This document shows, in pieces, positions 1-64,000 of a DNA stretch of 64,000 nucleotides. Position numbers and translations under genes: made by a program. This DNA is from Sulfurisphaera javensis (GTDB lineage: Archaea; Thermoproteota; Thermoprotei_A; Sulfolobales; Sulfolobaceae). The stretch spans positions 1,364,001 to 1,428,000 of the forward strand of contig NZ_AP031322.1 in assembly GCF_041154675.1 (NCBI RefSeq). The letters run 5' to 3'. Each line of letters opens with the position of its first letter. Positions within the stretch are counted from its first letter, which is position 1. Below the pieces are notes generated by a model. It did not search any database. It was not told the DNA's origin and saw only the letters and a list, made by a program, of their open reading frames with translations.

Positions 1-183
1 AATTCTTGCTGGCACTAAGCCACCACGAGCGATTGCTATTATTATATCTGGGTTGTATTCAGATTCTTTAATTTTTTCTGCTAATAGAGTAGACCATTCA
101 GCTACTTCTTCCCATTTAACAACCTTAACTGGTATTTTTGGCAATTTAAATTCCCAAATGCTCTTGATATAAAACTTTATCAA
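1..183 (-). CDS. Phosphoribosyltransferase, purine salvage (N-terminal 61 residues only; runs off the window)
   Basis: The visible part reads in one frame from TTG at 183 to the window edge. It ends in the motif [17 protein letters not shown], the first beta-alpha element of type I phosphoribosyltransferases; the PRPP loop lies outside the window. It is divergent from MTA phosphorylase with a 41-bp shared promoter, which fits a purine salvage role: MTA phosphorylase releases adenine and a PRTase would recapture a base. A second paralogue is at 61419. Base specificity (adenine versus guanine/hypoxanthine) cannot be read from this fragment. The TTG start is chosen because no ATG or GTG precedes the conserved part. 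Confidence 0.75.
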
Positions 184-189
184 TTTTTT

Positions 190-208
190 GGTTTATACTT
201 TTATACTT
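190..208. promoter_or_regulatory. Tandem TATA boxes in the divergent PRTase/mtnP promoter
   Basis: TTTATACTT (192-200) is followed directly by TTATACTT (201-208). The first copy lies about 25 nt before the ATG at 225, the usual place of box A for a leaderless Sulfolobus transcript. Read on the other strand, the same block gives TATAAA-type boxes about 20-25 nt before the TTG at 183. One duplicated element may therefore serve both directions. Inferred from sequence only. Confidence 0.5.
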
Positions 209-224
209 AATTGATAAGAATTGT

Positions 225-1040
225 ATGATGATAGAACCTAAAGAAAAGGCTTCGATAGGAATAATTGGTGGATCTGGACTATATGATCCACAAATATTAA
301 CTAACATAAAAGAAATTAAAGTGTATACACCGTATGGAGAACCAAGCGATTATATAATTTTAGGGGAACTTGAAGGCAAAAAAGTCGCCTTTTTACCAAG
401 ACATGGAAGGGGTCACAGAATTCCTCCACATAAAATAAATTATAGAGCAAATATCTGGGCATTAAAAAGTCTGGGAGTTAAATGGCTTATAGGTGTTTCT
501 GCTGTAGGTAGTTTAAGACTTGATTATAAGCCGGGAGATTTTGTAGTTCCAAATCAATTCATAGATATGACAAAAGGAAGAGAATATACATTCTTTGATG
601 GTCCTATAGTTGCTCACGTCTCTATGGCTGATCCGTTTTGTGAACATTTAAGATCTATAATTATTGAAGCCTCAAAGGATTTAGGAATAACAACACATGA
701 TAAGGGAACTTATATATGTATTGAGGGTCCTAGATTTTCAACAAGAGCTGAGAGTATAGTCTGGAAAGAGGTCTTTAAAGCAGACATTATAGGAATGACC
801 CTAGTACCTGAAGTAAATTTAGCATGTGAGGCTGAAATGTGTTATAGTGTTATAGGAATGATTACTGATTACGATGTTTTTGCAGATATTCCAGTTACTG
901 CTGAAGAAGTAACAAAAGTTATGGCTGAAAATACGGCTAAAGTGAAAAAATTATTATATGAAGTGATTAAAAGACTACCAGAAAAACCTGATGAAAGGAA
1001 GTGTTCATGTTGTCAAGCATTAAAGACAGCTTTAGTATAA
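225..1040 (+). CDS. mtnP: 5'-methylthioadenosine phosphorylase
   Basis: The 271-residue protein splits 5'-methylthioadenosine with phosphate into adenine and methylthioribose-1-phosphate, recycling the by-product of polyamine synthesis. It opens with [12 protein letters not shown], the phosphate-binding loop of the PNP/MTAP family, and has the phosphate-contacting segment [21 protein letters not shown] cut at [20 protein letters not shown] (about residues 56-75) and the purine-site segment [17 protein letters not shown] (about 189-205). The C-terminus carries CSCC, matching the CXC redox motif known from S. solfataricus MTAP II, where it helps heat stability. ATG 225 or 228 could start it. 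It is followed by an overlapping gene at 1046 only if the longer start of that gene is used. Confidence 0.95.
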
Positions 1041-1045
1041 GTAAG

Positions 1046-1807
1046 ATGATAAAAATTTACGATGTACCTATTGATTTCTCTGAAAGTGTTTCATTAATTT
1101 ATGATGAAGATACAGAATTAGAGGCAATTACTCTAGAAAGAAGCTTAATAGCATTAAAGAGTACCTTCGTTAAGTCTGTAAACATTTATGATTTTTCATT
1201 TCTTGAAAATCCATATTCTGGAAACTTTAAAGACGTAATAATTTTTGTGAATGATGAAAATAAGGCTAAAATAATATTAGATAATGTTTGGGCTCTAGAA
1301 AATAAAGGATACTTAATTACATGTAATAGTAAAATTAAAGGGAAAGGACAAGTAAATGTATTGCATTTTTCTCCTGATGAGTTATGTGAAGTAAATGTAT
1401 CTTTGTCGTTGTTGAAGAAAGTTTCTTCTTTCATAAATAATGAAAGGAGTAAAGATCTTCTGAGAGAGTTAAACAGTTTAGATAACTTAAACGAGTGGAT
1501 ATTATCAAAAGTAAAAGAAATTAACTTTAATAGTGAAATATTTTTGTCACCAGTATTCTTTCCAGCAATAACTTTAATGAGTAAAATCTTAGATAAAAAT
1601 GTAAAAAGGTTTTATGAAAAACCTTCATCTAAAGACGTGATTTTTATTACTACTGGAGTTGATGCAATAGTAGTTAGGAAAAGAGAATTTGAATTAAGAA
1701 ATTCTAATTTAAACGTAAAAGAAATTCTGTTAGATATCGATCCTCTTCTAGCACCAATTTATTTAATTCTTATGACATATTTATTTAAGCGAGTTAATGG
1801 AGAATAA
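1046..1807 (+). CDS. Unrecognised protein, possibly SIS-domain-like
   Basis: A 253-residue protein whose frame is open back to 1001, but ATG 1046 (MIKIYDVPIDF) just after the mtnP stop is the more natural start. The alternation of hydrophobic strands and helices, with VIIFVND and VIFITTGVDAIVV segments and a C-terminal helix APIYLILMTYLF, faintly recalls sugar isomerase (SIS) proteins of the phosphoglucose/phosphomannose isomerase type; I see no decisive motif. Its stop overlaps the next gene, hexaprenyl diphosphate synthase, by 11 nt, so the two are probably translated together. Function unknown. Confidence 0.7.
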   Translation: MIKIYDVPIDFSESVSLIYDEDTELEAITLERSLIALKSTFVKSVNIYDFSFLENPYSGNFKDVIIFVNDENKAKIILDNVWALENKGYLITCNSKIKGKGQVNVLHFSPDELCEVNVSLSLLKKVSSFINNERSKDLLRELNSLDNLNEWILSKVKEINFNSEIFLSPVFFPAITLMSKILDKNVKRFYEKPSSKDVIFITTGVDAIVVRKREFELRNSNLNVKEILLDIDPLLAPIYLILMTYLFKRVNGE

Positions 1808-2663
1808 TAAAGTGGACTTACTTTCTTATTGGAAAAAAAGCAAGGAAATTATTGATAAGCTTATTAATGATTACTTAGCTGACATTAAAGATTGGGAATT
1901 ATTAGAAGTCAGTAAGTATATACTAAAAGATGGAAAAAGATTTAGGGGAACTTTAACTTTCTTATTTACTGAAGCTCTAAAAGGTGAAATTAAAGATGCA
2001 TATAAGGCAGCTTTGGCGTCAGAAATATTACATTCTGCCTCACTAGCTTTAGACGATATAGTGGATTATGACCTTATAAGGCGAGGTGGACAAGCTGCCT
2101 GGGCTATTTATACTAATAGAAAAGTTATATTTATTACAAATTATCTAATACCTTCTGCATTAAATATTATATCTTCTTATGGCGAAAAAGCACTAAAACT
2201 TAGTATTGAGTTATGGAAAGATACTGCTATAGGTGCGTTAAAGGATATATTTGGTTCTCCCTCTGAATATCTTATTACTATTGAACTTAAAACTGCAAGT
2301 TTATTCAAGTTATCTACCATGTTGGCATCGTTTGCAGCAAAAAGAGAAGAATTAGTAGAGGAATCATTAAATCTAGGTAAATACATAGGAATTGCTTATC
2401 AATTAATCGATGATTATATAGACTGTATAAAATATGAGAGAGGAGAATTAAAAGAATTAACGGGAAGTGCTAAACAGTTATATGATTTAAAGGGTTACTC
2501 ATATAAGGATTTTGTTAAAAAAGAATATGAAAATGCTTTAACAAATTATATTTACACTGTCAAAAAAATGGAAATAGACCAAGAATTTAGCGAGGCAATT
2601 ATATCTTTGCCATCGTTTTTGACTATGGGACTATTAAACGAAGCTGGGCTGGATAAATTATAA
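1797..2663 (+). CDS. Hexaprenyl diphosphate synthase
   Basis: A 288-residue trans-prenyltransferase that adds isopentenyl diphosphate to an allylic primer. Seen: GKRFRG near residue 47, first Asp-rich motif DDIVD (about 85-89) and second DDYID (about 202-206). The context HSASLALDDIVDYD and the following NRKVIFITNYLIP match the S. solfataricus hexaprenyl diphosphate synthase rather than its GGPP synthase, which has HDDIMD. Sulfolobales quinones (caldariellaquinone) carry a C30 tail, so a C30 product for quinone synthesis is the likely role (inference). Ordinary length; ATG start within the previous gene. Confidence 0.85.
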   Translation: MENNKVDLLSYWKKSKEIIDKLINDYLADIKDWELLEVSKYILKDGKRFRGTLTFLFTEALKGEIKDAYKAALASEILHSASLALDDIVDYDLIRRGGQAAWAIYTNRKVIFITNYLIPSALNIISSYGEKALKLSIELWKDTAIGALKDIFGSPSEYLITIELKTASLFKLSTMLASFAAKREELVEESLNLGKYIGIAYQLIDDYIDCIKYERGELKELTGSAKQLYDLKGYSYKDFVKKEYENALTNYIYTVKKMEIDQEFSEAIISLPSFLTMGLLNEAGLDKL

Positions 2664-2688
2664 AAAGTCTTCTATCAAGTGTTCAATT

Positions 2689-2693
2689 GGTGA
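2689..2693 (+). promoter_or_regulatory. GGTGA ribosome binding site that fixes an ATT start at 2700
   Basis: GGTGA lies exactly 6 nt before ATT 2700. The same motif and spacing occurs before ordinary ATG starts in this window at 13722, 34047 and 46560. An in-frame TGA at 2691-2693 forbids an earlier start. Confidence 0.55.
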
Positions 2694-2699
2694 ATCAAC

Positions 2700-3584
2700 A
2701 TTAAATTAGCAGTTATACATGAATCTCAGAAAATTACTGAATCAGCAAAGCAGCTTTTATTAGAAATTAAGAATAGTGGGCACACTCCTATTTATGTAAG
2801 AATATCTAGACTTAATCCAGTAATATCTAAGGATGGCCTAGAATTTAATTATGGTGGTAAGAAAATTGAATTAGACGGAGGTATAGTTAGAAATTTAGGT
2901 TTTATTTCTTCTACGGAACAGTTAATGAAAAGATTTGATTCTTTAAAAGGGTTAGAAAGTAATGGAATAACACTTATCAACTCTCCAGATTCTATGTTTA
3001 TAGCTAGAGACAAGTTCAATAGTCTCATGAAATTAAAAATGGCGAAAATTCCAGTTCCAGATACTACTGTAGTAGAAGATCCATTTGAGGTAATGAGACT
3101 AGTAAACGAATGGAAAGATGTAGTTATTAAACCTGTCATTGGTAGTTTAGGATTAGGTTCTGTTAGGGTTTCTGATCCAGATGTAGCGTTTAGAGTAGCA
3201 AAAGCAATTTTATCGGTTAATCAACCAGTTTATGTTCAGAAATATATTAATAAACCAGAGAGAGATATAAGAGTTTTCGTTGTAGGTACTACTGTACTAG
3301 GAAGCATATATAGGGTTAATAGATCCTCATGGAAGACAAACGTTGCACAGGGCTCATTGACACAAGTGCTTTTACCCAATGAAGAACTTCAAGAGATTTC
3401 TTTGAAAGTAGTTAAAGCATTAAAGCTAGATTATGCTGGAATTGATATAGTTGAAGACGAAGATGGTAGTTATAAGGTTATCGAAGTAAATGCGGCTCCT
3501 CTTTGGAAAGGTTTCTATGAGGCTACACACATAAATCCAGCAAAATATATAGTTGAGCATCTTATTAGAAAGATAAAGAAATGA
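2700..3584 (+). CDS. ATP-grasp ligase of the RimK/LysX type with a probable ATT start
   Basis: The protein has the ATP-grasp order: an N-terminal [10 protein letters not shown] strand-helix, substrate-domain segments ([19 protein letters not shown] cut at [15 protein letters not shown]), the central [17 protein letters not shown] phosphate loop, [19 protein letters not shown], and the metal-binding end [24 protein letters not shown]. These ligases couple carboxylates to amines through an acyl phosphate. The first ATG is only at 2925, which would delete 75 residues of good N-terminal fold; no GTG or TTG exists between the TGA at 2691 and 2925. The ATT at 2700 with GGTGA 6 nt upstream is therefore the best start (294 codons). 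The amino-acid or cofactor substrate is not evident; LysX, ArgX or a RimK-like role are all possible. Confidence 0.8.
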
Positions 3585-3629
3585 AGAATAATAAACCGGC
3601 TGAACAATGATGAGGAGCTTTCGCCCGGA
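3581..3629 (+). ncRNA. Candidate box C/D guide sRNA
   Basis: Seen: ATGAAGA (3581-3587, box C with one mismatch to RUGAUGA), 12 nt, CTGA (3600-3603, perfect D'), 3 nt, ATGATGA (3607-3613, perfect C'), 12 nt, CGGA (3626-3629, box D with one mismatch). The 12-3-12 spacing is the canonical archaeal C/D layout. The D guide GGAGCTTTCGCC is GC-rich against an AT-rich background. It sits between two convergent genes and its box C overlaps the stop of the ATP-grasp gene. Target not assigned. The two imperfect boxes keep confidence moderate. Confidence 0.45.
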
Positions 3630-4085
3630 TTATGAGAAATCTATAGTTTTCATCTCTTTTATCGTTCTCAACACAAACATTGTATAAGTTGATGTAACCC
3701 CTTCCATATTGCCTATTTTATCAAGAATAGTGGCTAATTCTTCTCTACTTTTCACTCTTACTTTTAATAATGCATAATATTCTCCAGTAACGTCAAATAT
3801 TTCGTATACTTCCTTAAATTCATAAATTTTCTTTAATATTTGCTCATATTTTTTAGGATCAGCTTTTATAAGAACGAAGGCTATAACATTATACCCAATT
3901 TTTTCTGGGTCTACATCAACATAAAATCCTTTAATAACCCCATTTTCCTTAAGTCTTTTGATTCGTATATGGATCGTTGATTCGCTTAAATTTAGCATTT
4001 TCGCTATTTTAGAAAATGGTGTCCTAGCATCTTCTTGTAATATTTTAAGTATTTTTTTGTCTATGTCATCAAGGAAGTATGTCAT
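3630..4085 (-). CDS. Lrp/AsnC family transcription regulator
   Basis: A 151-residue protein: an N-terminal winged helix-turn-helix ([20 protein letters not shown], then [20 protein letters not shown], about residues 25-45) followed by the alpha-beta RAM ligand-binding sandwich, with [14 protein letters not shown] and [17 protein letters not shown]. Length is normal for the family. It is the last gene of a three-gene set (5584 to 3630) and overlaps the oxidoreductase upstream by 4 nt (ATGA). It may therefore sense a metabolite linked to that enzyme and control its own operon; the effector is unknown. Confidence 0.88.
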
Positions 4086-5077
4086 ATTATCATCCTCCCA
4101 AACAATTTTATCGCATCTGTTAAATCAAAATCTCCAATAGCCACCTTTAAGACTAGATTAGGATCACTTTTAGTCATAATCCTAGAAAGACCTTTTAAAC
4201 TCATATATCCCTTTTTAACTCCGTGAACTACTTTAGCTTGCATTTGAATTGCCCAATATAGTTTGCTTTTTTTGAATTCTTTTTCAAATTTTTTTCCATT
4301 AAGTATTGAATCAGCTAAAATTTTTGCTGACAAAATAGATGGCCTAATTCCCTCTCCGGTTAATGGGAAAACTGTACCTAAGGCTTCACCTATATATTTT
4401 CCATTTAGTCTCTCTTCTAGTACACCATAGTCAGAGACTCTAGCTCCATGAAATGTTAAAACTTTCCCTTTAAGAATCTTTTTCACTCTTTCTTTAAGGA
4501 AAGATACGTCAGCCCATCCTCCAATTCCAATCTTACTTCCTTTTTCATCTGGGAATACCCATGCATAACCTAAAAGATCACTATAAAAATAAAATTCTAC
4601 GATTTCTTTATCTATCTGATAATCAGTTATATATTGAATTGCTGGAATTGTAGTATCTTTAGGTAGAGAATAGTGACCATTAGCATAAATAATATAATCA
4701 TCTGTTATTTTTTCACCTTCGGTAGTAAAATATTGTCCATTTTTTTCTACTACTTTAGTGTTAAATTTTACTTCTATTTTTTCGGCTAGGCTTTTTAAAA
4801 AAACGGGTTTATTAATAATATAACCTAGCTTGTTGCTGGTCCTTATATCATGAACTAGTTTATCATCAAGATATATTCTAAAACCTTTTATTTCACTAAT
4901 TATTGCTTCTTTAGATATAGGAATTAAGTTCTCAATTCCAGAAATCAATCCCCAAGCACAAGGTTTAAGTCCTACATCATTTAGCCCTTCATAGACAGTA
5001 ACTTCATGTCTAGTTCCTTTAAGGAACCATGCAAGAGATAAACCAGCTGGGCCTGCTCCGATAACACTTATTTTCAT
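4082..5077 (-). CDS. FAD-dependent oxidoreductase, geranylgeranyl-reductase family paralogue
   Basis: A 331-residue flavoprotein with the Rossmann motif [17 protein letters not shown] at the N-terminus, KPCAWGL (the KPCGD-like position of geranylgeranyl reductases), AWVFPDE (compare PxxYxWxFP) and the second FAD motif [19 protein letters not shown]. It is about 120 residues shorter than the full GGR at 7004 and lacks the PGGYWWYFP form, so it is a diverged paralogue. It could reduce isoprenoid double bonds in lipids or the quinone tail, but this is inference. It lies between a membrane protein (7-nt gap) and the Lrp gene (4-nt overlap). Confidence 0.8.
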
Positions 5078-5083
5078 TCAATT

Positions 5084-5584
5084 TCACTTCCTTAAATAAA
5101 GTAATATTAATATTCCTATTAAAATAGTTCCAGAATACAACACAATAAATTGATAAAAGTTTGCAAGAAATCTGCCTATAATTGCCCCTATTATAAGTAC
5201 TAATAAGAAGGCTACATAACCATTGCCAAATCCAAGGAAATTCTTTGAAATAATTTTAGCTATAAAGGGTTTTATTGAAATTATAAATTGGAATATGAAT
5301 GGAAGTACATATATTAGTCCAATCTCAGCGAATAATCTTGGTTTTATTGGTAATGCGAAAAATATACCTAAAGTAATTCCTAAAGCAAAAACACCGGAGA
5401 AATAAAGGCCTATTATTCTACTCTTTAATGTTGTCCACGTTTTATAAGTTATCATCAAATATAGAACTATCACTAAATCTACAGTTGATAGTGCGACAAA
5501 AACTGGGAAATTTAGTAGGTATGCTGGAATTACTGGTAAAGCTATTAGTAAAATGGAAATTGCAACTAATGTGCTAGTATTCAA
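5084..5584 (-). CDS. Multi-pass membrane protein of unknown function
   Basis: A 166-residue, almost wholly hydrophobic protein with about five or six predicted membrane helices, for instance LVAISILLIALPVIPAYLL, VFVALSTVDLVIVLYLM, IGLYFSGVFALGITLGIFFA and FIVLYSGTILIGILILLYL. It has no recognisable catalytic motif. It is the first gene of the set that continues with the FAD oxidoreductase and the Lrp regulator, so it may act in the same lipid or quinone process. Family not recognised. Confidence 0.7.
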   Translation of the reverse strand: MNTSTLVAISILLIALPVIPAYLLNFPVFVALSTVDLVIVLYLMITYKTWTTLKSRIIGLYFSGVFALGITLGIFFALPIKPRLFAEIGLIYVLPFIFQFIISIKPFIAKIISKNFLGFGNGYVAFLLVLIIGAIIGRFLANFYQFIVLYSGTILIGILILLYLRK

Positions 5585-5691
5585 CTTATCTCATAACTAT
5601 ACCTTAATATTAAATATAAAATTCTAATGCTAATGGTTGCGACAAAAAGATAATATATTATGTGAACTTAATTATCTAAGGTGAATAGTAA

Positions 5692-6231
5692 TTGAAGTTA
5701 TTAGTTATGGGAAATATTAGATTTCCAGAGCCTCATGTAGAAAGTACATTATCATCAATAATAAAAAAGGAAGAACCAGAAACAATTGTTTTAGATGGTG
5801 ACACAACACAATGCTATTGGGATTATGAGTGTCCAAGAGTAATTGATGTCTTATATGTAATTAGAAGTTTGGCACCATGGGCCCAAATAGTTTATATTCA
5901 AGGTGATATGGATCCGCATGCAATAAAATGTATTATGGCTGAACCAAGATATAGAGAAGAAATAATAGCAACTACAACTTATATAGCTGAAGTATCCTCT
6001 ACAAAATACTTCATTTTGCATGGTCATCAAGGCGATATTGATCAACTTAGAAGAAGTATTTCTGCAGGTCCGTGGGATTGGTTGGTTATAGCACAACATA
6101 AAAGATTAGAAATAGATAAATTAGCCAGAGTAATTTACGTTGGTGGAGTGACAAGAGAGTTTCCACCAGAAGCCAGAGGTTATTTAGTTATAACTGATTC
6201 AAGTCATTATATTAGACAAATTAAGAGCTGA
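5692..6231 (+). CDS. Metallophosphoesterase-like protein with incomplete metal site
   Basis: A 179-residue protein with the YfcE-like order LDGDTTQ, QGDMDPH (the GN[HD] position) and LHGHQGD. The usual first motif DxH is replaced by GNIRF after the opening MKLLVM, and the last GHTH position reads GGVTRE, so two of the four metal-ligand motifs are lost. It may be a non-catalytic or changed-function member. Start: TTG 5692 with GGTGA 7 nt upstream; there is no earlier in-frame ATG. It ends 11 nt inside the convergent gene at 6221. Confidence 0.75.
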
Positions 6232-6460
6232 CTCCTATAATGGCTCCTTTTACTAGTTCATAAATTTTAACATCGTAGAATCCTTCTATTATATTCTCTT
6301 TACTTTCACCTTTCTCCCAAATCTTATATGAATCAATTATAATCTCGTTCTTTCTAGATTTAGAGAAAAATATCTCTTTTTCTCCTTTTAATCCTCTTAA
6401 GATTTTCACAACTGATAACAACTCCTTATCTATTTTGTCATACAAAACTTGAATTATCAC
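6221..6460 (-). CDS. Small protein of unknown function
   Basis: A 79-residue charged protein ([20 protein letters not shown] at the N-terminus) with alternating strands and helices and no known motif. Its GTG start at 6460 lies inside a perfect inverted repeat (6458-6475). Coding is supported by a sensible codon pattern and by the tail-to-tail fit with the gene at 5692 (11-nt overlap), but no family is recognised. Confidence 0.55.
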
Positions 6461-6475
6461 AATAAAATTATTGTG
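6458..6475. promoter_or_regulatory. Perfect inverted repeat over the GTG start of the gene at 6460
   Basis: CACAATAA and TTATTGTG are perfect 8-bp arms separated by AA. The first CAC is the complement of the GTG start codon. As DNA it could be an operator; as mRNA it would be a hairpin hiding the start. Confidence 0.5.
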
Positions 6476-6564
6476 TTAAACTAAATATATGCCATTTTAA
6501 GTTATACTTAGTATTTTCTTATCCAAGCGAAAATCACTAATACTTACCATTTCTACATAATTAT

Positions 6565-6945
6565 ATGCCTTACAAAAATATTCTTACTATTATATCTGTA
6601 AATAATGATAATTTTGAAAGTTATTTTAGAAAAATATTTTCTGATGTTAGGGCTAGTGGAAGTAAGAAAACGATCATAAATGTATTTACTGATTTACAAT
6701 ACTATGAACTAGTTACACTAATAAGAGAAGCGTTATTGGATAATATTGATATAGGATATGAGCTATATCTGTGGAAAAAAGATCAAGTTGATTATTTCTT
6801 TAAAAATTTAGAAAAACAAGAATACGATGGTTTGTTAATTTATTGTGATGAAGAAAACAAGAACTATATATCTAAAATTGTGGAGAGCCTTCCCAATTCT
6901 ATTAAAAGGAACTTAATAAAAGACTCTTGTAAAAGAATTAGTTAA
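6565..6945 (+). CDS. Unrecognised 126-residue protein
   Basis: An alpha-beta protein starting MPYKNILTIISVNNDNFESY, with KKTIINVFTDLQYYELVTLI and QEYDGLLIYCDEENK segments that look like a small Rossmann-like fold. I recognise no family. ATG 6565 follows an AT-rich stretch without a Shine-Dalgarno site, consistent with a leaderless mRNA. It stands alone upstream of the geranylgeranyl reductase gene (58-nt gap), in the same direction. Confidence 0.6.
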   Translation: MPYKNILTIISVNNDNFESYFRKIFSDVRASGSKKTIINVFTDLQYYELVTLIREALLDNIDIGYELYLWKKDQVDYFFKNLEKQEYDGLLIYCDEENKNYISKIVESLPNSIKRNLIKDSCKRIS

Positions 6946-7003
6946 ATGTATAATTCGTAGATAGTTTTTTAATTATTAATGGAGAGTATAAATAGCGATT
7001 AGT

Positions 7004-8365
7004 TTGAAGGAACTAAAATACGATGTTCTTATTGTTGGAGGCGGTTTTGCGGGAGCCTCTACAGCATTTCATCTTGCTGGCAAAGGGTTAAAAGTATTAT
7101 TAATCGATAGCAAACCTTGGAATAGAATAGGAGATAAGCCTTGTGGAGATGCTGTAAGTAAAGCTCATTTTGATAGACTTGGAATGCCTTATCCACAAGG
7201 TGAAGAACTAGAAAACAAGATTAGTGGAATAAAGCTTTATAGCCCGGATATGAAAACTGTCTGGACTGTTAATGGAGAAGGATTTGAGCTTAACGCACCA
7301 TTATATAATCAAAAAATACTAAGAATAGCTGAAAGTAAAGGAGTTGAAATTTGGGATCAAACTACTGCTATGAAACCAATATTTGAGGATGGTTATGTAA
7401 AAGGAGCTGTTCTATATAATAGAAGGACAAACGAAGAGGTTACTATTTATTCAAAAATACTAGTTGATGCAACAGGGTACTCAAGGAGTGTAAGGAGTAA
7501 ATTACCACCAGAATTGCCAATCGCTGAAGATCTTGATGAGAAAGATGCAGATATTGCTTATAGAGAAGTTTTGCTAACTAAAGATGATATAGAAGATCAC
7601 GATTATTTAAGAATATTTGTAACTCAAAAAGCGTCCCCAGGCGGTTACTGGTGGTATTTCCCTAAGGGGAAAAACAAAGTAAATGTAGGATTAGGTATCC
7701 AGGGAGGAATGGGCTATCCGAGCGTGCATTTATTCTATCAAAAATATCTGGATTCGTATGCACCAGATGTAGATAAATCTAAATTATTAGTTAAGGGAGG
7801 AGCATTAGTACCTACAAGGAGACCTTTGTATACAATGGTATGGAACGGAATAATTGCTGTAGGTGATTCAGCATATACAGTAAATCCAGTTCATGGAGGA
7901 GGAAAAGGATCAGCTATGATTTCTGGTTATTGTGCCGCGAAAACAATTTTGAATGCTTTTGAGAAAGGAGAGTTCTCTGTACAGGGACTCTGGGATATGA
8001 ATATTTGTTATATTAATGAATATGGAGCTAAGCAAGCAAGTTTAGATATATTTAGGAGATTTTTGCAAAAATTAAGTGATGACGATATTAATTATGGGAT
8101 GAACAAAAAAGTCCTTAAAGAAGAAGACTTATTAGAAGCAAGTGAAAAAGGAGACCTTCATCTTTCTGTAGCTGAAAAAGCGATGAGAATTATTGCAGGA
8201 TTAGGTAGACCTTCATTACTTATGAAATTGAAGACAGTTGCCGAATATATGAAAAATATAAAGCAACTTTATCTCAGCTATCCTAGATCTCCATCTGGAT
8301 TACAACCATGGAAGAGCCAAGTAGACAGCTTAATAACTGAATTTAATATGAATATTAGCAAGTAA
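7004..8365 (+). CDS. Geranylgeranyl reductase (digeranylgeranylglycerophospholipid reductase)
   Basis: A 453-residue FAD enzyme that saturates the geranylgeranyl chains of archaeal membrane lipids. Seen: FAD motif [10 protein letters not shown] (11-20), KPCGD (45-49), the family signature PGGYWWYFP (212-220) and the second FAD motif [14 protein letters not shown] (287-300). These match S. acidocaldarius GGR, whose structure is known. Start TTG 7004 is followed at once by the Rossmann strand, so little could precede it; TATAAATA lies at 6987-6994. The last 36 nt overlap the convergent DUF2070 gene. Confidence 0.93.
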
Positions 8366-9934
8366 AACAAATAGTATTGTTAGGATAAAAGGCATCACTA
8401 GAGGTATCCAAAAAGTTCTCATAGCATAACTCCCAACCTCTTCCAAAGCATTAACCATCAAAGAGATGAAGGAACCAAGAACCTTAACTCCTTTCACTTC
8501 AATTTTTTTAAACGAAACTTCTCCTTTTTTAGCATTCTTCTTTGCCTTAAGCGTTAGTTCATAAGCTTTTTCTACTAAGGATTCGCAAGGTTGTGCAGGA
8601 GTGTAAAGATCACCAACAACAGTTCCAGTGCAACTGTGATCATCTGGAGTTACAAGAATTGGATAATCCACAACATTCCTTAGTTTTTCTCTTATTTTAT
8701 TAGTTAATAAGGGGTCTGCATTATTTGAATAGATGTAAATTATTGCTGCATCTTTCTCTCCATCCGAAATATAAGTCACTCTTATCTTATTATTACATAA
8801 TCCTTCACAATTTTCTATTCTATCATCTTCATATCCAATAATAAGCGGTTTCTCTTTTTTGTTGGATAAGGATTTCAAAATTCCATTAGTTATACAACTA
8901 AAGGTATTAAATGGTAGTTCTTGCGATAAATACTCGTTATGGCAGTCGACTATATAATTTCCAGATTTTATTGTAAAATCCCACAATTTAATTGGCAAAT
9001 CATCTATTCCATAATTAGGTCTTTGAATAAATGATAGAGATTTTTCACCGAAATTGAGCGTTATACCAAAGAATTGGCCACAATTCCATTCACTTATTCC
9101 ATAAAATGACAATTTAGTCCAACCATCATTTTTCATCTCTTCTTCTGCAACTAATTTTGCTATTTTTGCTGATTGCGAGGAAGATGCTATATCAATCTCA
9201 TGACTACCTGGACCATGAAAGGCTATGTTTAGTGAGTTCTCGTTTTCAAGTTGGTATATGAATTTGCTACTTCCGATATCACCAGAAATTCCGTAATGTA
9301 TTTTAGGTATAACAAAGTAAATATTGCCAATTTTAAATACACCTATATGAACTACTGTTTTCATGGATATATCTTCTAGAAATTTCTCCAGGGATTTTGA
9401 ATCCTTCTTTGTTACATTAATTATAAAAGGTCTAAGAATCTGAAGTGATTTTAAACCAGTTATTTTTTCTCCTTTTTTGTTAATTATATGAATATAATAA
9501 TAGAATATAAACGAAATTATGAAAGAGTATAATACAATCAAAATGTTGATATATAAAATTGTTGAAATTAAATTTATTAAAAATATATAAATAGACGATC
9601 TCACTTCACTGTGCTTTGGAAGTAATACATATCCTAAAAGGGGAGTAAACAATGTTAAAGAAAAATAGTAAAAGTGAGATAGAATGAAAGAAAATACGAG
9701 GTAAAAAAATGCTGTTATATCTGTGAAAAAGAATATAAGCTTCTTGTCCGTAAAAAGCACTAATGAAACAACTATCATATAGATTATAAAAGAGAATATA
9801 TACACAAAACCAATTTCTAAGCTTCTTAATACTACTAGCGCTGATTCAAATGTTGCTATACTTGAAAGGATCTTCATATCTGGTAAGCTTTTTAATTTAG
9901 AGTAGTACTTTCTCGTAATAGCTTCCGAATTCAC
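8330..9934 (-). CDS. DUF2070 family archaeal membrane protein
   Basis: A 534-residue protein: about five N-terminal membrane helices (residues 30-165), a large soluble part, and one C-terminal helix ([20 protein letters not shown]). The soluble part has the conserved segments [28 protein letters not shown], and late HSCTG, which mark DUF2070. His/Asp-rich motifs suggest metal binding or hydrolysis, but the family has no established function that I know of. Its 3' end overlaps the geranylgeranyl reductase gene by 36 nt. It is divergent from the gene at 9963. Confidence 0.85.
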
Positions 9935-9962
9935 GATTAAAATAAAGTTATGGGGGGTTTAA

Positions 9963-10247
9963 ATGCTATTGACAAATGAAATTTTAAATGCTAGCAAAGT
10001 TATCAGATATAAGAAAGAAGATTGTGAGATATATCTAGTAGAAAAAGAAGGCGAAAATTATTTAATAGGAATATATCAAGGTAAAAATACTACCTATGCG
10101 AAAGTTACGTTATCTTATGCAAAATGGGATTGTGATAACATTCTTTATTATCCCTTTGGCTATTTTGCTTTTGCTCTGAATGAGAATGAATTAATAGAGA
10201 AAATAAAAGTCAAAATAGATGAGTTGAAGAGGAATGTTATTAGATGA
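9963..10247 (+). CDS. Small protein of unknown function
   Basis: A 94-residue protein with alternating beta strands ([20 protein letters not shown]) and a C-terminal amphipathic helix. Start ATG 9963 is preceded by a run of six G (9952-9957), an unusually strong ribosome site for this AT-rich DNA. It overlaps the HAD phosphatase gene by 14 nt and probably shares its transcript. No family recognised. Confidence 0.65.
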
Positions 10248-11028
10248 TTACGATTTAATAATAAGTGATGTAGACGGCGTGCTTGTAAGAGAAGGAGAAC
10301 CTATTTGGAGTAATCTAGTTGCAGTGAAAAAAATAATAGAAAATGGAAAAAAGGTATTATTAATAACTAATAATTCTGGCTTTAGTCGCGTACTTCTGTC
10401 TAGACAACTTAATTATTTGGGATTAAAAATAGATCCTAAAGATATTATTACAAGTGGCACAGCAGCTGCAATATATCTAAAGGAAAAGACAAATGTAAAA
10501 TCAGTTTTCGTAGTGGGAGAAGAAGGATTAATTGAAGAACTAAAAAATTTTAATTTTAGGGTTCTAAATTCTAACGAAGTAGAAGAAGAAGTACCGGATG
10601 CAGTTGTAATAGGTTTAGATAGATTGAGTACTTATGAAAAACTTTCCACAGCTATGAGGTGTATTTATAAAGGGTCAAAATTTATAGTAACTAACATGGA
10701 TAGACTATGGCCATCTAAAGATGGACTAAAATTAGGTGCTGGAGCTTTAGCATCGGCAATAATTTATGCCTTACAACGAGAGCCGGATTTTATAGCCGGA
10801 AAGCCGAACACTTGGATAGTAGAAATAGCATTAAAAATATCTGGTATAAATAAACTAGAAAAAGCTGTAATAATAGGGGATCAATTAGAGACTGATATAA
10901 GAATGGGTATTAATGCTGGCATTGATACGATTTTAGTCTTGACTGGAATTTCGACTAAAAAAGATCTAGAGAAAAGTAATATTAAACCAAAATTTGTTGT
11001 AAATTCTTTAAATGAAATTGTGAAATAA
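10234..11028 (+). CDS. HAD-superfamily sugar/nitrophenyl phosphatase, NagD type
   Basis: A 264-residue phosphatase of HAD subclass IIA. Motif I is IISDVDGVL (about residues 9-17, first Asp the nucleophile, second Asp the acid/base), motif [10 protein letters not shown], motif III the Lys in IAGKPNT and motif [16 protein letters not shown]. The cap domain between motifs II and III is of the C2 NagD type. Such enzymes act on small phosphorylated compounds; the natural substrate is not evident. The start ATG overlaps the gene upstream by 14 nt. It precedes sdhA by 32 nt. Confidence 0.88.
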
Positions 11029-11060
11029 AGGTTTTTTAGTGAATATATGGACTTATTCAT

Positions 11061-12761
11061 GTGGAGAAAGTTTCATATGATGCAGTAGTTGTTGGAGCCG
11101 GATTAGCAGGTTTAATGGCTGCACATGAAATAGCTTCTGCTGGATATAATGTTGCTGTTATCTCAAAAGTTTTCCCAACTAGATCTCATTCAGCAGCTGC
11201 TGAAGGGGGTATAGCAGCCTATATTGATGGAAACTCAGATCCTAATGATAACCCAGAATATATGGCATATGATACTATAAAAGGAGGAGATTATTTAGTT
11301 GATCAAGATGCCGCGGAGCTTCTTGCCTACAAATCCGGAGAAATAGTAATGTTATTAGAGAGATGGGGTACATTATTTAACAGACAACCAGATGGGAGAG
11401 TTGCTGTAAGATATTTTGGCGGTCAGACTTATCCTAGAACAAGGTTTGTAGGAGATAAAACTGGGATGGCTTTACTTCACACTGTTTATGAGAAAACTTC
11501 CGGCTTAGGCAATGTAGATTTTTATTTTGAATGGTTTACCTGGGAATTAGTTAGGGATGATAGCAGAGTAAGAGGAGTAATAGCTTTTGACATGAGAAAT
11601 ATGTTACCAGTCTTTTTCAAAGCTAAGGCAGTAGTTATGGCCTCTGGCGGTATGGGAATGTTATATAGGCACTCTACTAATAGCTATATAAATACTGGTG
11701 ATGGTTATGCAATGGCATTAAGAGCTAAAGTTGCAATCAAAGATCCAGAATTTGTTCAGTTTCATCCTACCGCTTTATATCCCTCAGATATTCTAATTAG
11801 TGAAGCAGCTAGAGGAGAAGGAGCTATATTAAGGAATGCAAAAGGAGAGAGATTCATGGCTAGGTACGCTCCTAAAAAATTAGATCTAGCTCCCAGGGAC
11901 ATAGTATCAAGAGCAATTCTTACTGAAGTAAAAGAAGGTAGAGGTTTCCCAGGCGGTTACGTAGGTTTAGACTTGACTCATTTGGGAGAAGATTACATCA
12001 AGGAAAGGTTAGCCTTAGCTTATGAAGCTGCTAAAAGTTTTGCTGGTATAGATGCAACAAAAGAAATGATTCCAGTAAGACCAGCACAACATTATTATAT
12101 GGGTGGTATTGATGTTGATATAACTGGTAGAAATCCAGATTTAATTGGACTCTTTGCAGCTGGTGAAGCGGCTTGTGTTTCAGTACATGGTGCAAATAGA
12201 CTAGGTTCTAATTCACTTCTTGAAACCTTAGTCTTTGGCAGAGAGACGGGAAGAAGTGTTGTAGAATTCTTAAAGAATTATACTGAACCTTCATCAGATA
12301 TTGACAATGAAGCTGAAAAGATGGCTAATTCAGCTTACGATATAGTAAAAAGTGAGAGTGGAGTTCATTTTGGTGAAATATTAGAGAAGCTTAGAGATGT
12401 GATGTGGGATTATGTTGGAGTATTTAGAGATGAAAACGGTCTAAAAACCGCACTATCAGAAATTATTAAGCTCAGAGAAGATATGAAAAAAATGTATGTT
12501 TTAGACAAGTCTAAAGTATATAATACTGAATTCTATAACGCTCTTGAACTTAAAAATATGTTGGATTTAGCATTAGTGATAGCTCATTCAGCTTTAAATA
12601 GGAAAGAGTCAAGGGGTGCTCATTATAGATTAGATTACCCAGAAAGAGATGATCAGAATTGGTTGAAACATACTATAGCTTACTTAAGAGGAAATACAGT
12701 AGAAATAACCTATAAGCCAGTTAAAATTACAAAGTGGAAGCCAGAAGCTAGGGTGTATTAA
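11061..12761 (+). CDS. sdhA: Succinate dehydrogenase flavoprotein subunit
   Basis: A 566-residue flavoprotein that oxidises succinate to fumarate. FAD motif [18 protein letters not shown] at the N-terminus; [10 protein letters not shown] (41-50) holds His43, the expected covalent FAD site; the substrate/active-site segment is [25 protein letters not shown] cut at [20 protein letters not shown], and [11 protein letters not shown] follows. GTG start, 3 codons before the Rossmann strand. First gene of sdhABCD; sdhB begins 1 nt after its stop. The complex sits on the inner face of the membrane and feeds caldariellaquinone. In Sulfolobales it also serves the 3-hydroxypropionate/4-hydroxybutyrate context. 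Confidence 0.97.
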
Positions 12762-12762
12762 A

Positions 12763-13725
12763 ATGTCCCTCCAGAATGAAGAAATGGAAGTGGTTTTAAA
12801 AATAAAAAGATATTCACAAGATAAAGGATATTGGTGGCAAGAATACAAGTTAAAAGTAGATAGGTTTACTCAATTTACTGAGGCGTTAAGGAGAATAAAG
12901 AGCGAGCAAGATCCCACTTTAGCATATAGGGCTTCATGCCATATGGCTGTTTGTGGAAGTTGCGGAATGAAAATCAATGGAGAACCTAGATTAGCCTGCA
13001 AGACTTTAGTCATTGATGTTGCGAAGAAGTACGGCTCTAACATCATTACAATAGAGCCTATGGATTATTACAAGCCAGTAAAAGATCTCATTGTAGATCT
13101 AGATGATTTCTATCAGAGAATGTATAAAGTTAAACCAAGATTATATCCGCATAAAGACGTAATTGAAGGCAAGGCTGAACAAAGACTCAAACCAGAAGAC
13201 CAAAGAGAACTTTGGAAATTTGCTCAATGCATTTGGTGTGGATTATGTGTTTCAGCATGTCCTAGTGTAAAAATGGATCCAGAATTTTTAGGCCCAGCTG
13301 CACATGCAAAGGGTTATAGATTCTTAGCTGATCCAAGGGATACAATAACTGAGGAAAGACTAAAGATACTTATAGATAGTTCATGGAGGTGTACTTATTG
13401 TTACATGTGTTATAATGTTTGTCCTAGAGATATAGAGCCAGTTACTGCAATAAAGAAAACTAGAGCATACAGCAAATTAACTAAAGATAAGACGCCAGTA
13501 ATATTAACTGGAGAAAAGCATTCAGAAGCAATATTCAATTCTCTAGTTGAAACTGGAAAGATTGAAGAGGCTAAAGTTTATTTAAATACTTATGGGCTGT
13601 TAGGTTCTATAAGAGATTTTATATATCTGTTCCAAACTGGTAAGATTAAATATGCTTTAGTAAAAGAGAAACCAGTTGAAAATATAAGTGAGATCAGGAA
13701 AATTCTAAGTGGTGATAATAAATGA
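12763..13725 (+). CDS. sdhB: Succinate dehydrogenase iron-sulfur subunit with two [4Fe-4S] motifs
   Basis: A 320-residue subunit that carries electrons from SdhA to the quinone. Cys59, Cys64, Cys67 and Cys79 form the [2Fe-2S] site ([10 protein letters not shown]...C). Cys156, 159, 162, 166 ([12 protein letters not shown]) form a [4Fe-4S] site. Cys210, 213, 216, 220 ([12 protein letters not shown]) form a third site with four cysteines, where mitochondrial and E. coli SdhB have only three and hold [3Fe-4S]. This extra ligand is known from Sulfolobales complex II. About 80 residues longer than E. coli SdhB because of a C-terminal extension. It overlaps sdhC by 4 nt. Confidence 0.96.
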
Positions 13726-14594
13726 GTTATGCATATTACCCTGGTTGTGCAACACATGGTCTTTCTAAAGACGTTGATATAGCGACAAGAAAAGTATTTG
13801 AAACTTTAGGTATAAAGCTAGAAGAAGTTAAAGATTGGAATTGTTGCGGTGGTGGTTTTTACGATGAATACGATGAAGTAGGACATATAGCTTTGAACTT
13901 GAGAAACTTGTCTATTGTGGAGAAAATGGGATATAATAAGATGATTACACCTTGTAGCGTTTGCTTACATAGTCATAGACTAGCTACCCATAAATATAAA
14001 GAAAATAAAGATCTAAGGAAGAAAGTACAAGAGAGAACTAAGGGCACAAACATCAATTATTCGGGGAAAGCAGAGGCAGAACATATAGTTTGGATATTAG
14101 TGAGAGATATAGGAATACAAAAAATTAAAGAAAAAGTCAAAAAACCACTAACTGGTTTAAGGGTAGCAGCATATTATGGATGTCAAATGTTAAGACCAGA
14201 AGAAATAATGGGATTTGAACCAGCTTTTAACCCACATAGCATGGAAGATTTAATAGCCGCTACTGGGGCAACTCCAGTAACATTTCCTTCCTCAAGATCT
14301 TGTTGTGGATTTCCGTTAATGGGAAGTAATCCTAATGTAGGAATAAAAATGGCTTATAATGTTTTAAAGGGTGCAAAAGATCAAGGGGCCGATATATTAG
14401 TTCACCCATGTAGTTTATGCCATCTCCAATTAGATTCCTTACAGTTGAAAATTAAGGCAGAATTTAATATTAATTGGACTCTTCCAGCTATTTATATAAC
14501 TCAGCTTTTGGGATTAGCCTTTGGATTTTCTGCTGATGAGCTTGGAATAAGTAACTTGGCAAAACAAGTTTTAGCACTAAAGGGTGTTATATAA
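13722..14594 (+). CDS. sdhC: Succinate dehydrogenase subunit C (CCG-domain, type E complex)
   Basis: A 290-residue protein built of two cysteine-rich CCG domains like heterodisulfide reductase HdrB. Seen: [21 protein letters not shown] in the first half and [25 protein letters not shown] in the second. It has no membrane helices; in type E complexes this subunit replaces the haem-b membrane anchors and binds an Fe-S cluster and zinc, attaching by amphipathic helices. GGTGA 6 nt before ATG 13722 gives a strong internal ribosome site. Its stop is followed without gap by sdhD (1-nt overlap). Confidence 0.95.
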
Positions 14595-14944
14595 TGTCAT
14601 TCGAGGATAGAATAAGTGATATTTTAACTAAAATTGGTGCTACTATAACAAAGGGATGGTATACTGTAAGTGAAAGGCCAGAAAAACCACCATTTGGAAA
14701 AGAGCTTGAATACAAAGTTGGAGAACTATTTTGGGGTAAAGTACATTTAAGAAATGAAGGAGACTTATACATTTTAGTGATTTCCAAGGATGTTTTTAAT
14801 TGGAAAGATAAAATATCTCAATTAAAAATTAGCGGAGAAGTAGAAGATGCTGCTGGAGGTCTGTTATGGATTAAAGAAAATTTAGACAAATTAGAAAGCG
14901 ATCTGAAGTTTATCAAAGAATTCTTATCTTCACTTAAAAAATAA
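14594..14944 (+). CDS. sdhD: Succinate dehydrogenase subunit D (small, soluble-type)
   Basis: A 116-residue charged protein, last of the sdh operon, with no membrane helix. Its place and size match the fourth subunit of the S. acidocaldarius and S. tokodaii complexes. The C-terminal half is helical ([21 protein letters not shown]). It has no recognised cofactor motif and its exact role is unknown; it probably helps assembly or membrane attachment. Confidence 0.9.
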
Positions 14945-14961
14945 TTTTTTATTTTGTTATT
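14945..14961 (+). terminator. T-rich terminator after sdhD
   Basis: TTTTTTATTTTGTTATT begins right after the sdhD stop. Runs of T are the usual archaeal termination signal; no hairpin is needed. Confidence 0.5.
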
Positions 14962-14970
14962 AGATACTTT

Positions 14971-15028
14971 ATTTGGCCATGCCCAGCTGACACCCAATTA
15001 TGGCTGGTATGAGGCTGGGGCCTCCTCC

Positions 15029-15031
<3 letters not shown>
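14971..15031. ncRNA. GC-rich structured intergenic segment, candidate ncRNA
   Basis: Between the convergent sdhD and VWA genes lies about 60 bp far richer in G+C than its surroundings. It can form GAGGC-TGGG-GCCTC (15011-15024), CCAGC/GCTGG (14983-14987 with 15003-15007) and GGCCAT/ATGGCT (14975-14980 with 15000-15005). In AT-rich hyperthermophiles, GC islands often mark stable RNAs. No clean C/D box set is present and strand is undecided. It could instead be a bidirectional terminator. Confidence 0.3.
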
Positions 15032-16389
<1,358 letters not shown>

Positions 16390-16393
<4 letters not shown>

Positions 16394-17553
16394 GTATATA
16401 TCCCCAACTTTCTAGCCACTTTTTCTAATAACACGTCAATTTCCTTTACAACCTCCTTTGAAAACTCTTCAACTTTTTCATCTCCACTTTCTTTTCCTAA
16501 GGCAAGCACTCTATCTCTTGTAGCTCTTAAACTTCTTATTAATTCAATTAACCTTGGATCTGAATCATTAGCAGCATCTACATATTTACTTGCTTCTTTA
16601 ATGTTAGAGTAAATTTCATTTAATTCTTTCATGTATTTTATAGGAGTCTTTAACTCTTCTGATAATAACGCTGATACTTTTTCGAAATCATCGATTTCTT
16701 TTGGAGCAATATACTTTAAAACAATCAAATCTTCTTCTATAGCTTTTATTCTACCATTTAAAATTGCATGAGCAGATACGATCTTTAATACTTTACCTTT
16801 TCTTCTATCTGTTAAATGAATTCCTTTTTCTTCAAGCATTGCATAAAGTTTTAGTAATTTACTTTTAACAGCTGATAGATCAACTTGTGGTATTAAATTA
16901 TATAATTCATCTAACTGTTTAACACTCATAAATGGTTCTTTAACAATCCATTTATTAGAGAACTCGTAATCCCATGCAGAATTTATTAAATCTTTCCACA
17001 AATCTTCACTTACTGGCTTAGCATAATGTCTTAACAAAAGTCTATCATACAGTGCATCTAGTTCTGGCTCATCTGGAACTCTATTGCTGGCTGAGATTAA
17101 CGTTCTTAAGGGGACTTTTATAACATTGTAACCGTCATAAATTACTCTCTCGTTTAATAGGGAAAGTAGTGCGTTTAGTATAGCGGAATTGGCATTAAAT
17201 ATCTCGTCTAAAAAAGCAATTTCACTTTCTGGTAATCTATCTTTAGTAATTCTTTTATATAGACCTTGTTTTAATGCGTTAATGTCTAAAGCTCCAAAGA
17301 GTTCAGCTGGCTCAGTATATTTTGTTAATAAATACATAAAGAATTTTGCATTTAATAGTTCAGCGGCTCTTCTTGCTAAGGCTGACTTTGCTGTTCCAGG
17401 TTCTCCTATTAATATAACGTGTTCTTTGGATAGCAAAGCTAGTGTAATGACTTTTGCTTCTTCTTCTCTTCCTATGAATGGTGCTGCTAGTAATTCAACA
17501 AATTTTTTAGGATATTCTAATAATTGTTGATTGCTACTCACACTTATTCCCAA
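16390..17553 (-). CDS. MoxR-family AAA+ ATPase, RavA-like
   Basis: A 387-residue ATPase. Walker A is GEPGTAKSA, Walker B is IAFLDEI, followed by the sensor-type segment [12 protein letters not shown] and YDRLLLRHY, in the order of E. coli RavA ([16 protein letters not shown] matches the RavA STPEEVFG region). The C-terminal third is helical. Start TTG 17553 (MGISVSS) is taken; GTG 17541 is a close alternative. Overlap of 4 nt with the VWA gene. The family works as a chaperone-like hexamer in the cytoplasm, often for metal cofactor or complex assembly. Confidence 0.88.
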
Positions 17554-17701
17554 AGATAATTATAACTGTATAGCTTAAAAACAAATCTTAACAACAATAA
17601 CACGTTACTTTAAAACATACAAAAAATATAGGTTGAACAATTTAATCATAAATTACCCAAACTTCACGATAAATTAATGTTCTTTTACGTTATGACAAGA
17701 A

Positions 17702-17754
17702 TTTTTATACTTGGGAACTAAGGTTTATCTAACAAATCTCGTGAGTCGAGTCGA
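17702..17754 (+). promoter_or_regulatory. ssb promoter and leader with tandem GAGTC repeat
   Basis: TTTTTATACTT (17702-17712) is a strong box A. The leader just before ATG 17755 holds GAGTC twice (17743-17747, 17748-17752) and a short hairpin CTCG-TGAGT-CGAG (17738-17750). No GGTGA is present. The repeat may be a protein-binding or translation-control site; not proven. Confidence 0.5.
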
Positions 17755-18192
17755 ATGGGAGAAGAAAAAATAAATAATCTAAAACCTGGAATGGAAAATG
17801 TAAACGTAGTTGTAAGAGTTTTAGAGGCATCAGAGGCTAAAGTAATACAAACAAAGAATGGTGCAAGAACGATAAGTGAAGCGATTGTTGGAGACGATAC
17901 TGGAAGAATAAAATTAACTTTATGGGGTAAATTAGCTGGTTCAATAAAAGAAGGAATGGTTGTAAAGATCGATAATGCGTGGACAACTGCATATAAGGGT
18001 AAAGTACAATTAAATGCTGGAAGTAAGTCTCAAATTTCTGAAGTAAATGATAATTCATTTCCACAAGCAGATCAAATTCCTGAAAATACTCCTTCTGCAG
18101 GTGAGTATAAGAGACCCTTTAGGGGTGGAAGAAGACAAGGTAGAGGTGGAAGGAGACCAAGATTTGAGGAGGAAGGTGGTGAAGAAGAATGA
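17755..18192 (+). CDS. ssb: Single-stranded DNA-binding protein, crenarchaeal single-OB type
   Basis: A 145-residue protein almost colinear with S. solfataricus SSB (148 residues). Residues 1-115 form one OB fold ([60 protein letters not shown]), with the DNA-stacking aromatics Trp and Phe/Tyr expected in this family. Residues 116-145 are a Gly/Arg-rich then acidic flexible tail ([21 protein letters not shown]) used for protein contacts in bacterial and Sulfolobus SSBs. It protects ssDNA in replication and repair. Its stop overlaps the PqqD-like gene by 4 nt. Confidence 0.97.
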
Positions 18193-18470
18193 ATTTTGAA
18201 GAGGTAAAAGATTTAAAACCTCAAAAAATTGGTGAATTTCTAGATAAAAGTGAAGATGGGGAAGGCTATATAGTTAAGGTTTCAGAAGATAAAGTTTACG
18301 AGTTAGCTCCTATAGCTTATTATGTATGGGATTTATGTGATGGGAATAAGACCGTAGATCAGATTGTAACTCAAATTAGTCAAGAGGCAAACTTATCAGT
18401 TGATCAAGTTCGTGACCCAATATTAATGGTTTTAGACGAATTGAAGAAGGCATCACTTATAAGTATGTAA
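18189..18470 (+). CDS. PqqD-like small protein (RRE fold) coupled to ssb
   Basis: A 93-residue protein with the PqqD-type winged-helix order: strands from [20 protein letters not shown], then [20 protein letters not shown] and a C-terminal helix [10 protein letters not shown]. PqqD domains bind leader peptides for radical-SAM or other peptide-modifying enzymes, but no such enzyme is next to it here. The 4-nt overlap with ssb implies coupled translation. Whether it binds SSB's tail or acts elsewhere is unknown. Confidence 0.75.
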
Positions 18471-18471
18471 A

Positions 18472-18480
18472 GTTATAAGC
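18472..18480 (+). promoter_or_regulatory. Box A for moeA, leaderless promoter
   Basis: GTTATAAGC lies about 25 nt before ATG 18501, within the 30-bp gap after the PqqD-like gene. T-rich DNA between them may also end the ssb transcript. Confidence 0.45.
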
Positions 18481-18500
18481 TTTCTTTTTTATTTTCTTTT

Positions 18501-20141
18501 ATGCGAGCTATTTTAGATGATAAAAATTTACTTTCAGCTGAAGAAGCTTTAAAAATTTACATAAATTCTACTTTACCTAGACCATTAGGAGAGGAAGAAG
18601 TTGATATATTAAATGCCTTAAACAGAGTTTCTGCTGAAGATATTCTATCACCTATTGACTTACCTCCTTTTTCTCGATCTACAGTGGATGGATATGCTGT
18701 AAGAGATTCTGAAACTCCAGGGGAATTTAAACTAATTGGTAAGATTAGCATTGGTGAGTATAAAGAAGTAAGAATAAAAGAAAAAGAGGCGGTTGAGGTT
18801 GATACTGGTGCTATTATACCAGATAATGCTTCTGCTGTAGTTAAAGTTGAAGAAACCGAGAAAAATGGAGATATAATTGTTGTAAAGAAAAAGATGAGGT
18901 TTGGGGAAAATATAGGATGGTTAGGTAGTGATATTCCAAGAGGTTTTGAAATTTTAAGGAAGGGTGAAATTATAACCCCAGAAAAAATCGCATTACTTGC
19001 GGCAGTAGGAATTAGGAAAGTAAAAGTCTTCAAAAAGCCTAAGATTTTCATTATAACCACTGGAGACGAACTTATTGAACCTGGTCTTCCTCTTGCGAAA
19101 GGCAAGATTTACGAGTCCAATTCATTCTATTTATATGCCAAATTGATGTCAGAAGGATATGATGTTATTGGATATACGCATGTTAAGGATGATAAGAGTG
19201 CAATTAAAAGCGAACTTGAAAAGGCTTTACAGAAGGCTGATATAGTTATTCTTACTGGTGGCACTAGTGCTGGAGAAAAAGATTATGTTCATCAAGTAAT
19301 AAGAGAATTAGGAAAAATAATAGTTCATGGATTGAAGTTCAAGCCAGGGAAGCCAACTATCTTAGCAACTGTGAATAATAAGCCAGTTATAGGCTTGCCC
19401 GGAAATATAGTGTCAACAATTATGATAACAGAGAGAGTCATTATTAAGTACTTATCCATTTTAGCCGGAAAGGAATTTGCAGATCAATATCAAGTTAAGG
19501 CTACTTTAATGAATGATGTTAAAGCTGATAAGAATCGTTATACTTATGTTCCAGTCTATTTATTTATAAAGAATGATAAATATTATGCATTAAGTGTTCC
19601 TTTTGATAGTTATATGATAGGAACTTTTGCTTCAGCTGATGGTTACATAGGTTTAGAACCTGGTAAAGAACTTAAAGAGGGAGAGGAAGTTTTAGTCTAT
19701 ATAAAGAGAATTGATTTACGTCCAGTTTATATTGGTGAGGAGGAACCAACTATTTTGAAAGAACTTAAGGAATTCAGAAAAATACCGTTAGGATCTTTTC
19801 CAGCATTAAAAGCACTTAAATATGGAATTGGTGACATAGTAGTAATCAGTAAGCTTTATGAGTCTTCAGTTGCTGGAGATTTCACTTTTACTAGAAAGAT
19901 ACTTCAAAACGGAGAAGGCGATAAGATAGGTTATCATGAGTGGATAGGGTTAAGTAAACTTATTGATTCTCCTTCGATAAGATTACGGTATATTTCTCTA
20001 TCAGTAAACTTTCTTGGTAGAGCTACTGTAATTGCTCCTGCTACTGTAATTAATGAAGGAAAAGAAATAACAAAAGAAGAATTAGTAATAATAGTTAGTA
20101 AAAATGAATATAAGTCAAAGCTTAAAACTTTCTTTGAGTAA
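18501..20141 (+). CDS. moeA: Molybdopterin molybdenumtransferase MoeA with C-terminal PBP-like extension
   Basis: A 546-residue protein. Residues 1-400 are MoeA, which inserts metal into adenylated molybdopterin: PPFSRSTVDGYAVR, the MoCF-binding ITTGDEL and ILTGGTSAGEKDY, and the KPGKP/GLPGNIVS segments are present. Residues 410-546 are an extra domain like the periplasmic-binding/LysR-effector fold fused to many archaeal MoeA proteins (AVLP...DIVVI type), but it is about 140 residues, shorter than the usual ~200. It could sense molybdate or tungstate. ATG 18501 is leaderless. MoaD-MoaE at 39428 is a distant pathway partner. Confidence 0.93.
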   Translation: MRAILDDKNLLSAEEALKIYINSTLPRPLGEEEVDILNALNRVSAEDILSPIDLPPFSRSTVDGYAVRDSETPGEFKLIGKISIGEYKEVRIKEKEAVEVDTGAIIPDNASAVVKVEETEKNGDIIVVKKKMRFGENIGWLGSDIPRGFEILRKGEIITPEKIALLAAVGIRKVKVFKKPKIFIITTGDELIEPGLPLAKGKIYESNSFYLYAKLMSEGYDVIGYTHVKDDKSAIKSELEKALQKADIVILTGGTSAGEKDYVHQVIRELGKIIVHGLKFKPGKPTILATVNNKPVIGLPGNIVSTIMITERVIIKYLSILAGKEFADQYQVKATLMNDVKADKNRYTYVPVYLFIKNDKYYALSVPFDSYMIGTFASADGYIGLEPGKELKEGEEVLVYIKRIDLRPVYIGEEEPTILKELKEFRKIPLGSFPALKALKYGIGDIVVISKLYESSVAGDFTFTRKILQNGEGDKIGYHEWIGLSKLIDSPSIRLRYISLSVNFLGRATVIAPATVINEGKEITKEELVIIVSKNEYKSKLKTFFE

Positions 20142-20150
20142 TATCCGATT

Positions 20151-21071
20151 GTGATTGTTAAAGCATTCTCCTCATCAGCAAATTTGGGTGCTGGTTACGA
20201 TATATTAGCATTAGCTCATAATGCCTTTGAAGATACAATAGAAATTGAGGCTAAAAACTCTTCTGAACTAGATATTAAAGTGGAAGGAGAAGGAGTTCCT
20301 TTAGCTGTAGAAAAAAATTCTGCTAGTTACGCTCTATACGAACTTCTAAGAGAGTATAATGTAAGAGCTAAAGTTAGACTAAAGGTAATAAAAGGTATTC
20401 CAGCTGGCTTAGGCTTAGGTAGCAGTGGAGCTTCTGCTGCTGCAGCAGTATATGGTGCTAATGAGTTATTTAAACTTGGTTTAAGTAGGCAAGAATTAGT
20501 TAAATTTGCTATGAAAGGCGAGATAGCTTCTTCCGGGTCACCTCATCCTGATAATGTTGCAGCTAGCTTAATTGGTGGTGTAATAAGTGTTGTAAATCCT
20601 AACTCTATTAAGGTTGAGCAAGTCCCTATAAATTTAGATTTTGAACTTATTCTAATAATTCCGTTAGTTAAGATTGAGGCTAAAACTAAAAAAGCGAGAG
20701 AAATGGTACCAAAACAAATAGAGATATCTAAATATGTTGCTAACGCTAGGTATCTTTCCTCTCTAATCTTAGGGTTTATAAAAGGAGATAGAGAATTAAT
20801 AAGGTTAGGTTTAAATGATGATATTGTAGAAAAATCCAGAGAACCTCTATTTCCTTATTATCCTAAGATCAAAGAAGTTTCACTTTTAAATAATGCAATT
20901 GGTGCATGTGTAAGTGGAGCCGGACCTACTATAGCAATTTTTGTTGATTCTATGTCAGATAAAAATAAAATAATTGATGAGTCATTAAAAGTTTGTAAGG
21001 CTTATGGATATGAATGCATATATAAATTAGCTAAAGTGTCTGGAGGTGCTTGGATTGAGAGAAGGGACTAA
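20151..21071 (+). CDS. thrB: Homoserine kinase
   Basis: A 306-residue GHMP kinase that makes O-phosphohomoserine for threonine, and in some lineages methionine, synthesis. N-terminal motif SSSANLGAGYDILALA, ATP loop PAGLGLGSSGASAAAAVYGA (about residues 85-104) and the C-terminal motif ACVSGAGPTIAIFVD are all as in ThrB. GTG start 9 nt after moeA. It overlaps the next gene, a PLP enzyme of trans-sulfuration type, by 26 nt, so the two steps are probably linked. Confidence 0.93.
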   Translation: MIVKAFSSSANLGAGYDILALAHNAFEDTIEIEAKNSSELDIKVEGEGVPLAVEKNSASYALYELLREYNVRAKVRLKVIKGIPAGLGLGSSGASAAAAVYGANELFKLGLSRQELVKFAMKGEIASSGSPHPDNVAASLIGGVISVVNPNSIKVEQVPINLDFELILIIPLVKIEAKTKKAREMVPKQIEISKYVANARYLSSLILGFIKGDRELIRLGLNDDIVEKSREPLFPYYPKIKEVSLLNNAIGACVSGAGPTIAIFVDSMSDKNKIIDESLKVCKAYGYECIYKLAKVSGGAWIERRD

Positions 21072-22176
21072 GGTAACAATTGAAGGTTTCGATGAGGAAA
21101 CAGGAGCAATAACTACTCCAATTTATCAGACTACTTCATATGTTTACCCTCTGGGTGAAAAATATAGATATAGCAGAGAAGTAAATCCAACTGTCCTTAA
21201 ATTGGGAGAGAAAATTGCTGAATTAGAAGAGGCCGAAATGGGCGTAGCTTTTTCCTCTGGTATGGGGGCGATTTCTTCAACTTTACTTACATTAACTAGA
21301 CCAGGTAGTAAAGTCCTAATTCACAGAGATATGTTCGGAAGAACATATAAATTTTTCACAGATTTTCTACGCAGTCTAGGAATTGAAGTTGATGTAGCAA
21401 ACCCTGGAGAAATAGTGGAAAAAGCTAAAGTTAAAAAATATGATGTAGTTTACGTAGAAACAATTTCTAACCCTTTATTGAGAGTTGTAGATATACCGGA
21501 ACTTTCTAAGATATGTAAAGAAAATGGAAGTATACTGATAACAGATGCAACATTTTCTACTCCAATTAATCAGAAGCCTATAGTTCAAGGTGCAGATGTT
21601 GTTTTACATAGTGCTTCAAAATTCATAGCAGGGCATAATGATGTAATAGCCGGATTAGGAGCTGGAAGTAAAGAATTAATGACAAAGATTGATTTAATGA
21701 GAAGAACTTTGGGAACATCATTAGATCCTCATGCTGCTTACTTAGTCATAAGAGGATTTAAAACTTTAAAAATAAGAATGGACGTAATTAATTCTAATGC
21801 TCAAAAGATAGCTGAATATTTGCAAGAACATCAGAAGATAAAGGCCGTGTATTATCCCGGATTAAAGTCACATCCAGATTATGAAATAGCTAAACGTGTA
21901 TTAAAAGGATTTGGTGGGGTTGTGACTTTTGATATAAAAGGAAGCATGAATGATGCATTAAATGTAATGACAAAACTAAAAGTTATTTTACCAGCGCAAA
22001 CTCTTGGTGGTGTAAATTCAACTATCTCACATCCAGCAACTATGACTCATAGGACTCTAACTCCAGAAGAGAGAAAAATTGTCGGTATTTCAGACTCGAT
22101 GCTTAGATTGTCAGTAGGAATAGAAGATGTAAATGATTTAATAGAAGATTTAGATAAAGCTTTATCTTCTATTTAA
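21046..22176 (+). CDS. Cystathionine gamma-synthase-type PLP enzyme
   Basis: A 376-residue enzyme of the Cys/Met-metabolism PLP family. Seen: PIYQTTSYVYP, SRE.NPTV, FSSGMGAISS, YVETISNPLLRVVDI, ITDATFSTP, and the PLP lysine in VLHSASKFIAGHNDVIAG; the tail LRLSVGIEDVNDLIEDL is typical. The family includes cystathionine gamma-synthase/lyase and O-acyl- or O-phosphohomoserine sulfhydrylase. The 26-nt overlap with homoserine kinase suggests O-phosphohomoserine as substrate (inference). Starts at GTG 21046; TTG 21055 is also possible. Confidence 0.9.
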   Translation: MLGLREGTKVTIEGFDEETGAITTPIYQTTSYVYPLGEKYRYSREVNPTVLKLGEKIAELEEAEMGVAFSSGMGAISSTLLTLTRPGSKVLIHRDMFGRTYKFFTDFLRSLGIEVDVANPGEIVEKAKVKKYDVVYVETISNPLLRVVDIPELSKICKENGSILITDATFSTPINQKPIVQGADVVLHSASKFIAGHNDVIAGLGAGSKELMTKIDLMRRTLGTSLDPHAAYLVIRGFKTLKIRMDVINSNAQKIAEYLQEHQKIKAVYYPGLKSHPDYEIAKRVLKGFGGVVTFDIKGSMNDALNVMTKLKVILPAQTLGGVNSTISHPATMTHRTLTPEERKIVGISDSMLRLSVGIEDVNDLIEDLDKALSSI

Positions 22177-22188
22177 GAGAGTCTTCTA

Positions 22189-22503
22189 TTAAATAATGGC
22201 TTTTATCTCGTTCTTCAATTCTTCCTCTAACATTGTCTTTATTTCATTTCTATGTAGCCTTATTAGATGTAAATATAATCCTCTTTTAGTGAAGGGTCCC
22301 TTATTACAAAGTTTACAATATAGTAAGGAATTCCTAGATTCAGAGAGCCAAAAAGATACTCTTTCTACTGATTTTTTTGCAATGCTAAACGAAGATATAC
22401 CAACAATTTTCTCTATTTCTCTATCTTCTACTTTTATTTTACTTGCTACTCTAGCTGTTATATCTATTAATTTCTCTGCTGTTATTGATATCCCACTATC
22501 CAT
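22189..22503 (-). CDS. C2H2 zinc-finger protein
   Basis: About 104 residues. The C-terminal part has a single finger, CKLCNKGPFTKRGLYLHLIRLH (C-x2-C...H-x4-H arrangement), followed by a charged helix; the N-terminal part is helical (KLIDITARVASKIKVEDREI). Frame is open to ATG 22515, but ATG 22503 with GGGA 6 nt upstream fits the local ribosome-site spacing; both overlap the gene at 22482. It may be a small DNA- or RNA-binding factor. It is co-transcribed with the helical protein upstream. Confidence 0.75.
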   Translation of the reverse strand: MDSGISITAEKLIDITARVASKIKVEDREIEKIVGISSFSIAKKSVERVSFWLSESRNSLLYCKLCNKGPFTKRGLYLHLIRLHRNEIKTMLEEELKNEIKAII

Positions 22504-23003
22504 TTTGGGTCCCATACTGCAGATATTCCTATAGCTATAGCTAATATGGAAACTAGTCTTACTAATCTTTTGTGTAAATCAACGTTTAAAAATGCTTTTA
22601 CATCGTTCAAATCTATACCTAGACTTCTTAGGACTTTTTCTACTCTCACTTCAAATTCTTTATAAAATGAAGGTATTTCATTATTATCTAACGATTTTTT
22701 CATATCTATCGTTAATTCTAGTGTTTCAGCTAGCTCATCTTCTGTTAAATCTGGGAATATCTGAGTTATTTTCTTATTGATTTTACTACCTATAACTTCT
22801 GCCATTCCAGGAAGATACTCAATTGGTACTAAGTATGATATCCACGCATCTACATATCTTCTTACAGTTTCTCTTACTTCTGGCAAATCACCTTCTAGTT
22901 CTTCAACAATTGAAGCTGCTGCAATAATATGTGCTGTAGCTTCTCCAATTTTTAAATCAATGAATTCAAATTGTGAATTCGAATAATCTATTATATCACT
23001 CAT
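22482..23003 (-). CDS. Unrecognised helical protein, partner of the zinc-finger gene
   Basis: A 173-residue, mainly helical, acidic protein with GEATAHIIAAASIVEELEGD near the N-terminus, long charged helices in the middle (LTEDELAETLELTIDMKK), and a hydrophobic segment near the end (LVRLVSILAIAIGISAVW) that could be a membrane anchor or a buried helix. It overlaps the zinc-finger gene by 22-34 nt. I first considered a GINS-type replication protein but see no supporting motif. Family unknown, perhaps limited to Sulfolobales. Confidence 0.7.
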   Translation of the reverse strand: MSDIIDYSNSQFEFIDLKIGEATAHIIAAASIVEELEGDLPEVRETVRRYVDAWISYLVPIEYLPGMAEVIGSKINKKITQIFPDLTEDELAETLELTIDMKKSLDNNEIPSFYKEFEVRVEKVLRSLGIDLNDVKAFLNVDLHKRLVRLVSILAIAIGISAVWDPKWIVGYQ

Positions 23004-23030
23004 TTAGTAACACTATATAATAACTACCAA

Positions 23031-23068
23031 GTCTCATGTTTAAAGATGCTAAACAGATAATACGAGAC
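23031..23068. repeat. Nested inverted repeat in a divergent intergenic region
   Basis: GTCTC (23031-23035) pairs with GAGAC (23064-23068), and inside it GTTTA (23038-23042) pairs with TAAAC (23049-23053). It lies between the start of the helical protein and the DUF1152 promoter. Possible regulator site; could be chance in AT-rich DNA. Confidence 0.3.
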
Positions 23069-23091
23069 AATAAACGGTATAGCTTATCATC

Positions 23092-23115
23092 ACTTAGTAT
23101 TTAAATTTACTAAGT
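23092..23115. promoter_or_regulatory. Palindromic operator wrapped around the DUF1152 TATA box
   Basis: Perfect 8-bp arms ACTTAGTA (23092-23099) and TACTAAGT (23108-23115) flank TTTAAATT, the only good box A before the gene. A dimeric repressor bound here would block TBP. The arms are exact, which is unlikely by chance so close to a promoter. Confidence 0.55.
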
Positions 23116-23138
23116 ATAAAGTGACTAAAAGGTTAAAT

Positions 23139-24146
23139 ATGAAAGCCTTTGTTTTTGGGTTAGGCGGAGGAGGAGATGTAGCGTCAACTTACATAGCTTC
23201 TAAGTATCTTGAACTAAGGAACATTTCAAGTATCATAGGCGCAGTTACATGGGAGAGATATGTTGAAGATCCTTTACCTGGACCAATATGTAAAGAGGAT
23301 TTAGTAAATGCAAACCCAGTAAATAACATAATAACTGAAATATACCCGTCTTCTTATGCTATAAGGAAAAACGTTAAAGTAATACCGCAATTGGTTAGAT
23401 ATATTAAAGCTTTAAAAATAGAAAGAGGATATTCAATTTGTATTAAAGAAGGACCAGTTGCTATAGCTGATGGAATTGAAGATTTTTCAGTTAAAAATAA
23501 CATAAAAATGATTATAGGTGTGGATGCTGGTGGGGATGTATTAGCTAAAGGATGCGAGGAAAGTCTAGGAAGTCCTTTGATTGATTTTATTATGTTATCC
23601 TCTTTAGTTGAATTAAAAAAGAAAGGATTTGAAGTAATTTTAGCTACCATAGGATCTGGTAGTGATGGAGAACTTGATCAAGAGTATATAATGCAAAGAA
23701 TAGCTGAAATCGCTAGACAAGATGGACTAATTGACGCAAAAGGAATAGACAAGTCGATGGAAAAAGATCTAAATCTCATTTTTTCAAGTGTTGTGACAGA
23801 GGCTTCAAAAATTCCTTTTGATGCTTTTAAAGGACTATATGGTGAGGTTCAAATAAGAAATGGTTTAAGAAAAGTGAAAGTTTCCCCTATTTCCTCGATT
23901 ATGTTCTTCTTAGACCCAGAAATAGTAGCTAAAACCTCTCCCCTTTATGCTGTGATAAAGGATAGTACTTCATTAGAAGATGCTGATAGAAGATTAAATG
24001 AAGTAGGAATCTATACAGAATATGATTTCGAGAAGGACTTATACGAGAAGTTTGGATTATATGCCAAAAAAAGAAATATATCTGAAATAATAAAAATAAG
24101 AGAAGAAGGAAAAACTAAGTTAGGAAAGCTGAAGCTAAAATGTTAA
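23139..24146 (+). CDS. DUF1152 family protein
   Basis: About 335 residues. The N-terminus FVFGLGGGGDVASTYIASKYLE holds a glycine-rich nucleotide-type loop; later GAVTWERYVEDPLPGPI, IIGVDAGGDVLAKGCEESLGSPLIDF and LATIGSGSDGEL are conserved DUF1152 segments. The fold looks like a deacetylase or amidase-like Rossmann type, but no activity is established that I know of. The frame opens at GTG 23121; ATG 23139 is preferred, as the family starts close to this Gly-rich strand. A palindrome surrounds its TATA box. Confidence 0.82.
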   Translation: MKAFVFGLGGGGDVASTYIASKYLELRNISSIIGAVTWERYVEDPLPGPICKEDLVNANPVNNIITEIYPSSYAIRKNVKVIPQLVRYIKALKIERGYSICIKEGPVAIADGIEDFSVKNNIKMIIGVDAGGDVLAKGCEESLGSPLIDFIMLSSLVELKKKGFEVILATIGSGSDGELDQEYIMQRIAEIARQDGLIDAKGIDKSMEKDLNLIFSSVVTEASKIPFDAFKGLYGEVQIRNGLRKVKVSPISSIMFFLDPEIVAKTSPLYAVIKDSTSLEDADRRLNEVGIYTEYDFEKDLYEKFGLYAKKRNISEIIKIREEGKTKLGKLKLKC

Positions 24147-24170
24147 TTTTTCTATAATATTTTTTATTAT
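24147..24170 (+). terminator. T-rich terminator after the DUF1152 gene
   Basis: TTTTCTATAATATTTTTTAT follows the stop directly. Confidence 0.4.
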
Positions 24171-24181
24171 GTGTAGCATAA

Positions 24182-24188
24182 TTTATAA
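24182..24188 (+). promoter_or_regulatory. Box A of the PD-(D/E)XK nuclease gene
   Basis: TTTATAA lies 23-30 nt before GTG 24212, as expected for a leaderless start. Confidence 0.5.
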
Positions 24189-24211
24189 CCTTTTATGCAA
24201 TTATATTAGCT

Positions 24212-24748
24212 GTGAAAATACTTGATGACTTAAAAGCTACTTATGGTCTTTCTGAGCAAGATATTGAATACGCTTTGGAAAAAGCTAAGGGCATAATTTT
24301 AGGATTTGCCATGGAATATAAAGCGATAAGAGTTTTAGAAGATATGGATTTTAAAAACGTAAAATATGTTGATTTGCCTACTCATGATCTTGAAGCTGAA
24401 AAGTGTGGGAAAAAATATTATATTGAGGTTAAAGCATCCAGTAAATCTCCTACTAAAGAATATACTGCACATAAATTAGCAATGATAGCGATGTTAGATG
24501 GTACGCATTTAACTTTAGTAATGAAACCCTCTCCTCATCTTTTTAGTACTGAGGAGATATTAAGTGCTCCTAAAAAAGTCCTCTTGAATTTCTTTAGATA
24601 TGCATATCGTGGAGAAGTAGAGAATCTTAAGACTCTCCTTAGTGATGATAAAGCAAGGGAAATACTTCAAAGTTATGAGAGAATTATAAAAATATATACT
24701 AGCAAATATAGTGAGAACAGTTTAAGTATTATTCAATCCTTCTTTTAA
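24212..24748 (+). CDS. Predicted PD-(D/E)XK nuclease-fold protein
   Basis: A 178-residue protein. The core YVDLPTHDLEAEKCGKKYYI then EVKAS gives the pattern D-x(9-14)-E-x-K expected for restriction-endonuclease-like nucleases; LGFAMEYKAIRVLEDMDF before it is the usual leading helix with Glu. The C-terminal third is helical. Length suits a Hjc- or RecB-like nuclease but it is not Hjc. Leaderless GTG start. Its last 27 nt overlap the 3' end of the KH gene. A role in DNA repair or RNA processing is a guess. Confidence 0.7.
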   Translation: MKILDDLKATYGLSEQDIEYALEKAKGIILGFAMEYKAIRVLEDMDFKNVKYVDLPTHDLEAEKCGKKYYIEVKASSKSPTKEYTAHKLAMIAMLDGTHLTLVMKPSPHLFSTEEILSAPKKVLLNFFRYAYRGEVENLKTLLSDDKAREILQSYERIIKIYTSKYSENSLSIIQSFF

Positions 24749-25270
24749 TGCTCTATTAATTTTAAATAAGTAGAGATCTCTTTCAGCTCTATCTAAATAC
24801 TTATAAACTGTAGAATGCTCTCTCCCTTTAATTAGCATCTCTATAGCTCTTTTAGCAATATCGGCTTGTTCTACGTTTCCAAGAATTCCTACATAATGGT
24901 CTGTAATAATTATATTTACTCCAGTGTACTCTTGAATTATTTTCTTAGTCTTTCCCTTTTCGCCTATTATTCTTCCTTTAATCCTCTTTAGATCGTCCGG
25001 TCCATTACTTACATCTTTCAAATCTATTATTTCTAAAATATAATCATCTTTCATAAGTTTCATTGCATCTTCTGGATCAAAACCTACACCAATAGCTTTT
25101 ATAATAGATATTACCTTCATCGCGTCATAAGCGTTATTATTTAAAGGAGTTACATTAATAGATTTAGTTCTTTCATTAAGTTCTATTTTAGTATTGCTTA
25201 TTTCTTCTAGCCTAGGTATAATAGATTTTATTAAATTAATCTTCTCATCAGGTACAGTAATGTACATCAA
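24722..25270 (-). CDS. KH-domain protein, Pno1/Dim2 (KRR1)-like ribosome biogenesis factor
   Basis: A 182-residue protein with two KH-type domains; the second has GRIIGEKGKTKKIIQEYTGV with an intact GxxG (GEKG), followed by IITDHYVGILG and the C-terminal Pno1 pattern MLIKGREHSTVYKYLDRAER. The first domain lacks GxxG, as in Dim2. Dim2 binds the 3' end of pre-16S/18S rRNA during small-subunit maturation. It lies behind RIO1 (4-nt overlap) and aIF1A in the classic archaeal cluster. Confidence 0.88.
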   Translation of the reverse strand: MMYITVPDEKINLIKSIIPRLEEISNTKIELNERTKSINVTPLNNNAYDAMKVISIIKAIGVGFDPEDAMKLMKDDYILEIIDLKDVSNGPDDLKRIKGRIIGEKGKTKKIIQEYTGVNIIITDHYVGILGNVEQADIAKRAIEMLIKGREHSTVYKYLDRAERDLYLFKINRALKEGLNNT

Positions 25271-26037
25271 TTTTGATCCTCATTCTGATATATCTTCAGT
25301 CTCCTTAATATTTCCTCAGTTTCAATCACTTGGATTCCCTTACTTTCAAAAAACGCGTTAATATTATCTATATCTCTCTTAACTAATTCTAGTGCATTAG
25401 GGTGATTTATATCTATTGCTTGACTTACATCGATAATGTAGCATTTATCTTCCCAGACCATAATATTGTACTCACTTAAATCACCATGTACTAGCTCTGC
25501 TTTATTAACCATTTTTTCTATCTGATCAATAATGTCAGTATACAAATTTTCGTTTATTTCTTCATCTAGAAGTTCTTTCAAGAGTGGTGCTCTAACTCCA
25601 TTCTCTCCTATAAATTGCATTACTAATATATTTTCTAGTACGTAAATTGGCTCTGGAACTCTAACATCGTTCTTGTACAATCTATTCAAATTTTTGAATT
25701 CTTTTCTTGCCCATACACTAATTAATTGCTTGGTATTATTTACCTTAATGTCTTCAAATCTTGGATCTCCAAAAGTATATTTTTCTAAAGCTCTTTTACT
25801 CTGAGCAGTTGAAACATAGTATATTTTTAATGCATACCATTTTCCATCTTCCGTTACAGCAGGATAGACTTTAGCTTCTTTTCCAGCAGAAATAGAACCA
25901 TAAATATTTTTTAGTTTTAATCTTCTTGATAATTGAAAAAGTAGATAATATGTCCTTGTATCTAAAGTTGAATCAACTACTTTAAAAAGATCTTCATCTT
26001 TTCTCCTTTTCTCTTCTTTTTTCCCCTTTCTTTCCAA
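25267..26037 (-). CDS. rio1: RIO1-type serine protein kinase/ATPase
   Basis: A 256-residue atypical kinase. ATP-binding segment YGSISAGKEAKVYPAV, then KIYYVSTAQSKRALEKYTFG (flexible loop), catalytic HGDLSEYN in AELVHGDLSEYNIMVW, and metal-binding YIIDVSQAIDINHPNA. These are the RIO1 signatures; RIO1 acts in late small-subunit maturation. The N-terminus is lysine-rich (RKGKKEEKRRKDEDL). It overlaps the KH gene by 4 nt and follows aIF1A by 4 nt, making one operon. Confidence 0.93.
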   Translation of the reverse strand: MERKGKKEEKRRKDEDLFKVVDSTLDTRTYYLLFQLSRRLKLKNIYGSISAGKEAKVYPAVTEDGKWYALKIYYVSTAQSKRALEKYTFGDPRFEDIKVNNTKQLISVWARKEFKNLNRLYKNDVRVPEPIYVLENILVMQFIGENGVRAPLLKELLDEEINENLYTDIIDQIEKMVNKAELVHGDLSEYNIMVWEDKCYIIDVSQAIDINHPNALELVKRDIDNINAFFESKGIQVIETEEILRRLKIYQNEDQN

Positions 26038-26041
26038 AAAA

Positions 26042-26368
26042 TCATCCTCTTAGCTGTTCTATTACATCTGCAGAAACTACTTGTTCCTCTTCAAGTCTTC
26101 TAACTTCACTCTCAGAGTACTTATATATAATATCACATTTATTTGGCTGAAAATCCCAAGGGGCAGCTAAGACTACATCCCCTTCTTTTACCCACATTTT
26201 CTTTCTCATTTTGCCAGGAATTCTTCCCAATCTTTCTTTTCCATCTAAACACACCACTTGTACATGTTCTGCTCCAAGCATTTTCTTAACAACGCAAATA
26301 ACTTCTCCTTCAGCTGGTTTAGGAACTTCTCTTACAGAAGATTGCTCATTTGATTTCTTTTTTGCCAA
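26042..26368 (-). CDS. Translation initiation factor aIF-1A
   Basis: A 108-residue OB-fold protein. Basic N-terminal tail ([11 protein letters not shown]), then [40 protein letters not shown] and [22 protein letters not shown], which is the eIF1A consensus. It binds the A site of the small subunit and helps start-codon choice. First gene of the aIF1A-RIO1-KH operon. Confidence 0.96.
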
Positions 26369-26412
26369 TCACTTAGCCACCATTTGACATATTATTTTTT
26401 GTACCTAAAAAG

Positions 26413-27597
26413 TTATAGAGGCCTTAATAACTCAATTGCAATTGCTGTACTTCCTCCAGTTCCATGACAAATACTAGCTATTCCTCTCTTACCATCTAAA
26501 GTTGATAAAACATTTATAAGAGTTGTAATTATTCTCGCTCCACTAGCCCCAATAGGATGCCCTAATGCAATAGCGCCACCAAATACGTTAAGCTTATCGT
26601 AAGGAACTCCTAAGTATCTATTATATAGAACATTATTCACAGCAAAGGCCTCATTGTTTTCGAAATAATCAAACTGAGAAATATCCATATTCAATTTCTG
26701 AAGCAATTTCTTTACAGCAAATATAGGAGCTTCTGTAAATCTCCAGCTTTCTATTCCTACCCAGCTATATCCTAAAATCTTAGCAATTGGTTCTACTTTA
26801 TATTCTTTGACCGCTTTTTCACTCATTAATATTAATGCTGAAGCTCCATCAGATATTTGAGACGAGTTGCCAGCAGTATGAACACCATCTGGATTAAAAG
26901 CTGGCTTTAATTGGGACAATTTCTCAATTGAGGTATCCCTTCTTATTCCTTCGTCTTGTGTTATTTCTTTTCCATCTACTTTAACTGGAACTATTTCTTT
27001 GCTAAAATATCCTTTGTCGGTAGCGGTAGCTGCTCTTTTATGACTTTCATAAGCAACCTCATCAAGCTCTCTTCTAGTAATATTATGAGCCTTAGCAACC
27101 ATGTCAGCTTCTTGTCCCATTAATTTCATATTGAACGGGTCAGTTAGACCATCCATTAACATTGTATCAATAAACTCTAATTTTTTACCTAACAACATTT
27201 TTATACCCCATCTTGAGTCACTTTTTATTGCTAACATAGCTTGACTCATACTTTCCATTCCTCCAGCTACTATTATGTCAGCGTCCCCACTCTTTATCAT
27301 CTGTGTTGCATTTATTGCACTAATCATCCCAGAAGAACAAACCATATCTACGCAGTATCCGTCTATTTCCATCGGTATACCAGCCTTAATTGCTGCTTGT
27401 CTAGCAAGATCTTGGCCGTGACCAGCCCTTAATATGTTTCCCATAATTGTTATATCAACTTTTGAAGGATCTATATTAGCTCTTCTTAAAGCTTCTTTAA
27501 TAGCTATTGCCCCTAATTCATATGGGGGAATATCTTTAAACACTCCTCCAAATCTACCTATTGGAGTCCTTACAGCAGAAACAATATATACGTCCAT
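26413..27597 (-). CDS. Acetyl-CoA C-acetyltransferase (thiolase)
   Basis: A thiolase of about 394 residues with the acyl-enzyme cysteine in VDMVCSSGMISA, the NEAFAVN motif, GGAIALGHPIGASGAR with the catalytic His, and the second Cys in ICHGTGGS. It condenses or cleaves acetoacetyl-CoA. In Sulfolobales, such an enzyme serves mevalonate synthesis and the last step of the 3-hydroxypropionate/4-hydroxybutyrate cycle. The frame extends to 27606, but MDVYIVSAVRTPIG at ATG 27597 is the normal family start. The HMG-CoA-linked OB-fold gene often found beside archaeal thiolases is not present here. Confidence 0.92.
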   Translation of the reverse strand: MDVYIVSAVRTPIGRFGGVFKDIPPYELGAIAIKEALRRANIDPSKVDITIMGNILRAGHGQDLARQAAIKAGIPMEIDGYCVDMVCSSGMISAINATQMIKSGDADIIVAGGMESMSQAMLAIKSDSRWGIKMLLGKKLEFIDTMLMDGLTDPFNMKLMGQEADMVAKAHNITRRELDEVAYESHKRAATATDKGYFSKEIVPVKVDGKEITQDEGIRRDTSIEKLSQLKPAFNPDGVHTAGNSSQISDGASALILMSEKAVKEYKVEPIAKILGYSWVGIESWRFTEAPIFAVKKLLQKLNMDISQFDYFENNEAFAVNNVLYNRYLGVPYDKLNVFGGAIALGHPIGASGARIITTLINVLSTLDGKRGIASICHGTGGSTAIAIELLRPL

Positions 27598-27651
27598 ATA
27601 AATCACTTTGTTTAAACTATTTTAAATTTTTATGCATTCGAATTTATCTAA

Positions 27652-28908
27652 TCATTGAATTAATTGCCCTCTTAGGTCAAAAAATGAAGCCTCAGTTATT
27701 TTTACATTAATCCAATCTCCAAGTTTATTATAGTCCTTCACTATTACTGGAATATAATTTATTGTTCTTCCTATTATTGAGCCTTTTTTACCATATTCTG
27801 TAGTAATGACTAAGGAATTAGATCCTATGTATTCTGAGTGAACGGAATATGCTACGTCTTCATATACTTTATTTGCTATTCTCATTCTCTCCTTTTTAAC
27901 GGGATCAGGGACCTGAGGCATCAAAGCACTTTTTGTGTTTGGCCTTATAGAATACATTGCTAAATGAATTCTCTCGAATTTTAGTTCTTTTATGAGTCCT
28001 AAGGTGTTATTAAAAGCTTCTTCGTCTTCTCCTGGATGGCCTATTATAATATCAGTTGTGATATTTACTAATGGAATTTTATTTCTTATTTCTTTAATAA
28101 GTTGCTTATATTCATCAACAGTATATTTTCTATTCATTAGTTTTAATACTCTGTCATCTCCGCTTTGTACAGGTAAATGTAAGAATTTATATACTCGTCT
28201 ATCTTTCATAATTTCTATTATATCGTCTATTTCTTTCATTGCAAGTTCTGGTGTCATCATACCAATTCTTATCATATAGTTTCCTTCGATTTCTAATACA
28301 TCTTTAATTAGTTCTGGCAAACTATAATTAATATCTAACCCATATGCTGCAGTATCTTGAGCTGTAAGTTCTATTTCAACTGCTCCATTCGTTATAGCTT
28401 CTTTGACTGCATTGACTATGCTTCTAGGAGGATAACTCCTAAGTTTTTTTCTTGCAAGTTTAGTAATACAGAAATTACAATCACCCGCACATCCATCTGC
28501 AATTGGAATGATAGAAATTTTTCCCTCAAATACTCTTGGTGTAATGAGTTCTTTACTATCTTCCAAGAAAATTCTTCTTGTTGGACTTTCAACAGCTTCA
28601 ACTATCTTATCTACACTTTGAGCTCCAACTAAACTGCTTTCGGGGGCTAAATTCATAACTAGAGCTGGTTCTGAACTCACTAAACAACCAGCTATTACTA
28701 GTTTCTTTCCTATTTTTCTTAGCTCTTTGATTCTTTGTTTCATCCTCTCCTCAGTTTCTAATCTAACCGCACAAGTATTTAGTATAATAGCGTCAGCTTG
28801 AGAATAATTTTCAACTATTTCATGCCCACTCTCTTTTAGCAATGTCATCATTATATATGAGTCTCCTTTATTTAATGCGCAACCATAAGTTTCAATGTAA
28901 ACCTTCAA
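27652..28908 (-). CDS. tRNA threonylcarbamoyladenosine methylthiotransferase (e-MtaB type)
   Basis: A 418-residue radical-SAM enzyme that puts a methylthio group on t6A37 of tRNA. N-terminal MTTase domain with Cys10, Cys46 and Cys75 for the second Fe-S cluster; radical-SAM CxxxCxxC at Cys140, 144, 147 (CAGDCNFC); HLPVQSGDDRVLKLMNR is the typical substrate-region motif; the C-terminus carries a TRAM domain. Residue pattern fits the archaeal/eukaryal CDKAL1 branch. It is divergent from aIF2-beta. Confidence 0.92.
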   Translation of the reverse strand: MKVYIETYGCALNKGDSYIMMTLLKESGHEIVENYSQADAIILNTCAVRLETEERMKQRIKELRKIGKKLVIAGCLVSSEPALVMNLAPESSLVGAQSVDKIVEAVESPTRRIFLEDSKELITPRVFEGKISIIPIADGCAGDCNFCITKLARKKLRSYPPRSIVNAVKEAITNGAVEIELTAQDTAAYGLDINYSLPELIKDVLEIEGNYMIRIGMMTPELAMKEIDDIIEIMKDRRVYKFLHLPVQSGDDRVLKLMNRKYTVDEYKQLIKEIRNKIPLVNITTDIIIGHPGEDEEAFNNTLGLIKELKFERIHLAMYSIRPNTKSALMPQVPDPVKKERMRIANKVYEDVAYSVHSEYIGSNSLVITTEYGKKGSIIGRTINYIPVIVKDYNKLGDWINVKITEASFFDLRGQLIQ

Positions 28909-28923
28909 AATTAATCATAAGTA

Positions 28924-28930
28924 ATTTATA
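28924..28930 (+). promoter_or_regulatory. Box A of the aIF2-beta operon
   Basis: ATTTATA lies 23-29 nt before GTG 28953, supporting that start over any upstream one and implying a leaderless transcript. Confidence 0.5.
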
Positions 28931-28952
28931 CTTCAACCTCTTAAGATTACTT

Positions 28953-29372
28953 GTGGCTACAGAAGAGGAATACGTTAAATTATTAGATAGGCTTTATGCA
29001 AAACTTCCTGAAAGAGTCCAAAAAGTTAGTGGTCAAGCTCTACCTAATTTAATTATATTATCCATTGGGAATAGTACAATTATAAAGAATTTTAGTGAAT
29101 ATTGTGATAGAATAAGAAGGGAAGATAAACTTTGTGCAAAATATTTGCTTAAAGAACTAGCCGCTCCAGGGAATATTGATGAAAACGGACAACTTGTAAT
29201 TCAAGGTAAGTTCTCTTCTGCTAGTATAAACAAAATCATGGATAGATTCCTAAAGACTTATGTACAATGTAGTACATGTAAGAGCTTAGATACGGTTTTA
29301 GTAAAAGAAAAGAAAGCATGGTATATTTCATGTTTAGCTTGTGGTGCAAAGACTCCAGTAAAACCGTTGTGA
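28953..29372 (+). CDS. Translation initiation factor aIF2 subunit beta
   Basis: A 139-residue subunit of the factor that brings initiator tRNA to the ribosome. GTG 28953 gives MATEEEYVKLLDRLYAKLPE, the normal family N-terminus; reading further upstream runs into the divergent mtaB gene. A central alpha-beta domain (LKELAAPGNIDENGQLVIQG) is followed by the zinc ribbon CSTC...CLAC. It heads a run of co-directional genes: DUF424, NMD3, RNase HII and a TGS protein, a translation-linked cluster. Confidence 0.95.
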   Translation: MATEEEYVKLLDRLYAKLPERVQKVSGQALPNLIILSIGNSTIIKNFSEYCDRIRREDKLCAKYLLKELAAPGNIDENGQLVIQGKFSSASINKIMDRFLKTYVQCSTCKSLDTVLVKEKKAWYISCLACGAKTPVKPL

Positions 29373-29377
29373 TTAAT

Positions 29378-29674
29378 ATGAAAGTTAGTCTAAATGTAAT
29401 TAGAAGAGATGGATATGTTTTCGTTAATATTTGTGAATTAGAACTTCTTGGGAAAACATTTAAAGAAGGAGATATTAACTTAGTTATAAATAAGGAGTTC
29501 TATGAGGGGCAAGAAGTTTCAATTGATTATGCTTTCTCCTTACTTAATGAAGCTAGCGTAGTAAGCATGGTAGGAAATAAAGTAGTCGATGAAGCTTTAA
29601 AAAGAGGGCTTATAAAAGAAGAAGGTGTGATTTCGGTTCAAGGTATAAAGTTCGCACAAATATATAATATGTGA
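29378..29674 (+). CDS. DUF424 family protein
   Basis: A 98-residue protein starting at ATG 29378, 5 nt after aIF2-beta. The pattern DINLVINKEFYEGQEVSIDY and LNEASVVSMVGNKVVDEALK is that of DUF424, a small archaeal family commonly found next to aIF2-beta and NMD3. A crystal-structure-level function is not known to me. The open frame extends upstream into aIF2-beta to 29318, but that part is unlikely to be translated. Confidence 0.88.
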   Translation: MKVSLNVIRRDGYVFVNICELELLGKTFKEGDINLVINKEFYEGQEVSIDYAFSLLNEASVVSMVGNKVVDEALKRGLIKEEGVISVQGIKFAQIYNM

Positions 29675-30390
29675 GTATAATGACAAGAAAATTTTGTGTA
29701 GTTTGTGGAAGGGAAGATGGTGAATTTATAGGACCTTTATGTGTAGACTGTTATATAAAAACCAAGGATTTAGTTAAAATGCCTAGAAAAATACAAGGAA
29801 AATATTGTAAAATATGTGGTGCTGAATGGGCCAATGGAAAATGGATAAGAAGCAGAGATAAAACGCTTTCTCCCATAGAGTCTATTATTTATAGAGAAAT
29901 TGGTAAGAATGTTGAAGTCGATCCTAATGTTGAGGAAATAAACTATCAAATAGAAAACATTTGGAAAGATGTTAATGGTCATAATTTTGTTACCATTAAC
30001 GTATCTGGTAAAATAAAAGGAAAAGAATTCAGTATTTCTAAGATAGTTAATTTAGACATAGAAAAAACTATATGTTCTTCCTGTATAAAGAAAAAGTCAA
30101 GGTATTATGAAGCTATTGTGCAGTTAAGATTTAAGGAAGGAGAAATTGATTCAAAAAAGAGGACTATATTCGAATCTTTCTTCACAGACGATATAATTGA
30201 TAATCTATCAGATGTTGTAGAAGGGAAAGAAGGAGTGGATTATTATTTTATTAACAAGACTATTGCAAAAAGACTTGTATCGAACTTTACCTCAATGGTG
30301 AAAGACGTTAAGATTGTAGAAAGTTATCAAAATGAAACTATCAAAAACGGTAAAAAATTTGCCAAATTAGTTATATCAGTAAGAGTATGA
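29671..30390 (+). CDS. NMD3-like ribosome assembly factor
   Basis: A 239-residue protein with two N-terminal zinc-binding elements: CVVCGREDGEFIGPLCVDCY and CKICGAEW paired with the later CSSCIKKKS. The rest is the NMD3 core without the eukaryotic export tail. In eukaryotes NMD3 escorts 60S subunits; the archaeal form probably works in large-subunit maturation. GTG 29671 overlaps the DUF424 stop by 4 nt; ATG 29680 is an alternative start. It overlaps rnhB by 4 nt. Confidence 0.88.
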   Translation: MSIMTRKFCVVCGREDGEFIGPLCVDCYIKTKDLVKMPRKIQGKYCKICGAEWANGKWIRSRDKTLSPIESIIYREIGKNVEVDPNVEEINYQIENIWKDVNGHNFVTINVSGKIKGKEFSISKIVNLDIEKTICSSCIKKKSRYYEAIVQLRFKEGEIDSKKRTIFESFFTDDIIDNLSDVVEGKEGVDYYFINKTIAKRLVSNFTSMVKDVKIVESYQNETIKNGKKFAKLVISVRV

Positions 30391-31013
30391 TTGTTATTGG
30401 AATTGATGAGGCTGGAAGAGGATCATTAATAGGTCCTATGATAGTCGCTGGAGTAGCCATAGATGAAAATAAATTAAATTTTTTGAAAAAAACTGGAGTA
30501 AAAGATAGCAAGCAGTTAACTAGGAACAGAAGAAACGAGTTATTTGGAATAATTACTTTGCATGCTGAAGCATTTACTGTAGTAAAAGTATATCCAAATG
30601 AGATAGATAATGAAAATCTTAATGAATTAACTTATAAAGCAATGATAAAGATTATTCATTCCCTTATGTCATTTAATCCACGAAAGATAACTATAGACAA
30701 GGTTGGAAACACTAAAGTTGTAGAGGAAGAAATATTAAAAATGGGTGTAGAACCAAACATCGTTACAAATGCTGATGTAAACTTTGTTGAAGCGAGTGCT
30801 GCAAGTATTATTGCTAAGGTAATAAGGGATAATATTATTGATGAATTAAAACTCATTTATGGTGATTTTGGTAGCGGTTATCCAGCAGACCCTAGAACGG
30901 TTGAGTGGGTTAAAAAAGTTTATGGCTCTTATTCTTCTCCTCCTCCTATAATAAGGAGAAGTTGGAAAATTTTACAAGAGATTGCTCCCAAATATTATAT
31001 TAGGAAATGGTAA
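30387..31013 (+). CDS. rnhB: Ribonuclease HII
   Basis: A 208-residue enzyme that cuts RNA in RNA/DNA hybrids. Catalytic motif IGIDEAGRGSLIGPMIVAGV at the N-terminus (Asp, Glu), DSKQLTRNRR, TIDKVG with the next Asp, and DVNFVEASAASIIAKVIRD are all as in type 2 RNase H. ATG start with a 4-nt overlap with the NMD3 gene and a 7-nt overlap with the next gene. Confidence 0.95.
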   Translation: MIVIGIDEAGRGSLIGPMIVAGVAIDENKLNFLKKTGVKDSKQLTRNRRNELFGIITLHAEAFTVVKVYPNEIDNENLNELTYKAMIKIIHSLMSFNPRKITIDKVGNTKVVEEEILKMGVEPNIVTNADVNFVEASAASIIAKVIRDNIIDELKLIYGDFGSGYPADPRTVEWVKKVYGSYSSPPPIIRRSWKILQEIAPKYYIRKW

Positions 31014-32092
31014 CAAACTTACCAGCTGAGGCAAAAGCTAAATGGCTAAAATATATGGATGCTAAAACTACTGAAGAGAAAATTAAAGCATTGCAAGAAT
31101 TTCTAAGTGCAGTTCCAAAACATAAAGGAACTGAAAATTTAGTATATTGGGCTAAAAGACGGTTAGCTGAATTAAAAGAGGAAGCACAGCTAGAAAGAAA
31201 GAAGTCGTCTTCACTAGGTAAAGGGCTACAATTCTTCATAGAGAAAGAGGGGGCTGGCCAAGTTGTTCTAATAGGAAATAACGAACTTAGAAATAAGTTA
31301 ATGAAAATACTGACTAATGTTAGGAGCGATCCTAAAGAGCTTCCTATCCCCGGAATGATGCAGTATCAAGATGTAAAGATACAACTAGTAAATCCTCCGC
31401 CTCTGATATTTGAAGCTAGAGCACTAGTAGGAAGAATATTAGGTTTAATAAAGAATGCTGATTCTTTACTTATTGTAGTTAATGGCAAGGAGGAATTCAA
31501 TAATATAAAGGACTTCCTAGAAAATAATGGAGTATATCTTAAGAAACCTAAGGGTAAAGTAATAATAGATAGAAGCAGATATGGGAATAGTGGTATAAGG
31601 ATAGTAGTTCTAGGTAAATTAGTTAATACATCAGAAGTAGAAGTTAAAAATTATCTAGAAAGTTTTGGAATAAAGAGTGCTCTAGTGAAGATTTTAGGAG
31701 AAGTTACCCTAGATGACATAGAAAAAGAAGTATTTGAAACAGCGTTTTATAAGCAAGCTGTTGTTACTACAAATGAAGCTTTCTCAGTGGATGAAGATGC
31801 AATAACAGTTGTAAGATTAAGCGAAATAGAAAAATTAAAAGAGGCTATATTTAAGTCACTTGACGTTATCAGAGTCTATACTAAAGAACCTGGAGAAAAA
31901 CCAACCTTAGAGCCATTAACGGTTAAACGAGGAACTACGGTGATTGAAGTAGCTAGGAAATTGCATAATGACCTAGCTGAGAACTTTAAATATGCAAGAG
32001 TTTGGGGTAAATCAGTTAAGTTTCAAGGTCAAAAAGTAGGTGCTGATTATGTATTAGAAGACGGAGACATAGTAGAGATACATGCCAGATAA
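31007..32092 (+). CDS. DRG/Obg-family TGS-domain protein with a degenerate GTPase domain
   Basis: A 361-residue protein with the order of archaeal DRG GTPases: helical N-terminus, G-domain-sized middle, and C-terminal TGS domain (LTVKRGTTVIEVARKLHNDL, then GADYVLEDGDIVEIHAR). The GTP motifs are gone: the P-loop reads IGNNELRNK instead of GxPxxGKS, DxPG reads LVNPPP, and NKxD reads VIIDRSR. It therefore should not bind GTP in the usual way, and may be a structural partner on the ribosome. It is last in the translation-linked run, overlapping rnhB by 7 nt. Confidence 0.82.
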   Translation: MVTNLPAEAKAKWLKYMDAKTTEEKIKALQEFLSAVPKHKGTENLVYWAKRRLAELKEEAQLERKKSSSLGKGLQFFIEKEGAGQVVLIGNNELRNKLMKILTNVRSDPKELPIPGMMQYQDVKIQLVNPPPLIFEARALVGRILGLIKNADSLLIVVNGKEEFNNIKDFLENNGVYLKKPKGKVIIDRSRYGNSGIRIVVLGKLVNTSEVEVKNYLESFGIKSALVKILGEVTLDDIEKEVFETAFYKQAVVTTNEAFSVDEDAITVVRLSEIEKLKEAIFKSLDVIRVYTKEPGEKPTLEPLTVKRGTTVIEVARKLHNDLAENFKYARVWGKSVKFQGQKVGADYVLEDGDIVEIHAR

Positions 32093-32124
32093 AAGCTTAT
32101 ATTAATAGAATTAAAATATATTTT

Positions 32125-34005
32125 ATGGCTATTACTTCTAGTAAGAAAAAAGAACAAAATGAAAATAGTGTGAAAATTTCACAAATTGATTTATTATTTT
32201 ATAAATCTCCTTTAGTCGAGCCTTTATCTAAATCTCTTGATAAGAAACTTAAGCAAGCTGGGCTTTCAGATGATCCAAAACTTTATGCTTCCAGGATACT
32301 ATTTTTCTTATTATTTAGTATAATTGTAGGAATAATATTAATTTTCTTCGGTTTAATATTTATAAGAGAATTTGAAATAACTAGACTTTCTAAATACGCA
32401 GTTGTTGGAATTATGGGTCTTTTATTTGGTATAATAATCCCAGTAGTAACTTATTTAGCGTTAATATCAAATGTCTCCCAAAAAGTTGATAGTAGGAGAA
32501 TCGGAATTGAGGCAGAAACTCCAGCATTTTCAGCTTTGTTCCTAGTATTCCTAAGAAGTGGCCTTTCACCGAGATTATTATTTGAAAACTTAGCTAAGAC
32601 AAGAGCTTTTAATCATATGAACCAAGTCTCTAAATATATTGTAAAAAGGATTAACTTCTTAGGAGAATCAGTAGAAACAGCGATAAACAGTTCTATAAAA
32701 ATTGTTCCATCTAAACTTTATGATGATTTGATGACCACTTATGTAACTGCAATAAGAACTGGTGCACCAGTTTTTGAGACAATGCAATCAAAAATTAAAG
32801 ATATATTAAGGAATATGGAATTAGCAGCATCGAAAGCAGCTGACAATCTTTCAGGTGTTGGTGAAGGTTATGTAACATGGTTAGCTTCTGGTTTTATAAG
32901 CTTCTTTTTAATTCTTATATTAGAAGCAGTATTTCCTCAGTTACATGTTTTACCAATAGGACTTTTAGGAGCTTTTGCAGTCCTTGGTATTCCATTAGTT
33001 AATATTCTGTTTGTTTGGGTTGTTGATCAAACGCAATATAAGTTCCCAGAGAAGCAATTAAAAGCTGATAAAATGTTTCTAATGTTATTTCCCGTTGGTA
33101 TTGTTTTAGGAATTATATTCATGATAATTTTAGAGCCAATAATAGCAAAAATTATGCATGAAACTCCAATAGCCCCAAAATTTATGTTAATAGGTTTATT
33201 TACTTTATCTGGTAATTTAAATTATATTCCAGCAACAGTTATAGGTTTAACTTTAGGTTTAATTATATCAGTGATTCCTCCTTATGTTATTGCAAGAAGA
33301 GAATTGAAAGAAGGTACAGGGTATGATATTTATGTAGCAAGATTCCTTAGGGCTATTGGTGAAGGTACTAGGGCTGGTTTATCTCCAGAAACTGTCATTA
33401 AAAATTTGAAAGATTCCAAAGAACTAGGAAAATTACAAATAATACTAAAAAGAGTTTATGCCTATATTAATTTAGGAATTCCAATAAAAGATGCTTTCAG
33501 AAAGGCTGCTGACATAATAATAGATTTCTCTACAAAAATAGCCTTTACCTCTCTTGCTGACATGATAGAGATAGGAAGTTTAACACCAGAATCAGTTGAA
33601 ACTCTTGCAGATCAGCTTGATTCCCAAATAAGAATAAGGAGAGAGTACTATGCGAAAATTAAAATTTTACTCTATATGCCTTATGTAGGTTCAATTCTTG
33701 CACTAATAGCTACTATAATACTTTCGTCAGCTATAATATCTCTCTTAAGTTCAAGTAGTTTTATAACTAGTTACGGTCCTTTAGCTGCTGCTCAAGCTTT
33801 GGTACCGAGGGCAGTATATATTGCTTCATTATCATCAGTATTTAATGCTTATACTGCTGGACTATTAGTGGGAAAATTAGCTTCTGGAAGAATTGCTAAT
33901 GGATATTTGCACTCTGCAATACTTCTGGTAATAACTATGATTCTAGTATTAATAACTCTTTCAATAAAGTTTTCATTTGTGTCACCAGTAGCACCTAGCC
34001 TATAA
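32125..34005 (+). CDS. Type IV pilus/archaellum-like membrane platform protein (FlaJ/TadC family)
   Basis: A 626-residue protein with about nine membrane helices and two T2SSF cytoplasmic domains (about 110-230 and 400-490), with the typical RTGAPVFETMQSKI and NLGIPIKDAFRKAADI segments. This is the inner-membrane platform of archaeal pili and archaella. It comes before the ATPase; the reverse (E then F) is usual in ups and aap loci, and no prepilin, FlaH or other pilus gene is nearby. Substrate unknown. Confidence 0.88.
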   Translation: MAITSSKKKEQNENSVKISQIDLLFYKSPLVEPLSKSLDKKLKQAGLSDDPKLYASRILFFLLFSIIVGIILIFFGLIFIREFEITRLSKYAVVGIMGLLFGIIIPVVTYLALISNVSQKVDSRRIGIEAETPAFSALFLVFLRSGLSPRLLFENLAKTRAFNHMNQVSKYIVKRINFLGESVETAINSSIKIVPSKLYDDLMTTYVTAIRTGAPVFETMQSKIKDILRNMELAASKAADNLSGVGEGYVTWLASGFISFFLILILEAVFPQLHVLPIGLLGAFAVLGIPLVNILFVWVVDQTQYKFPEKQLKADKMFLMLFPVGIVLGIIFMIILEPIIAKIMHETPIAPKFMLIGLFTLSGNLNYIPATVIGLTLGLIISVIPPYVIARRELKEGTGYDIYVARFLRAIGEGTRAGLSPETVIKNLKDSKELGKLQIILKRVYAYINLGIPIKDAFRKAADIIIDFSTKIAFTSLADMIEIGSLTPESVETLADQLDSQIRIRREYYAKIKILLYMPYVGSILALIATIILSSAIISLLSSSSFITSYGPLAAAQALVPRAVYIASLSSVFNAYTAGLLVGKLASGRIANGYLHSAILLVITMILVLITLSIKFSFVSPVAPSL

Positions 34006-34046
34006 AAGCTTATATAGAAGATAATTGTAATAAAAGGTGATAGATA

Positions 34047-35771
34047 ATGAATTTTAAACTTAATCTCTTCGGTAAATCAACTAGTAACAATAAGGCTAAA
34101 GAAACATTAGAATTAGATTTACCATATTCACTATATCCTTTATACGTTACATCAGCCTCCTTTGAAGGAGAGGTTCAAGCGGATTATGATATTGATCTAG
34201 TTTCAATTATACCAGATTATATAGCTAAAGATTTCGAGAAATATAAAATTGAACTGTCAATAGCCAAGCCTCATGTATTTATAACTTACGATGAAGAAAA
34301 GGGAATATATAGATATAATCTAGTGGAACCCCCATTGGATATTAGTACATTTAAGATTTACACAACTTTAATCTCTGAAATAGAAAGAAACTTACTCAGT
34401 AATGCTGATTACGTAGAGTTAGGCAAAATATTAGATGAATTAAGTATAAAGAGAAAAGATCTAAATGTTTTCCAGGGTAAAATAGGTGAATTTAGGCAAC
34501 TTTCTACACCCTTTAAAGTATCTTTGTACTATACACTAAGAAACATGTTTGGCTACAATATAATTACACCATTATTGTTAGATACAAAAATTGAGGATAT
34601 TTCTGTGAGTGGAATAAACTTACCTATATATGTCTATCATAGAGAGTTTGAATATACTCCTACAAATATAATATTTACTAAAAACATGAGTATGTTTGGT
34701 AAGATAATTGATGGTGAGCAAGTAATAGATGAATTAGTATTAAGGTTAATATCATTATCTAATAAAACGATATCAGTAGCTAATCCGATTATGGATGGTA
34801 TATTGCCTAAAGGAGATAGAATAGCTGCCACTTTTAGAAGAGAAGTATCCGCTAATGGTTCATCTTTCGTAATAAGAAGATTCTCTGAAAGTCCCATAAC
34901 AATATTAGACTTGATTAATTCAAAAGTCTTATCCCCTCAAGCTGCAGCCTATTTATGGTATGCGATAGATATGAAACTATCCTTTATGGTTATAGGAGTT
35001 ACTGGAGCTGGTAAGACTACAGTCCTAGGATCTATATTAAATCTTGTAAAAGAGTCCATGAAGATATTAACTATTGAGGATATTCCAGAGTTAAGACTTG
35101 CACAAGATAATTGGGTCCAACTTTATGCAAGGCCTGCATATGGAGGCATGGGTAAAGAAATCACGTTAATGGACTTACTAAAGTTAGCGTTAAGATATAG
35201 ACCAGATATAATAGTAGTCGGAGAGATAAGAGGTGAAGAAGCTTATGTGCTATTTCAAGCTATTTCTACTGGACATGGTGGTGCTACGACTTTCCACGCT
35301 TATGATAGTGAAAGTGCTATAAAGAGGTTGATGAATGAACCATTAAATATACCTAAAGAATGGATTCCTATGATGAATATAATCGTTACAGTTAGAAGAT
35401 TACCAGTTTATGTTGGTGATAAAATACTATTAAGAAGAAGAGCTGTAGCTATCGATGAGATTGTTTCGTATAATGATTTAAGGAGAACTGTTAGATGGGA
35501 TCCAGCTACCGATAGTCACATATTAGATTATGAGGCTATGCAAGTATTAAGGGCTAGAATTGAGGAAGCTGGTAAAAATTTTGACGAAGTTAAAGCTGAA
35601 ATAGAGAGGAGAGCTGAATATCTAAAATTATTAGCATCAGCTAGACCTATTGTTCAAAGTAAGGAGAGTTATAAGTTATTAAAGAAATATATAATAAAGT
35701 ATAGCCTAAGACCAGTAGAAGCAATGAGAGAAGTACAAGCTATGATTGGTACTAGACAACAGCTTCCATGA
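34047..35771 (+). CDS. Type II/IV secretion-type ATPase (GspE/FlaI/UpsE family)
   Basis: A 574-residue ATPase with an N-terminal domain of about 250 residues and a RecA-like C-terminal domain. Walker A GVTGAGKTTVLGSIL, Asp box LTIEDIPEL, Walker B VVGEIRGEEAYVLFQA and His box STGHGGATTFHAYD are intact, so it should be active. GGTGA lies 6 nt before ATG 34047. It works with the platform protein upstream (41-bp gap). The pair lacks pilins here, so it may serve pilins encoded elsewhere or another secreted substrate. Confidence 0.9.
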   Translation: MNFKLNLFGKSTSNNKAKETLELDLPYSLYPLYVTSASFEGEVQADYDIDLVSIIPDYIAKDFEKYKIELSIAKPHVFITYDEEKGIYRYNLVEPPLDISTFKIYTTLISEIERNLLSNADYVELGKILDELSIKRKDLNVFQGKIGEFRQLSTPFKVSLYYTLRNMFGYNIITPLLLDTKIEDISVSGINLPIYVYHREFEYTPTNIIFTKNMSMFGKIIDGEQVIDELVLRLISLSNKTISVANPIMDGILPKGDRIAATFRREVSANGSSFVIRRFSESPITILDLINSKVLSPQAAAYLWYAIDMKLSFMVIGVTGAGKTTVLGSILNLVKESMKILTIEDIPELRLAQDNWVQLYARPAYGGMGKEITLMDLLKLALRYRPDIIVVGEIRGEEAYVLFQAISTGHGGATTFHAYDSESAIKRLMNEPLNIPKEWIPMMNIIVTVRRLPVYVGDKILLRRRAVAIDEIVSYNDLRRTVRWDPATDSHILDYEAMQVLRARIEEAGKNFDEVKAEIERRAEYLKLLASARPIVQSKESYKLLKKYIIKYSLRPVEAMREVQAMIGTRQQLP

Positions 35772-37008
35772 AAGCAAAAAGTAATAAAATAGCCGTAGGA
35801 AAAATATTTCCAAAAGTTATATTTATGTAGGAAAATATAAGTAAAATTGGTAACAGAATATTAGTATTATTTTCAGTGTTCTTTTTCTCTTTAATCTTAG
35901 GAGTAATTTTCCATTTAAAAGGCATTCTAAATAGCCCTTTTATATACCCAGAAATAGATGCATTTAAGATAGTTAGAGGTAATCTTATATCATTTACTTT
36001 CTGAGCAAAAACAACAGAGTATACAGCTAGAGATATCCCATATATCAGGATTGCTAAAAGAAATGACAAAATGGGTATTTTAAGAATAAAATCTAATGCA
36101 GAAAACAAAAGTAAAATAAATATGAAAAGTCCGTATATTCCCCATTGTTGTGCATAAAACACTCCCTCAAGTCCTATAATACCTCTTCTAATCATTTTAA
36201 TAGATTCAAAAAATAGTTGAGCTGAGCCATAAGACCATCTTTGAATTTGATTATAAAGATCATTTAATGTGTAAGGTGCTAAAGAATAAACTATAACATC
36301 ATCGATATATTTTATTTTGTAACCCTGCAGGAACGCTCTAATACCTAATTCTAAGTCTTCTGTTATTATATTTTCTTTCCAACCTCCAAGTTTAATCAGA
36401 ATATCCTTATTTATACAAAATGCAGAACCATTAGGAAATATTGGAAGACCTAGAATATAGCGTGATTTAAATAATGAATCCATAACTTTTTCAGTAAATT
36501 CTTCATAATATTTCTGTATAATTGTTTCAGACTTATAAATTCTAATTCTATATGCAGTGATATCAAAATCATATTTTGATAATTTTTTTAAAAAATCTTT
36601 ATCAACTCTTCCATCAGCATCAAGGAAAACTAAGTAATTATATTTAGCATATTTTAGTGCATAATTTAATGCTCCAGCTTTACCCCCTTTAGGATTTACT
36701 CTATTAATTATTTTTAATTTTTCACTTTCTTTAAAATCTTTATATTTTTTATTAAATAATTCTGGTGGATCATCCGAAACTATAATAATTTCATAATCAT
36801 CATAATCTAGTTCGAGTAAATTATTTATTAACTCTTTTATGACGCTGACATCTTCATTCTTTTCAGCGACAATGATGCTAAATTTTTTCTTAGAATTTGT
36901 CAAAGGATAAATATTAGATGGTACTTTTCTTGTAATATAATATACTTGAAGAAAATTCCAAATTGCAGGAATTAAAGAAGAAAGGATTAGAAGTAGTGAA
37001 AAAATCAT
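35752..37008 (-). CDS. Membrane processive glycosyltransferase family 2
   Basis: A 418-residue protein: one N-terminal membrane helix, a GT2 domain and about four C-terminal helices. The catalytic series D, DxD, D, QxxRW is complete: [27 protein letters not shown] and QIQRW. This is the cellulose/hyaluronan synthase plan, so it likely builds and perhaps exports a beta-linked polymer or transfers sugar to a lipid; the product is unknown. It overlaps pyrophosphatase by 4 nt and the pilus ATPase gene by 20 nt tail to tail. Confidence 0.85.
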
Positions 37009-37523
37009 TTAGCGTTTGCCCTTTTAATAGCTTCATTTATTCTAGCTTTTGCTTCAGTTACTCCTCCCCAACCGGATATTTTAACCCATTTACCTGGTTC
37101 TAATTCCTTATAATGTTCAAAGAAGTGATTGATTTTATTCTTAACAGATTGAGGTAGGTCTATAATATCTTTTATATTAGAGTATGTAGGGTCTACTTTA
37201 TCTTTAGGTACTGCAATAATTTTAGCATCTTCACCTTCTTCATCTCTCATATATAGTATCCCAATAGGTCTCACTTCTATCGCTGTTCCGGGTAATAAAG
37301 AATAATCGCTTATTACTAAAACGTCTAATGGATCACCATCTTCTTCTAGTGTGCCGGGAATAAATCCGTAATTAAAAGGATAAACCATTGAAGTGTATAA
37401 CACTCTATCAACCTTTACTACTTCGGCTTCCTCATCATATTCATATTTTATATTTGATCCTAAGGGTATTTCAATAAATACATTAACCTCATCTGGTGCT
37501 TTCTTCCCTGGACCTAATTTCAT
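37005..37523 (-). CDS. ppa: Inorganic pyrophosphatase, family I
   Basis: A 172-residue enzyme that splits pyrophosphate. [37 protein letters not shown] and the metal-binding [12 protein letters not shown] (DxDPxD pattern) with VDPTYSNI and [17 protein letters not shown] are as in archaeal S-type PPases. ATG start. Translationally coupled to the glycosyltransferase, whose nucleotide-sugar supply yields pyrophosphate. Confidence 0.96.
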
Positions 37524-37545
37524 CTTTCTTCAAAAAATGATTATA

Positions 37546-38085
37546 TCAGTCGTTTATATTCTTTATCAAGTTATTGATTTCCTCACTGATAAGGCTTATT
37601 TTCTCATCTCTTAGAAATTTTTCAATCTCTTTCTCATATGTTTGAATAATTTCCTTAACATCATAACCTAGACTAGCATATCTTTTTGCTTGTAAATAAG
37701 TTGATAATCTATCACATAATTTAGCTATTTTCCCTTCTAAAGTCTTACCCTCTTTATATTCCTGAAATAACTCTTCATCAAGGCCTAGTTCATTAAAGGC
37801 TTCAACTTCAAGGTCTTCTTTTTGATTAATTCTATCAGAGGTCCATTTAGGTAAATCTCCTACAATACTTTCAGCTGAATCATGAAATAAGGCTATTACC
37901 GAAGCTCTTTCTGGATTAATCTCTATTCCCTTCTCTTTTAATTTTTTTGCAAGAAAATATGCTAATACAGCAGCTTCCCAGCTGTGTTGGGAGACAGTTT
38001 CTCCCATTGCTGGTGGTATACCTCTTTGCATCCAACCAGTTCTTACTAGGTTTTTACACCCTACTATGACTCTTTCCAAATTCAT
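37546..38085 (-). CDS. HD-domain phosphohydrolase, YfbR/HDDC2-like
   Basis: A 179-residue metal hydrolase. SQHSWEAAVLAYFLA gives the first His, IALFHDSAESIVGDLP the HD pair and Glu, and IAKLCDRLSTYLQA the final Asp. These match 5'-deoxynucleotidases of the YfbR/HDDC2 type, which remove phosphate from dNMPs. RTGWMQRGIPPAMGETVSQH is the normal family N-terminus. It lies 22 bp from ppa and 18 bp from thiDN. Confidence 0.85.
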   Translation of the reverse strand: MNLERVIVGCKNLVRTGWMQRGIPPAMGETVSQHSWEAAVLAYFLAKKLKEKGIEINPERASVIALFHDSAESIVGDLPKWTSDRINQKEDLEVEAFNELGLDEELFQEYKEGKTLEGKIAKLCDRLSTYLQAKRYASLGYDVKEIIQTYEKEIEKFLRDEKISLISEEINNLIKNIND

Positions 38086-38103
38086 GAGTGAAAAATAAGA
38101 AAA

Positions 38104-39450
38104 TCAGTTTATATTTTTACACACGTAGTTAAGTAAATCTATTAATGAATCTATATCTTCTGTCCAAATCCTTATCATGGCTTCTTTTCCTTTCATACCC
38201 TTATCGAAAATTACATTAGGAATGTTATGAGAAATCTCGTATACGTAATCTATTATCCATTGCATACTTTTTCCCTCAATATTATATTCTGGTTCTTTTT
38301 CTCTATCTACTTCTATTATATCTAATCCATATTTACCTAGAAGTTTGATTATATTCTCATCATACCTTATATTAATGAGTGATGTCGCCCTTTTACCTTT
38401 TTGTATTATAGCATATAATAACCTTGCAGTATGTGTAGGTTTGCCAAAAACTATAGGAAATCCTATATTGACTTTATTGTCCCAGTTTTTTACTATCCTA
38501 TTCTTAAATGTAGCAATATCATTAAGGTCTTTAACATAAGAAGAAGGTATAGAATGAGCTAAATTCGATTGAACCTCTGGTATTAACTTATAAAAGTTGG
38601 CAGTAGATTGAACAAAATCAGCAAATTTATTCATATCTTCAATAACTTGGTATTTAAAAGAGTTCTTTTCCAAAAAAATTAGAGGATCAATAGGTCCTAT
38701 CCCTTTTCCAATATCTAGTCCGTATTCTATTGAAACTTGAAGGATATCTCTTGCAATCCTAAATGCGTTTTCCACACTATTCCCCTTTGTAATTTCAGCA
38801 GATAGTATTGTCGAAAAAACGCTTCCAGTACCATGAGTATTCTTTTGATTTATTCTCTTATAGCCTAAAATTAGATAATTATCTTTCATAGAATTATAAA
38901 GAACATCTAAACTAAATTCCTCATTTAAATGGCCTCCCTTAATTATAACATAAGGGATGTTATATTTTTCTGAAATAATTTTAGATGCTTTTTTCGCGTC
39001 ATTTATCGTATTAATCTTCATTTCTGAGAAATAAGACGCCTCTACTGCATTAGGTGTTAAAACCGAAGTTATAGGTAATATTATCCTTTTATAATCATCA
39101 ACATCTTTAATTAGTTGTGTTCCATCTTTAGCAAATAAAACTGGATCAGTGACGATTATTTTTCCATCCAAGTATTTCTTTACTATTTCATATTGATCCT
39201 TATTATAAATCATACCTATTTTCACGTTATTAATATTAAAATCTTCTAGGATTACTTTCATTTGTTTTTCGAAGAATTCCTTGTTTACAACAAGTATATC
39301 TTTCACTCCAGTAGTATTTTGTGCTGTAATTGCTGTAATGACCAAAGTTCCATGAACCCCTAACATTTCATAAACTTTTATATCAGTTTCTGCTCCAGCT
39401 CCGTTTCCTGTATCAATTCCAGCTATACTAAGAGCTGTTGGTTTTCTCAT
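38104..39450 (-). CDS. Bifunctional HMP-phosphate kinase/thiamine-phosphate synthase (ThiD-ThiN)
   Basis: A 448-residue fusion for thiamine synthesis. Residues 1-260 are Thi[44 protein letters not shown] and TKGN...; residues 270-448 are ThiN, the archaeal replacement of ThiE ([43 protein letters not shown]-like end). ThiN joins HMP pyrophosphate with the thiazole phosphate. The ATG is 22 nt inside the moaDE gene upstream, suggesting coupled translation. Confidence 0.93.
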
Positions 39451-40138
39451 TTTTTCTCACCCTTGTATTACCTGCTACAACCCAAAATTCTCCGTCATCT
39501 CTTATTTCTAATTTCCATATGCCAGTAGTGTTTTTGACCAATTCTAGGGTTTCCTCAACGGCATGTATTGCATCTTTTCTCCCTTTTCCAAGTGCCATAA
39601 TGAGTAGAACGTTCTCTCCAGGTTTCATGTTGTCAATTACATGAAGAATCTTTAGATCAATTAGATCACTATATTTTTTCTTCATTTCTTCAATTATTTC
39701 GTTAAATCTTCTTCTTGTATACTCTTCGTAAGCTTCATACCTTAATTCGTAAACTTTATGCCCCTCTACAATACCTTTTACAAATCCTAAATATACTACT
39801 AGTGAACCTGCCTCAGGCGGAGCTTTTTCTCTGAACTTACGTATTTCTTCTAACAGATCGAATCTTTTTGATAGATAAAGTTCTCCTCCAGAAGGTGGGG
39901 GTAAAAATGCGATCTCATCACCTTCATGAATTTCCGAAATTCCGTTCTTACCATTAACTAATATAGTAACTTTTATACTCCCTAGCCCATTTTTAACTAC
40001 TTTAAGAAATTCACTTCCATAAATAGAAGACAATTGATTAAGTAAACAATCTATGGTTTTACAATTAGTTTCTATTTCTTCAAAGTTTTTATTTGTAAAG
40101 TCTTGCAAGAAAGAGAAATATCTAATCTTTATTTTCAT
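39428..40138 (-). CDS. Molybdopterin synthase fusion MoaD-MoaE
   Basis: A 236-residue fusion. Residues 1-85 are MoaD, a ubiquitin-like sulfur carrier ending in FLPPPSGG (Gly84-Gly85). Residues 86-236 are MoaE, with [16 protein letters not shown] and the catalytic-Lys region TTGIWKLE. MoaD must present a free C-terminal Gly-Gly as thiocarboxylate, but here the pair is internal. By analogy with mycobacterial MoaX the fusion is probably cleaved after Gly85 (inference). It overlaps thiDN by 23 nt. Confidence 0.92.
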
Positions 40139-40173
40139 CTTTCTCTCCCTTTATTTAACAACAAAAATATAGT

Positions 40174-40599
40174 ATGGATAAAGAGTTATTAAATTTCTTA
40201 TTAAGTGGGGAACAACAAAAAAACTTTAAAGAAAAAGATGATAGAATGTTTGAAATATTGAATAAACTAAATGAAATTGATAGTAAATTACAATTACTAC
40301 TTAAGTCAAAACCAAATAAAACATTATGTGAGCAAATATTAGAGAAGACTTATATTATAGTCTCTCACAAAGATGTGGATCCAAAGCTTAATCCTTCCTT
40401 GTTTATATTAGATTTAGACGGAGATAAGGCGTTAGTAACGTTTAAAGATACAATAGAGCTTCTTCAAATATATTTTAAGACGTATAAGGAAGAAGTAGAA
40501 ATGAAATTACCAAGAAGACTAATGCCTTTATTTTCATTCTTGAAAAAGAATGGACTTATTTATTTAGATCATGAAGATAAGACATATAAGTTTATTTAA
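40174..40599 (+). CDS. Unrecognised protein with a coiled-coil N-terminus
   Basis: A 141-residue protein. Residues 15-45 form an amphipathic helix (RMFEILNKLNEIDSKLQLLL) likely to dimerise; the rest is alpha-beta with a possible winged-helix end (SFLKKNGLIYLDHEDKTYKF). ATG 40174. It ends with a 4-nt tail-to-tail overlap with the FAD/Fe-S oxidoreductase. No family recognised. Confidence 0.6.
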   Translation: MDKELLNFLLSGEQQKNFKEKDDRMFEILNKLNEIDSKLQLLLKSKPNKTLCEQILEKTYIIVSHKDVDPKLNPSLFILDLDGDKALVTFKDTIELLQIYFKTYKEEVEMKLPRRLMPLFSFLKKNGLIYLDHEDKTYKFI

Positions 40600-42869
40600 G
40601 AATAAATTATCTCCTTGAAGATTCTCTCAATCAACTTTGTAGTTATAGCTCTTTTAGCTATTTCAATTAAAGCTTTTATCATTTCTTCGCTATTGACTAT
40701 ATCCTTAGCTGTATACTCAAGCTTACTTGAGTTCAATATTCTTGTTTTTAACTCAGTAATGGTAGAAGTATAGTCTTGCCCTCTTAAATAATCTGCTATT
40801 AGTGATGTTTTAGATTCTAACATGCTCGGATCATTCACTACGCTATTTAGATATTTAACTATATCATTTTTCCTTTCATTATTAGAAATTTTTTGTTCAA
40901 ATATATTTTTGAATTTATTTCCAACAATAGGATAAGATATTAAGACAAAATATTCTTTTCCACCTAAATTCCATAATCCAACTTTCTCAGCTATGTCATC
41001 AGCAGAAGAAAGAAGTGCCTCTGTAATTGACTCTGAAGCTAAATTAAGTAATAAATTATCTAGATCTTTTGATCCTTCTATTACTCCTGCTGTCTGTATT
41101 CCAGTATAAAACATAGAATAAACTGAAATGCTTCCAAATTTCCACGTAGAAAATGGACATATAGTTATTACATCTTTCTTTTTGTATGGCATTGGTGCTC
41201 CTTTATATGTTGTAAAATTTAATCCTGCACATTCATCATCATCTCCTCTTATCCCAAGTTTCTTCGCCCAACAACCTGCATGAACCTTTCCCTTTATGTC
41301 ACCTTTAACTACCTCATATGCTAATATTCCTTTATCCCCAGAAAGATTATTGTAAACATAAAGAGCTTCTGGACATAAGAAGTATATTCCTTGAGCCCCT
41401 TTATTTTTCTTTAATTCAAAAATTTTACTTACTTTTTCTCTAGCTGCTTGAATATTTCCTCCTATAAAGTCATCAAATCCACAACAATCATTAATTATTT
41501 CAACTCTAGGAGAGAATTCAACAGGTAGGGAGTTCCCTTTATTTAAAAGATATGTTAGAAAGCCCCTAACTCCGTTTATATCATATTTTGAAGCACATCC
41601 TATAAAAAGCAAATAAAGAGGTTTATTTCTATAAGTATCCTGAAGTTTCTTTGCTAAGTTTGTTACATCTGCAGGTAAGGGTTGCAGATCAATTTTTATT
41701 CTTTCAGGAGACAGTGTGTTTATTCCTTCTGTGTTTAATTTGCTTATAGGAATATTTATTGGACAGACTTCTTCATCTTTTACACAACCGAAACAAGTCT
41801 CAAATTCTTTTTCTTCAAAGACAAGTCTTCCAATTTTACCTACGGGGCTATAAATTGGATTTTTAGTAAACTCATAAGCCTTACATGCATTTAAGCATAA
41901 TCCACAATTTATACATTTTAAAGCTTCAGCATACAAACTAATAATGTTCTTATATTCTTTAGGAGATTTAACCTTTTTCTTCGCTTTATCGAGTATTTCC
42001 AAATGTAATTTATCATATTCTGAAAGGGAAGGAAAAGGGATAACATCTCTGTTCTTTTTAAGAAAAGAAGCTAAATTATCTATATCTTCAAATCTAATTC
42101 TTCCAAGAGTTATATAATACCTTTCTGGTGAATTATAATTTACTATATACCCTATAATTTTCTCGAATACTTTTAATTGTTCTAATTTAGAATAAGAGGC
42201 TACAGTAGTTCTTAGCATTACTGGGATATAATCCCTTTTAAAACTCTGAACCACAATTTTGTTAATATCGTTGATAAGTGAATAAGTGTCTATACTATTT
42301 CCAGAAATTCCTTCTAATTTGGCGTAACTAGGAGGAAGATAATATCTTTCTTTACCATCAATTATGAAGGCACTCCAAGCAAATTTACTCTCTTTTTCAC
42401 TCTCAACTACTTCAGAATAATTTGCAGTCATCACTTTAGCTATATTATCATTAAGTGTATGAACTTCTTTTTTACCCTTTACGAAACCAAACTTATAACT
42501 ACCAAACCCAGAACCATTTGTAGCAATAAAACCACCAACACTTCCTTGCAAATATATAGGGAAAAGGACAGGAACCCTAGAATATTTCTTAAGTTCAGTT
42601 ATAAGTTCTTCAAATGTAATACCTGGTGCTACTTTAAATATAGAATAGACAGAAGAAGAATTATTTTCTTCTTCAATTATATTTCCAGAAGGTAATTTAG
42701 TAGGAGAAGGGATTAATTTGGGATTAGAGTACTTGATTATTTCTCCATTCATAGAAGTAAGTCTCCCAACAATAATTTCTTTTTCTTCTTTTATGAAGTA
42801 TTTTTCTAGGTCTTTTATCTCAATTGTACTCAAAGCCCTGCTAAAAATAGATGCGTCAGTAAGTCTCAT
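40596..42869 (-). CDS. FAD-linked and Fe-S oxidoreductase, GlcD-GlcF-like fusion
   Basis: A 757-residue protein. N-terminal PCMH-type FAD domain (APGITFEELI, GGFIATNGSGFGSYKFG, residues about 80-125); a ferredoxin-like part with Cys319-Cys329 (CINCGLCLNAC) and Cys359-Cys369 (CFGCVKDEEVC); and a C-terminal CCG-like domain (FIGCASKYD, NDCCGFDDF, HAGCWAKK). This is the order of fused glycolate/lactate dehydrogenase (GlcD+GlcF) proteins, which oxidise 2-hydroxyacids and pass electrons to the membrane. The FAD part is shorter than usual and diverged, so the substrate is uncertain. Confidence 0.85.
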   Translation of the reverse strand: MRLTDASIFSRALSTIEIKDLEKYFIKEEKEIIVGRLTSMNGEIIKYSNPKLIPSPTKLPSGNIIEEENNSSSVYSIFKVAPGITFEELITELKKYSRVPVLFPIYLQGSVGGFIATNGSGFGSYKFGFVKGKKEVHTLNDNIAKVMTANYSEVVESEKESKFAWSAFIIDGKERYYLPPSYAKLEGISGNSIDTYSLINDINKIVVQSFKRDYIPVMLRTTVASYSKLEQLKVFEKIIGYIVNYNSPERYYITLGRIRFEDIDNLASFLKKNRDVIPFPSLSEYDKLHLEILDKAKKKVKSPKEYKNIISLYAEALKCINCGLCLNACKAYEFTKNPIYSPVGKIGRLVFEEKEFETCFGCVKDEEVCPINIPISKLNTEGINTLSPERIKIDLQPLPADVTNLAKKLQDTYRNKPLYLLFIGCASKYDINGVRGFLTYLLNKGNSLPVEFSPRVEIINDCCGFDDFIGGNIQAAREKVSKIFELKKNKGAQGIYFLCPEALYVYNNLSGDKGILAYEVVKGDIKGKVHAGCWAKKLGIRGDDDECAGLNFTTYKGAPMPYKKKDVITICPFSTWKFGSISVYSMFYTGIQTAGVIEGSKDLDNLLLNLASESITEALLSSADDIAEKVGLWNLGGKEYFVLISYPIVGNKFKNIFEQKISNNERKNDIVKYLNSVVNDPSMLESKTSLIADYLRGQDYTSTITELKTRILNSSKLEYTAKDIVNSEEMIKALIEIAKRAITTKLIERIFKEIIYS

Positions 42870-42914
42870 CCATCTAAATTAAAAATATAAAGTAATAAAT
42901 GTTTTCCTTACTAT

Positions 42915-43670
42915 GTGACAGATATTGAAATTATAGTTCCGATAAATATTTCTGGAATTTGGTATCCTATTTATGATTATGATATACGAAAGAGAGGATC
43001 TATTGGGCTTTCACTAGTTCTAAATCCATCTATATTAGTTATTCCTAGTAAGAAAGAAGAGTCAAAAATTATTTTTAATGGAAATGAAATACACAATTTC
43101 CCAAATTTAGAATACTTAAGAAAACTTGGAAAAATTCAATTAAATATAAAATCTGAAATTCCATTAGGTTTTGGCTATGGTATGAGTGGTGCCATAAGTT
43201 TAGCATATGCATTAGCATCTCATGAACTATATAACATAAATTTACAAGAAGCCTTAATAACAGCCCATGTAAGCGAGGTATTAAGCAATAATGGGCTAGG
43301 GGATGTAATAGCTGAATATTACGGAGGTGGATTAGTATATAGAAAAAAACCTGGAGCTCCAGGGTATGGAGAGGTAGAAAAGATTTCTGTTGATTGGGAT
43401 GTTATATGTAGTAAACCAATTTCTAAAGAATCAACAGAAATCCTTATAAAAACGAAAAATGAAAACGCTTTGCGTTATATTAGTGAATTTTTGTCAAATA
43501 AAACCTTAAAAAATTTCTTCTTTCTTTCTAGAAAATTTACTGAAGAACTAGGTTTTTATTCCCCCTATCCTAACTCATTCAGAAAGAAAGGCTTAATACT
43601 TAGGTTAAAGGAATGTGATGAAGGATGGATAAAACACACACCAGCAATGAATGGAGCATCCGTTCATTAA
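42915..43670 (+). CDS. Pantoate kinase
   Basis: A 251-residue GHMP kinase of the archaeal CoA pathway, making 4-phosphopantoate. ATP loop [20 protein letters not shown] (about residues 80-99), preceded by the short N-terminal GHMP strand set. GTG start 42915. It overlaps the phosphopantothenate synthetase gene by 46 nt, an unusually long but in-order overlap, and PanB follows convergently, so three consecutive steps toward CoA are in 2.3 kb. Confidence 0.92.
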
Positions 43671-44425
43671 TTCCTGAAAATCATCCTAGAAGACAATCGT
43701 TAATAATAAGAGAAAAAATTGTTGATGCATTATTAGATGGTTATTTAGCTCCACAAGGTCTTATAGCTCACGGAAGAGGAGAGTGTTTTGATTATTTAAT
43801 TGGAGAAAAAACACAAGATTTTGCAATAAAAGCTATGAAAGCTGCAATAGCAACTATGTTGTTAGCTAGACATCCAGTAATTTCTGTTAATGGCAATATG
43901 GCTGCATTAGTACCAGAAGAAATTGTTAAACTTGCTGAAGTTTTAAATGCTAAAATAGAAGTTAATTTATTTTATAGAACTAAACAAAGGGAAATAAAAA
44001 TAGCTGAAATATTGAAAAAATATGGGGCTAAAAAAGTTTTGGGTGTAGGTGAAGACGCATCAGCAACAATTCCAGAATTATTTAGTGAAAGGAGAAGAGT
44101 TAGTCCAGAAGGTATTTATATTGCAGATGTTGTCCTTCTTGCATTAGAGGATGGAGATAGGACTGAGGCATTAGTTAAGATGGGAAAGAAAGTTATAGCT
44201 ATAGATTTAAATCCTTTGTCAAGAACTGCTCAGAAAGCCAATATTACTATAGTAGATAATATAGTAAGGGCTTTTCCAAAAATGATTGAAATAGCTTATG
44301 AGCTTAAAAATGCAAACAAGGAAGATCTAGAGAAAATTGTACGAGAATATGACAATAAAAAGATACTAGCTGAAAGTATTAAATTCATTAGTGAGTATCT
44401 CAATCAACTTTCTTTAAGTTTATAA
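43625..44425 (+). CDS. Phosphopantothenate synthetase, archaeal type
   Basis: A 266-residue enzyme (COG1701) joining 4-phosphopantoate with beta-alanine. Segments [54 protein letters not shown] and the C-terminal [20 protein letters not shown] are characteristic. ATG 43625 gives the expected N-terminus and lies 46 nt inside the pantoate kinase gene. Its 3' end overlaps panB by 22 nt tail to tail. Confidence 0.93.
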
Positions 44426-45207
44426 TTTTCTCTACTAGGAAATTTACTTTCTTTAACATCAATAATATAATCTTCTATGGCTTTTCTAATTATTTCCTTC
44501 AGATCGACATACTTCTTAGCAAAATAGGGAGAGAAGTCGGATAACCCTAAAAGATCATGAATAACCAATATTTGCCCGTCACAATATGGCCCGGCACCTA
44601 TGCATATTGTAGGAATACTAACACTTTCAGTAATTTTCTTCGCTACATCTGCATAAGTATTCTCAATTACTATGGCGAAAACTCCTACTTCTTCTAATGC
44701 TTTTGCATCTCTAATTAATTGTTCTTCTTCTTTTTCTCTTTTCCCTAAAATTCTAAATCCTCCTATCCTTAAAAATCTTTGAGGAGTTAAACCTATATGT
44801 CCCATTACTGGTATGCCAGCCCTAATAATGCCTTTAATCACATCTACCATTTCTTCTCCTCCTTCTAATTTTACCGCATCCGCACCATGTCTGGCAAGTA
44901 TTCCAGCGTTTCTTATTCCATCCTTTACCGACGTTTCATAGCTCAAAAAAGGCATATCTGCAACTACAAGTTGTGGAGGATTCGCTTTTACCACGGCATC
45001 TAGATGTATAAGCATTTCTTTCATTGTTACTTTTAACGTATTCTCTTTTCCCAAAACAACCATTCCTAAAGAATCTCCAACTAAGATCCCGTCAAGACTT
45101 GTCTGAGAAATAATTTTCGCTATAGGGTAATCGTATGCTGTTAACATCGTGATTTTCTCCTTCTTTTCCTTTTTCTTCAGAAAGTCCCTTATTGTAGCCT
45201 TTGCCAT
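44404..45207 (-). CDS. panB: 3-methyl-2-oxobutanoate hydroxymethyltransferase
   Basis: A 267-residue enzyme making ketopantoate. N-terminus [20 protein letters not shown], then [20 protein letters not shown] (metal Asp), [11 protein letters not shown] (second metal Asp), [10 protein letters not shown] (Glu/Lys) and [11 protein letters not shown]. All key residues are present. The ATG lies 116 nt inside the gene upstream (45092-45778), so the first 38 codons are read in two frames. Together with the convergent pantoate kinase and PPS it completes the archaeal route from valine precursors toward CoA. Confidence 0.95.
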
Positions 45208-45778
45208 ACACTTTCCTAGCTATAATTGATGCTAAGGTTAATATTCTCTTAACTTTATCAGCTATAACTAGTGTTTCTTCATACTGTGAAGCTTCTTCAT
45301 AAATCTCAGCAAGTTTTGATAATTCATCAAATACCATCAATCTGAAAGTCTTTTTATCTACTTCAGTTAACACAGTTTTCTTTGACATTAATTCTAACTT
45401 TCTTTCAATTTTCTGAGGTTCAAGAGAATAAAATTTAATTTTTATCAATTCTACCCTAGGGTCATTTTCTTTATTCTCGTTTATAACGTTCTCAACTTGT
45501 TCCTTATCAATAAATTTCCACCAGTGTTGGTTATTACTTTTATACGTTGTCTCTATTATTCCGTAGTCTTTTTCTAATGCACGTAAAATCATTTTAGGAT
45601 CAAATGAGTATCCTAGATCTTGTAATTTTTGAACAATATCCTTATAGCTGAAATCCCCTAACTCATTCTTCTCGTTCTCATATGAACAATCTAAAGCTGT
45701 TTGCAGGACTATCCTTCCTCTATCACCAAACTTCAATAAGAACTCTACAGTTCTGTCACTAACACTACCATTTACCAC
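45092..45778 (-). CDS. Unrecognised helical protein with a long overlap into panB
   Basis: A 228-residue protein. The first part suggests a winged-helix ([36 protein letters not shown]); residues 100-190 are helical ([40 protein letters not shown]). The last 39 residues, a hydrophilic tail after [12 protein letters not shown], overlap panB in another frame. GTG start. It resembles a DNA-binding protein with a helical dimerisation part, but no family is recognised; a link to CoA synthesis control is only a guess. Confidence 0.7.
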
Positions 45779-45832
45779 ATTTTATTTTATTCGAATGCTT
45801 TTTTATTCTAATATTTCGAAAATCATGGTATA

Positions 45833-46567
45833 ATGAGTGAAGAAATTGCCGTGAGTGTTATTAATCTTAAAAAGAGATTTGGTAATTTCGAAGCATTAAA
45901 AAACATAACTTTCACTGTGAAAAAAGGTGAAGTATTTGGCCTTATTGGTCCTAATGGGGCTGGCAAAACTACAACACTTAGAGTAATTGCTGGCATAATT
46001 AGAAAATATGAGGGAAAAGTTGAGGTATTTAACTTATCTCCAGTAGAAGCTAAGAATAAAGGTTATATATCGTATATGCCTGAAGATGCCTTTCCTTATG
46101 AGAAGTTAACCGGTATTGAAAATCTTAGATTCTTTGCTGAATTATATGCTAGTGGTGATAAAAAGAAAATCGAAGAATTCGTTGAATTAGGTATTAAAAT
46201 TGCAAATTTAGGGGATAAGATATATGAGCAAACTTCAACTTACAGCAGAGGAATGAAAAGAAGGCTCATCATTGCTAGGACTCTAATGGTTATGCCTAAA
46301 TTAGCGATTTTAGATGAACCAACATCGGCTTTAGACGTGGAGTCTGCTGTAAGAGTAAGGAATATCATCGTAGATATGGCTAAAAAATATGGAATAACTA
46401 TAATTCTTTCTTCTCATAACATGTTAGAAGTTCAATATATGTGCGATAATGTTGCAATGGTAAATGATGGAAAAATAGTAATTACTGGAAGTCCTAAAAA
46501 TATCATAAATACTTTAAGAGTAAGTAATCTTGAAGAGGCTTTTATAAAGGTGATCTCAAATGCTTAA
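45833..46567 (+). CDS. ABC transporter ATP-binding protein
   Basis: A 244-residue ATPase of the ABC-2 exporter class. Walker [18 protein letters not shown]-loop replaced region [13 protein letters not shown], signature [14 protein letters not shown] (SRGM rather than SGGQ), Walker [13 protein letters not shown], and switch His in [11 protein letters not shown]. It pairs with the permease 46560 (8-nt overlap). Most like NatA or drug-export ATPases; the substrate is unknown. Divergent from the gene at 45778. Confidence 0.92.
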
Positions 46568-47735
46568 AACATTTCTAATGAAAGAGATAACTGAGATAAA
46601 GAGAGACAAAAAGTTATTACTTTCAACTATCTTATTACCTTTTATACTTCTCCCCCTTATCGGCATAATTCTATATGCATCAGTGGCTGCACAACCTCCA
46701 GTTATCGCTATACTAAATAACAATACTGCAAATACACCCTATGTGAATATAGTTGCCAATTATATTAGACAAAATGGAGGAGTAGTTGTTACAAATTCAA
46801 CACAAGACGCAGATATAGTAATAGTTTTTCCTAGTAATTTTTATCAGAATGTAAGTAATATATCCAGACAAGCTTTTGTGTATTTTTATGTTCTAATTTC
46901 TTCTAATCAAAACGCTGAAAACCTAGCAGATAATGCTTTATATAAACTGTTACTGAACATTTCTGATCAAAGAATAGATTATCTGAAAAGCTTAGCTCAT
47001 GTTAATGTTTCTTCTTCCTCAGTAAGAGATCCTATCTATATAGTTTTAGGTTATAGATCGATAACTGGAAAAGCAGTTTCTGCTGGAGTTAGCCAATTGG
47101 CTAGTTTTGCTAGGATTATAGCTTTAATATTATTCCCAAGTGCGACACCAGTAGTATTTTATTTACTAGAAGGGATTACTGGAGAAAGAGAAAGAAAAAC
47201 ATTAGAATCCTTACTTGCAACTCCATTATCTGTAAGGTCTTTCATAATTTCAAAATTAGCAGTAGCCTCAATTTTAGGTATTTTTTCATCCTTAGGAGAT
47301 ATAATAGGGACATTATTTTTCATAACAATCTCTTCATACGCATTTAACATAACAATTTCGCTTACTCTTTCGTTACTAGTGATTATATTTTTTGTATATT
47401 TAATCTCAATATTTTTAACAGGGGCATTAAGCTTAATATTTCTATTTATTCTAGGTGGATCTACAAGAAATATACAGGTGATTAATTTCATAATAATATC
47501 GTTTGGAATGATAGCCTCATTTGTAGCACTCTTTATAAATCCTAGCCAATTAACATTTCCATTGTTATTAATCTATGGTATCCCTTATGTTCAATTAAGT
47601 CTTGGGTTACTCCTATATGTATTCGGATCAATACAAGAATCCATATTCTCTTTATTAATAACATTTATTGTCTCTGTATTCCTAATTTTAGTAATCTCTA
47701 AGTACTTTAATTCCGAAAGGCTTCTCTTAAAATAA
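46560..47735 (+). CDS. ABC-2 type permease, NatB-like
   Basis: A 391-residue membrane protein: one N-terminal helix ([20 protein letters not shown]), an outer domain of about 130 residues rich in Asn, and five or six C-terminal helices; [21 protein letters not shown] is the classic NatB/ABC-2 coupling motif. GGTGA 6 nt before ATG 46560 lies inside the ATPase gene. Exports an unknown substrate, as a dimer with the ATPase. Confidence 0.9.
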
Positions 47736-47766
47736 AAAATATATTTTTGAACACCAATTATATCTT

Positions 47767-47994
47767 ATGCCAGTAAAAGCATATATTCTAGTTGTGACTG
47801 CAGTAGGAAAGGAAACAGATGTTGCTAATTCAATAAGAAAAATTAATGGAGTAAAAGAAGCAAACTCAGTATATGGAGAATACGATGTTGTAGCAGAAAT
47901 CTTAGCTGAGAGCTTAGATGAACTTAATAAAATAATATCTCAGATAAGAAGAGATCCTTCTATTTTAAGGACAGTAACCTTAATAGTAATGTAA
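47767..47994 (+). CDS. Stand-alone Lrp-type RAM domain
   Basis: A 75-residue protein that is only the ligand-binding sandwich of Lrp/AsnC regulators: [40 protein letters not shown] and RTVTLIVM. No helix-turn-helix is encoded. Such proteins can form ring-shaped oligomers and bind amino acids, or join full regulators. Leaderless-type start. A hairpin terminator follows. Confidence 0.9.
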
Positions 47995-48001
47995 TCAGAA
48001 C

Positions 48002-48024
48002 GAGGAATTTTTTCCTCATTTTTT
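48002..48024 (+). terminator. Hairpin plus T-run terminator
   Basis: GAGGAA-TTTT-TTCCTC forms a perfect 6-bp stem (48002-48017), then ATTTTTTA. It follows the RAM gene stop by 9 nt. Confidence 0.6.
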
Positions 48025-48057
48025 AATCAGTACGTCCCTACTACATCATAATAATAA

Positions 48058-48119
48058 AGGTGACCCTCCTATGCTCATTTAGCTCCCGGGACACGGGAGC
48101 ATAATCACATAGGCCCAAA
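48058..48119 (+). ncRNA. GC-rich nested hairpin, H/ACA-like candidate ncRNA
   Basis: Lower stem CCTATG (48068-48073) with CATAGG (48108-48113); upper stem GCTCCCG (48082-48088) with CGGGAGC (48094-48100), loop GGACA. Between the stems lie unpaired 8 and 7 nt, and AAA follows 3 nt after the lower stem, 16 nt from the upper stem: the plan of an H/ACA guide with a pseudouridylation pocket and ANA box. An alternative 7-bp pairing TATGCTC (48070-48076) with GAGCATA (48097-48103) would exclude it. Strand is inferred; a bidirectional terminator is the main rival. Confidence 0.4.
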
Positions 48120-48120
48120 A

Positions 48121-48426
48121 TTAACTCTTTTCTTCCTTATTTATAACTTCTACTTCTTCTTCTTCGCTTTCTTTCTCTAACAATTTTTGAACTAATTCTT
48201 CCACTAACGTATCAAGCTGAGCTACTTTTGCTTCAAGATAAGCGACACTTTCTTCTAATTTTTCGTATCTATCCTCTGTTTCTTCTTTTTTCTTGTTTTC
48301 CTTTTCCTCCAATCCTTGTCTAATGTAAAACTTTACTAAATCTGTTATTTGTACTCCTAAGTCCTCAGCTTTTCTTTTAAGTTCTTCATAAAGTGATTCT
48401 GGTAATGACAAATGTATAGTAGGCAA
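48121..48426 (-). CDS. Ribbon-helix-helix protein with acidic coiled-coil tail
   Basis: A 101-residue protein. Residues 1-45 are a CopG/Arc-type ribbon-helix-helix (TIHLSLPESLYEELKRKAED, LGVQITDLVKFYIRQGL); residues 50-90 form a heptad coiled coil (EKLEESVAYLEAKVAQLDTL) and the end is acidic. TTG start 48426 has GAGGAG 8 nt upstream. It likely binds DNA as a dimer or higher oligomer. The palindrome at 48450-48471 just upstream could be its operator. Confidence 0.82.
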   Translation of the reverse strand: MPTIHLSLPESLYEELKRKAEDLGVQITDLVKFYIRQGLEEKENKKKEETEDRYEKLEESVAYLEAKVAQLDTLVEELVQKLLEKESEEEEVEVINKEEKS

Positions 48427-48430
48427 TGTG

Positions 48431-48494
48431 TATACTCCTCATGATAAAAATATATTATTACTAATATATTAATCTTCATCATAATATACTCCTC
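48431..48494. promoter_or_regulatory. Palindrome and repeated leader upstream of the RHH gene
   Basis: AATATATTA and TAATATATT (about 48450-48471) form 9-bp arms around TTAC. TATACTCCTC, the complement of the RHH ribosome site, occurs twice (48431-48440 and 48485-48494). The second copy would place GAGGAG before an ATG in another frame. This looks like a duplicated leader or operator region; function unproven. Confidence 0.4.
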
Positions 48495-48571
48495 TTGTAA
48501 GCAGAAGATGGAAATACCGCTCCAGAAAATACTTAAACCTTAGTATGAAGAATAATAATATCGGATAAAAG

Positions 48572-48748
48572 ATGAGAGTTGTAACATTTAAAGTGGAAGA
48601 AGATTTACTGGAATTATTAGACAGATACGCAATAAGATACGGTTTAAATAGAAGTGAAGCTATTAGGAAAGCTATTGAAAGCTTAGTAAAAACAGAAATA
48701 GATAAGGAAACTGTGCCAGTAGCAAAAGTAGAGAAAGTTAGACTTTAA
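48572..48748 (+). CDS. Small ribbon-helix-helix (CopG-type) protein, 58 residues
   Basis: ATG 48572 opens [20 protein letters not shown], then [19 protein letters not shown], a textbook ribbon-helix-helix: one strand followed by two helices with the G-x-N-R-S-E turn. It ends VAKVEKVRL and overlaps the convergent MBL hydrolase by 11 nt. Probably a dimeric DNA-binding regulator. It is divergent from the other RHH gene, sharing its 145-bp upstream region, so the two may cross-regulate. Confidence 0.85.
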
Positions 48749-49358
48749 AAATAATAACTGTTCCCTTTTCTAAAGTACTTTCATCAACTTCTTTTTCCTT
48801 TATCTCTACTATTTTTCTATTTATCTTGTTTAAGAATGGTTCAATAGGATCTAAAGGCATTAAATGCCCTTTAATCCAATAATGCATTGGTATAACAATT
48901 TTTGGACTAACTCTGTTTATTATCTCTATTGCTTCATTAGCATTTATTGTTATGACTCCTCCTACTGGGATCATTAATAAATCTGGATTTTTTATTTTTT
49001 CAATAATTTCATCAGAAGGAATATGACCAATGTCACCCATATGAACTATTGTTTTTCCCTTTGAGTCTGTGACTTTGTAAATTGCCGTTTCTCCTCTTCT
49101 CTTTCCTTTTTCTTTATCATGATAAGCTTTAATTCCTTCAATAATATAGGAATCATAACTTATTTCTCCATACTGTTTAATTTTTACTTCTTTATGTGGA
49201 ATGATTTCATAAGCATTATGATCATAATGATTATGAGTAATAAGGATTAAATCAGCCTTAACATCTGGTCTAGGTAATCCTATACTTCCACCATCATGAG
49301 GATCAAATAGTATAGTATTATCTAGAAGAAAAGAGGAATGATATAAAAACTTAATCAT
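48738..49358 (-). CDS. Metallo-beta-lactamase-fold hydrolase, UPF0173-like
   Basis: A 206-residue protein. The zinc motif HNHYDHNA (THxHxDH type), then HMGDIGH and MHYW near the C-terminus, give the set of His/Asp ligands of the L-ascorbate-lactonase/UPF0173 group. Substrate unknown. It overlaps the isopropylmalate-synthase-like gene by 4 nt and ends the operon that starts at 52196. Confidence 0.85.
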
Positions 49359-50515
49359 ACTTTTATTTTCTTACTACTAACTTTAATAGCTATCTCTTTA
49401 GCTGTCTCTACTGACACTTTTTGTCCATTCTCAGCAAGTCTCTTTATTTCATTCAATACTTCTCTTAATTCAGCTTCATCTAAGTAAATCCCTTGGTCTT
49501 CTAATAATTTCTTTAGTCCATGAATACCACTATGTTTTCCTAATGCGAGCCTTCTAAAGTTGCCCACTTCTTCTGGGGAAATAGGTTCATATGTTAATGG
49601 GTTTTCAATTACACCGTGAACATGAATACCAGATTCATGGCCAAAAGCATTATCTCCTACTATTGCTTTAAAGTAAGGTACCGGAACTCCAGTTAATTCA
49701 GATACCAATCTACTCGTTTCATATAATTTGTATGTCTTAACGTTAACTTCATAACCTAATAATTTCTTTAAAGCCATTACAACTTCTTCTAATGCAGCAT
49801 TTCCAGCTCTTTCTCCAATTCCATTAACTGTTACGTGAACTTGCCTAGCTCCAGCCATTACACCAGCGATAGAATTGGCGGTTGCTAAGCCAAAATCATT
49901 ATGGCAATGCACACTAACTATTTTATCTTTAGTAACACTTACAACGTCCTTTATAAGGTCATAGAATTTAAATGGATGCATTACTCCTACAGTATCTGGG
50001 ATATTTATTCTATCTGCACCAGCTTCTATTGCTGTACTTACAGCTTTTAATAGAAATTCTTTATCAGTTCTAGTCGCATCTTCTGGTGAATATTCTACTA
50101 TAAGTCCATGATCTTTAGCATATCTAACAGATTCATAAATTCTATCTAAAACTTGTTCCCTTGTCATTTTTAATTTATATTGTAAATGAATGTCTGATGT
50201 TGCGATAAAAATATGAATACTAGATATACCAGAATCTATTGTTTTATCAATATCTTGCTTATTAGCCCTTGATAATCCTATTACTTCTACTTGATCTCCA
50301 ACTTCATCTAATATTCTCTTTGTAGCTTCAAACTCTCCTTCCGATGCTGCTGGAAATCCAGCTTCTATTACGTCAACTCCTAACTCTGCTAGTTTCCTAG
50401 CTATTTTTACTTTCTGATCTATCGTCAAGTCTATTCCTGGAGCCTGCTCACCATCCCTTAGGGTTGTATCAAATATTCTAACTTTTTTGGAATTAACCGA
50501 GAATTGACATCCCAA
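49355..50515 (-). CDS. 2-isopropylmalate/homocitrate synthase family enzyme
   Basis: A 386-residue member of the LeuA group: [34 protein letters not shown], the metal ligands [13 protein letters not shown], and [13 protein letters not shown]. It lacks the about 130-residue LeuA regulatory domain, so it should not be controlled by leucine feedback in the usual way; homocitrate synthase for lysine is also possible. FPAASEGEF favours isopropylmalate. TTG 50515 is the only start that keeps [11 protein letters not shown] ahead of the core. It is the fifth gene of the 52196 operon. Confidence 0.85.
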
Positions 50516-50535
50516 AATATCTGTTGCTTAAAAAA

Positions 50536-51183
50536 TTATAAATCTTTGCTTAAAACTTGTTCAATTATTTGCTTCGCTATTTTCAGTTTGTTTTTCTTTA
50601 TCCAGCTTGCAGGTAAATTTTGTTTATAATAAGGTTTAGAATATCTTCCTACAATACCCGAAGTAAAATCCATCCCATAAAGGTGAATTTCCTTTGCATC
50701 AAATAATAATGCTATAATTACAGCCCTATCTCCATCAGTAAATCCACCAAATAAATGTAATTTTCCAAATGGATATACTTGTACTGAACCGATAACTTTG
50801 CTCATGTAATTGATCTTATATAATTTATCAATATTGTTTCCATGAGCATGAACCACATATATGGAATCTCTCGGGTAAACATTTATTCCATCCAAATCTG
50901 TTATTACAATGTCTGGAGAGATACCTTTCTCAAAAAGATAATTTGTAGCACCATCAGCTGATATTATAATATCTTCATTTAATTCGTTTATCTCTTCTAT
51001 ATTCGGACCAGCACCAATAATTGCAACTTTTTTATTTCTGATTATATTTAACTCTTCAACTAAATCATCTTTAAGTTTCATGTTTAATAATAAAGCCGAA
51101 TAGTAGTCATCTTTTTCAGAATATCCAAAAATTCCTCTAATTTTCGAATATAGATTTAACCAGTAGAAAGGATCTTGAAATAT
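50536..51183 (-). CDS. 6-hydroxymethylpterin pyrophosphokinase MptE-like (DUF115), probable ATA start
   Basis: The core [64 protein letters not shown] and LYGMDF is that of archaeal MptE, which makes 6-hydroxymethyl-dihydropterin pyrophosphate. The first ATG (51081) gives 181 residues, but the frame upstream continues with [19 protein letters not shown], matching the DUF115 N-terminus. No ATG, GTG or TTG exists there; ATA 51183 has GGTGA exactly 6 nt upstream, giving 215 residues. It overlaps the small gene upstream by 28 nt. PTPS (52719) and the DHPS-like gene are pathway neighbours. Confidence 0.82.
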
Positions 51184-51350
51184 ATTATATCACCTTCATC
51201 TTTGATTATATTTATTTTAAAATTTTCTTTTATATACTGAAAAAAGGGATTATTTTTAGATATTTTATATATTATTCTTTCATTTGGAAACAAAGCATCA
51301 ATAACGTCAGATCCACAAATGTCCTTATCCAAATCAACTATGAAACTCAT
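51156..51350 (-). CDS. Small protein of unknown function
   Basis: About 64 residues from ATG 51350 (the frame also opens at GTG 51359): [20 protein letters not shown] and strands [16 protein letters not shown]. The Cys near the N-terminus and alpha-beta plan recall small TusA-like sulfur carriers, but the CPxP motif is absent. It overlaps the HEPN gene (17 nt) and mptE (28 nt), so it is tightly embedded in the operon. No family recognised. Confidence 0.6.
51190..51194 (-). promoter_or_regulatory. GGTGA ribosome binding site for the ATA start of mptE
   Basis: GGTGA (complement of 51190-51194) is 6 nt before ATA 51183 and lies inside the upstream gene. An in-frame TGA at 51192-51190 rules out an earlier start. 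Confidence 0.55.
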
Positions 51351-51741
51351 CAAATACACTATTAGCTAGTTCAAATATTTCTTCTAATTCCTTAATTAAT
51401 CCCTTTGCTTCAAAATTCCTTATGAGTACACTATCTTTAAAAGACGCTTCATCAATTAAGGTTAATGGGTAAAGTCTCTGTTCAAGAAGTTGTAATTTTC
51501 TTACAAGAGTAAGTTCTTTTTCAGATAATTTATATAGAATAATGTTTAATCTCTGAGCATTATGAGGAGAAATTGAATAAAATCCATAAAGAGCTAGAAT
51601 AGCTTTACTTAAATTTTCTATGAAAGAATACGCATTATCTATGGTTCCTAAAAGGTCACCTTCTTCTAATGAACTCTTAGCTTGTTTAAGTAATCTGAAT
51701 GATTTACTCAAATATTCAGAAGCTAATGCACTATTATTCAT
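51334..51741 (-). CDS. HEPN-domain protein without the RNase motif
   Basis: A 135-residue all-helical protein of HEPN type: ALASEYLSKSFRLLKQAKSS, AYSFIENLSKAILALYGF (the buried helix), and a long C-terminal helix ([20 protein letters not shown]). The catalytic R-x4-6-H of HEPN ribonucleases is missing. It overlaps the nucleotidyltransferase-like gene by 4 nt. MNT/HEPN pairs are usually toxin-antitoxin units; this one looks catalytically dead and lies in a metabolic operon. Confidence 0.72.
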   Translation of the reverse strand: MNNSALASEYLSKSFRLLKQAKSSLEEGDLLGTIDNAYSFIENLSKAILALYGFYSISPHNAQRLNIILYKLSEKELTLVRKLQLLEQRLYPLTLIDEASFKDSVLIRNFEAKGLIKELEEIFELANSVFDEFHS

Positions 51742-52196
51742 ACTTCTATCACTTCTCCTTTATTAATATCTGCTATTTTAACTACTCCACTTACTATTTG
51801 AGCGTTTATCTTTTTTCTTTCGTTTTCTATTATTTTTTCTCTATCGAATAATATCTTACCTTTGCTTAATAAATAAAGAATAATAGGATTATGAAATTCA
51901 ATTTCGGTAGGATCTATAACTATGAAGTACAAAAGAGGTCGATGTCCATACTTTTTAACGTACTCAAAATAAACGTCAGTTGGTTCGATTTTCTTAGTAA
52001 AATATTCAGCTATTTCTTGTCTTGCATAGAACGAGATTTTATGTGTCTTATCTAAAACAACTAAGACAAGAAGTGGTTTTTCCTCATCTAATGAATCTAT
52101 TGCCTCTCCTCCAATAACAATTCCCTTTAGTATATTTCCATAGTGCAAAAGAGTTCCTTCAGCATACTCTTCAATAATGCTTAACAAAGACTTCAT
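51738..52196 (-). CDS. Degenerate minimal nucleotidyltransferase (MNT-like)
   Basis: A 152-residue alpha-beta protein. The position of the nucleotidyltransferase signature reads GIVIGGEAIDSLDEEKPLLV instead of GS-x(9-13)-D-x-D, so the metal-binding Asp pair is lost; a third-strand region (YFIVIDPTEIEFHNPIILYL) remains. Paired with the HEPN gene by a 4-nt overlap. It is the first gene of the 52196-48738 operon, divergent from 52229 with only 32 bp between. Confidence 0.65.
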   Translation of the reverse strand: MKSLLSIIEEYAEGTLLHYGNILKGIVIGGEAIDSLDEEKPLLVLVVLDKTHKISFYARQEIAEYFTKKIEPTDVYFEYVKKYGHRPLLYFIVIDPTEIEFHNPIILYLLSKGKILFDREKIIENERKKINAQIVSGVVKIADINKGEVIEV

Positions 52197-52228
52197 GCTT
52201 ATTACTTACAAATGCAAAACTTAAGTTT

Positions 52229-52741
52229 GTGTATGAATTGATAAATGAATACTTGAATTATGCTCCCTACGAGACTTTACCTATCCTAGAATTAAGAATA
52301 CCTTGTAGCACTGAATGCATTACAAAATCTAAATATAAGGAGTTATTACAAATAGAATCATTTAAGTCACAATTAGAAGTCGTAGATAGTTTAAAAGATC
52401 TGATTAATTATAAGATTAGTAATTTGCTGGAGGAAATTTCAGTAAAAATAAAAAATCTAGAAAATATTAACATTGGAAATCTAGCTTATTCTATCTATAA
52501 AATTATAGAGTTCGGCGGAGACTATCAGATTGGCTATGATACTATTAAATATGAAGATAAACTTATTTTTACGGGAAATTTTAATGAAATAATGAATTTA
52601 AATAAAAAAATTGAAAAAATTTTATCCGATCAAAATGTTAAATCTATATGTGACGAGATTAAATACTTAGTAGAATCCTTATGGGAGCATTTTGATAAAA
52701 ATATAAGGAGGTCATTAAATGAAAGTCAAAGTAGGGCTTGA
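52229..52741 (+). CDS. Unrecognised protein upstream of PTPS
   Basis: A 170-residue protein. The N-terminal part [20 protein letters not shown] contains a C-x3-C pair and the rest is long helices ([39 protein letters not shown]). GTG start 52229. It overlaps the PTPS gene by 23 nt, so it is probably linked to pterin synthesis, but I do not recognise the family. It might be a partner or regulator. Confidence 0.6.
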
Positions 52742-53138
52742 AGGATTTTCGTTCGATTCTGCACATTATACACTATCATCTGAAGGAAATCAACAAATTC
52801 ATGGTCATACGTATAGAGTAAACGTCGAAATTGAAGGAGATTCAATAGATGAGAATACGGGATTTGTCATAGATTTTGATATAATAAAGAAAATAGTAGC
52901 TGAAATAATTAGAGATTGGGATCACAAACTTATAGTTCCAAATGAAGATTATGACAATATTTACTTTAAGGGCCCATTTAAATTAGAAATAAAGAGAATC
53001 CCCTATAGATATCCGACTGCAGAATACATCGGTTTAGATATAGCTAAATCAATTTATGAGAAGTTAAACCGAAAATATAAGGTAACTGTAAAAATATATG
53101 AAGGAGAAGGTAACTATGCAATTATAGAATATCCTTGA
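52719..53138 (+). CDS. 6-pyruvoyl-tetrahydropterin synthase/QueD family protein
   Basis: A 139-residue T-fold enzyme. Zinc ligands are present: SAHYT and HGHTY. The catalytic Cys normally found 3-5 residues before HGH is absent (EGNQQIHGH), as in some PTPS-III type enzymes. DWDHKLIVP and [14 protein letters not shown] hold the later His and Glu. AGGAGGT ribosome site 6 nt upstream of ATG. With mptE and the DHPS-like gene it supports a pterin-coenzyme role rather than queuosine. Confidence 0.87.
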
Positions 53139-53139
53139 G

Positions 53140-53502
53140 TTATTTTATTATAAAACGTAATCCAACATTATCAACAAATCTACTGTCTTTTTCCTTGTTT
53201 TTTATAAAACATATAGTTCCGTTATCAAAAGTATAACAGTTATATGGATTTTCAAGAAATCTATTTATTTCAAACTCTATTCCTTTATCGCTTTCTTTAA
53301 AATAGCCTTCTAATTCAATTCTCTTAAAAATTGAGTTCTTGCTTATTACTATGCCACCATATATGATAGCAAAACACTCTGCCATATTTTTTCCATCACA
53401 AGCTTCTTCTACATCAAAAGTCTCCTTAAGTTTTTCAAGAAAATCATCTTCAGTCTCTAGGGGAAAAGTAGAAATATAAAGCGTTATATCATTTTTTTTC
53501 AT
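53140..53502 (-). CDS. Unrecognised protein coupled to the dihydropteroate synthase-like gene
   Basis: About 120 residues from ATG 53502 (MKKNDITLYISTFPLETEDD); the frame also opens at 53556, but that would overlap the upstream gene by 68 nt. It has alternating strands and helices, Cys at CDGKNMAEC and ENPYNCYTFDNGTICF. Its stop is only 1 bp from the convergent PTPS stop. It may be a pterin-pathway accessory protein; no family recognised. Confidence 0.6.
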   Translation of the reverse strand: MKKNDITLYISTFPLETEDDFLEKLKETFDVEEACDGKNMAECFAIIYGGIVISKNSIFKRIELEGYFKESDKGIEFEINRFLENPYNCYTFDNGTICFIKNKEKDSRFVDNVGLRFIIK

Positions 53503-55006
53503 TTTTACTATCCTTGGGTGGGATGTTATAATATCCACGTTTAAAGAGGGGTTCATCTTGTATATAATTTTTATCTATTTTTAGTGCTATTTCAGCCTTT
53601 GCTAATTCATATCCTATGTAAAGTGCATGCTCATTATTTATGTCTTTGACTTGTTCAAGTAATTTTCTTCCAATGCTTAATCCGTCTAAACCAGATATCT
53701 TAACTCTTTCTTTTCCTATCCATTCTAAGTATATTTTATCATCAACTTTAATTCTTACATATCCTTTATCCATCCTTTTAGGTTCAATATGCTCATTTAT
53801 CTCAAAGTACTTTTCCTTTTCTTCTATTTTGTCTTTTACTTTCTTTTTGTCTTTTAATATGAGAAGATCTATTCCCAAGTCTTTAGGTAGACTTTTCTCT
53901 TTCAAAGCAATACTTATCATCTTAGTTGCTGTATTAACTTCATAAGAGCTCCATCTTGTTTTATTATGATCCATAATTAGTAAGTTTCCAACACCTAGTT
54001 CTCCAGCTATAGAAGTTAAAAGTGCGTTTACACCTACACTATCTGCATCAATTAACTCTGTTGCATTAAGAATACCCATTAGCATTGGTGCATCAGTTAA
54101 CTCTCTTAATTTCTTATACTCTATAATACTGTTGACTAAGCCTACAATTGGGGGCGAAAGAATAGGATCTAATATTAGTTTTTCAAATCCTTTCTCTACA
54201 GCTTTCTTATATATTTGTAATGTAACCTCAGCCCTATTTTCTATGGATAAAGGGGCAATCACGAATGCATGATTCTTAATTACGTCTAATTTCTCTATGT
54301 TCTCTTCATTCAAATTAAATATAAAATCAGCACCACTCTTTGCCCCTTCTATTAGCTCTTTTGTGGAAGAGGAATCAATTCCAACAATATAACCTTCATC
54401 TTTAAGTTTTATTATCTTATTTTTTACTTCATCAATATCTTCATGTCCGTTTGGGAATCCAAGAACTATCACATTAACATAACTTGAGACCCTTTTTGCT
54501 TCACTAAGAATGAAATTTACATCTTTGCTAGCATTTATTTCAATAAATATTCTAAAAGGTGGAGGATATCTAGGGATTTTTAAACCATCTATTTCAAAAG
54601 CATAATTTCCTTCTTTTTCTATTTCATCTAATTTTTCATCAATATTCTTTAGTTTTTCCTTACCTAATATCTGGTCAGCAGGGAGAACATATGATAAGGA
54701 TAAACCTTTTAGCAACGCATCAACAGCTAAAGGAATATCTCTATAATCCTCTGTTCCTTTAAAAGTTTTAACCTTAGTTACTTCTTCTATCTTTTTTGCA
54801 TCGCCACTTACTAAACCTGGAATTAATATATAATCATATTCGCTCAACGTTAGCTCCTTAAGCTTTTCAGCAATATAATCTACAGTCATAAGAGAAGCAA
54901 TGGGATAATTTAATACTAACACATCAGCTTCAACATTTTTTAATTGCTTAGCTATTTCTTTCACATTATCTGACGCTAGTCTACCTGTTATGAGTAATAT
55001 TTTCAC
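53489..55006 (-). CDS. Dihydropteroate synthase-related protein, archaeal type
   Basis: A 505-residue protein. The middle (about 150-400) is a TIM-barrel like DHPS, with FIEINASKDVNFILSEAKRV, VGIDSSSTKELIEGAKSGAD, LILDPILSPPIVGLVNSIIE and GILNATELIDADSVGVNALL. N- and C-terminal extensions match the archaeal dihydropteroate synthase-related family, thought to make the pterin-arylamine bond of methanopterin-like cofactors. Sulfolobus has a modified methanopterin (sulfopterin). It overlaps the small gene downstream by 14 nt. Confidence 0.85.
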   Translation of the reverse strand: MKILLITGRLASDNVKEIAKQLKNVEADVLVLNYPIASLMTVDYIAEKLKELTLSEYDYILIPGLVSGDAKKIEEVTKVKTFKGTEDYRDIPLAVDALLKGLSLSYVLPADQILGKEKLKNIDEKLDEIEKEGNYAFEIDGLKIPRYPPPFRIFIEINASKDVNFILSEAKRVSSYVNVIVLGFPNGHEDIDEVKNKIIKLKDEGYIVGIDSSSTKELIEGAKSGADFIFNLNEENIEKLDVIKNHAFVIAPLSIENRAEVTLQIYKKAVEKGFEKLILDPILSPPIVGLVNSIIEYKKLRELTDAPMLMGILNATELIDADSVGVNALLTSIAGELGVGNLLIMDHNKTRWSSYEVNTATKMISIALKEKSLPKDLGIDLLILKDKKKVKDKIEEKEKYFEINEHIEPKRMDKGYVRIKVDDKIYLEWIGKERVKISGLDGLSIGRKLLEQVKDINNEHALYIGYELAKAEIALKIDKNYIQDEPLFKRGYYNIPPKDSKNEKK

Positions 55007-55084
55007 ATTTAACTATATCTATTCTAGGATTAAAAATACGTTATTAGAAACTCTTTTATTTACTCTGTCATTATATATTTACTG

Positions 55085-56056
55085 ATGAGTCTTTTACCTA
55101 GGGCGTTTGATGTAAAGCCTGGAGAGAAGTTTGACGTCATTATAATAGGTATGGGGCCAGCTGCGTACAGTGCAGCATTATATAGTGCAAGATTCATGTT
55201 AAAGACTTTAGTTATTGGAGAAACGCCAGGTGGACAATTAACTGAGGCTGGAGAAGTTGATGATTACTTAGGGTTAATTGGAATACAAGCTGCTGATATG
55301 ATAAAGCTCTTTAATAAACACATTGAAAAATACAATGTTCCTGCAATAATGGATACTGTTGAAAGCTTTAGAAAAGATGGAAATGAATTCGTAGTAAAAA
55401 CTAAAAGAAGAGGTGAATTTAAAGCAGATGCAATTATTGTAGCTGTTGGCGTTAAAAGAAGGAAATTAAACGTTCCTGGCGAAGTAGAATTTACTGGAAA
55501 AGGTGTATCTTATTGTTCAGTATGTGATGCACCTCTATTTAAAAATAGACCAGTAGTTGTAGTTGGAGGAGGAGATTCAGCACTAGAAGGTGCTGAAATT
55601 TTATCACGTTATGCTACAAAAGTTTATTTAGTTCATAGAAGGGATGAATTTAAGGCTCAACCTATTTATGTTGAAAGTGTAAAACAAAAGTCTAATGTTG
55701 AAATAATTCTCAACTCGGTAGTAAAAGAAATAAAAGGAGATAAAATAGTTAGGAAAGTAATTATACAAAATAATAAAACAGGAGAAATTAAAGAATTAGA
55801 TGTTAATGGAGTATTTGTAGAAATTGGATTTGATCCACCAACTGATTTTGCTAGACAAAATGGATTAGAAGTAGATTCTCACGGATATATTAAGGTTGAT
55901 GAGTGGATGAGAACAAATATTGATGGCGTTTATGCAGCTGGTGACTGTACTGGGATGTGGCTAGGATTTAGACAGATTATCACTTCTGCAGCACAAGGTG
56001 CTGTAGCTGCTCATAGTGCTTTCAATTACCTAACTGAAAAGAAGAGGAAAAAGTGA
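55085..56056 (+). CDS. trxB: Thioredoxin reductase
   Basis: A 323-residue flavoenzyme. FAD motif [20 protein letters not shown], redox pair Cys144-Cys147 (CSVC), NAD(P) motif [20 protein letters not shown] and the final FAD contact [22 protein letters not shown] instead of CATC is also found in Sulfolobus enzymes. Box A TTTTATTTA is about 25-33 nt before ATG 55085. It overlaps the IMPase gene by one base at the stop/start (TGATG). Confidence 0.95.
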
Positions 56057-56853
56057 TGAGAGAAGTCTTAACAAAAATTGCTAGAGAGGTAATATCATTT
56101 TTATATGAGGAAAAGGATAAGCAAGGAATAGATAAAATTATAGGAAAACATGAAAACGATGTGACTAGGGTCATTGATAAGAAATCTGAAGAACTTATAT
56201 TTGATAGGCTTGAACATTCAGGTTATAAATTCATGTTTGTTTCTGAAGAAGCTGGTGTTATTAATAAGGGAAATTATGAGTATATAGCAGTTATTGATCC
56301 TTTAGATGGAAGCACAAATTATCTATCTGGTATTCCATGGTCTTCCGTTTCTATTGCTATTTATAGAAGAGAGGAGAATAATTTATTATCCTCTTTAAGC
56401 GGAGTTGTTGGTAACATTTTTACAAATAAAATCTATTCTTATGATGATAATTTTGCATATATTGATGAATTAAAGGTGAGTGAAAAAATAAAACCTCCTG
56501 AAAAGTTACTATTGTTAGCTTACTTTTCTAGATCTAAACTACCTTTAATTAAAAACTTTCTTGATAAATTAAATGCTGATTATAAGATAAGAAGTTTAGG
56601 TAGTGCTTCGTTAGATATGATTTTGGTATGCACTGGTAAAGCTTCAATGTATTTTGATGTTAGAGGAAAACTTAGAAATGTAGACATAGCTGCTTCATCA
56701 AACTTTTGTAAAAGATTAGGTATTATTCCACTTAATTCTAAATTAGAAGAACTAAAAGTAGGAATAAAAAACGTGGAACAAATCCAAGAAGTTATACTCT
56801 CTTCTGATCAGAATCTGTTGAATTTGATGTCTCAGACTTTACAGAAGGCTTAA
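56056..56853 (+). CDS. Inositol monophosphatase/fructose-1,6-bisphosphatase family
   Basis: About 265 residues. Metal-binding motifs [28 protein letters not shown] and the C-terminal RNVDIAAS (usually WDxAAG) are in order. Archaeal members hydrolyse inositol-1-phosphate, FBP or NADP. GTG 56053 or ATG 56056 could start it; ATG is taken. Its last 62 nt overlap the convergent AAA gene, the longest tail-to-tail overlap here. Confidence 0.88.
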
Positions 56854-58615
56854 TTTTTGCTATAGCTTCAATCAAGTCTTCATAAGTTAGTTTTCTATCT
56901 TTATTTCCCCTTATTATTTCTTTTAATACTTTCATCTTAGCTTCTCTAGTTACTGCTGCTATATCAGCCCCACTATATCCTTCAGTTATTTCAGCTAGTT
57001 TCTCACAATTAACTTGTTCGCAAATATCTTTCCCAAGATATTTTTCAAATATATCTTTTCTTTCTTCCTTATTAGGTAATGGCATAAATATTATTCTGTC
57101 AAATCTTCCAGGTCTTTTTAATGCAGGATCAATATCTTCAAGTCTATTAGTAGTTCCTATTACTACTACTTCCTTTAGGCTTCTAATGCCATCCATTTCT
57201 GTTAGCAATTGGTTTACAATTTTTGCTGCTTCAGACTTTTGGTTTTCACGCTTAGGTGCAATAGCATCTAATTCATCAAGTAATAAAATCGACGGTTTAT
57301 TTTCTCTTGCTCTATTAAAAACCTCTTTTACAGCGGCAACTGCGCCTTCATATCCTTTATATAAAATTTCGGCTCCGCTTAGCATTATTAACTTTACCCC
57401 TAAAGTTTTAGCTAATGCCTTAGCCATCATAGTTTTTCCTACACCTGGAGGACCATAAAGCAAGATTCCTCTAATTGATGGTATTTTCATCTGTTCCATT
57501 AAATGATAATATTTAAATTGCATTTCTAATAAATCGTATAATTCTTTCTTTATCTCATTATAACCTCCAATATCATCTAAGGTTATTTTTTCAACATCAT
57601 CTGACTCCGGTATCTCTGGTCCTCTAAACTTTCTTTCATAATCTAATCTGAATTTTTCGTACTCATCTAACATTTGCAAAGTTACACTAGGCTTATATCT
57701 CTTAATTATAGTCGTAAAATCTTGCATAGTTATTTTTCTTTCAATACCTTTTTCTAGTGACTCAACTGCAGCTAATCTAGCTACTTCTTGACATACATTT
57801 GCTATATCAGCCCCAGTAAATCTTTCTGTCATTTCAGCAAGCTTATCAAAGTCAACATCATCAGCTAATGGCATATTCTTACAATGAATTTGGAAGATTT
57901 CTTTTCTAGATTTTTTATCTGGTACACCTATATAAATTAACTTATCAAAACGTCCAGCTCTTAGTAGCGCTTTATCTAAAAGTTGTGGAACATTTGTCGA
58001 ACCCACAATAATAACTCCTTCTTCGCTTTGCAGTCCATCTATTTCGGAAAGCATCAAAGATAGTAGTCTTGGAGTTACTGAATCCCCAGTATGGCTTTCT
58101 CTTTTAACACCTATAGTGTCTATTTCGTCAAAGAATAAGATACAAGGAGCATTTTTTCTTGCATTAGCGAATAGTTCTCTCAGTCTAGCTTCACTTTCTC
58201 CATACCATTTGCTCATAATATCACTAACATTAACATAAATGAAATTTATCTTGGCTTCATTTGCCAATGCTCTCATCATTAAGCTCTTTCCACAACCAGG
58301 AGGGCCGAAAAGCAATATTCCTTTAGGAGGACGTAGTCCATATTTTCTTGCTACATCTTTATATTTTAAAGGTAGTTCTATGTATTCTTTTATTTCTTTC
58401 TTTACATCTTCATATCCACCTATCATGTCCCATGTTATTTTCTCTTTTACTTCTTCTTTTTTCTTTTGAGATTTTTGTTGTATTTGTAATGCCTTATCTG
58501 ATAAAATAAATTTCTGAGTTTGTTTTCTAAACAGTAAGACTAAAAGCGTTATTGTTACTCCTAATGCACCTAATACCTCTATTAATGGAATAATTTGAGT
58601 AAATCCCATGTTCAA
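56792..58615 (-). CDS. Membrane-anchored tandem AAA ATPase, Cdc48/VAT-like
   Basis: A 607-residue ATPase. Residues 7-29 ([20 protein letters not shown]...) form one membrane helix in place of the Cdc48 N-domain. D1: Walker A GPPGCGKS (104-111), Walker B FFDEID, pore KWYGE, AGRFDK. D2: Walker A GPPGVGKT (388-395), Walker B LLDELD, pore LYKGYEG, PGRFDR. No protease domain follows, so it is not FtsH. It probably pulls proteins from or at the membrane, feeding the proteasome or acting as an unfoldase; partners unknown. Confidence 0.9.
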
Positions 58616-58650
58616 AAAACATTATGGATTTGCAAATATTTAAATTATAG

Positions 58651-60204
58651 TTAATGTTTAATGTCTTTCAAAATCTCCTTTGCTGCATTATAACCAGGAG
58701 CTCCAGTAACGCCTCCTCCTGGATGAGTTCCAGATCCGCATAGATATAAGTTCTTTATAGGTGTTCTATAGTCTGAATACCCGATTATTGGCCTAAAGAA
58801 GTATAATTGATCTGGAGTCATATCAAGGTGGAAAATGTTGCCTCCCCAAATTCCAAATCTTCTTTCGATATCTAAAGGAGTAAGTATTTCATACTTAATT
58901 GGCTTAAAGTTAGGCGCGTATTCTCTTACTTTTTCAATTGTGATTTCAGCAATTTTATCTTTTAAATTGTCTAGGTCACTACTATAAGGAACGTATTGTC
59001 CAAAGATCGTAAAAACAAATTTCCCCTGAGGAGCTAAAGTTGGATCTACAGTAGATGGAATATTTATTGATAGCCAAGGTTCTTTAGAATAACCAAAAAC
59101 TTTTGAATCTATATAAGCCTTTTCAACATAATCTACGTTGGGAATTATTAACTCCGAGGCAATATGCTCTGGTCTTAAAGAAGTTCCATAGCCAAAATCC
59201 GGTAATTCTTCAAGATATCCATTAATTTTAAATGAAACACCAGTAGTTTTTAATGATTTTATTTTCTTTATAAACTCTTCTTCCAATTCTACATTTTTAA
59301 GTAATTTCAGGAAAGTCGTTTTTGGATCAGCATTAGATACGACAATTTTACTTTCAATAACTTTTCCATTTTTTAATTTAATGCCTTTAGCCTCATTATT
59401 CTTCACTATAATCTCATCAACTTCAGAATTTGTAAATATTTCAGCACTGTAATATTCAGCTACTTTCCTTAATGCATTTGATACACTACCCATTCCTCCT
59501 TCTACATAACCCCAAGCTCCCTTTATACCATTGATCTCTCCAAAATTGTGATGAAGCAAAACATATGCAGTTCCAGGGGTTGAAGGAGAAGCATAAGTAC
59601 CTACTACAGCATCTTCAATTAATGCTGATTTAACTTCTTCACTTTCAAAAAATTCATCAAGGAATGATCTACCATCTTGGAAGAACATTCTAGCAATTGT
59701 AAGCGCAGTATTTTCATCTATGTTTAATCCTCTGAAGACCTTGAAAAGCTCCTCTACTTCACTAAAACTTAAAGGTCTATTTAATATTAGAAAATCAGCA
59801 ATATCAGAAAAAGTATCTAATATCTTAGAAAATCTTTCATAAGCTATAGCGTCTTTTTTAGAAAATTTTTCAATCTCTTTTTGTGTTTTCTTCACTGAGG
59901 TCCAAATAGTTATGCTTTTCCCATTTCCGAATGGAACAAACAAACCTGGATCTTTTAAATATACTTTAAGACCAAAATTGTATAGCTTTAGATCATCAAT
60001 AATTTTTTTCCTAAATAGACTAAAAACATAAGAGGCAGTAGAAACTTTTATCCCTGGCCATAGTTCTTCAGTTACAGCAGCTCCTCCAATTATGTGCCTT
60101 CTCTCGAATACAGCGACTTTTAGTCCTTCTTTTGCTAAATATGAAGCAGTAACTAATCCGTTATGTCCTCCACCTATAATTATAACATCGTAAATTTTAT
60201 TCAC
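58651..60204 (-). CDS. Phytoene-desaturase-like NAD(P)/FAD oxidoreductase
   Basis: A 517-residue flavoprotein with IIGGGHNGLVTASYLAKEGL, VFERRHIIGGAAVTEELWPG and the C-terminal CrtI-type signature LCGSGTHPGGGVTGAPGYNA. It is closer to the PYROXD2/CrtI-like group than to true carotenoid desaturases; substrate could be an isoprenoid. GTG start 60204 lies 8 nt inside the small membrane-protein gene upstream, so the two are coupled. Confidence 0.87.
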   Translation of the reverse strand: MNKIYDVIIIGGGHNGLVTASYLAKEGLKVAVFERRHIIGGAAVTEELWPGIKVSTASYVFSLFRKKIIDDLKLYNFGLKVYLKDPGLFVPFGNGKSITIWTSVKKTQKEIEKFSKKDAIAYERFSKILDTFSDIADFLILNRPLSFSEVEELFKVFRGLNIDENTALTIARMFFQDGRSFLDEFFESEEVKSALIEDAVVGTYASPSTPGTAYVLLHHNFGEINGIKGAWGYVEGGMGSVSNALRKVAEYYSAEIFTNSEVDEIIVKNNEAKGIKLKNGKVIESKIVVSNADPKTTFLKLLKNVELEEEFIKKIKSLKTTGVSFKINGYLEELPDFGYGTSLRPEHIASELIIPNVDYVEKAYIDSKVFGYSKEPWLSINIPSTVDPTLAPQGKFVFTIFGQYVPYSSDLDNLKDKIAEITIEKVREYAPNFKPIKYEILTPLDIERRFGIWGGNIFHLDMTPDQLYFFRPIIGYSDYRTPIKNLYLCGSGTHPGGGVTGAPGYNAAKEILKDIKH

Positions 60205-60301
60205 CTCTTCTAATTCTAAACACTATTGCTAGTATTGCCCCTAATACTGATATTGCAATTGCTGTATACGCGAAAACCAGTAACATTTCAGTTGGATTCA
60301 T
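60197..60301 (-). CDS. Small single-pass membrane protein, 34 residues
   Basis: ATG 60301 opens MNPTEMLLVFAYTAIAISVL, followed by GAILAIVFRIRRGE and TAA. It is one hydrophobic helix (about residues 7-28) with a basic C-terminal end, a normal type for inside-positive small membrane proteins. Its last codons GGT GAA TAA give the ribosome site and start region of the CrtI-like gene (8-nt overlap). It lies directly downstream of the divergent promoter, so it is likely translated. It could anchor the flavoprotein at the membrane. Confidence 0.65.
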   Translation of the reverse strand: MNPTEMLLVFAYTAIAISVLGAILAIVFRIRRGE

Positions 60302-60340
60302 TTAGGATAACTTAATTAACTTAAATAAAACTTTAGTGGT
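60302..60340. promoter_or_regulatory. Compact divergent promoter
   Basis: Only 39 bp separate the small membrane-protein gene (ATG 60301, minus) and the phosphodiesterase gene (ATG 60341, plus). TTAATTAACTTAAATAAA (about 60313-60330) carries A/T-rich box A candidates for both strands, about 20-27 nt from each start, so both transcripts should be nearly leaderless. Confidence 0.45.
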
Positions 60341-61426
60341 ATGAGTATAACTTACCCAGATTATAATGGAAATAGTATTTATAATTTAGCTTGTGGAATT
60401 GCTGATTTCCTTGGTGTAAAGAGAGAATGCAAGGGGAATAAAATAAATATTGCTGGTAAAAAATTAGCTTTAGTACTTCTAGATGGGCTAGGATACAATA
60501 TGCTTAGGAGTGTCGGCTATGAAGTAGAGAATAAGATAACTACAGTATTTCCCTCAACGACATCAACAGTTATAACTACTTTATTTACAGCCTTACTCCC
60601 AGCGGAGCATGGAATACTTGGTTATAATACTTTTTCAAAGAGGTTAGGAGGAATAGCTAATGCTTTAAAGTACACTTACCCAGCAATAGGAGATCGAGAT
60701 GCTGTTAGTGAAAATATTAAGTTTTCAAATGCTTTTCCATCAGTTAAGAGCTATCTTTCTGAAGTTAAAGATAAAAAGACAGCATCTGTGGTCCCTAAAG
60801 GAATTGAAAACACTGAATTTACAATGGCTACACATGGAAAAGTTAGCACAACAAAGATATACTCTACTTACTGGGACGCACTTTACGAATTCTCAAACAT
60901 TTTGACTGATTATGATTTTGTATATTTTTACTTACCAGATATCGATACCTTAGCCCATAAATATGGTCCTTCAAGCATTCCAGTTAAGCAAGCTATCAGA
61001 GATATATTTGAAGGAGTAAGGCAAATAGCTTATAGTCACAAGGATTACACTTTTATAATAGTTGCAGATCACGGTCATGTCGATGTATCTTCTCACGTTT
61101 TACTAAACAATGATTCTGAACTACTGGATATGCTATATCTTCCACCATATGGTGATTCGAGGGCTTTGTTTTTCTTAACTAAATACGAGCTAAAAACTTA
61201 TCTTTATCATAAATATCCAGAACTAAAAGTATTTGATAAAAATGATTTCGAAAAGTTAGTAGGAGGAGATAAGATAAATGCTGATTATATAGCTGTTCCC
61301 CTAGATAATAAGGCTTATATTTATTCCTTTAGAGACCAAACTGATGACTACGCAAAATTAAAAGGTCACCATGGTGGTTTATCTGAAGATGAAATGTATA
61401 TTCCAATGGTGGTAATAAATGGTTGA
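60341..61426 (+). CDS. Alkaline-phosphatase-superfamily phosphodiesterase/nucleotide pyrophosphatase
   Basis: A 361-residue enzyme. Metal and nucleophile motifs: LVLLDGLGYN (Asp), FPSTTSTVITTLFTALLPAE (nucleophile Thr), HGILGY, YLPDIDTLAHKYGP (Asp, His), VADHGHVD (Asp-His) and HHGG (last His). This is the type I phosphodiesterase plan. No signal peptide, so it acts in the cytoplasm. Substrate unknown. It overlaps the phosphoribosyltransferase gene by 8 nt; both might act on purine nucleotides. Confidence 0.88.
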   Translation: MSITYPDYNGNSIYNLACGIADFLGVKRECKGNKINIAGKKLALVLLDGLGYNMLRSVGYEVENKITTVFPSTTSTVITTLFTALLPAEHGILGYNTFSKRLGGIANALKYTYPAIGDRDAVSENIKFSNAFPSVKSYLSEVKDKKTASVVPKGIENTEFTMATHGKVSTTKIYSTYWDALYEFSNILTDYDFVYFYLPDIDTLAHKYGPSSIPVKQAIRDIFEGVRQIAYSHKDYTFIIVADHGHVDVSSHVLLNNDSELLDMLYLPPYGDSRALFFLTKYELKTYLYHKYPELKVFDKNDFEKLVGGDKINADYIAVPLDNKAYIYSFRDQTDDYAKLKGHHGGLSEDEMYIPMVVING

Positions 61427-61949
61427 ATATTTTATACCAAAATGGGAGGAAATAGAGGAAGGGATACTTTATATAGTAGAGAAGATGGTTAATGATAATT
61501 TCATTCCAGATGCTATTATAGCAGTACTTACTGGTGGTGTTATTCCAGCAAAGTTAATTGCTGATGCTTTAGGAGTCAGAAACATAAAGTATATTGATAT
61601 AAAATTCTATAAAGGAATTGAATCAAGAGAGAGAAAACCAGTGATAAAAGCAGTTTATGTTGATAATATAGAGAATAAAAAGGTTCTTATAATTGATGAT
61701 GTAGCTGATACTGGTGAAACGTTAGATGCTGTTAGTAACATTATAACTATGTATAATCCTTCTCTTGTAAGATTAGCAACTGTATACGTAAAACCTTGGT
61801 CTAGAAAATATCCTGATTATTATTATAAGATCTTAGATAAATGGATAATATTCCCATGGGATAAATGGGAAGTAGTTAGAGAAAATAGTCAAGCACCAGT
61901 TGATAAAAAAGAGAAATATCTAGAAATTTTAAGTAAACTTAAAAGATAG
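61419..61949 (+). CDS. Phosphoribosyltransferase, guanine/hypoxanthine type (gpT-1-like)
   Basis: A 176-residue PRTase. AIIAVLTGGVIPAKLIADAL at the N-terminus, PRPP loop VLIIDDVADTGETLDAV (about residues 88-104) and the C-terminal WIIFPWDKWEVVREN match the S. solfataricus gpT-1 protein I remember. It converts a purine base with PRPP into the nucleotide. The paralogue at 1-183 opens in the same way, with WEEVAEW near the start. Its 3' end overlaps methylmalonyl-CoA mutase by 11 nt. Confidence 0.9.
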   Translation: MVEYFIPKWEEIEEGILYIVEKMVNDNFIPDAIIAVLTGGVIPAKLIADALGVRNIKYIDIKFYKGIESRERKPVIKAVYVDNIENKKVLIIDDVADTGETLDAVSNIITMYNPSLVRLATVYVKPWSRKYPDYYYKILDKWIIFPWDKWEVVRENSQAPVDKKEKYLEILSKLKR

Positions 61950-63612
61950 CTGGTTCTTTATACTCTCCCCATATTTCTCTTAGAGTTCCACTGATTTCTC
62001 CAACAGTAGCCCCAGCTTTAATTGCATTTAGTATGTATGGGAATAAGTTTTCATTTTCTTTTTCGGCAGCTTTTCTTAATGCATTTAGGGAGTCTCTCCA
62101 CTTTATCTCATCTCTTTCACTCCTATACTTCTTTAAACGTTCTATCACCCTATTTCTAACTTCTGGGTTTACTCTGAATACTTCTGTTGTTCCAATCCAA
62201 TCTGGTTCATAGAACATATTTACCCCAACTTTAACCATGTCTCCGCTTTCAATCTTCTTTTGAAGTCTGTAAGCACTTTCAGCAATTTCAGCCTGCGGAT
62301 AGCCTTTTTCTATTGCTTTCATCATTCCTCCCATATTTTCAATTTTTTCAATTATCTTCCATGCTTTATCTTCAATTTCATCTGTTAATGCTTCAATGAA
62401 ATATGAGCCAGCCAAGGGGTCAATAGTGTCTGCTGCACCACTTTCATAAGCTATTATTTGTTGAACCCTTATTGCAATCTTTGCAGCTTTCTCACTTGGT
62501 AAAGCTAAAGCTTCATCATAAGAATTTACGTGCAAGCTCTGAGTTCCTCCTAAGACTGCAGCTAAAGCTTGTAATGTAGTTCTTATTATGTTTATTTCTG
62601 GTTGTTGAGCTGTTAACTCTGCCCCACCAGTTTGTGTATGAAATCTAAGCATCATAGACTCTTGCTTCTTTGCTCCAAACCACTCTTTCATAATCTTTGC
62701 CCACATTCTTCTTGCTGCTCTAAACTTTGCTACTTCTTCAAATATGTTAGTATAACCAGCAAAGAAGAAAGAGAGTTTTGGAGCAAAATCGTCAACTGGA
62801 ATTCCCCTTTCCATTGTCTTCCTAACGTATTCTATTCCGTCTGCTAATGTAAATGCTACTTCTAATACTGCATCAGCACCGGCTTCTCTTATGTGGTAAC
62901 CGCTAATACTAATTGGGTACCATTTAGGAATATTCTTTGCAGAATACTCAATTAAGTCAATAGCATATCTCATTGATGGTTCTGGTGGATAAATAAAGTT
63001 CTTTCTTGCAATATATTCTTTAAGAATATCGTTTTGTACTGTACCATCTAGGACTTTTCTATCTATTCCTCTAGATTCTGCTGTGGCCACATACATTGAG
63101 AGTAATTCAATTGCTGTTGCATTTATTGTCATTGAAGTTGTTACTTTGTCTAATGGAATTCCGTTCATTACAATGTCCATCTCTTTCCAATGAAACATCG
63201 AAACTCCAACAACACCTACTTCTGTAAATGCTAATATGTGATCTGGATCTAGTCCTAATTGTGTAGGTAGGTCAAAAGCCATACTTAAACCAGTCTGACC
63301 AGCTTGTAATAATTTTCTAAATCTATCATTTGTATCTTCTGCTGATCCAAAACCAGCATATTGTCTAATTGTCCATAATCTTCCCCTATACATTGTAGGG
63401 TAAATTCCTCTTGTGAATGGATACTGACCGGGGTATCCTATCTTCTCTTCATACGATCCTCTAAGGTCAAGAGGAGTATACAATCTTTTTACTTCAATAC
63501 CAGAGGGGGTGGTAAAAGTCTGTTTCCTCTCTGCTCTCTTGCTCAACCATGGTTTTAATACTTTTTCTTCCCATTGTTGATAACTGTCTTTAATTTTATC
63601 CTCTATATCCAA
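61939..63612 (-). CDS. Methylmalonyl-CoA mutase, large (catalytic) subunit
   Basis: A 557-residue TIM-barrel subunit, without the B12-binding domain, which archaea encode separately. YPFTRGIYPTMYRGRLWTIR, QYAGFGSAEDTNDRFRKLL, GLSMAFDLPTQLGLDPDH and MMLRFHTQTGGAELTAQQPE are conserved. It interconverts succinyl-CoA and (R)-methylmalonyl-CoA, a step of the 3-hydroxypropionate/4-hydroxybutyrate cycle. Divergent from the epimerase (next step), with 89 bp between. The B12 subunit is not in this window. Confidence 0.95.
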   Translation of the reverse strand: MDIEDKIKDSYQQWEEKVLKPWLSKRAERKQTFTTPSGIEVKRLYTPLDLRGSYEEKIGYPGQYPFTRGIYPTMYRGRLWTIRQYAGFGSAEDTNDRFRKLLQAGQTGLSMAFDLPTQLGLDPDHILAFTEVGVVGVSMFHWKEMDIVMNGIPLDKVTTSMTINATAIELLSMYVATAESRGIDRKVLDGTVQNDILKEYIARKNFIYPPEPSMRYAIDLIEYSAKNIPKWYPISISGYHIREAGADAVLEVAFTLADGIEYVRKTMERGIPVDDFAPKLSFFFAGYTNIFEEVAKFRAARRMWAKIMKEWFGAKKQESMMLRFHTQTGGAELTAQQPEINIIRTTLQALAAVLGGTQSLHVNSYDEALALPSEKAAKIAIRVQQIIAYESGAADTIDPLAGSYFIEALTDEIEDKAWKIIEKIENMGGMMKAIEKGYPQAEIAESAYRLQKKIESGDMVKVGVNMFYEPDWIGTTEVFRVNPEVRNRVIERLKKYRSERDEIKWRDSLNALRKAAEKENENLFPYILNAIKAGATVGEISGTLREIWGEYKEPAIF

Positions 63613-63642
63613 GCTAAGCCCCGTATTTATATAGGTTTAAAC

Positions 63643-63679
63643 ACTTAAAACTTTTGCTTTTTTAAACAAACTTTTAAGT
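63643..63679. promoter_or_regulatory. Inverted repeat in the mutase/epimerase divergent promoter
   Basis: ACTTAAAA (63643-63650) and TTTTAAGT (63672-63679) are perfect 8-bp arms, 21 nt apart, and GTTTAAAC (63635-63642) is palindromic next to the first arm. They lie between the two starts, where a regulator could act on both genes. AT-rich, so chance is possible. Confidence 0.4.
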
Positions 63680-63701
63680 CAAAAATGTAAAAATATAATT
63701 G

Positions 63702-64000
63702 ATGGAGACACAAAATATTGATCATATAGGTATAGCTGTTGAAAACATAGAAGAAGCAATAAAGTTTTATACAGAGAAATTAGGCATGAAGCTTGTACAT
63801 AGAGAAACGTTGGAAGACAGAGGATTAAAGGTAGCATTTTTAACTGGAAAAGATGGTGAGACAGCAATTGAACTACTTGAGCCAATAAATCATGAAGATA
63901 TGAATAACACTGTGGCGAAGTTTATAAAAAATAGGGGGCAAGGATTACATCATTTGGCTGTAAGAGTAGAAAATATCGAAGCTTCACTTAAAGAATTAGA
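63702..64000 (+). CDS. Methylmalonyl-CoA epimerase (5' part; continues beyond the window)
   Basis: The first 99 codons from ATG 63702: METQNIDHIGIAVENIEEAI, FYTEKLGMKLVHRETLEDRG, then AIELLEPINHEDMNN and GQGLHHLAVRVENIEASLKE. This is the VOC-fold epimerase, with the metal ligands His near the start, Glu of IELLEP, and His of HHLAV. It interconverts the (R) and (S) forms for the mutase encoded divergently. About 40 residues lie beyond the edge. Confidence 0.93.
   Translation, partial: METQNIDHIGIAVENIEEAIKFYTEKLGMKLVHRETLEDRGLKVAFLTGKDGETAIELLEPINHEDMNNTVAKFIKNRGQGLHHLAVRVENIEASLKEL

Follow-up and report, generated by a model that had tools for sequence, protein, structure and literature searches.

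An AUA Codon at Shine-Dalgarno Distance as the Probable Start of an MptE-Like Gene, and Related Candidate Near-Cognate Start Sites across the Sulfolobaceae

Results

The window analyzed here is a 64,000-nucleotide stretch of a 2.57-Mb archaeal genome (labeled G000), that of Sulfurisphaera javensis. Its minus strand carries an MptE-like coding sequence (archaeal HPPK, PF01973) that comprises 215 codons (50536..51183) when read from an ATA codon at 51181..51183. The assignment relies on a structural match and on the Pfam family (E value of 2.3e-24; 86.5 bits compared to a gathering score of 34.6), although the Pfam match starts only at residue 43. A Shine-Dalgarno (SD) sequence, GGTGA, is found on the same strand at 51190..51194, separated from the ATA by the 6-nt spacer TATAAT (51184..51189). 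Since the 3′ end of the 16S rRNA could be read directly as GGCTGGATCACCTCA, to which this site is complementary, GGTGA represents a perfect SD core. The SD lies inside a small upstream open reading frame (ORF) of about 64 residues (51156..51350, minus strand; ATG at 51350 and stop at 51158-51156), where it is read as GGT GAT (Gly-Asp), and the last 28 nt of this ORF also belong to MptE, read in a different frame. The in-frame upstream stop of MptE is the TGA at 51192-51190, i.e., the last three bases of GGTGA, and the frame then continues as TAT AAT ATA TTT CAA GAT, with only TAT and AAT between the stop and the ATA. No ATG, GTG, or TTG occurs in the MptE frame between this TGA and position 51081, and the first canonical start is the ATG at 51079..51081 (minus strand), 34 codons downstream of the ATA. 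The coordinates given in the original prediction, including the ATA at 51183 and the GGTGA 6 nt upstream within the preceding gene, were all exact, and its claim that only a nonstandard codon could open this frame after the TGA was confirmed. The same gene string also contains, immediately before the small ORF and MptE, a HEPN-domain protein (51334..51741, minus strand; PF05168, E value of 1.2e-5) and a 152-residue protein, which overlap each other by 4 nt and span 51334-52196 of the window on the minus strand.

The 34 codons preceding the ATG at 51081 had been proposed to belong to MptE. This was borne out by the orthologues and by a solved enzyme, but not by the Pfam model, whose match begins beyond the extension. 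Orthologues lacking the segment, which would have spoken against the proposal, were absent from the family: the extension is present, along with an SD-like site, in 31/31 Sulfolobaceae genomes searched. Over the 22 codons that lie past the usual stop of the upstream gene, pN/pS was 0.38 in the MptE frame but 1.13 and 1.25 in the alternative frames, and pairwise differences fell mostly on third codon positions (0.37, 0.29, and 0.64 for the first, second, and third positions, respectively). The substitution pattern thus points to purifying selection that acts on the extension in the MptE frame and in neither of the others. An alignment of 25 orthologues shows no variation at Arg16 and Asp26, and Tyr12, which lies outside the upstream gene and upstream of the ATGs found in Saccharolobus-like genomes, is nearly invariant. 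An AlphaFold2 model places two helices in the extension (residues 5-19 and 23-36; pLDDT of about 95-97), and its residues 2-213 superimpose on Methanocaldococcus jannaschii HPPK (PDB 8SBU) with a Z-score of 25.6 (1.6 Å, 190 aligned residues, 42% identity). By this model, MptE has the fold of the solved archaeal enzyme, N-terminal helices included, and it is a putative 6-hydroxymethyl-dihydropterin pyrophosphokinase. Starting at the ATG at 51081 would leave the protein without helix 5-19 and with only a small part of helix 23-36. In outgroup families of the same order, a canonical MptE start precedes the same conserved Trp by 5 to 9 codons, which argues that the ancestral N terminus lies where the ATA is found.

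The codon located 6 nt after the SD-like site of MptE was then tallied in the 31 family genomes and was ATA in 14, TTA in 13, ATT in 2, and another codon in 2. ATA, TTA, or ATT thus occupies this position in 29/31 genomes, the two exceptions (L025 and L027) belonging to one genus. ATA and TTA together account for 27/31, a near-constancy due in part to the upstream gene that overlaps this position, in which the “TA” forms part of the Tyr codon of the EGDxIYFxI (GDxIYF) motif. Where this Tyr is replaced by Leu (L012), the MptE codon is ATT, and in G004 (L024), where a different gene lies upstream, it is TTG. The small upstream ORF is otherwise kept before MptE in all Sulfolobaceae examined, with only its last residues being read in the distant genome G013. 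A rule allowing one mismatch to AUG holds for FEN-1 (29/29) and SucD (25/25) but fails for the MptE orthologues, with TTA in 13 and other codons in 2 of 31. UUA is mismatched at the first base, as UUG is, and also at the third, as AUA is; because of these two mismatches to the CAU anticodon, the exact start codon is uncertain in the 13 TTA species. All seven Saccharolobus-like genomes also carry a TTG or ATG 8 or 13 codons downstream. Initiation at UUA is plausible, yet it is the least certain part of the proposal.

The original prediction also pointed to a second, independent case in the window, and this too proved real. An MptN-like/RimK-family glutamate ligase is encoded on the plus strand (2700..3584) by a frame of 294 codons read from an ATT at 2700, with a GGTGA 6 nt upstream (2689..2693, plus strand). 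A canonical start is absent for 75 codons, the first ATG being at 2925. Its best NCBIfam model is MptN, which it matches below the cutoff, whereas the RimK subfamily model is matched above its cutoff. Among 30 genomes, the codon is ATT in 19 and ATA in 3; the remaining 8 have TTG, located at the same codon in 2 of them and one codon farther upstream in the other 6. No conserved gene overlapping this start was found among the family genomes compared. By their best family models, both window cases fall in pterin biosynthesis, which may be a coincidence.

The search for near-cognate codons after GGTGA-N6 that had been suggested as a check gave a signal in a wider survey but not from the motif alone in the window. 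In the window, the eight GGTGA-N6-ATH sites do not represent a significant enrichment (5.0 ± 2.4 expected). Two of the eight begin frames as long as 215 and 294 codons, with no canonical start in the first 34 and 75 codons, respectively, while the other six open frames of at most 29 codons. The survey covered 1.66 Mb of sampled stretches from three genomes and considered ORFs that have the TGA of a GGTGA as their upstream stop and no canonical start in their first 10 codons. Near-cognates were found at GGTGA+6 in 11/20 such ORFs, compared to 81/546 ORFs that follow any other stop (P = 5.7e-5) and 24/140 at other offsets (P = 5e-4), both P values being somewhat optimistic since some of the 20 ORFs are orthologues (the MptN-like gene was counted in three genomes). 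Six nucleotides is also the commonest spacing between GGTGA and canonical starts in the host genome (14/31).

Noncanonical codons 6 nt after a strong SD, originally proposed for two genes of the window, were found in at least five gene families and are conserved across Sulfolobaceae, although the proposed restriction to AUU and AUA was too narrow given the TTA in 13/31 MptE orthologues and the ACG in SucD. In the gene for the DNA-repair enzyme FEN-1 (L131:16349-17416, plus strand, and L183-L211), the codon for the universal Met of the Met-Gly-Val N terminus is ATA in 25, ATC in 3, and ATT in 1 of the 29 family genomes (29/29) and is preceded by AGGTGA-N6 or a close variant, whereas the same codon in other families is ATG in 10, GTG in 5, and TTG in 6 genomes (21/21). 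Read from the Met at GGTGA+6, the predicted FEN-1 N terminus would be (M)GVDLGEIVEDVKR. The ATA overlaps the TAG of the upstream gene, such that an ATG there would read through. In the Sulfolobus acidocaldarius-like genomes (L195 and L197), the ATA is kept without an upstream overlap. Chain 2izo in the PDB (Saccharolobus solfataricus FEN-1) starts only with residue 6-7 of the full-length enzyme, without Met-Gly-Val, and the solved construct may therefore be truncated.

In SucD, the codon at GGTGA+6 (or at a close GGTGA variant) is ACG in 25/25 family genomes (L213-L237). It sits within the C-terminal GDALRS* of SucC, and the outgroups (5/5) have an ATG two codons earlier. Two SucD frames of one genus, in L217 (G019) and L220 (G011), contain one in-frame stop each (TGA and TAA, respectively) and are otherwise about 80% identical. 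In a 217-codon family (L064), the codon at GGTGA+6 is ATA, ATT, or CTG in some species and TTG or ATG in others, with no conserved overlapping upstream gene. A TorD-like protein has ATA in G016 and ATG at the same codon in four sisters (86 to 98% identical); the same GAGGTGA-N6 precedes the codon in G016 and its sisters, with GGTGG in one. SD sites formed by Gly-Asp codons of the preceding gene are a recurrent feature.

Several candidates were set aside. The ATT at GGTGA+6 of TruD is ambiguous, several species having ATG, GTG, or TTG two codons later. An ATA case in G017 (L182:8427-9515, plus strand) was dropped, since relatives have a single ORF of 540 to 620 codons here and it thus appears to be a fragment of a split gene. 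A carbamoyltransferase frame (L052:5671-7311, minus strand) and a 4Fe-4S (ferredoxin-like) frame (L069:564-1286, minus strand) lack canonical starts for 145 and 157 codons, respectively, and neither has a correctly placed SD, so both are possibly broken genes. The former is missing the first 50 profile positions and is perhaps frameshifted; just upstream of the latter, GGAGGTG is followed by an in-frame TAG.

Discussion

The absence of canonical starts, the conservation of the extension, the position of the SD, and the codon tallies across the family point to initiation at the codon 6 nt after GGTGA. We estimate a probability of roughly 85% that MptE is translated from the SD-placed AUA at 51183 and that this is one case of family-wide near-cognate starts in Sulfolobaceae. 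The 30S subunit would be positioned by pairing of GGUGA with the 16S 3′ end (...GAUCACCUCA), and the 6-nt spacer would bring the AUA into the P site. Met-tRNAi (anticodon CAU) would then pair imperfectly with AUA, and MptE would begin with methionine. Sulfolobaceae would likewise tolerate AUA, AUU, AUC, ACG, and CUG at exactly GGTGA+6, often retaining them family-wide. aIF1 has been reported to destabilize non-AUG complexes in S. solfataricus (work cited in PMC6237735). A strong SD may offset this check; alternatively, the check itself may serve as a throttle, and any regulatory role could, for example, act through aIF1.

Could MptE instead begin at the canonical ATG at 51081, and its relatives at their own downstream ATG, GTG, or TTG, with the 34 codons left untranslated? 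This is the first canonical codon and the expected choice of gene finders, but we consider it extremely unlikely. The extension is conserved as protein, with its invariant Arg16 and Asp26, and belongs to the fold of the solved enzyme; the downstream canonical codons vary between species, and in genome L018, the first one falls at the nucleotide-binding GAGPS motif, 53 codons into the protein. A programmed −1 frameshift, in which ribosomes slip from the small upstream gene into MptE within the 28-nt overlap, would need no start codon at all. The overlap exists in nearly all family genomes, and a −1 event is documented for a Sulfolobus alpha-fucosidase (PMC8211752). Nonetheless, inspection of the overlap, e.g., GAT ATA ATA TAT TTC AAG, revealed no slippery heptamer (X XXY YYZ), the outgroup MptE is not fused and has its own start near the conserved Trp, the N terminus of the solved enzyme starts here, and G004 has another gene upstream and a TTG available. 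Slippage, which would also leave FEN-1 and the MptN-like gene unexplained, is very improbable. Only a little less remote is termination-reinitiation at an NTN codon by the upstream stop (TTA, TTG, ATA, or CTG, immediately after the conserved Trp) rather than at GGTGA+6. This codon overlaps the upstream stop and is T-centered in all genomes, and Haloferax provides proven cases of such coupling (PMC6728339). On the other hand, in L012, L016, L018, L019, and L025, whose upstream stop lies elsewhere, this codon reads CTC or ATC; no SD stands at a normal distance from it, whereas GGTGA+6 corresponds to the spacing preferred by the genome, and the outgroup MptE starts upstream of the Trp.

A more serious alternative keeps the AUA start but makes it usable only through coupling, the terminating ribosome being held by the SD. 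The starts of MptE, SucD, TruD, and most FEN-1 genes do lie within the upstream gene, whose Gly-Asp/Glu codons (GGT-GAN) provide the SD. For these starts, a return to ATG would be hard because of this location; in MptE, such a mutation would damage the neighbor, since the “TA” belongs to its Tyr codon. The original prediction had likewise named coupling as an enabling factor, but this part found no support in that form: the MptN-like gene (ATT or ATA in 22 genomes), the L064 family, and FEN-1 of the S. acidocaldarius-like genomes have these starts without a conserved overlap. Coupling is therefore common but not required, and we regard a strict dependence on it as unlikely, though less so than the three preceding alternatives.

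The best reading of the data is that start codon identity is relaxed at sites set by SD spacing and that this arrangement is conserved across Sulfolobaceae. In a bolder version, SD distance alone would set starts in the family, with any T-centered or near-fitting codon at GGTGA+6, UUA included, being read by the initiator tRNA, and essential genes such as FEN-1 would have retained noncanonical starts from the family ancestor onward, possibly as a deliberate throttle sensed by aIF1. We hold this version to be somewhat doubtful, if worth entertaining.

If the family keeps such starts, gene finders will truncate or misplace the MptE, FEN-1, and SucD proteins. These genes would also represent natural test cases for start codon checking by the archaeal (eukaryote-like) initiation complex, setting a strong SD against aIF1 proofreading. 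The cases occur in culturable, genetically tractable Sulfolobales, so direct testing is possible.

Among known systems, the Escherichia coli infC gene, encoding IF3, starts with AUU, a codon tied to IF3 autoregulation, and similar rare non-AUG starts exist in bacteria. Like the starts described here, infC has an AT-H start codon that is kept by selection and preceded by a good SD. However, it is a bacterial gene under IF3 autoregulation, whereas the present cases are archaeal, affect unrelated genes across a whole family, and extend to ACG and probably UUA. In archaea, AUG, GUG, and UUG are the start codons given in a review (PMC7531240). SD-led initiation on internal cistrons agrees with this accepted practice, but AUA, AUU, AUC, ACG, and UUA fall outside the accepted set. 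A 2021 review limits the noncanonical events demonstrated in archaea to elongation and termination (PMC8211752), and in our search of the open-licence literature, no paper described AUA, AUU, or ACG as start codons in Sulfolobales. Elsewhere, reconstructed AUG-to-AUU switches in prokaryotes amount to 1 in 61,358 (PMC5622118), and in Methanosarcina mazei, about 5% of the unannotated small ORFs listed from ribosome profiling start with CTG (PMC11456600). Termination-reinitiation in Haloferax (PMC6728339) shares with our cases the placement of the second start at the end of the preceding gene, whose coding sequence contains the SD, but it involves ATGA or TGATG overlaps and ordinary start codons, whereas the overlaps seen here vary and are absent in some cases. 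The M. jannaschii MptE/HPPK (PDB 8SD5 and 8SBU) has, like MptE here, the same fold with N-terminal helices (Z-score of 25); the solved protein carries its own N terminus, the comparison made here being one of structure. Near-cognate initiation as such is thus already known, and what sets the Sulfolobaceae cases apart is the depth of their conservation and the genes involved.
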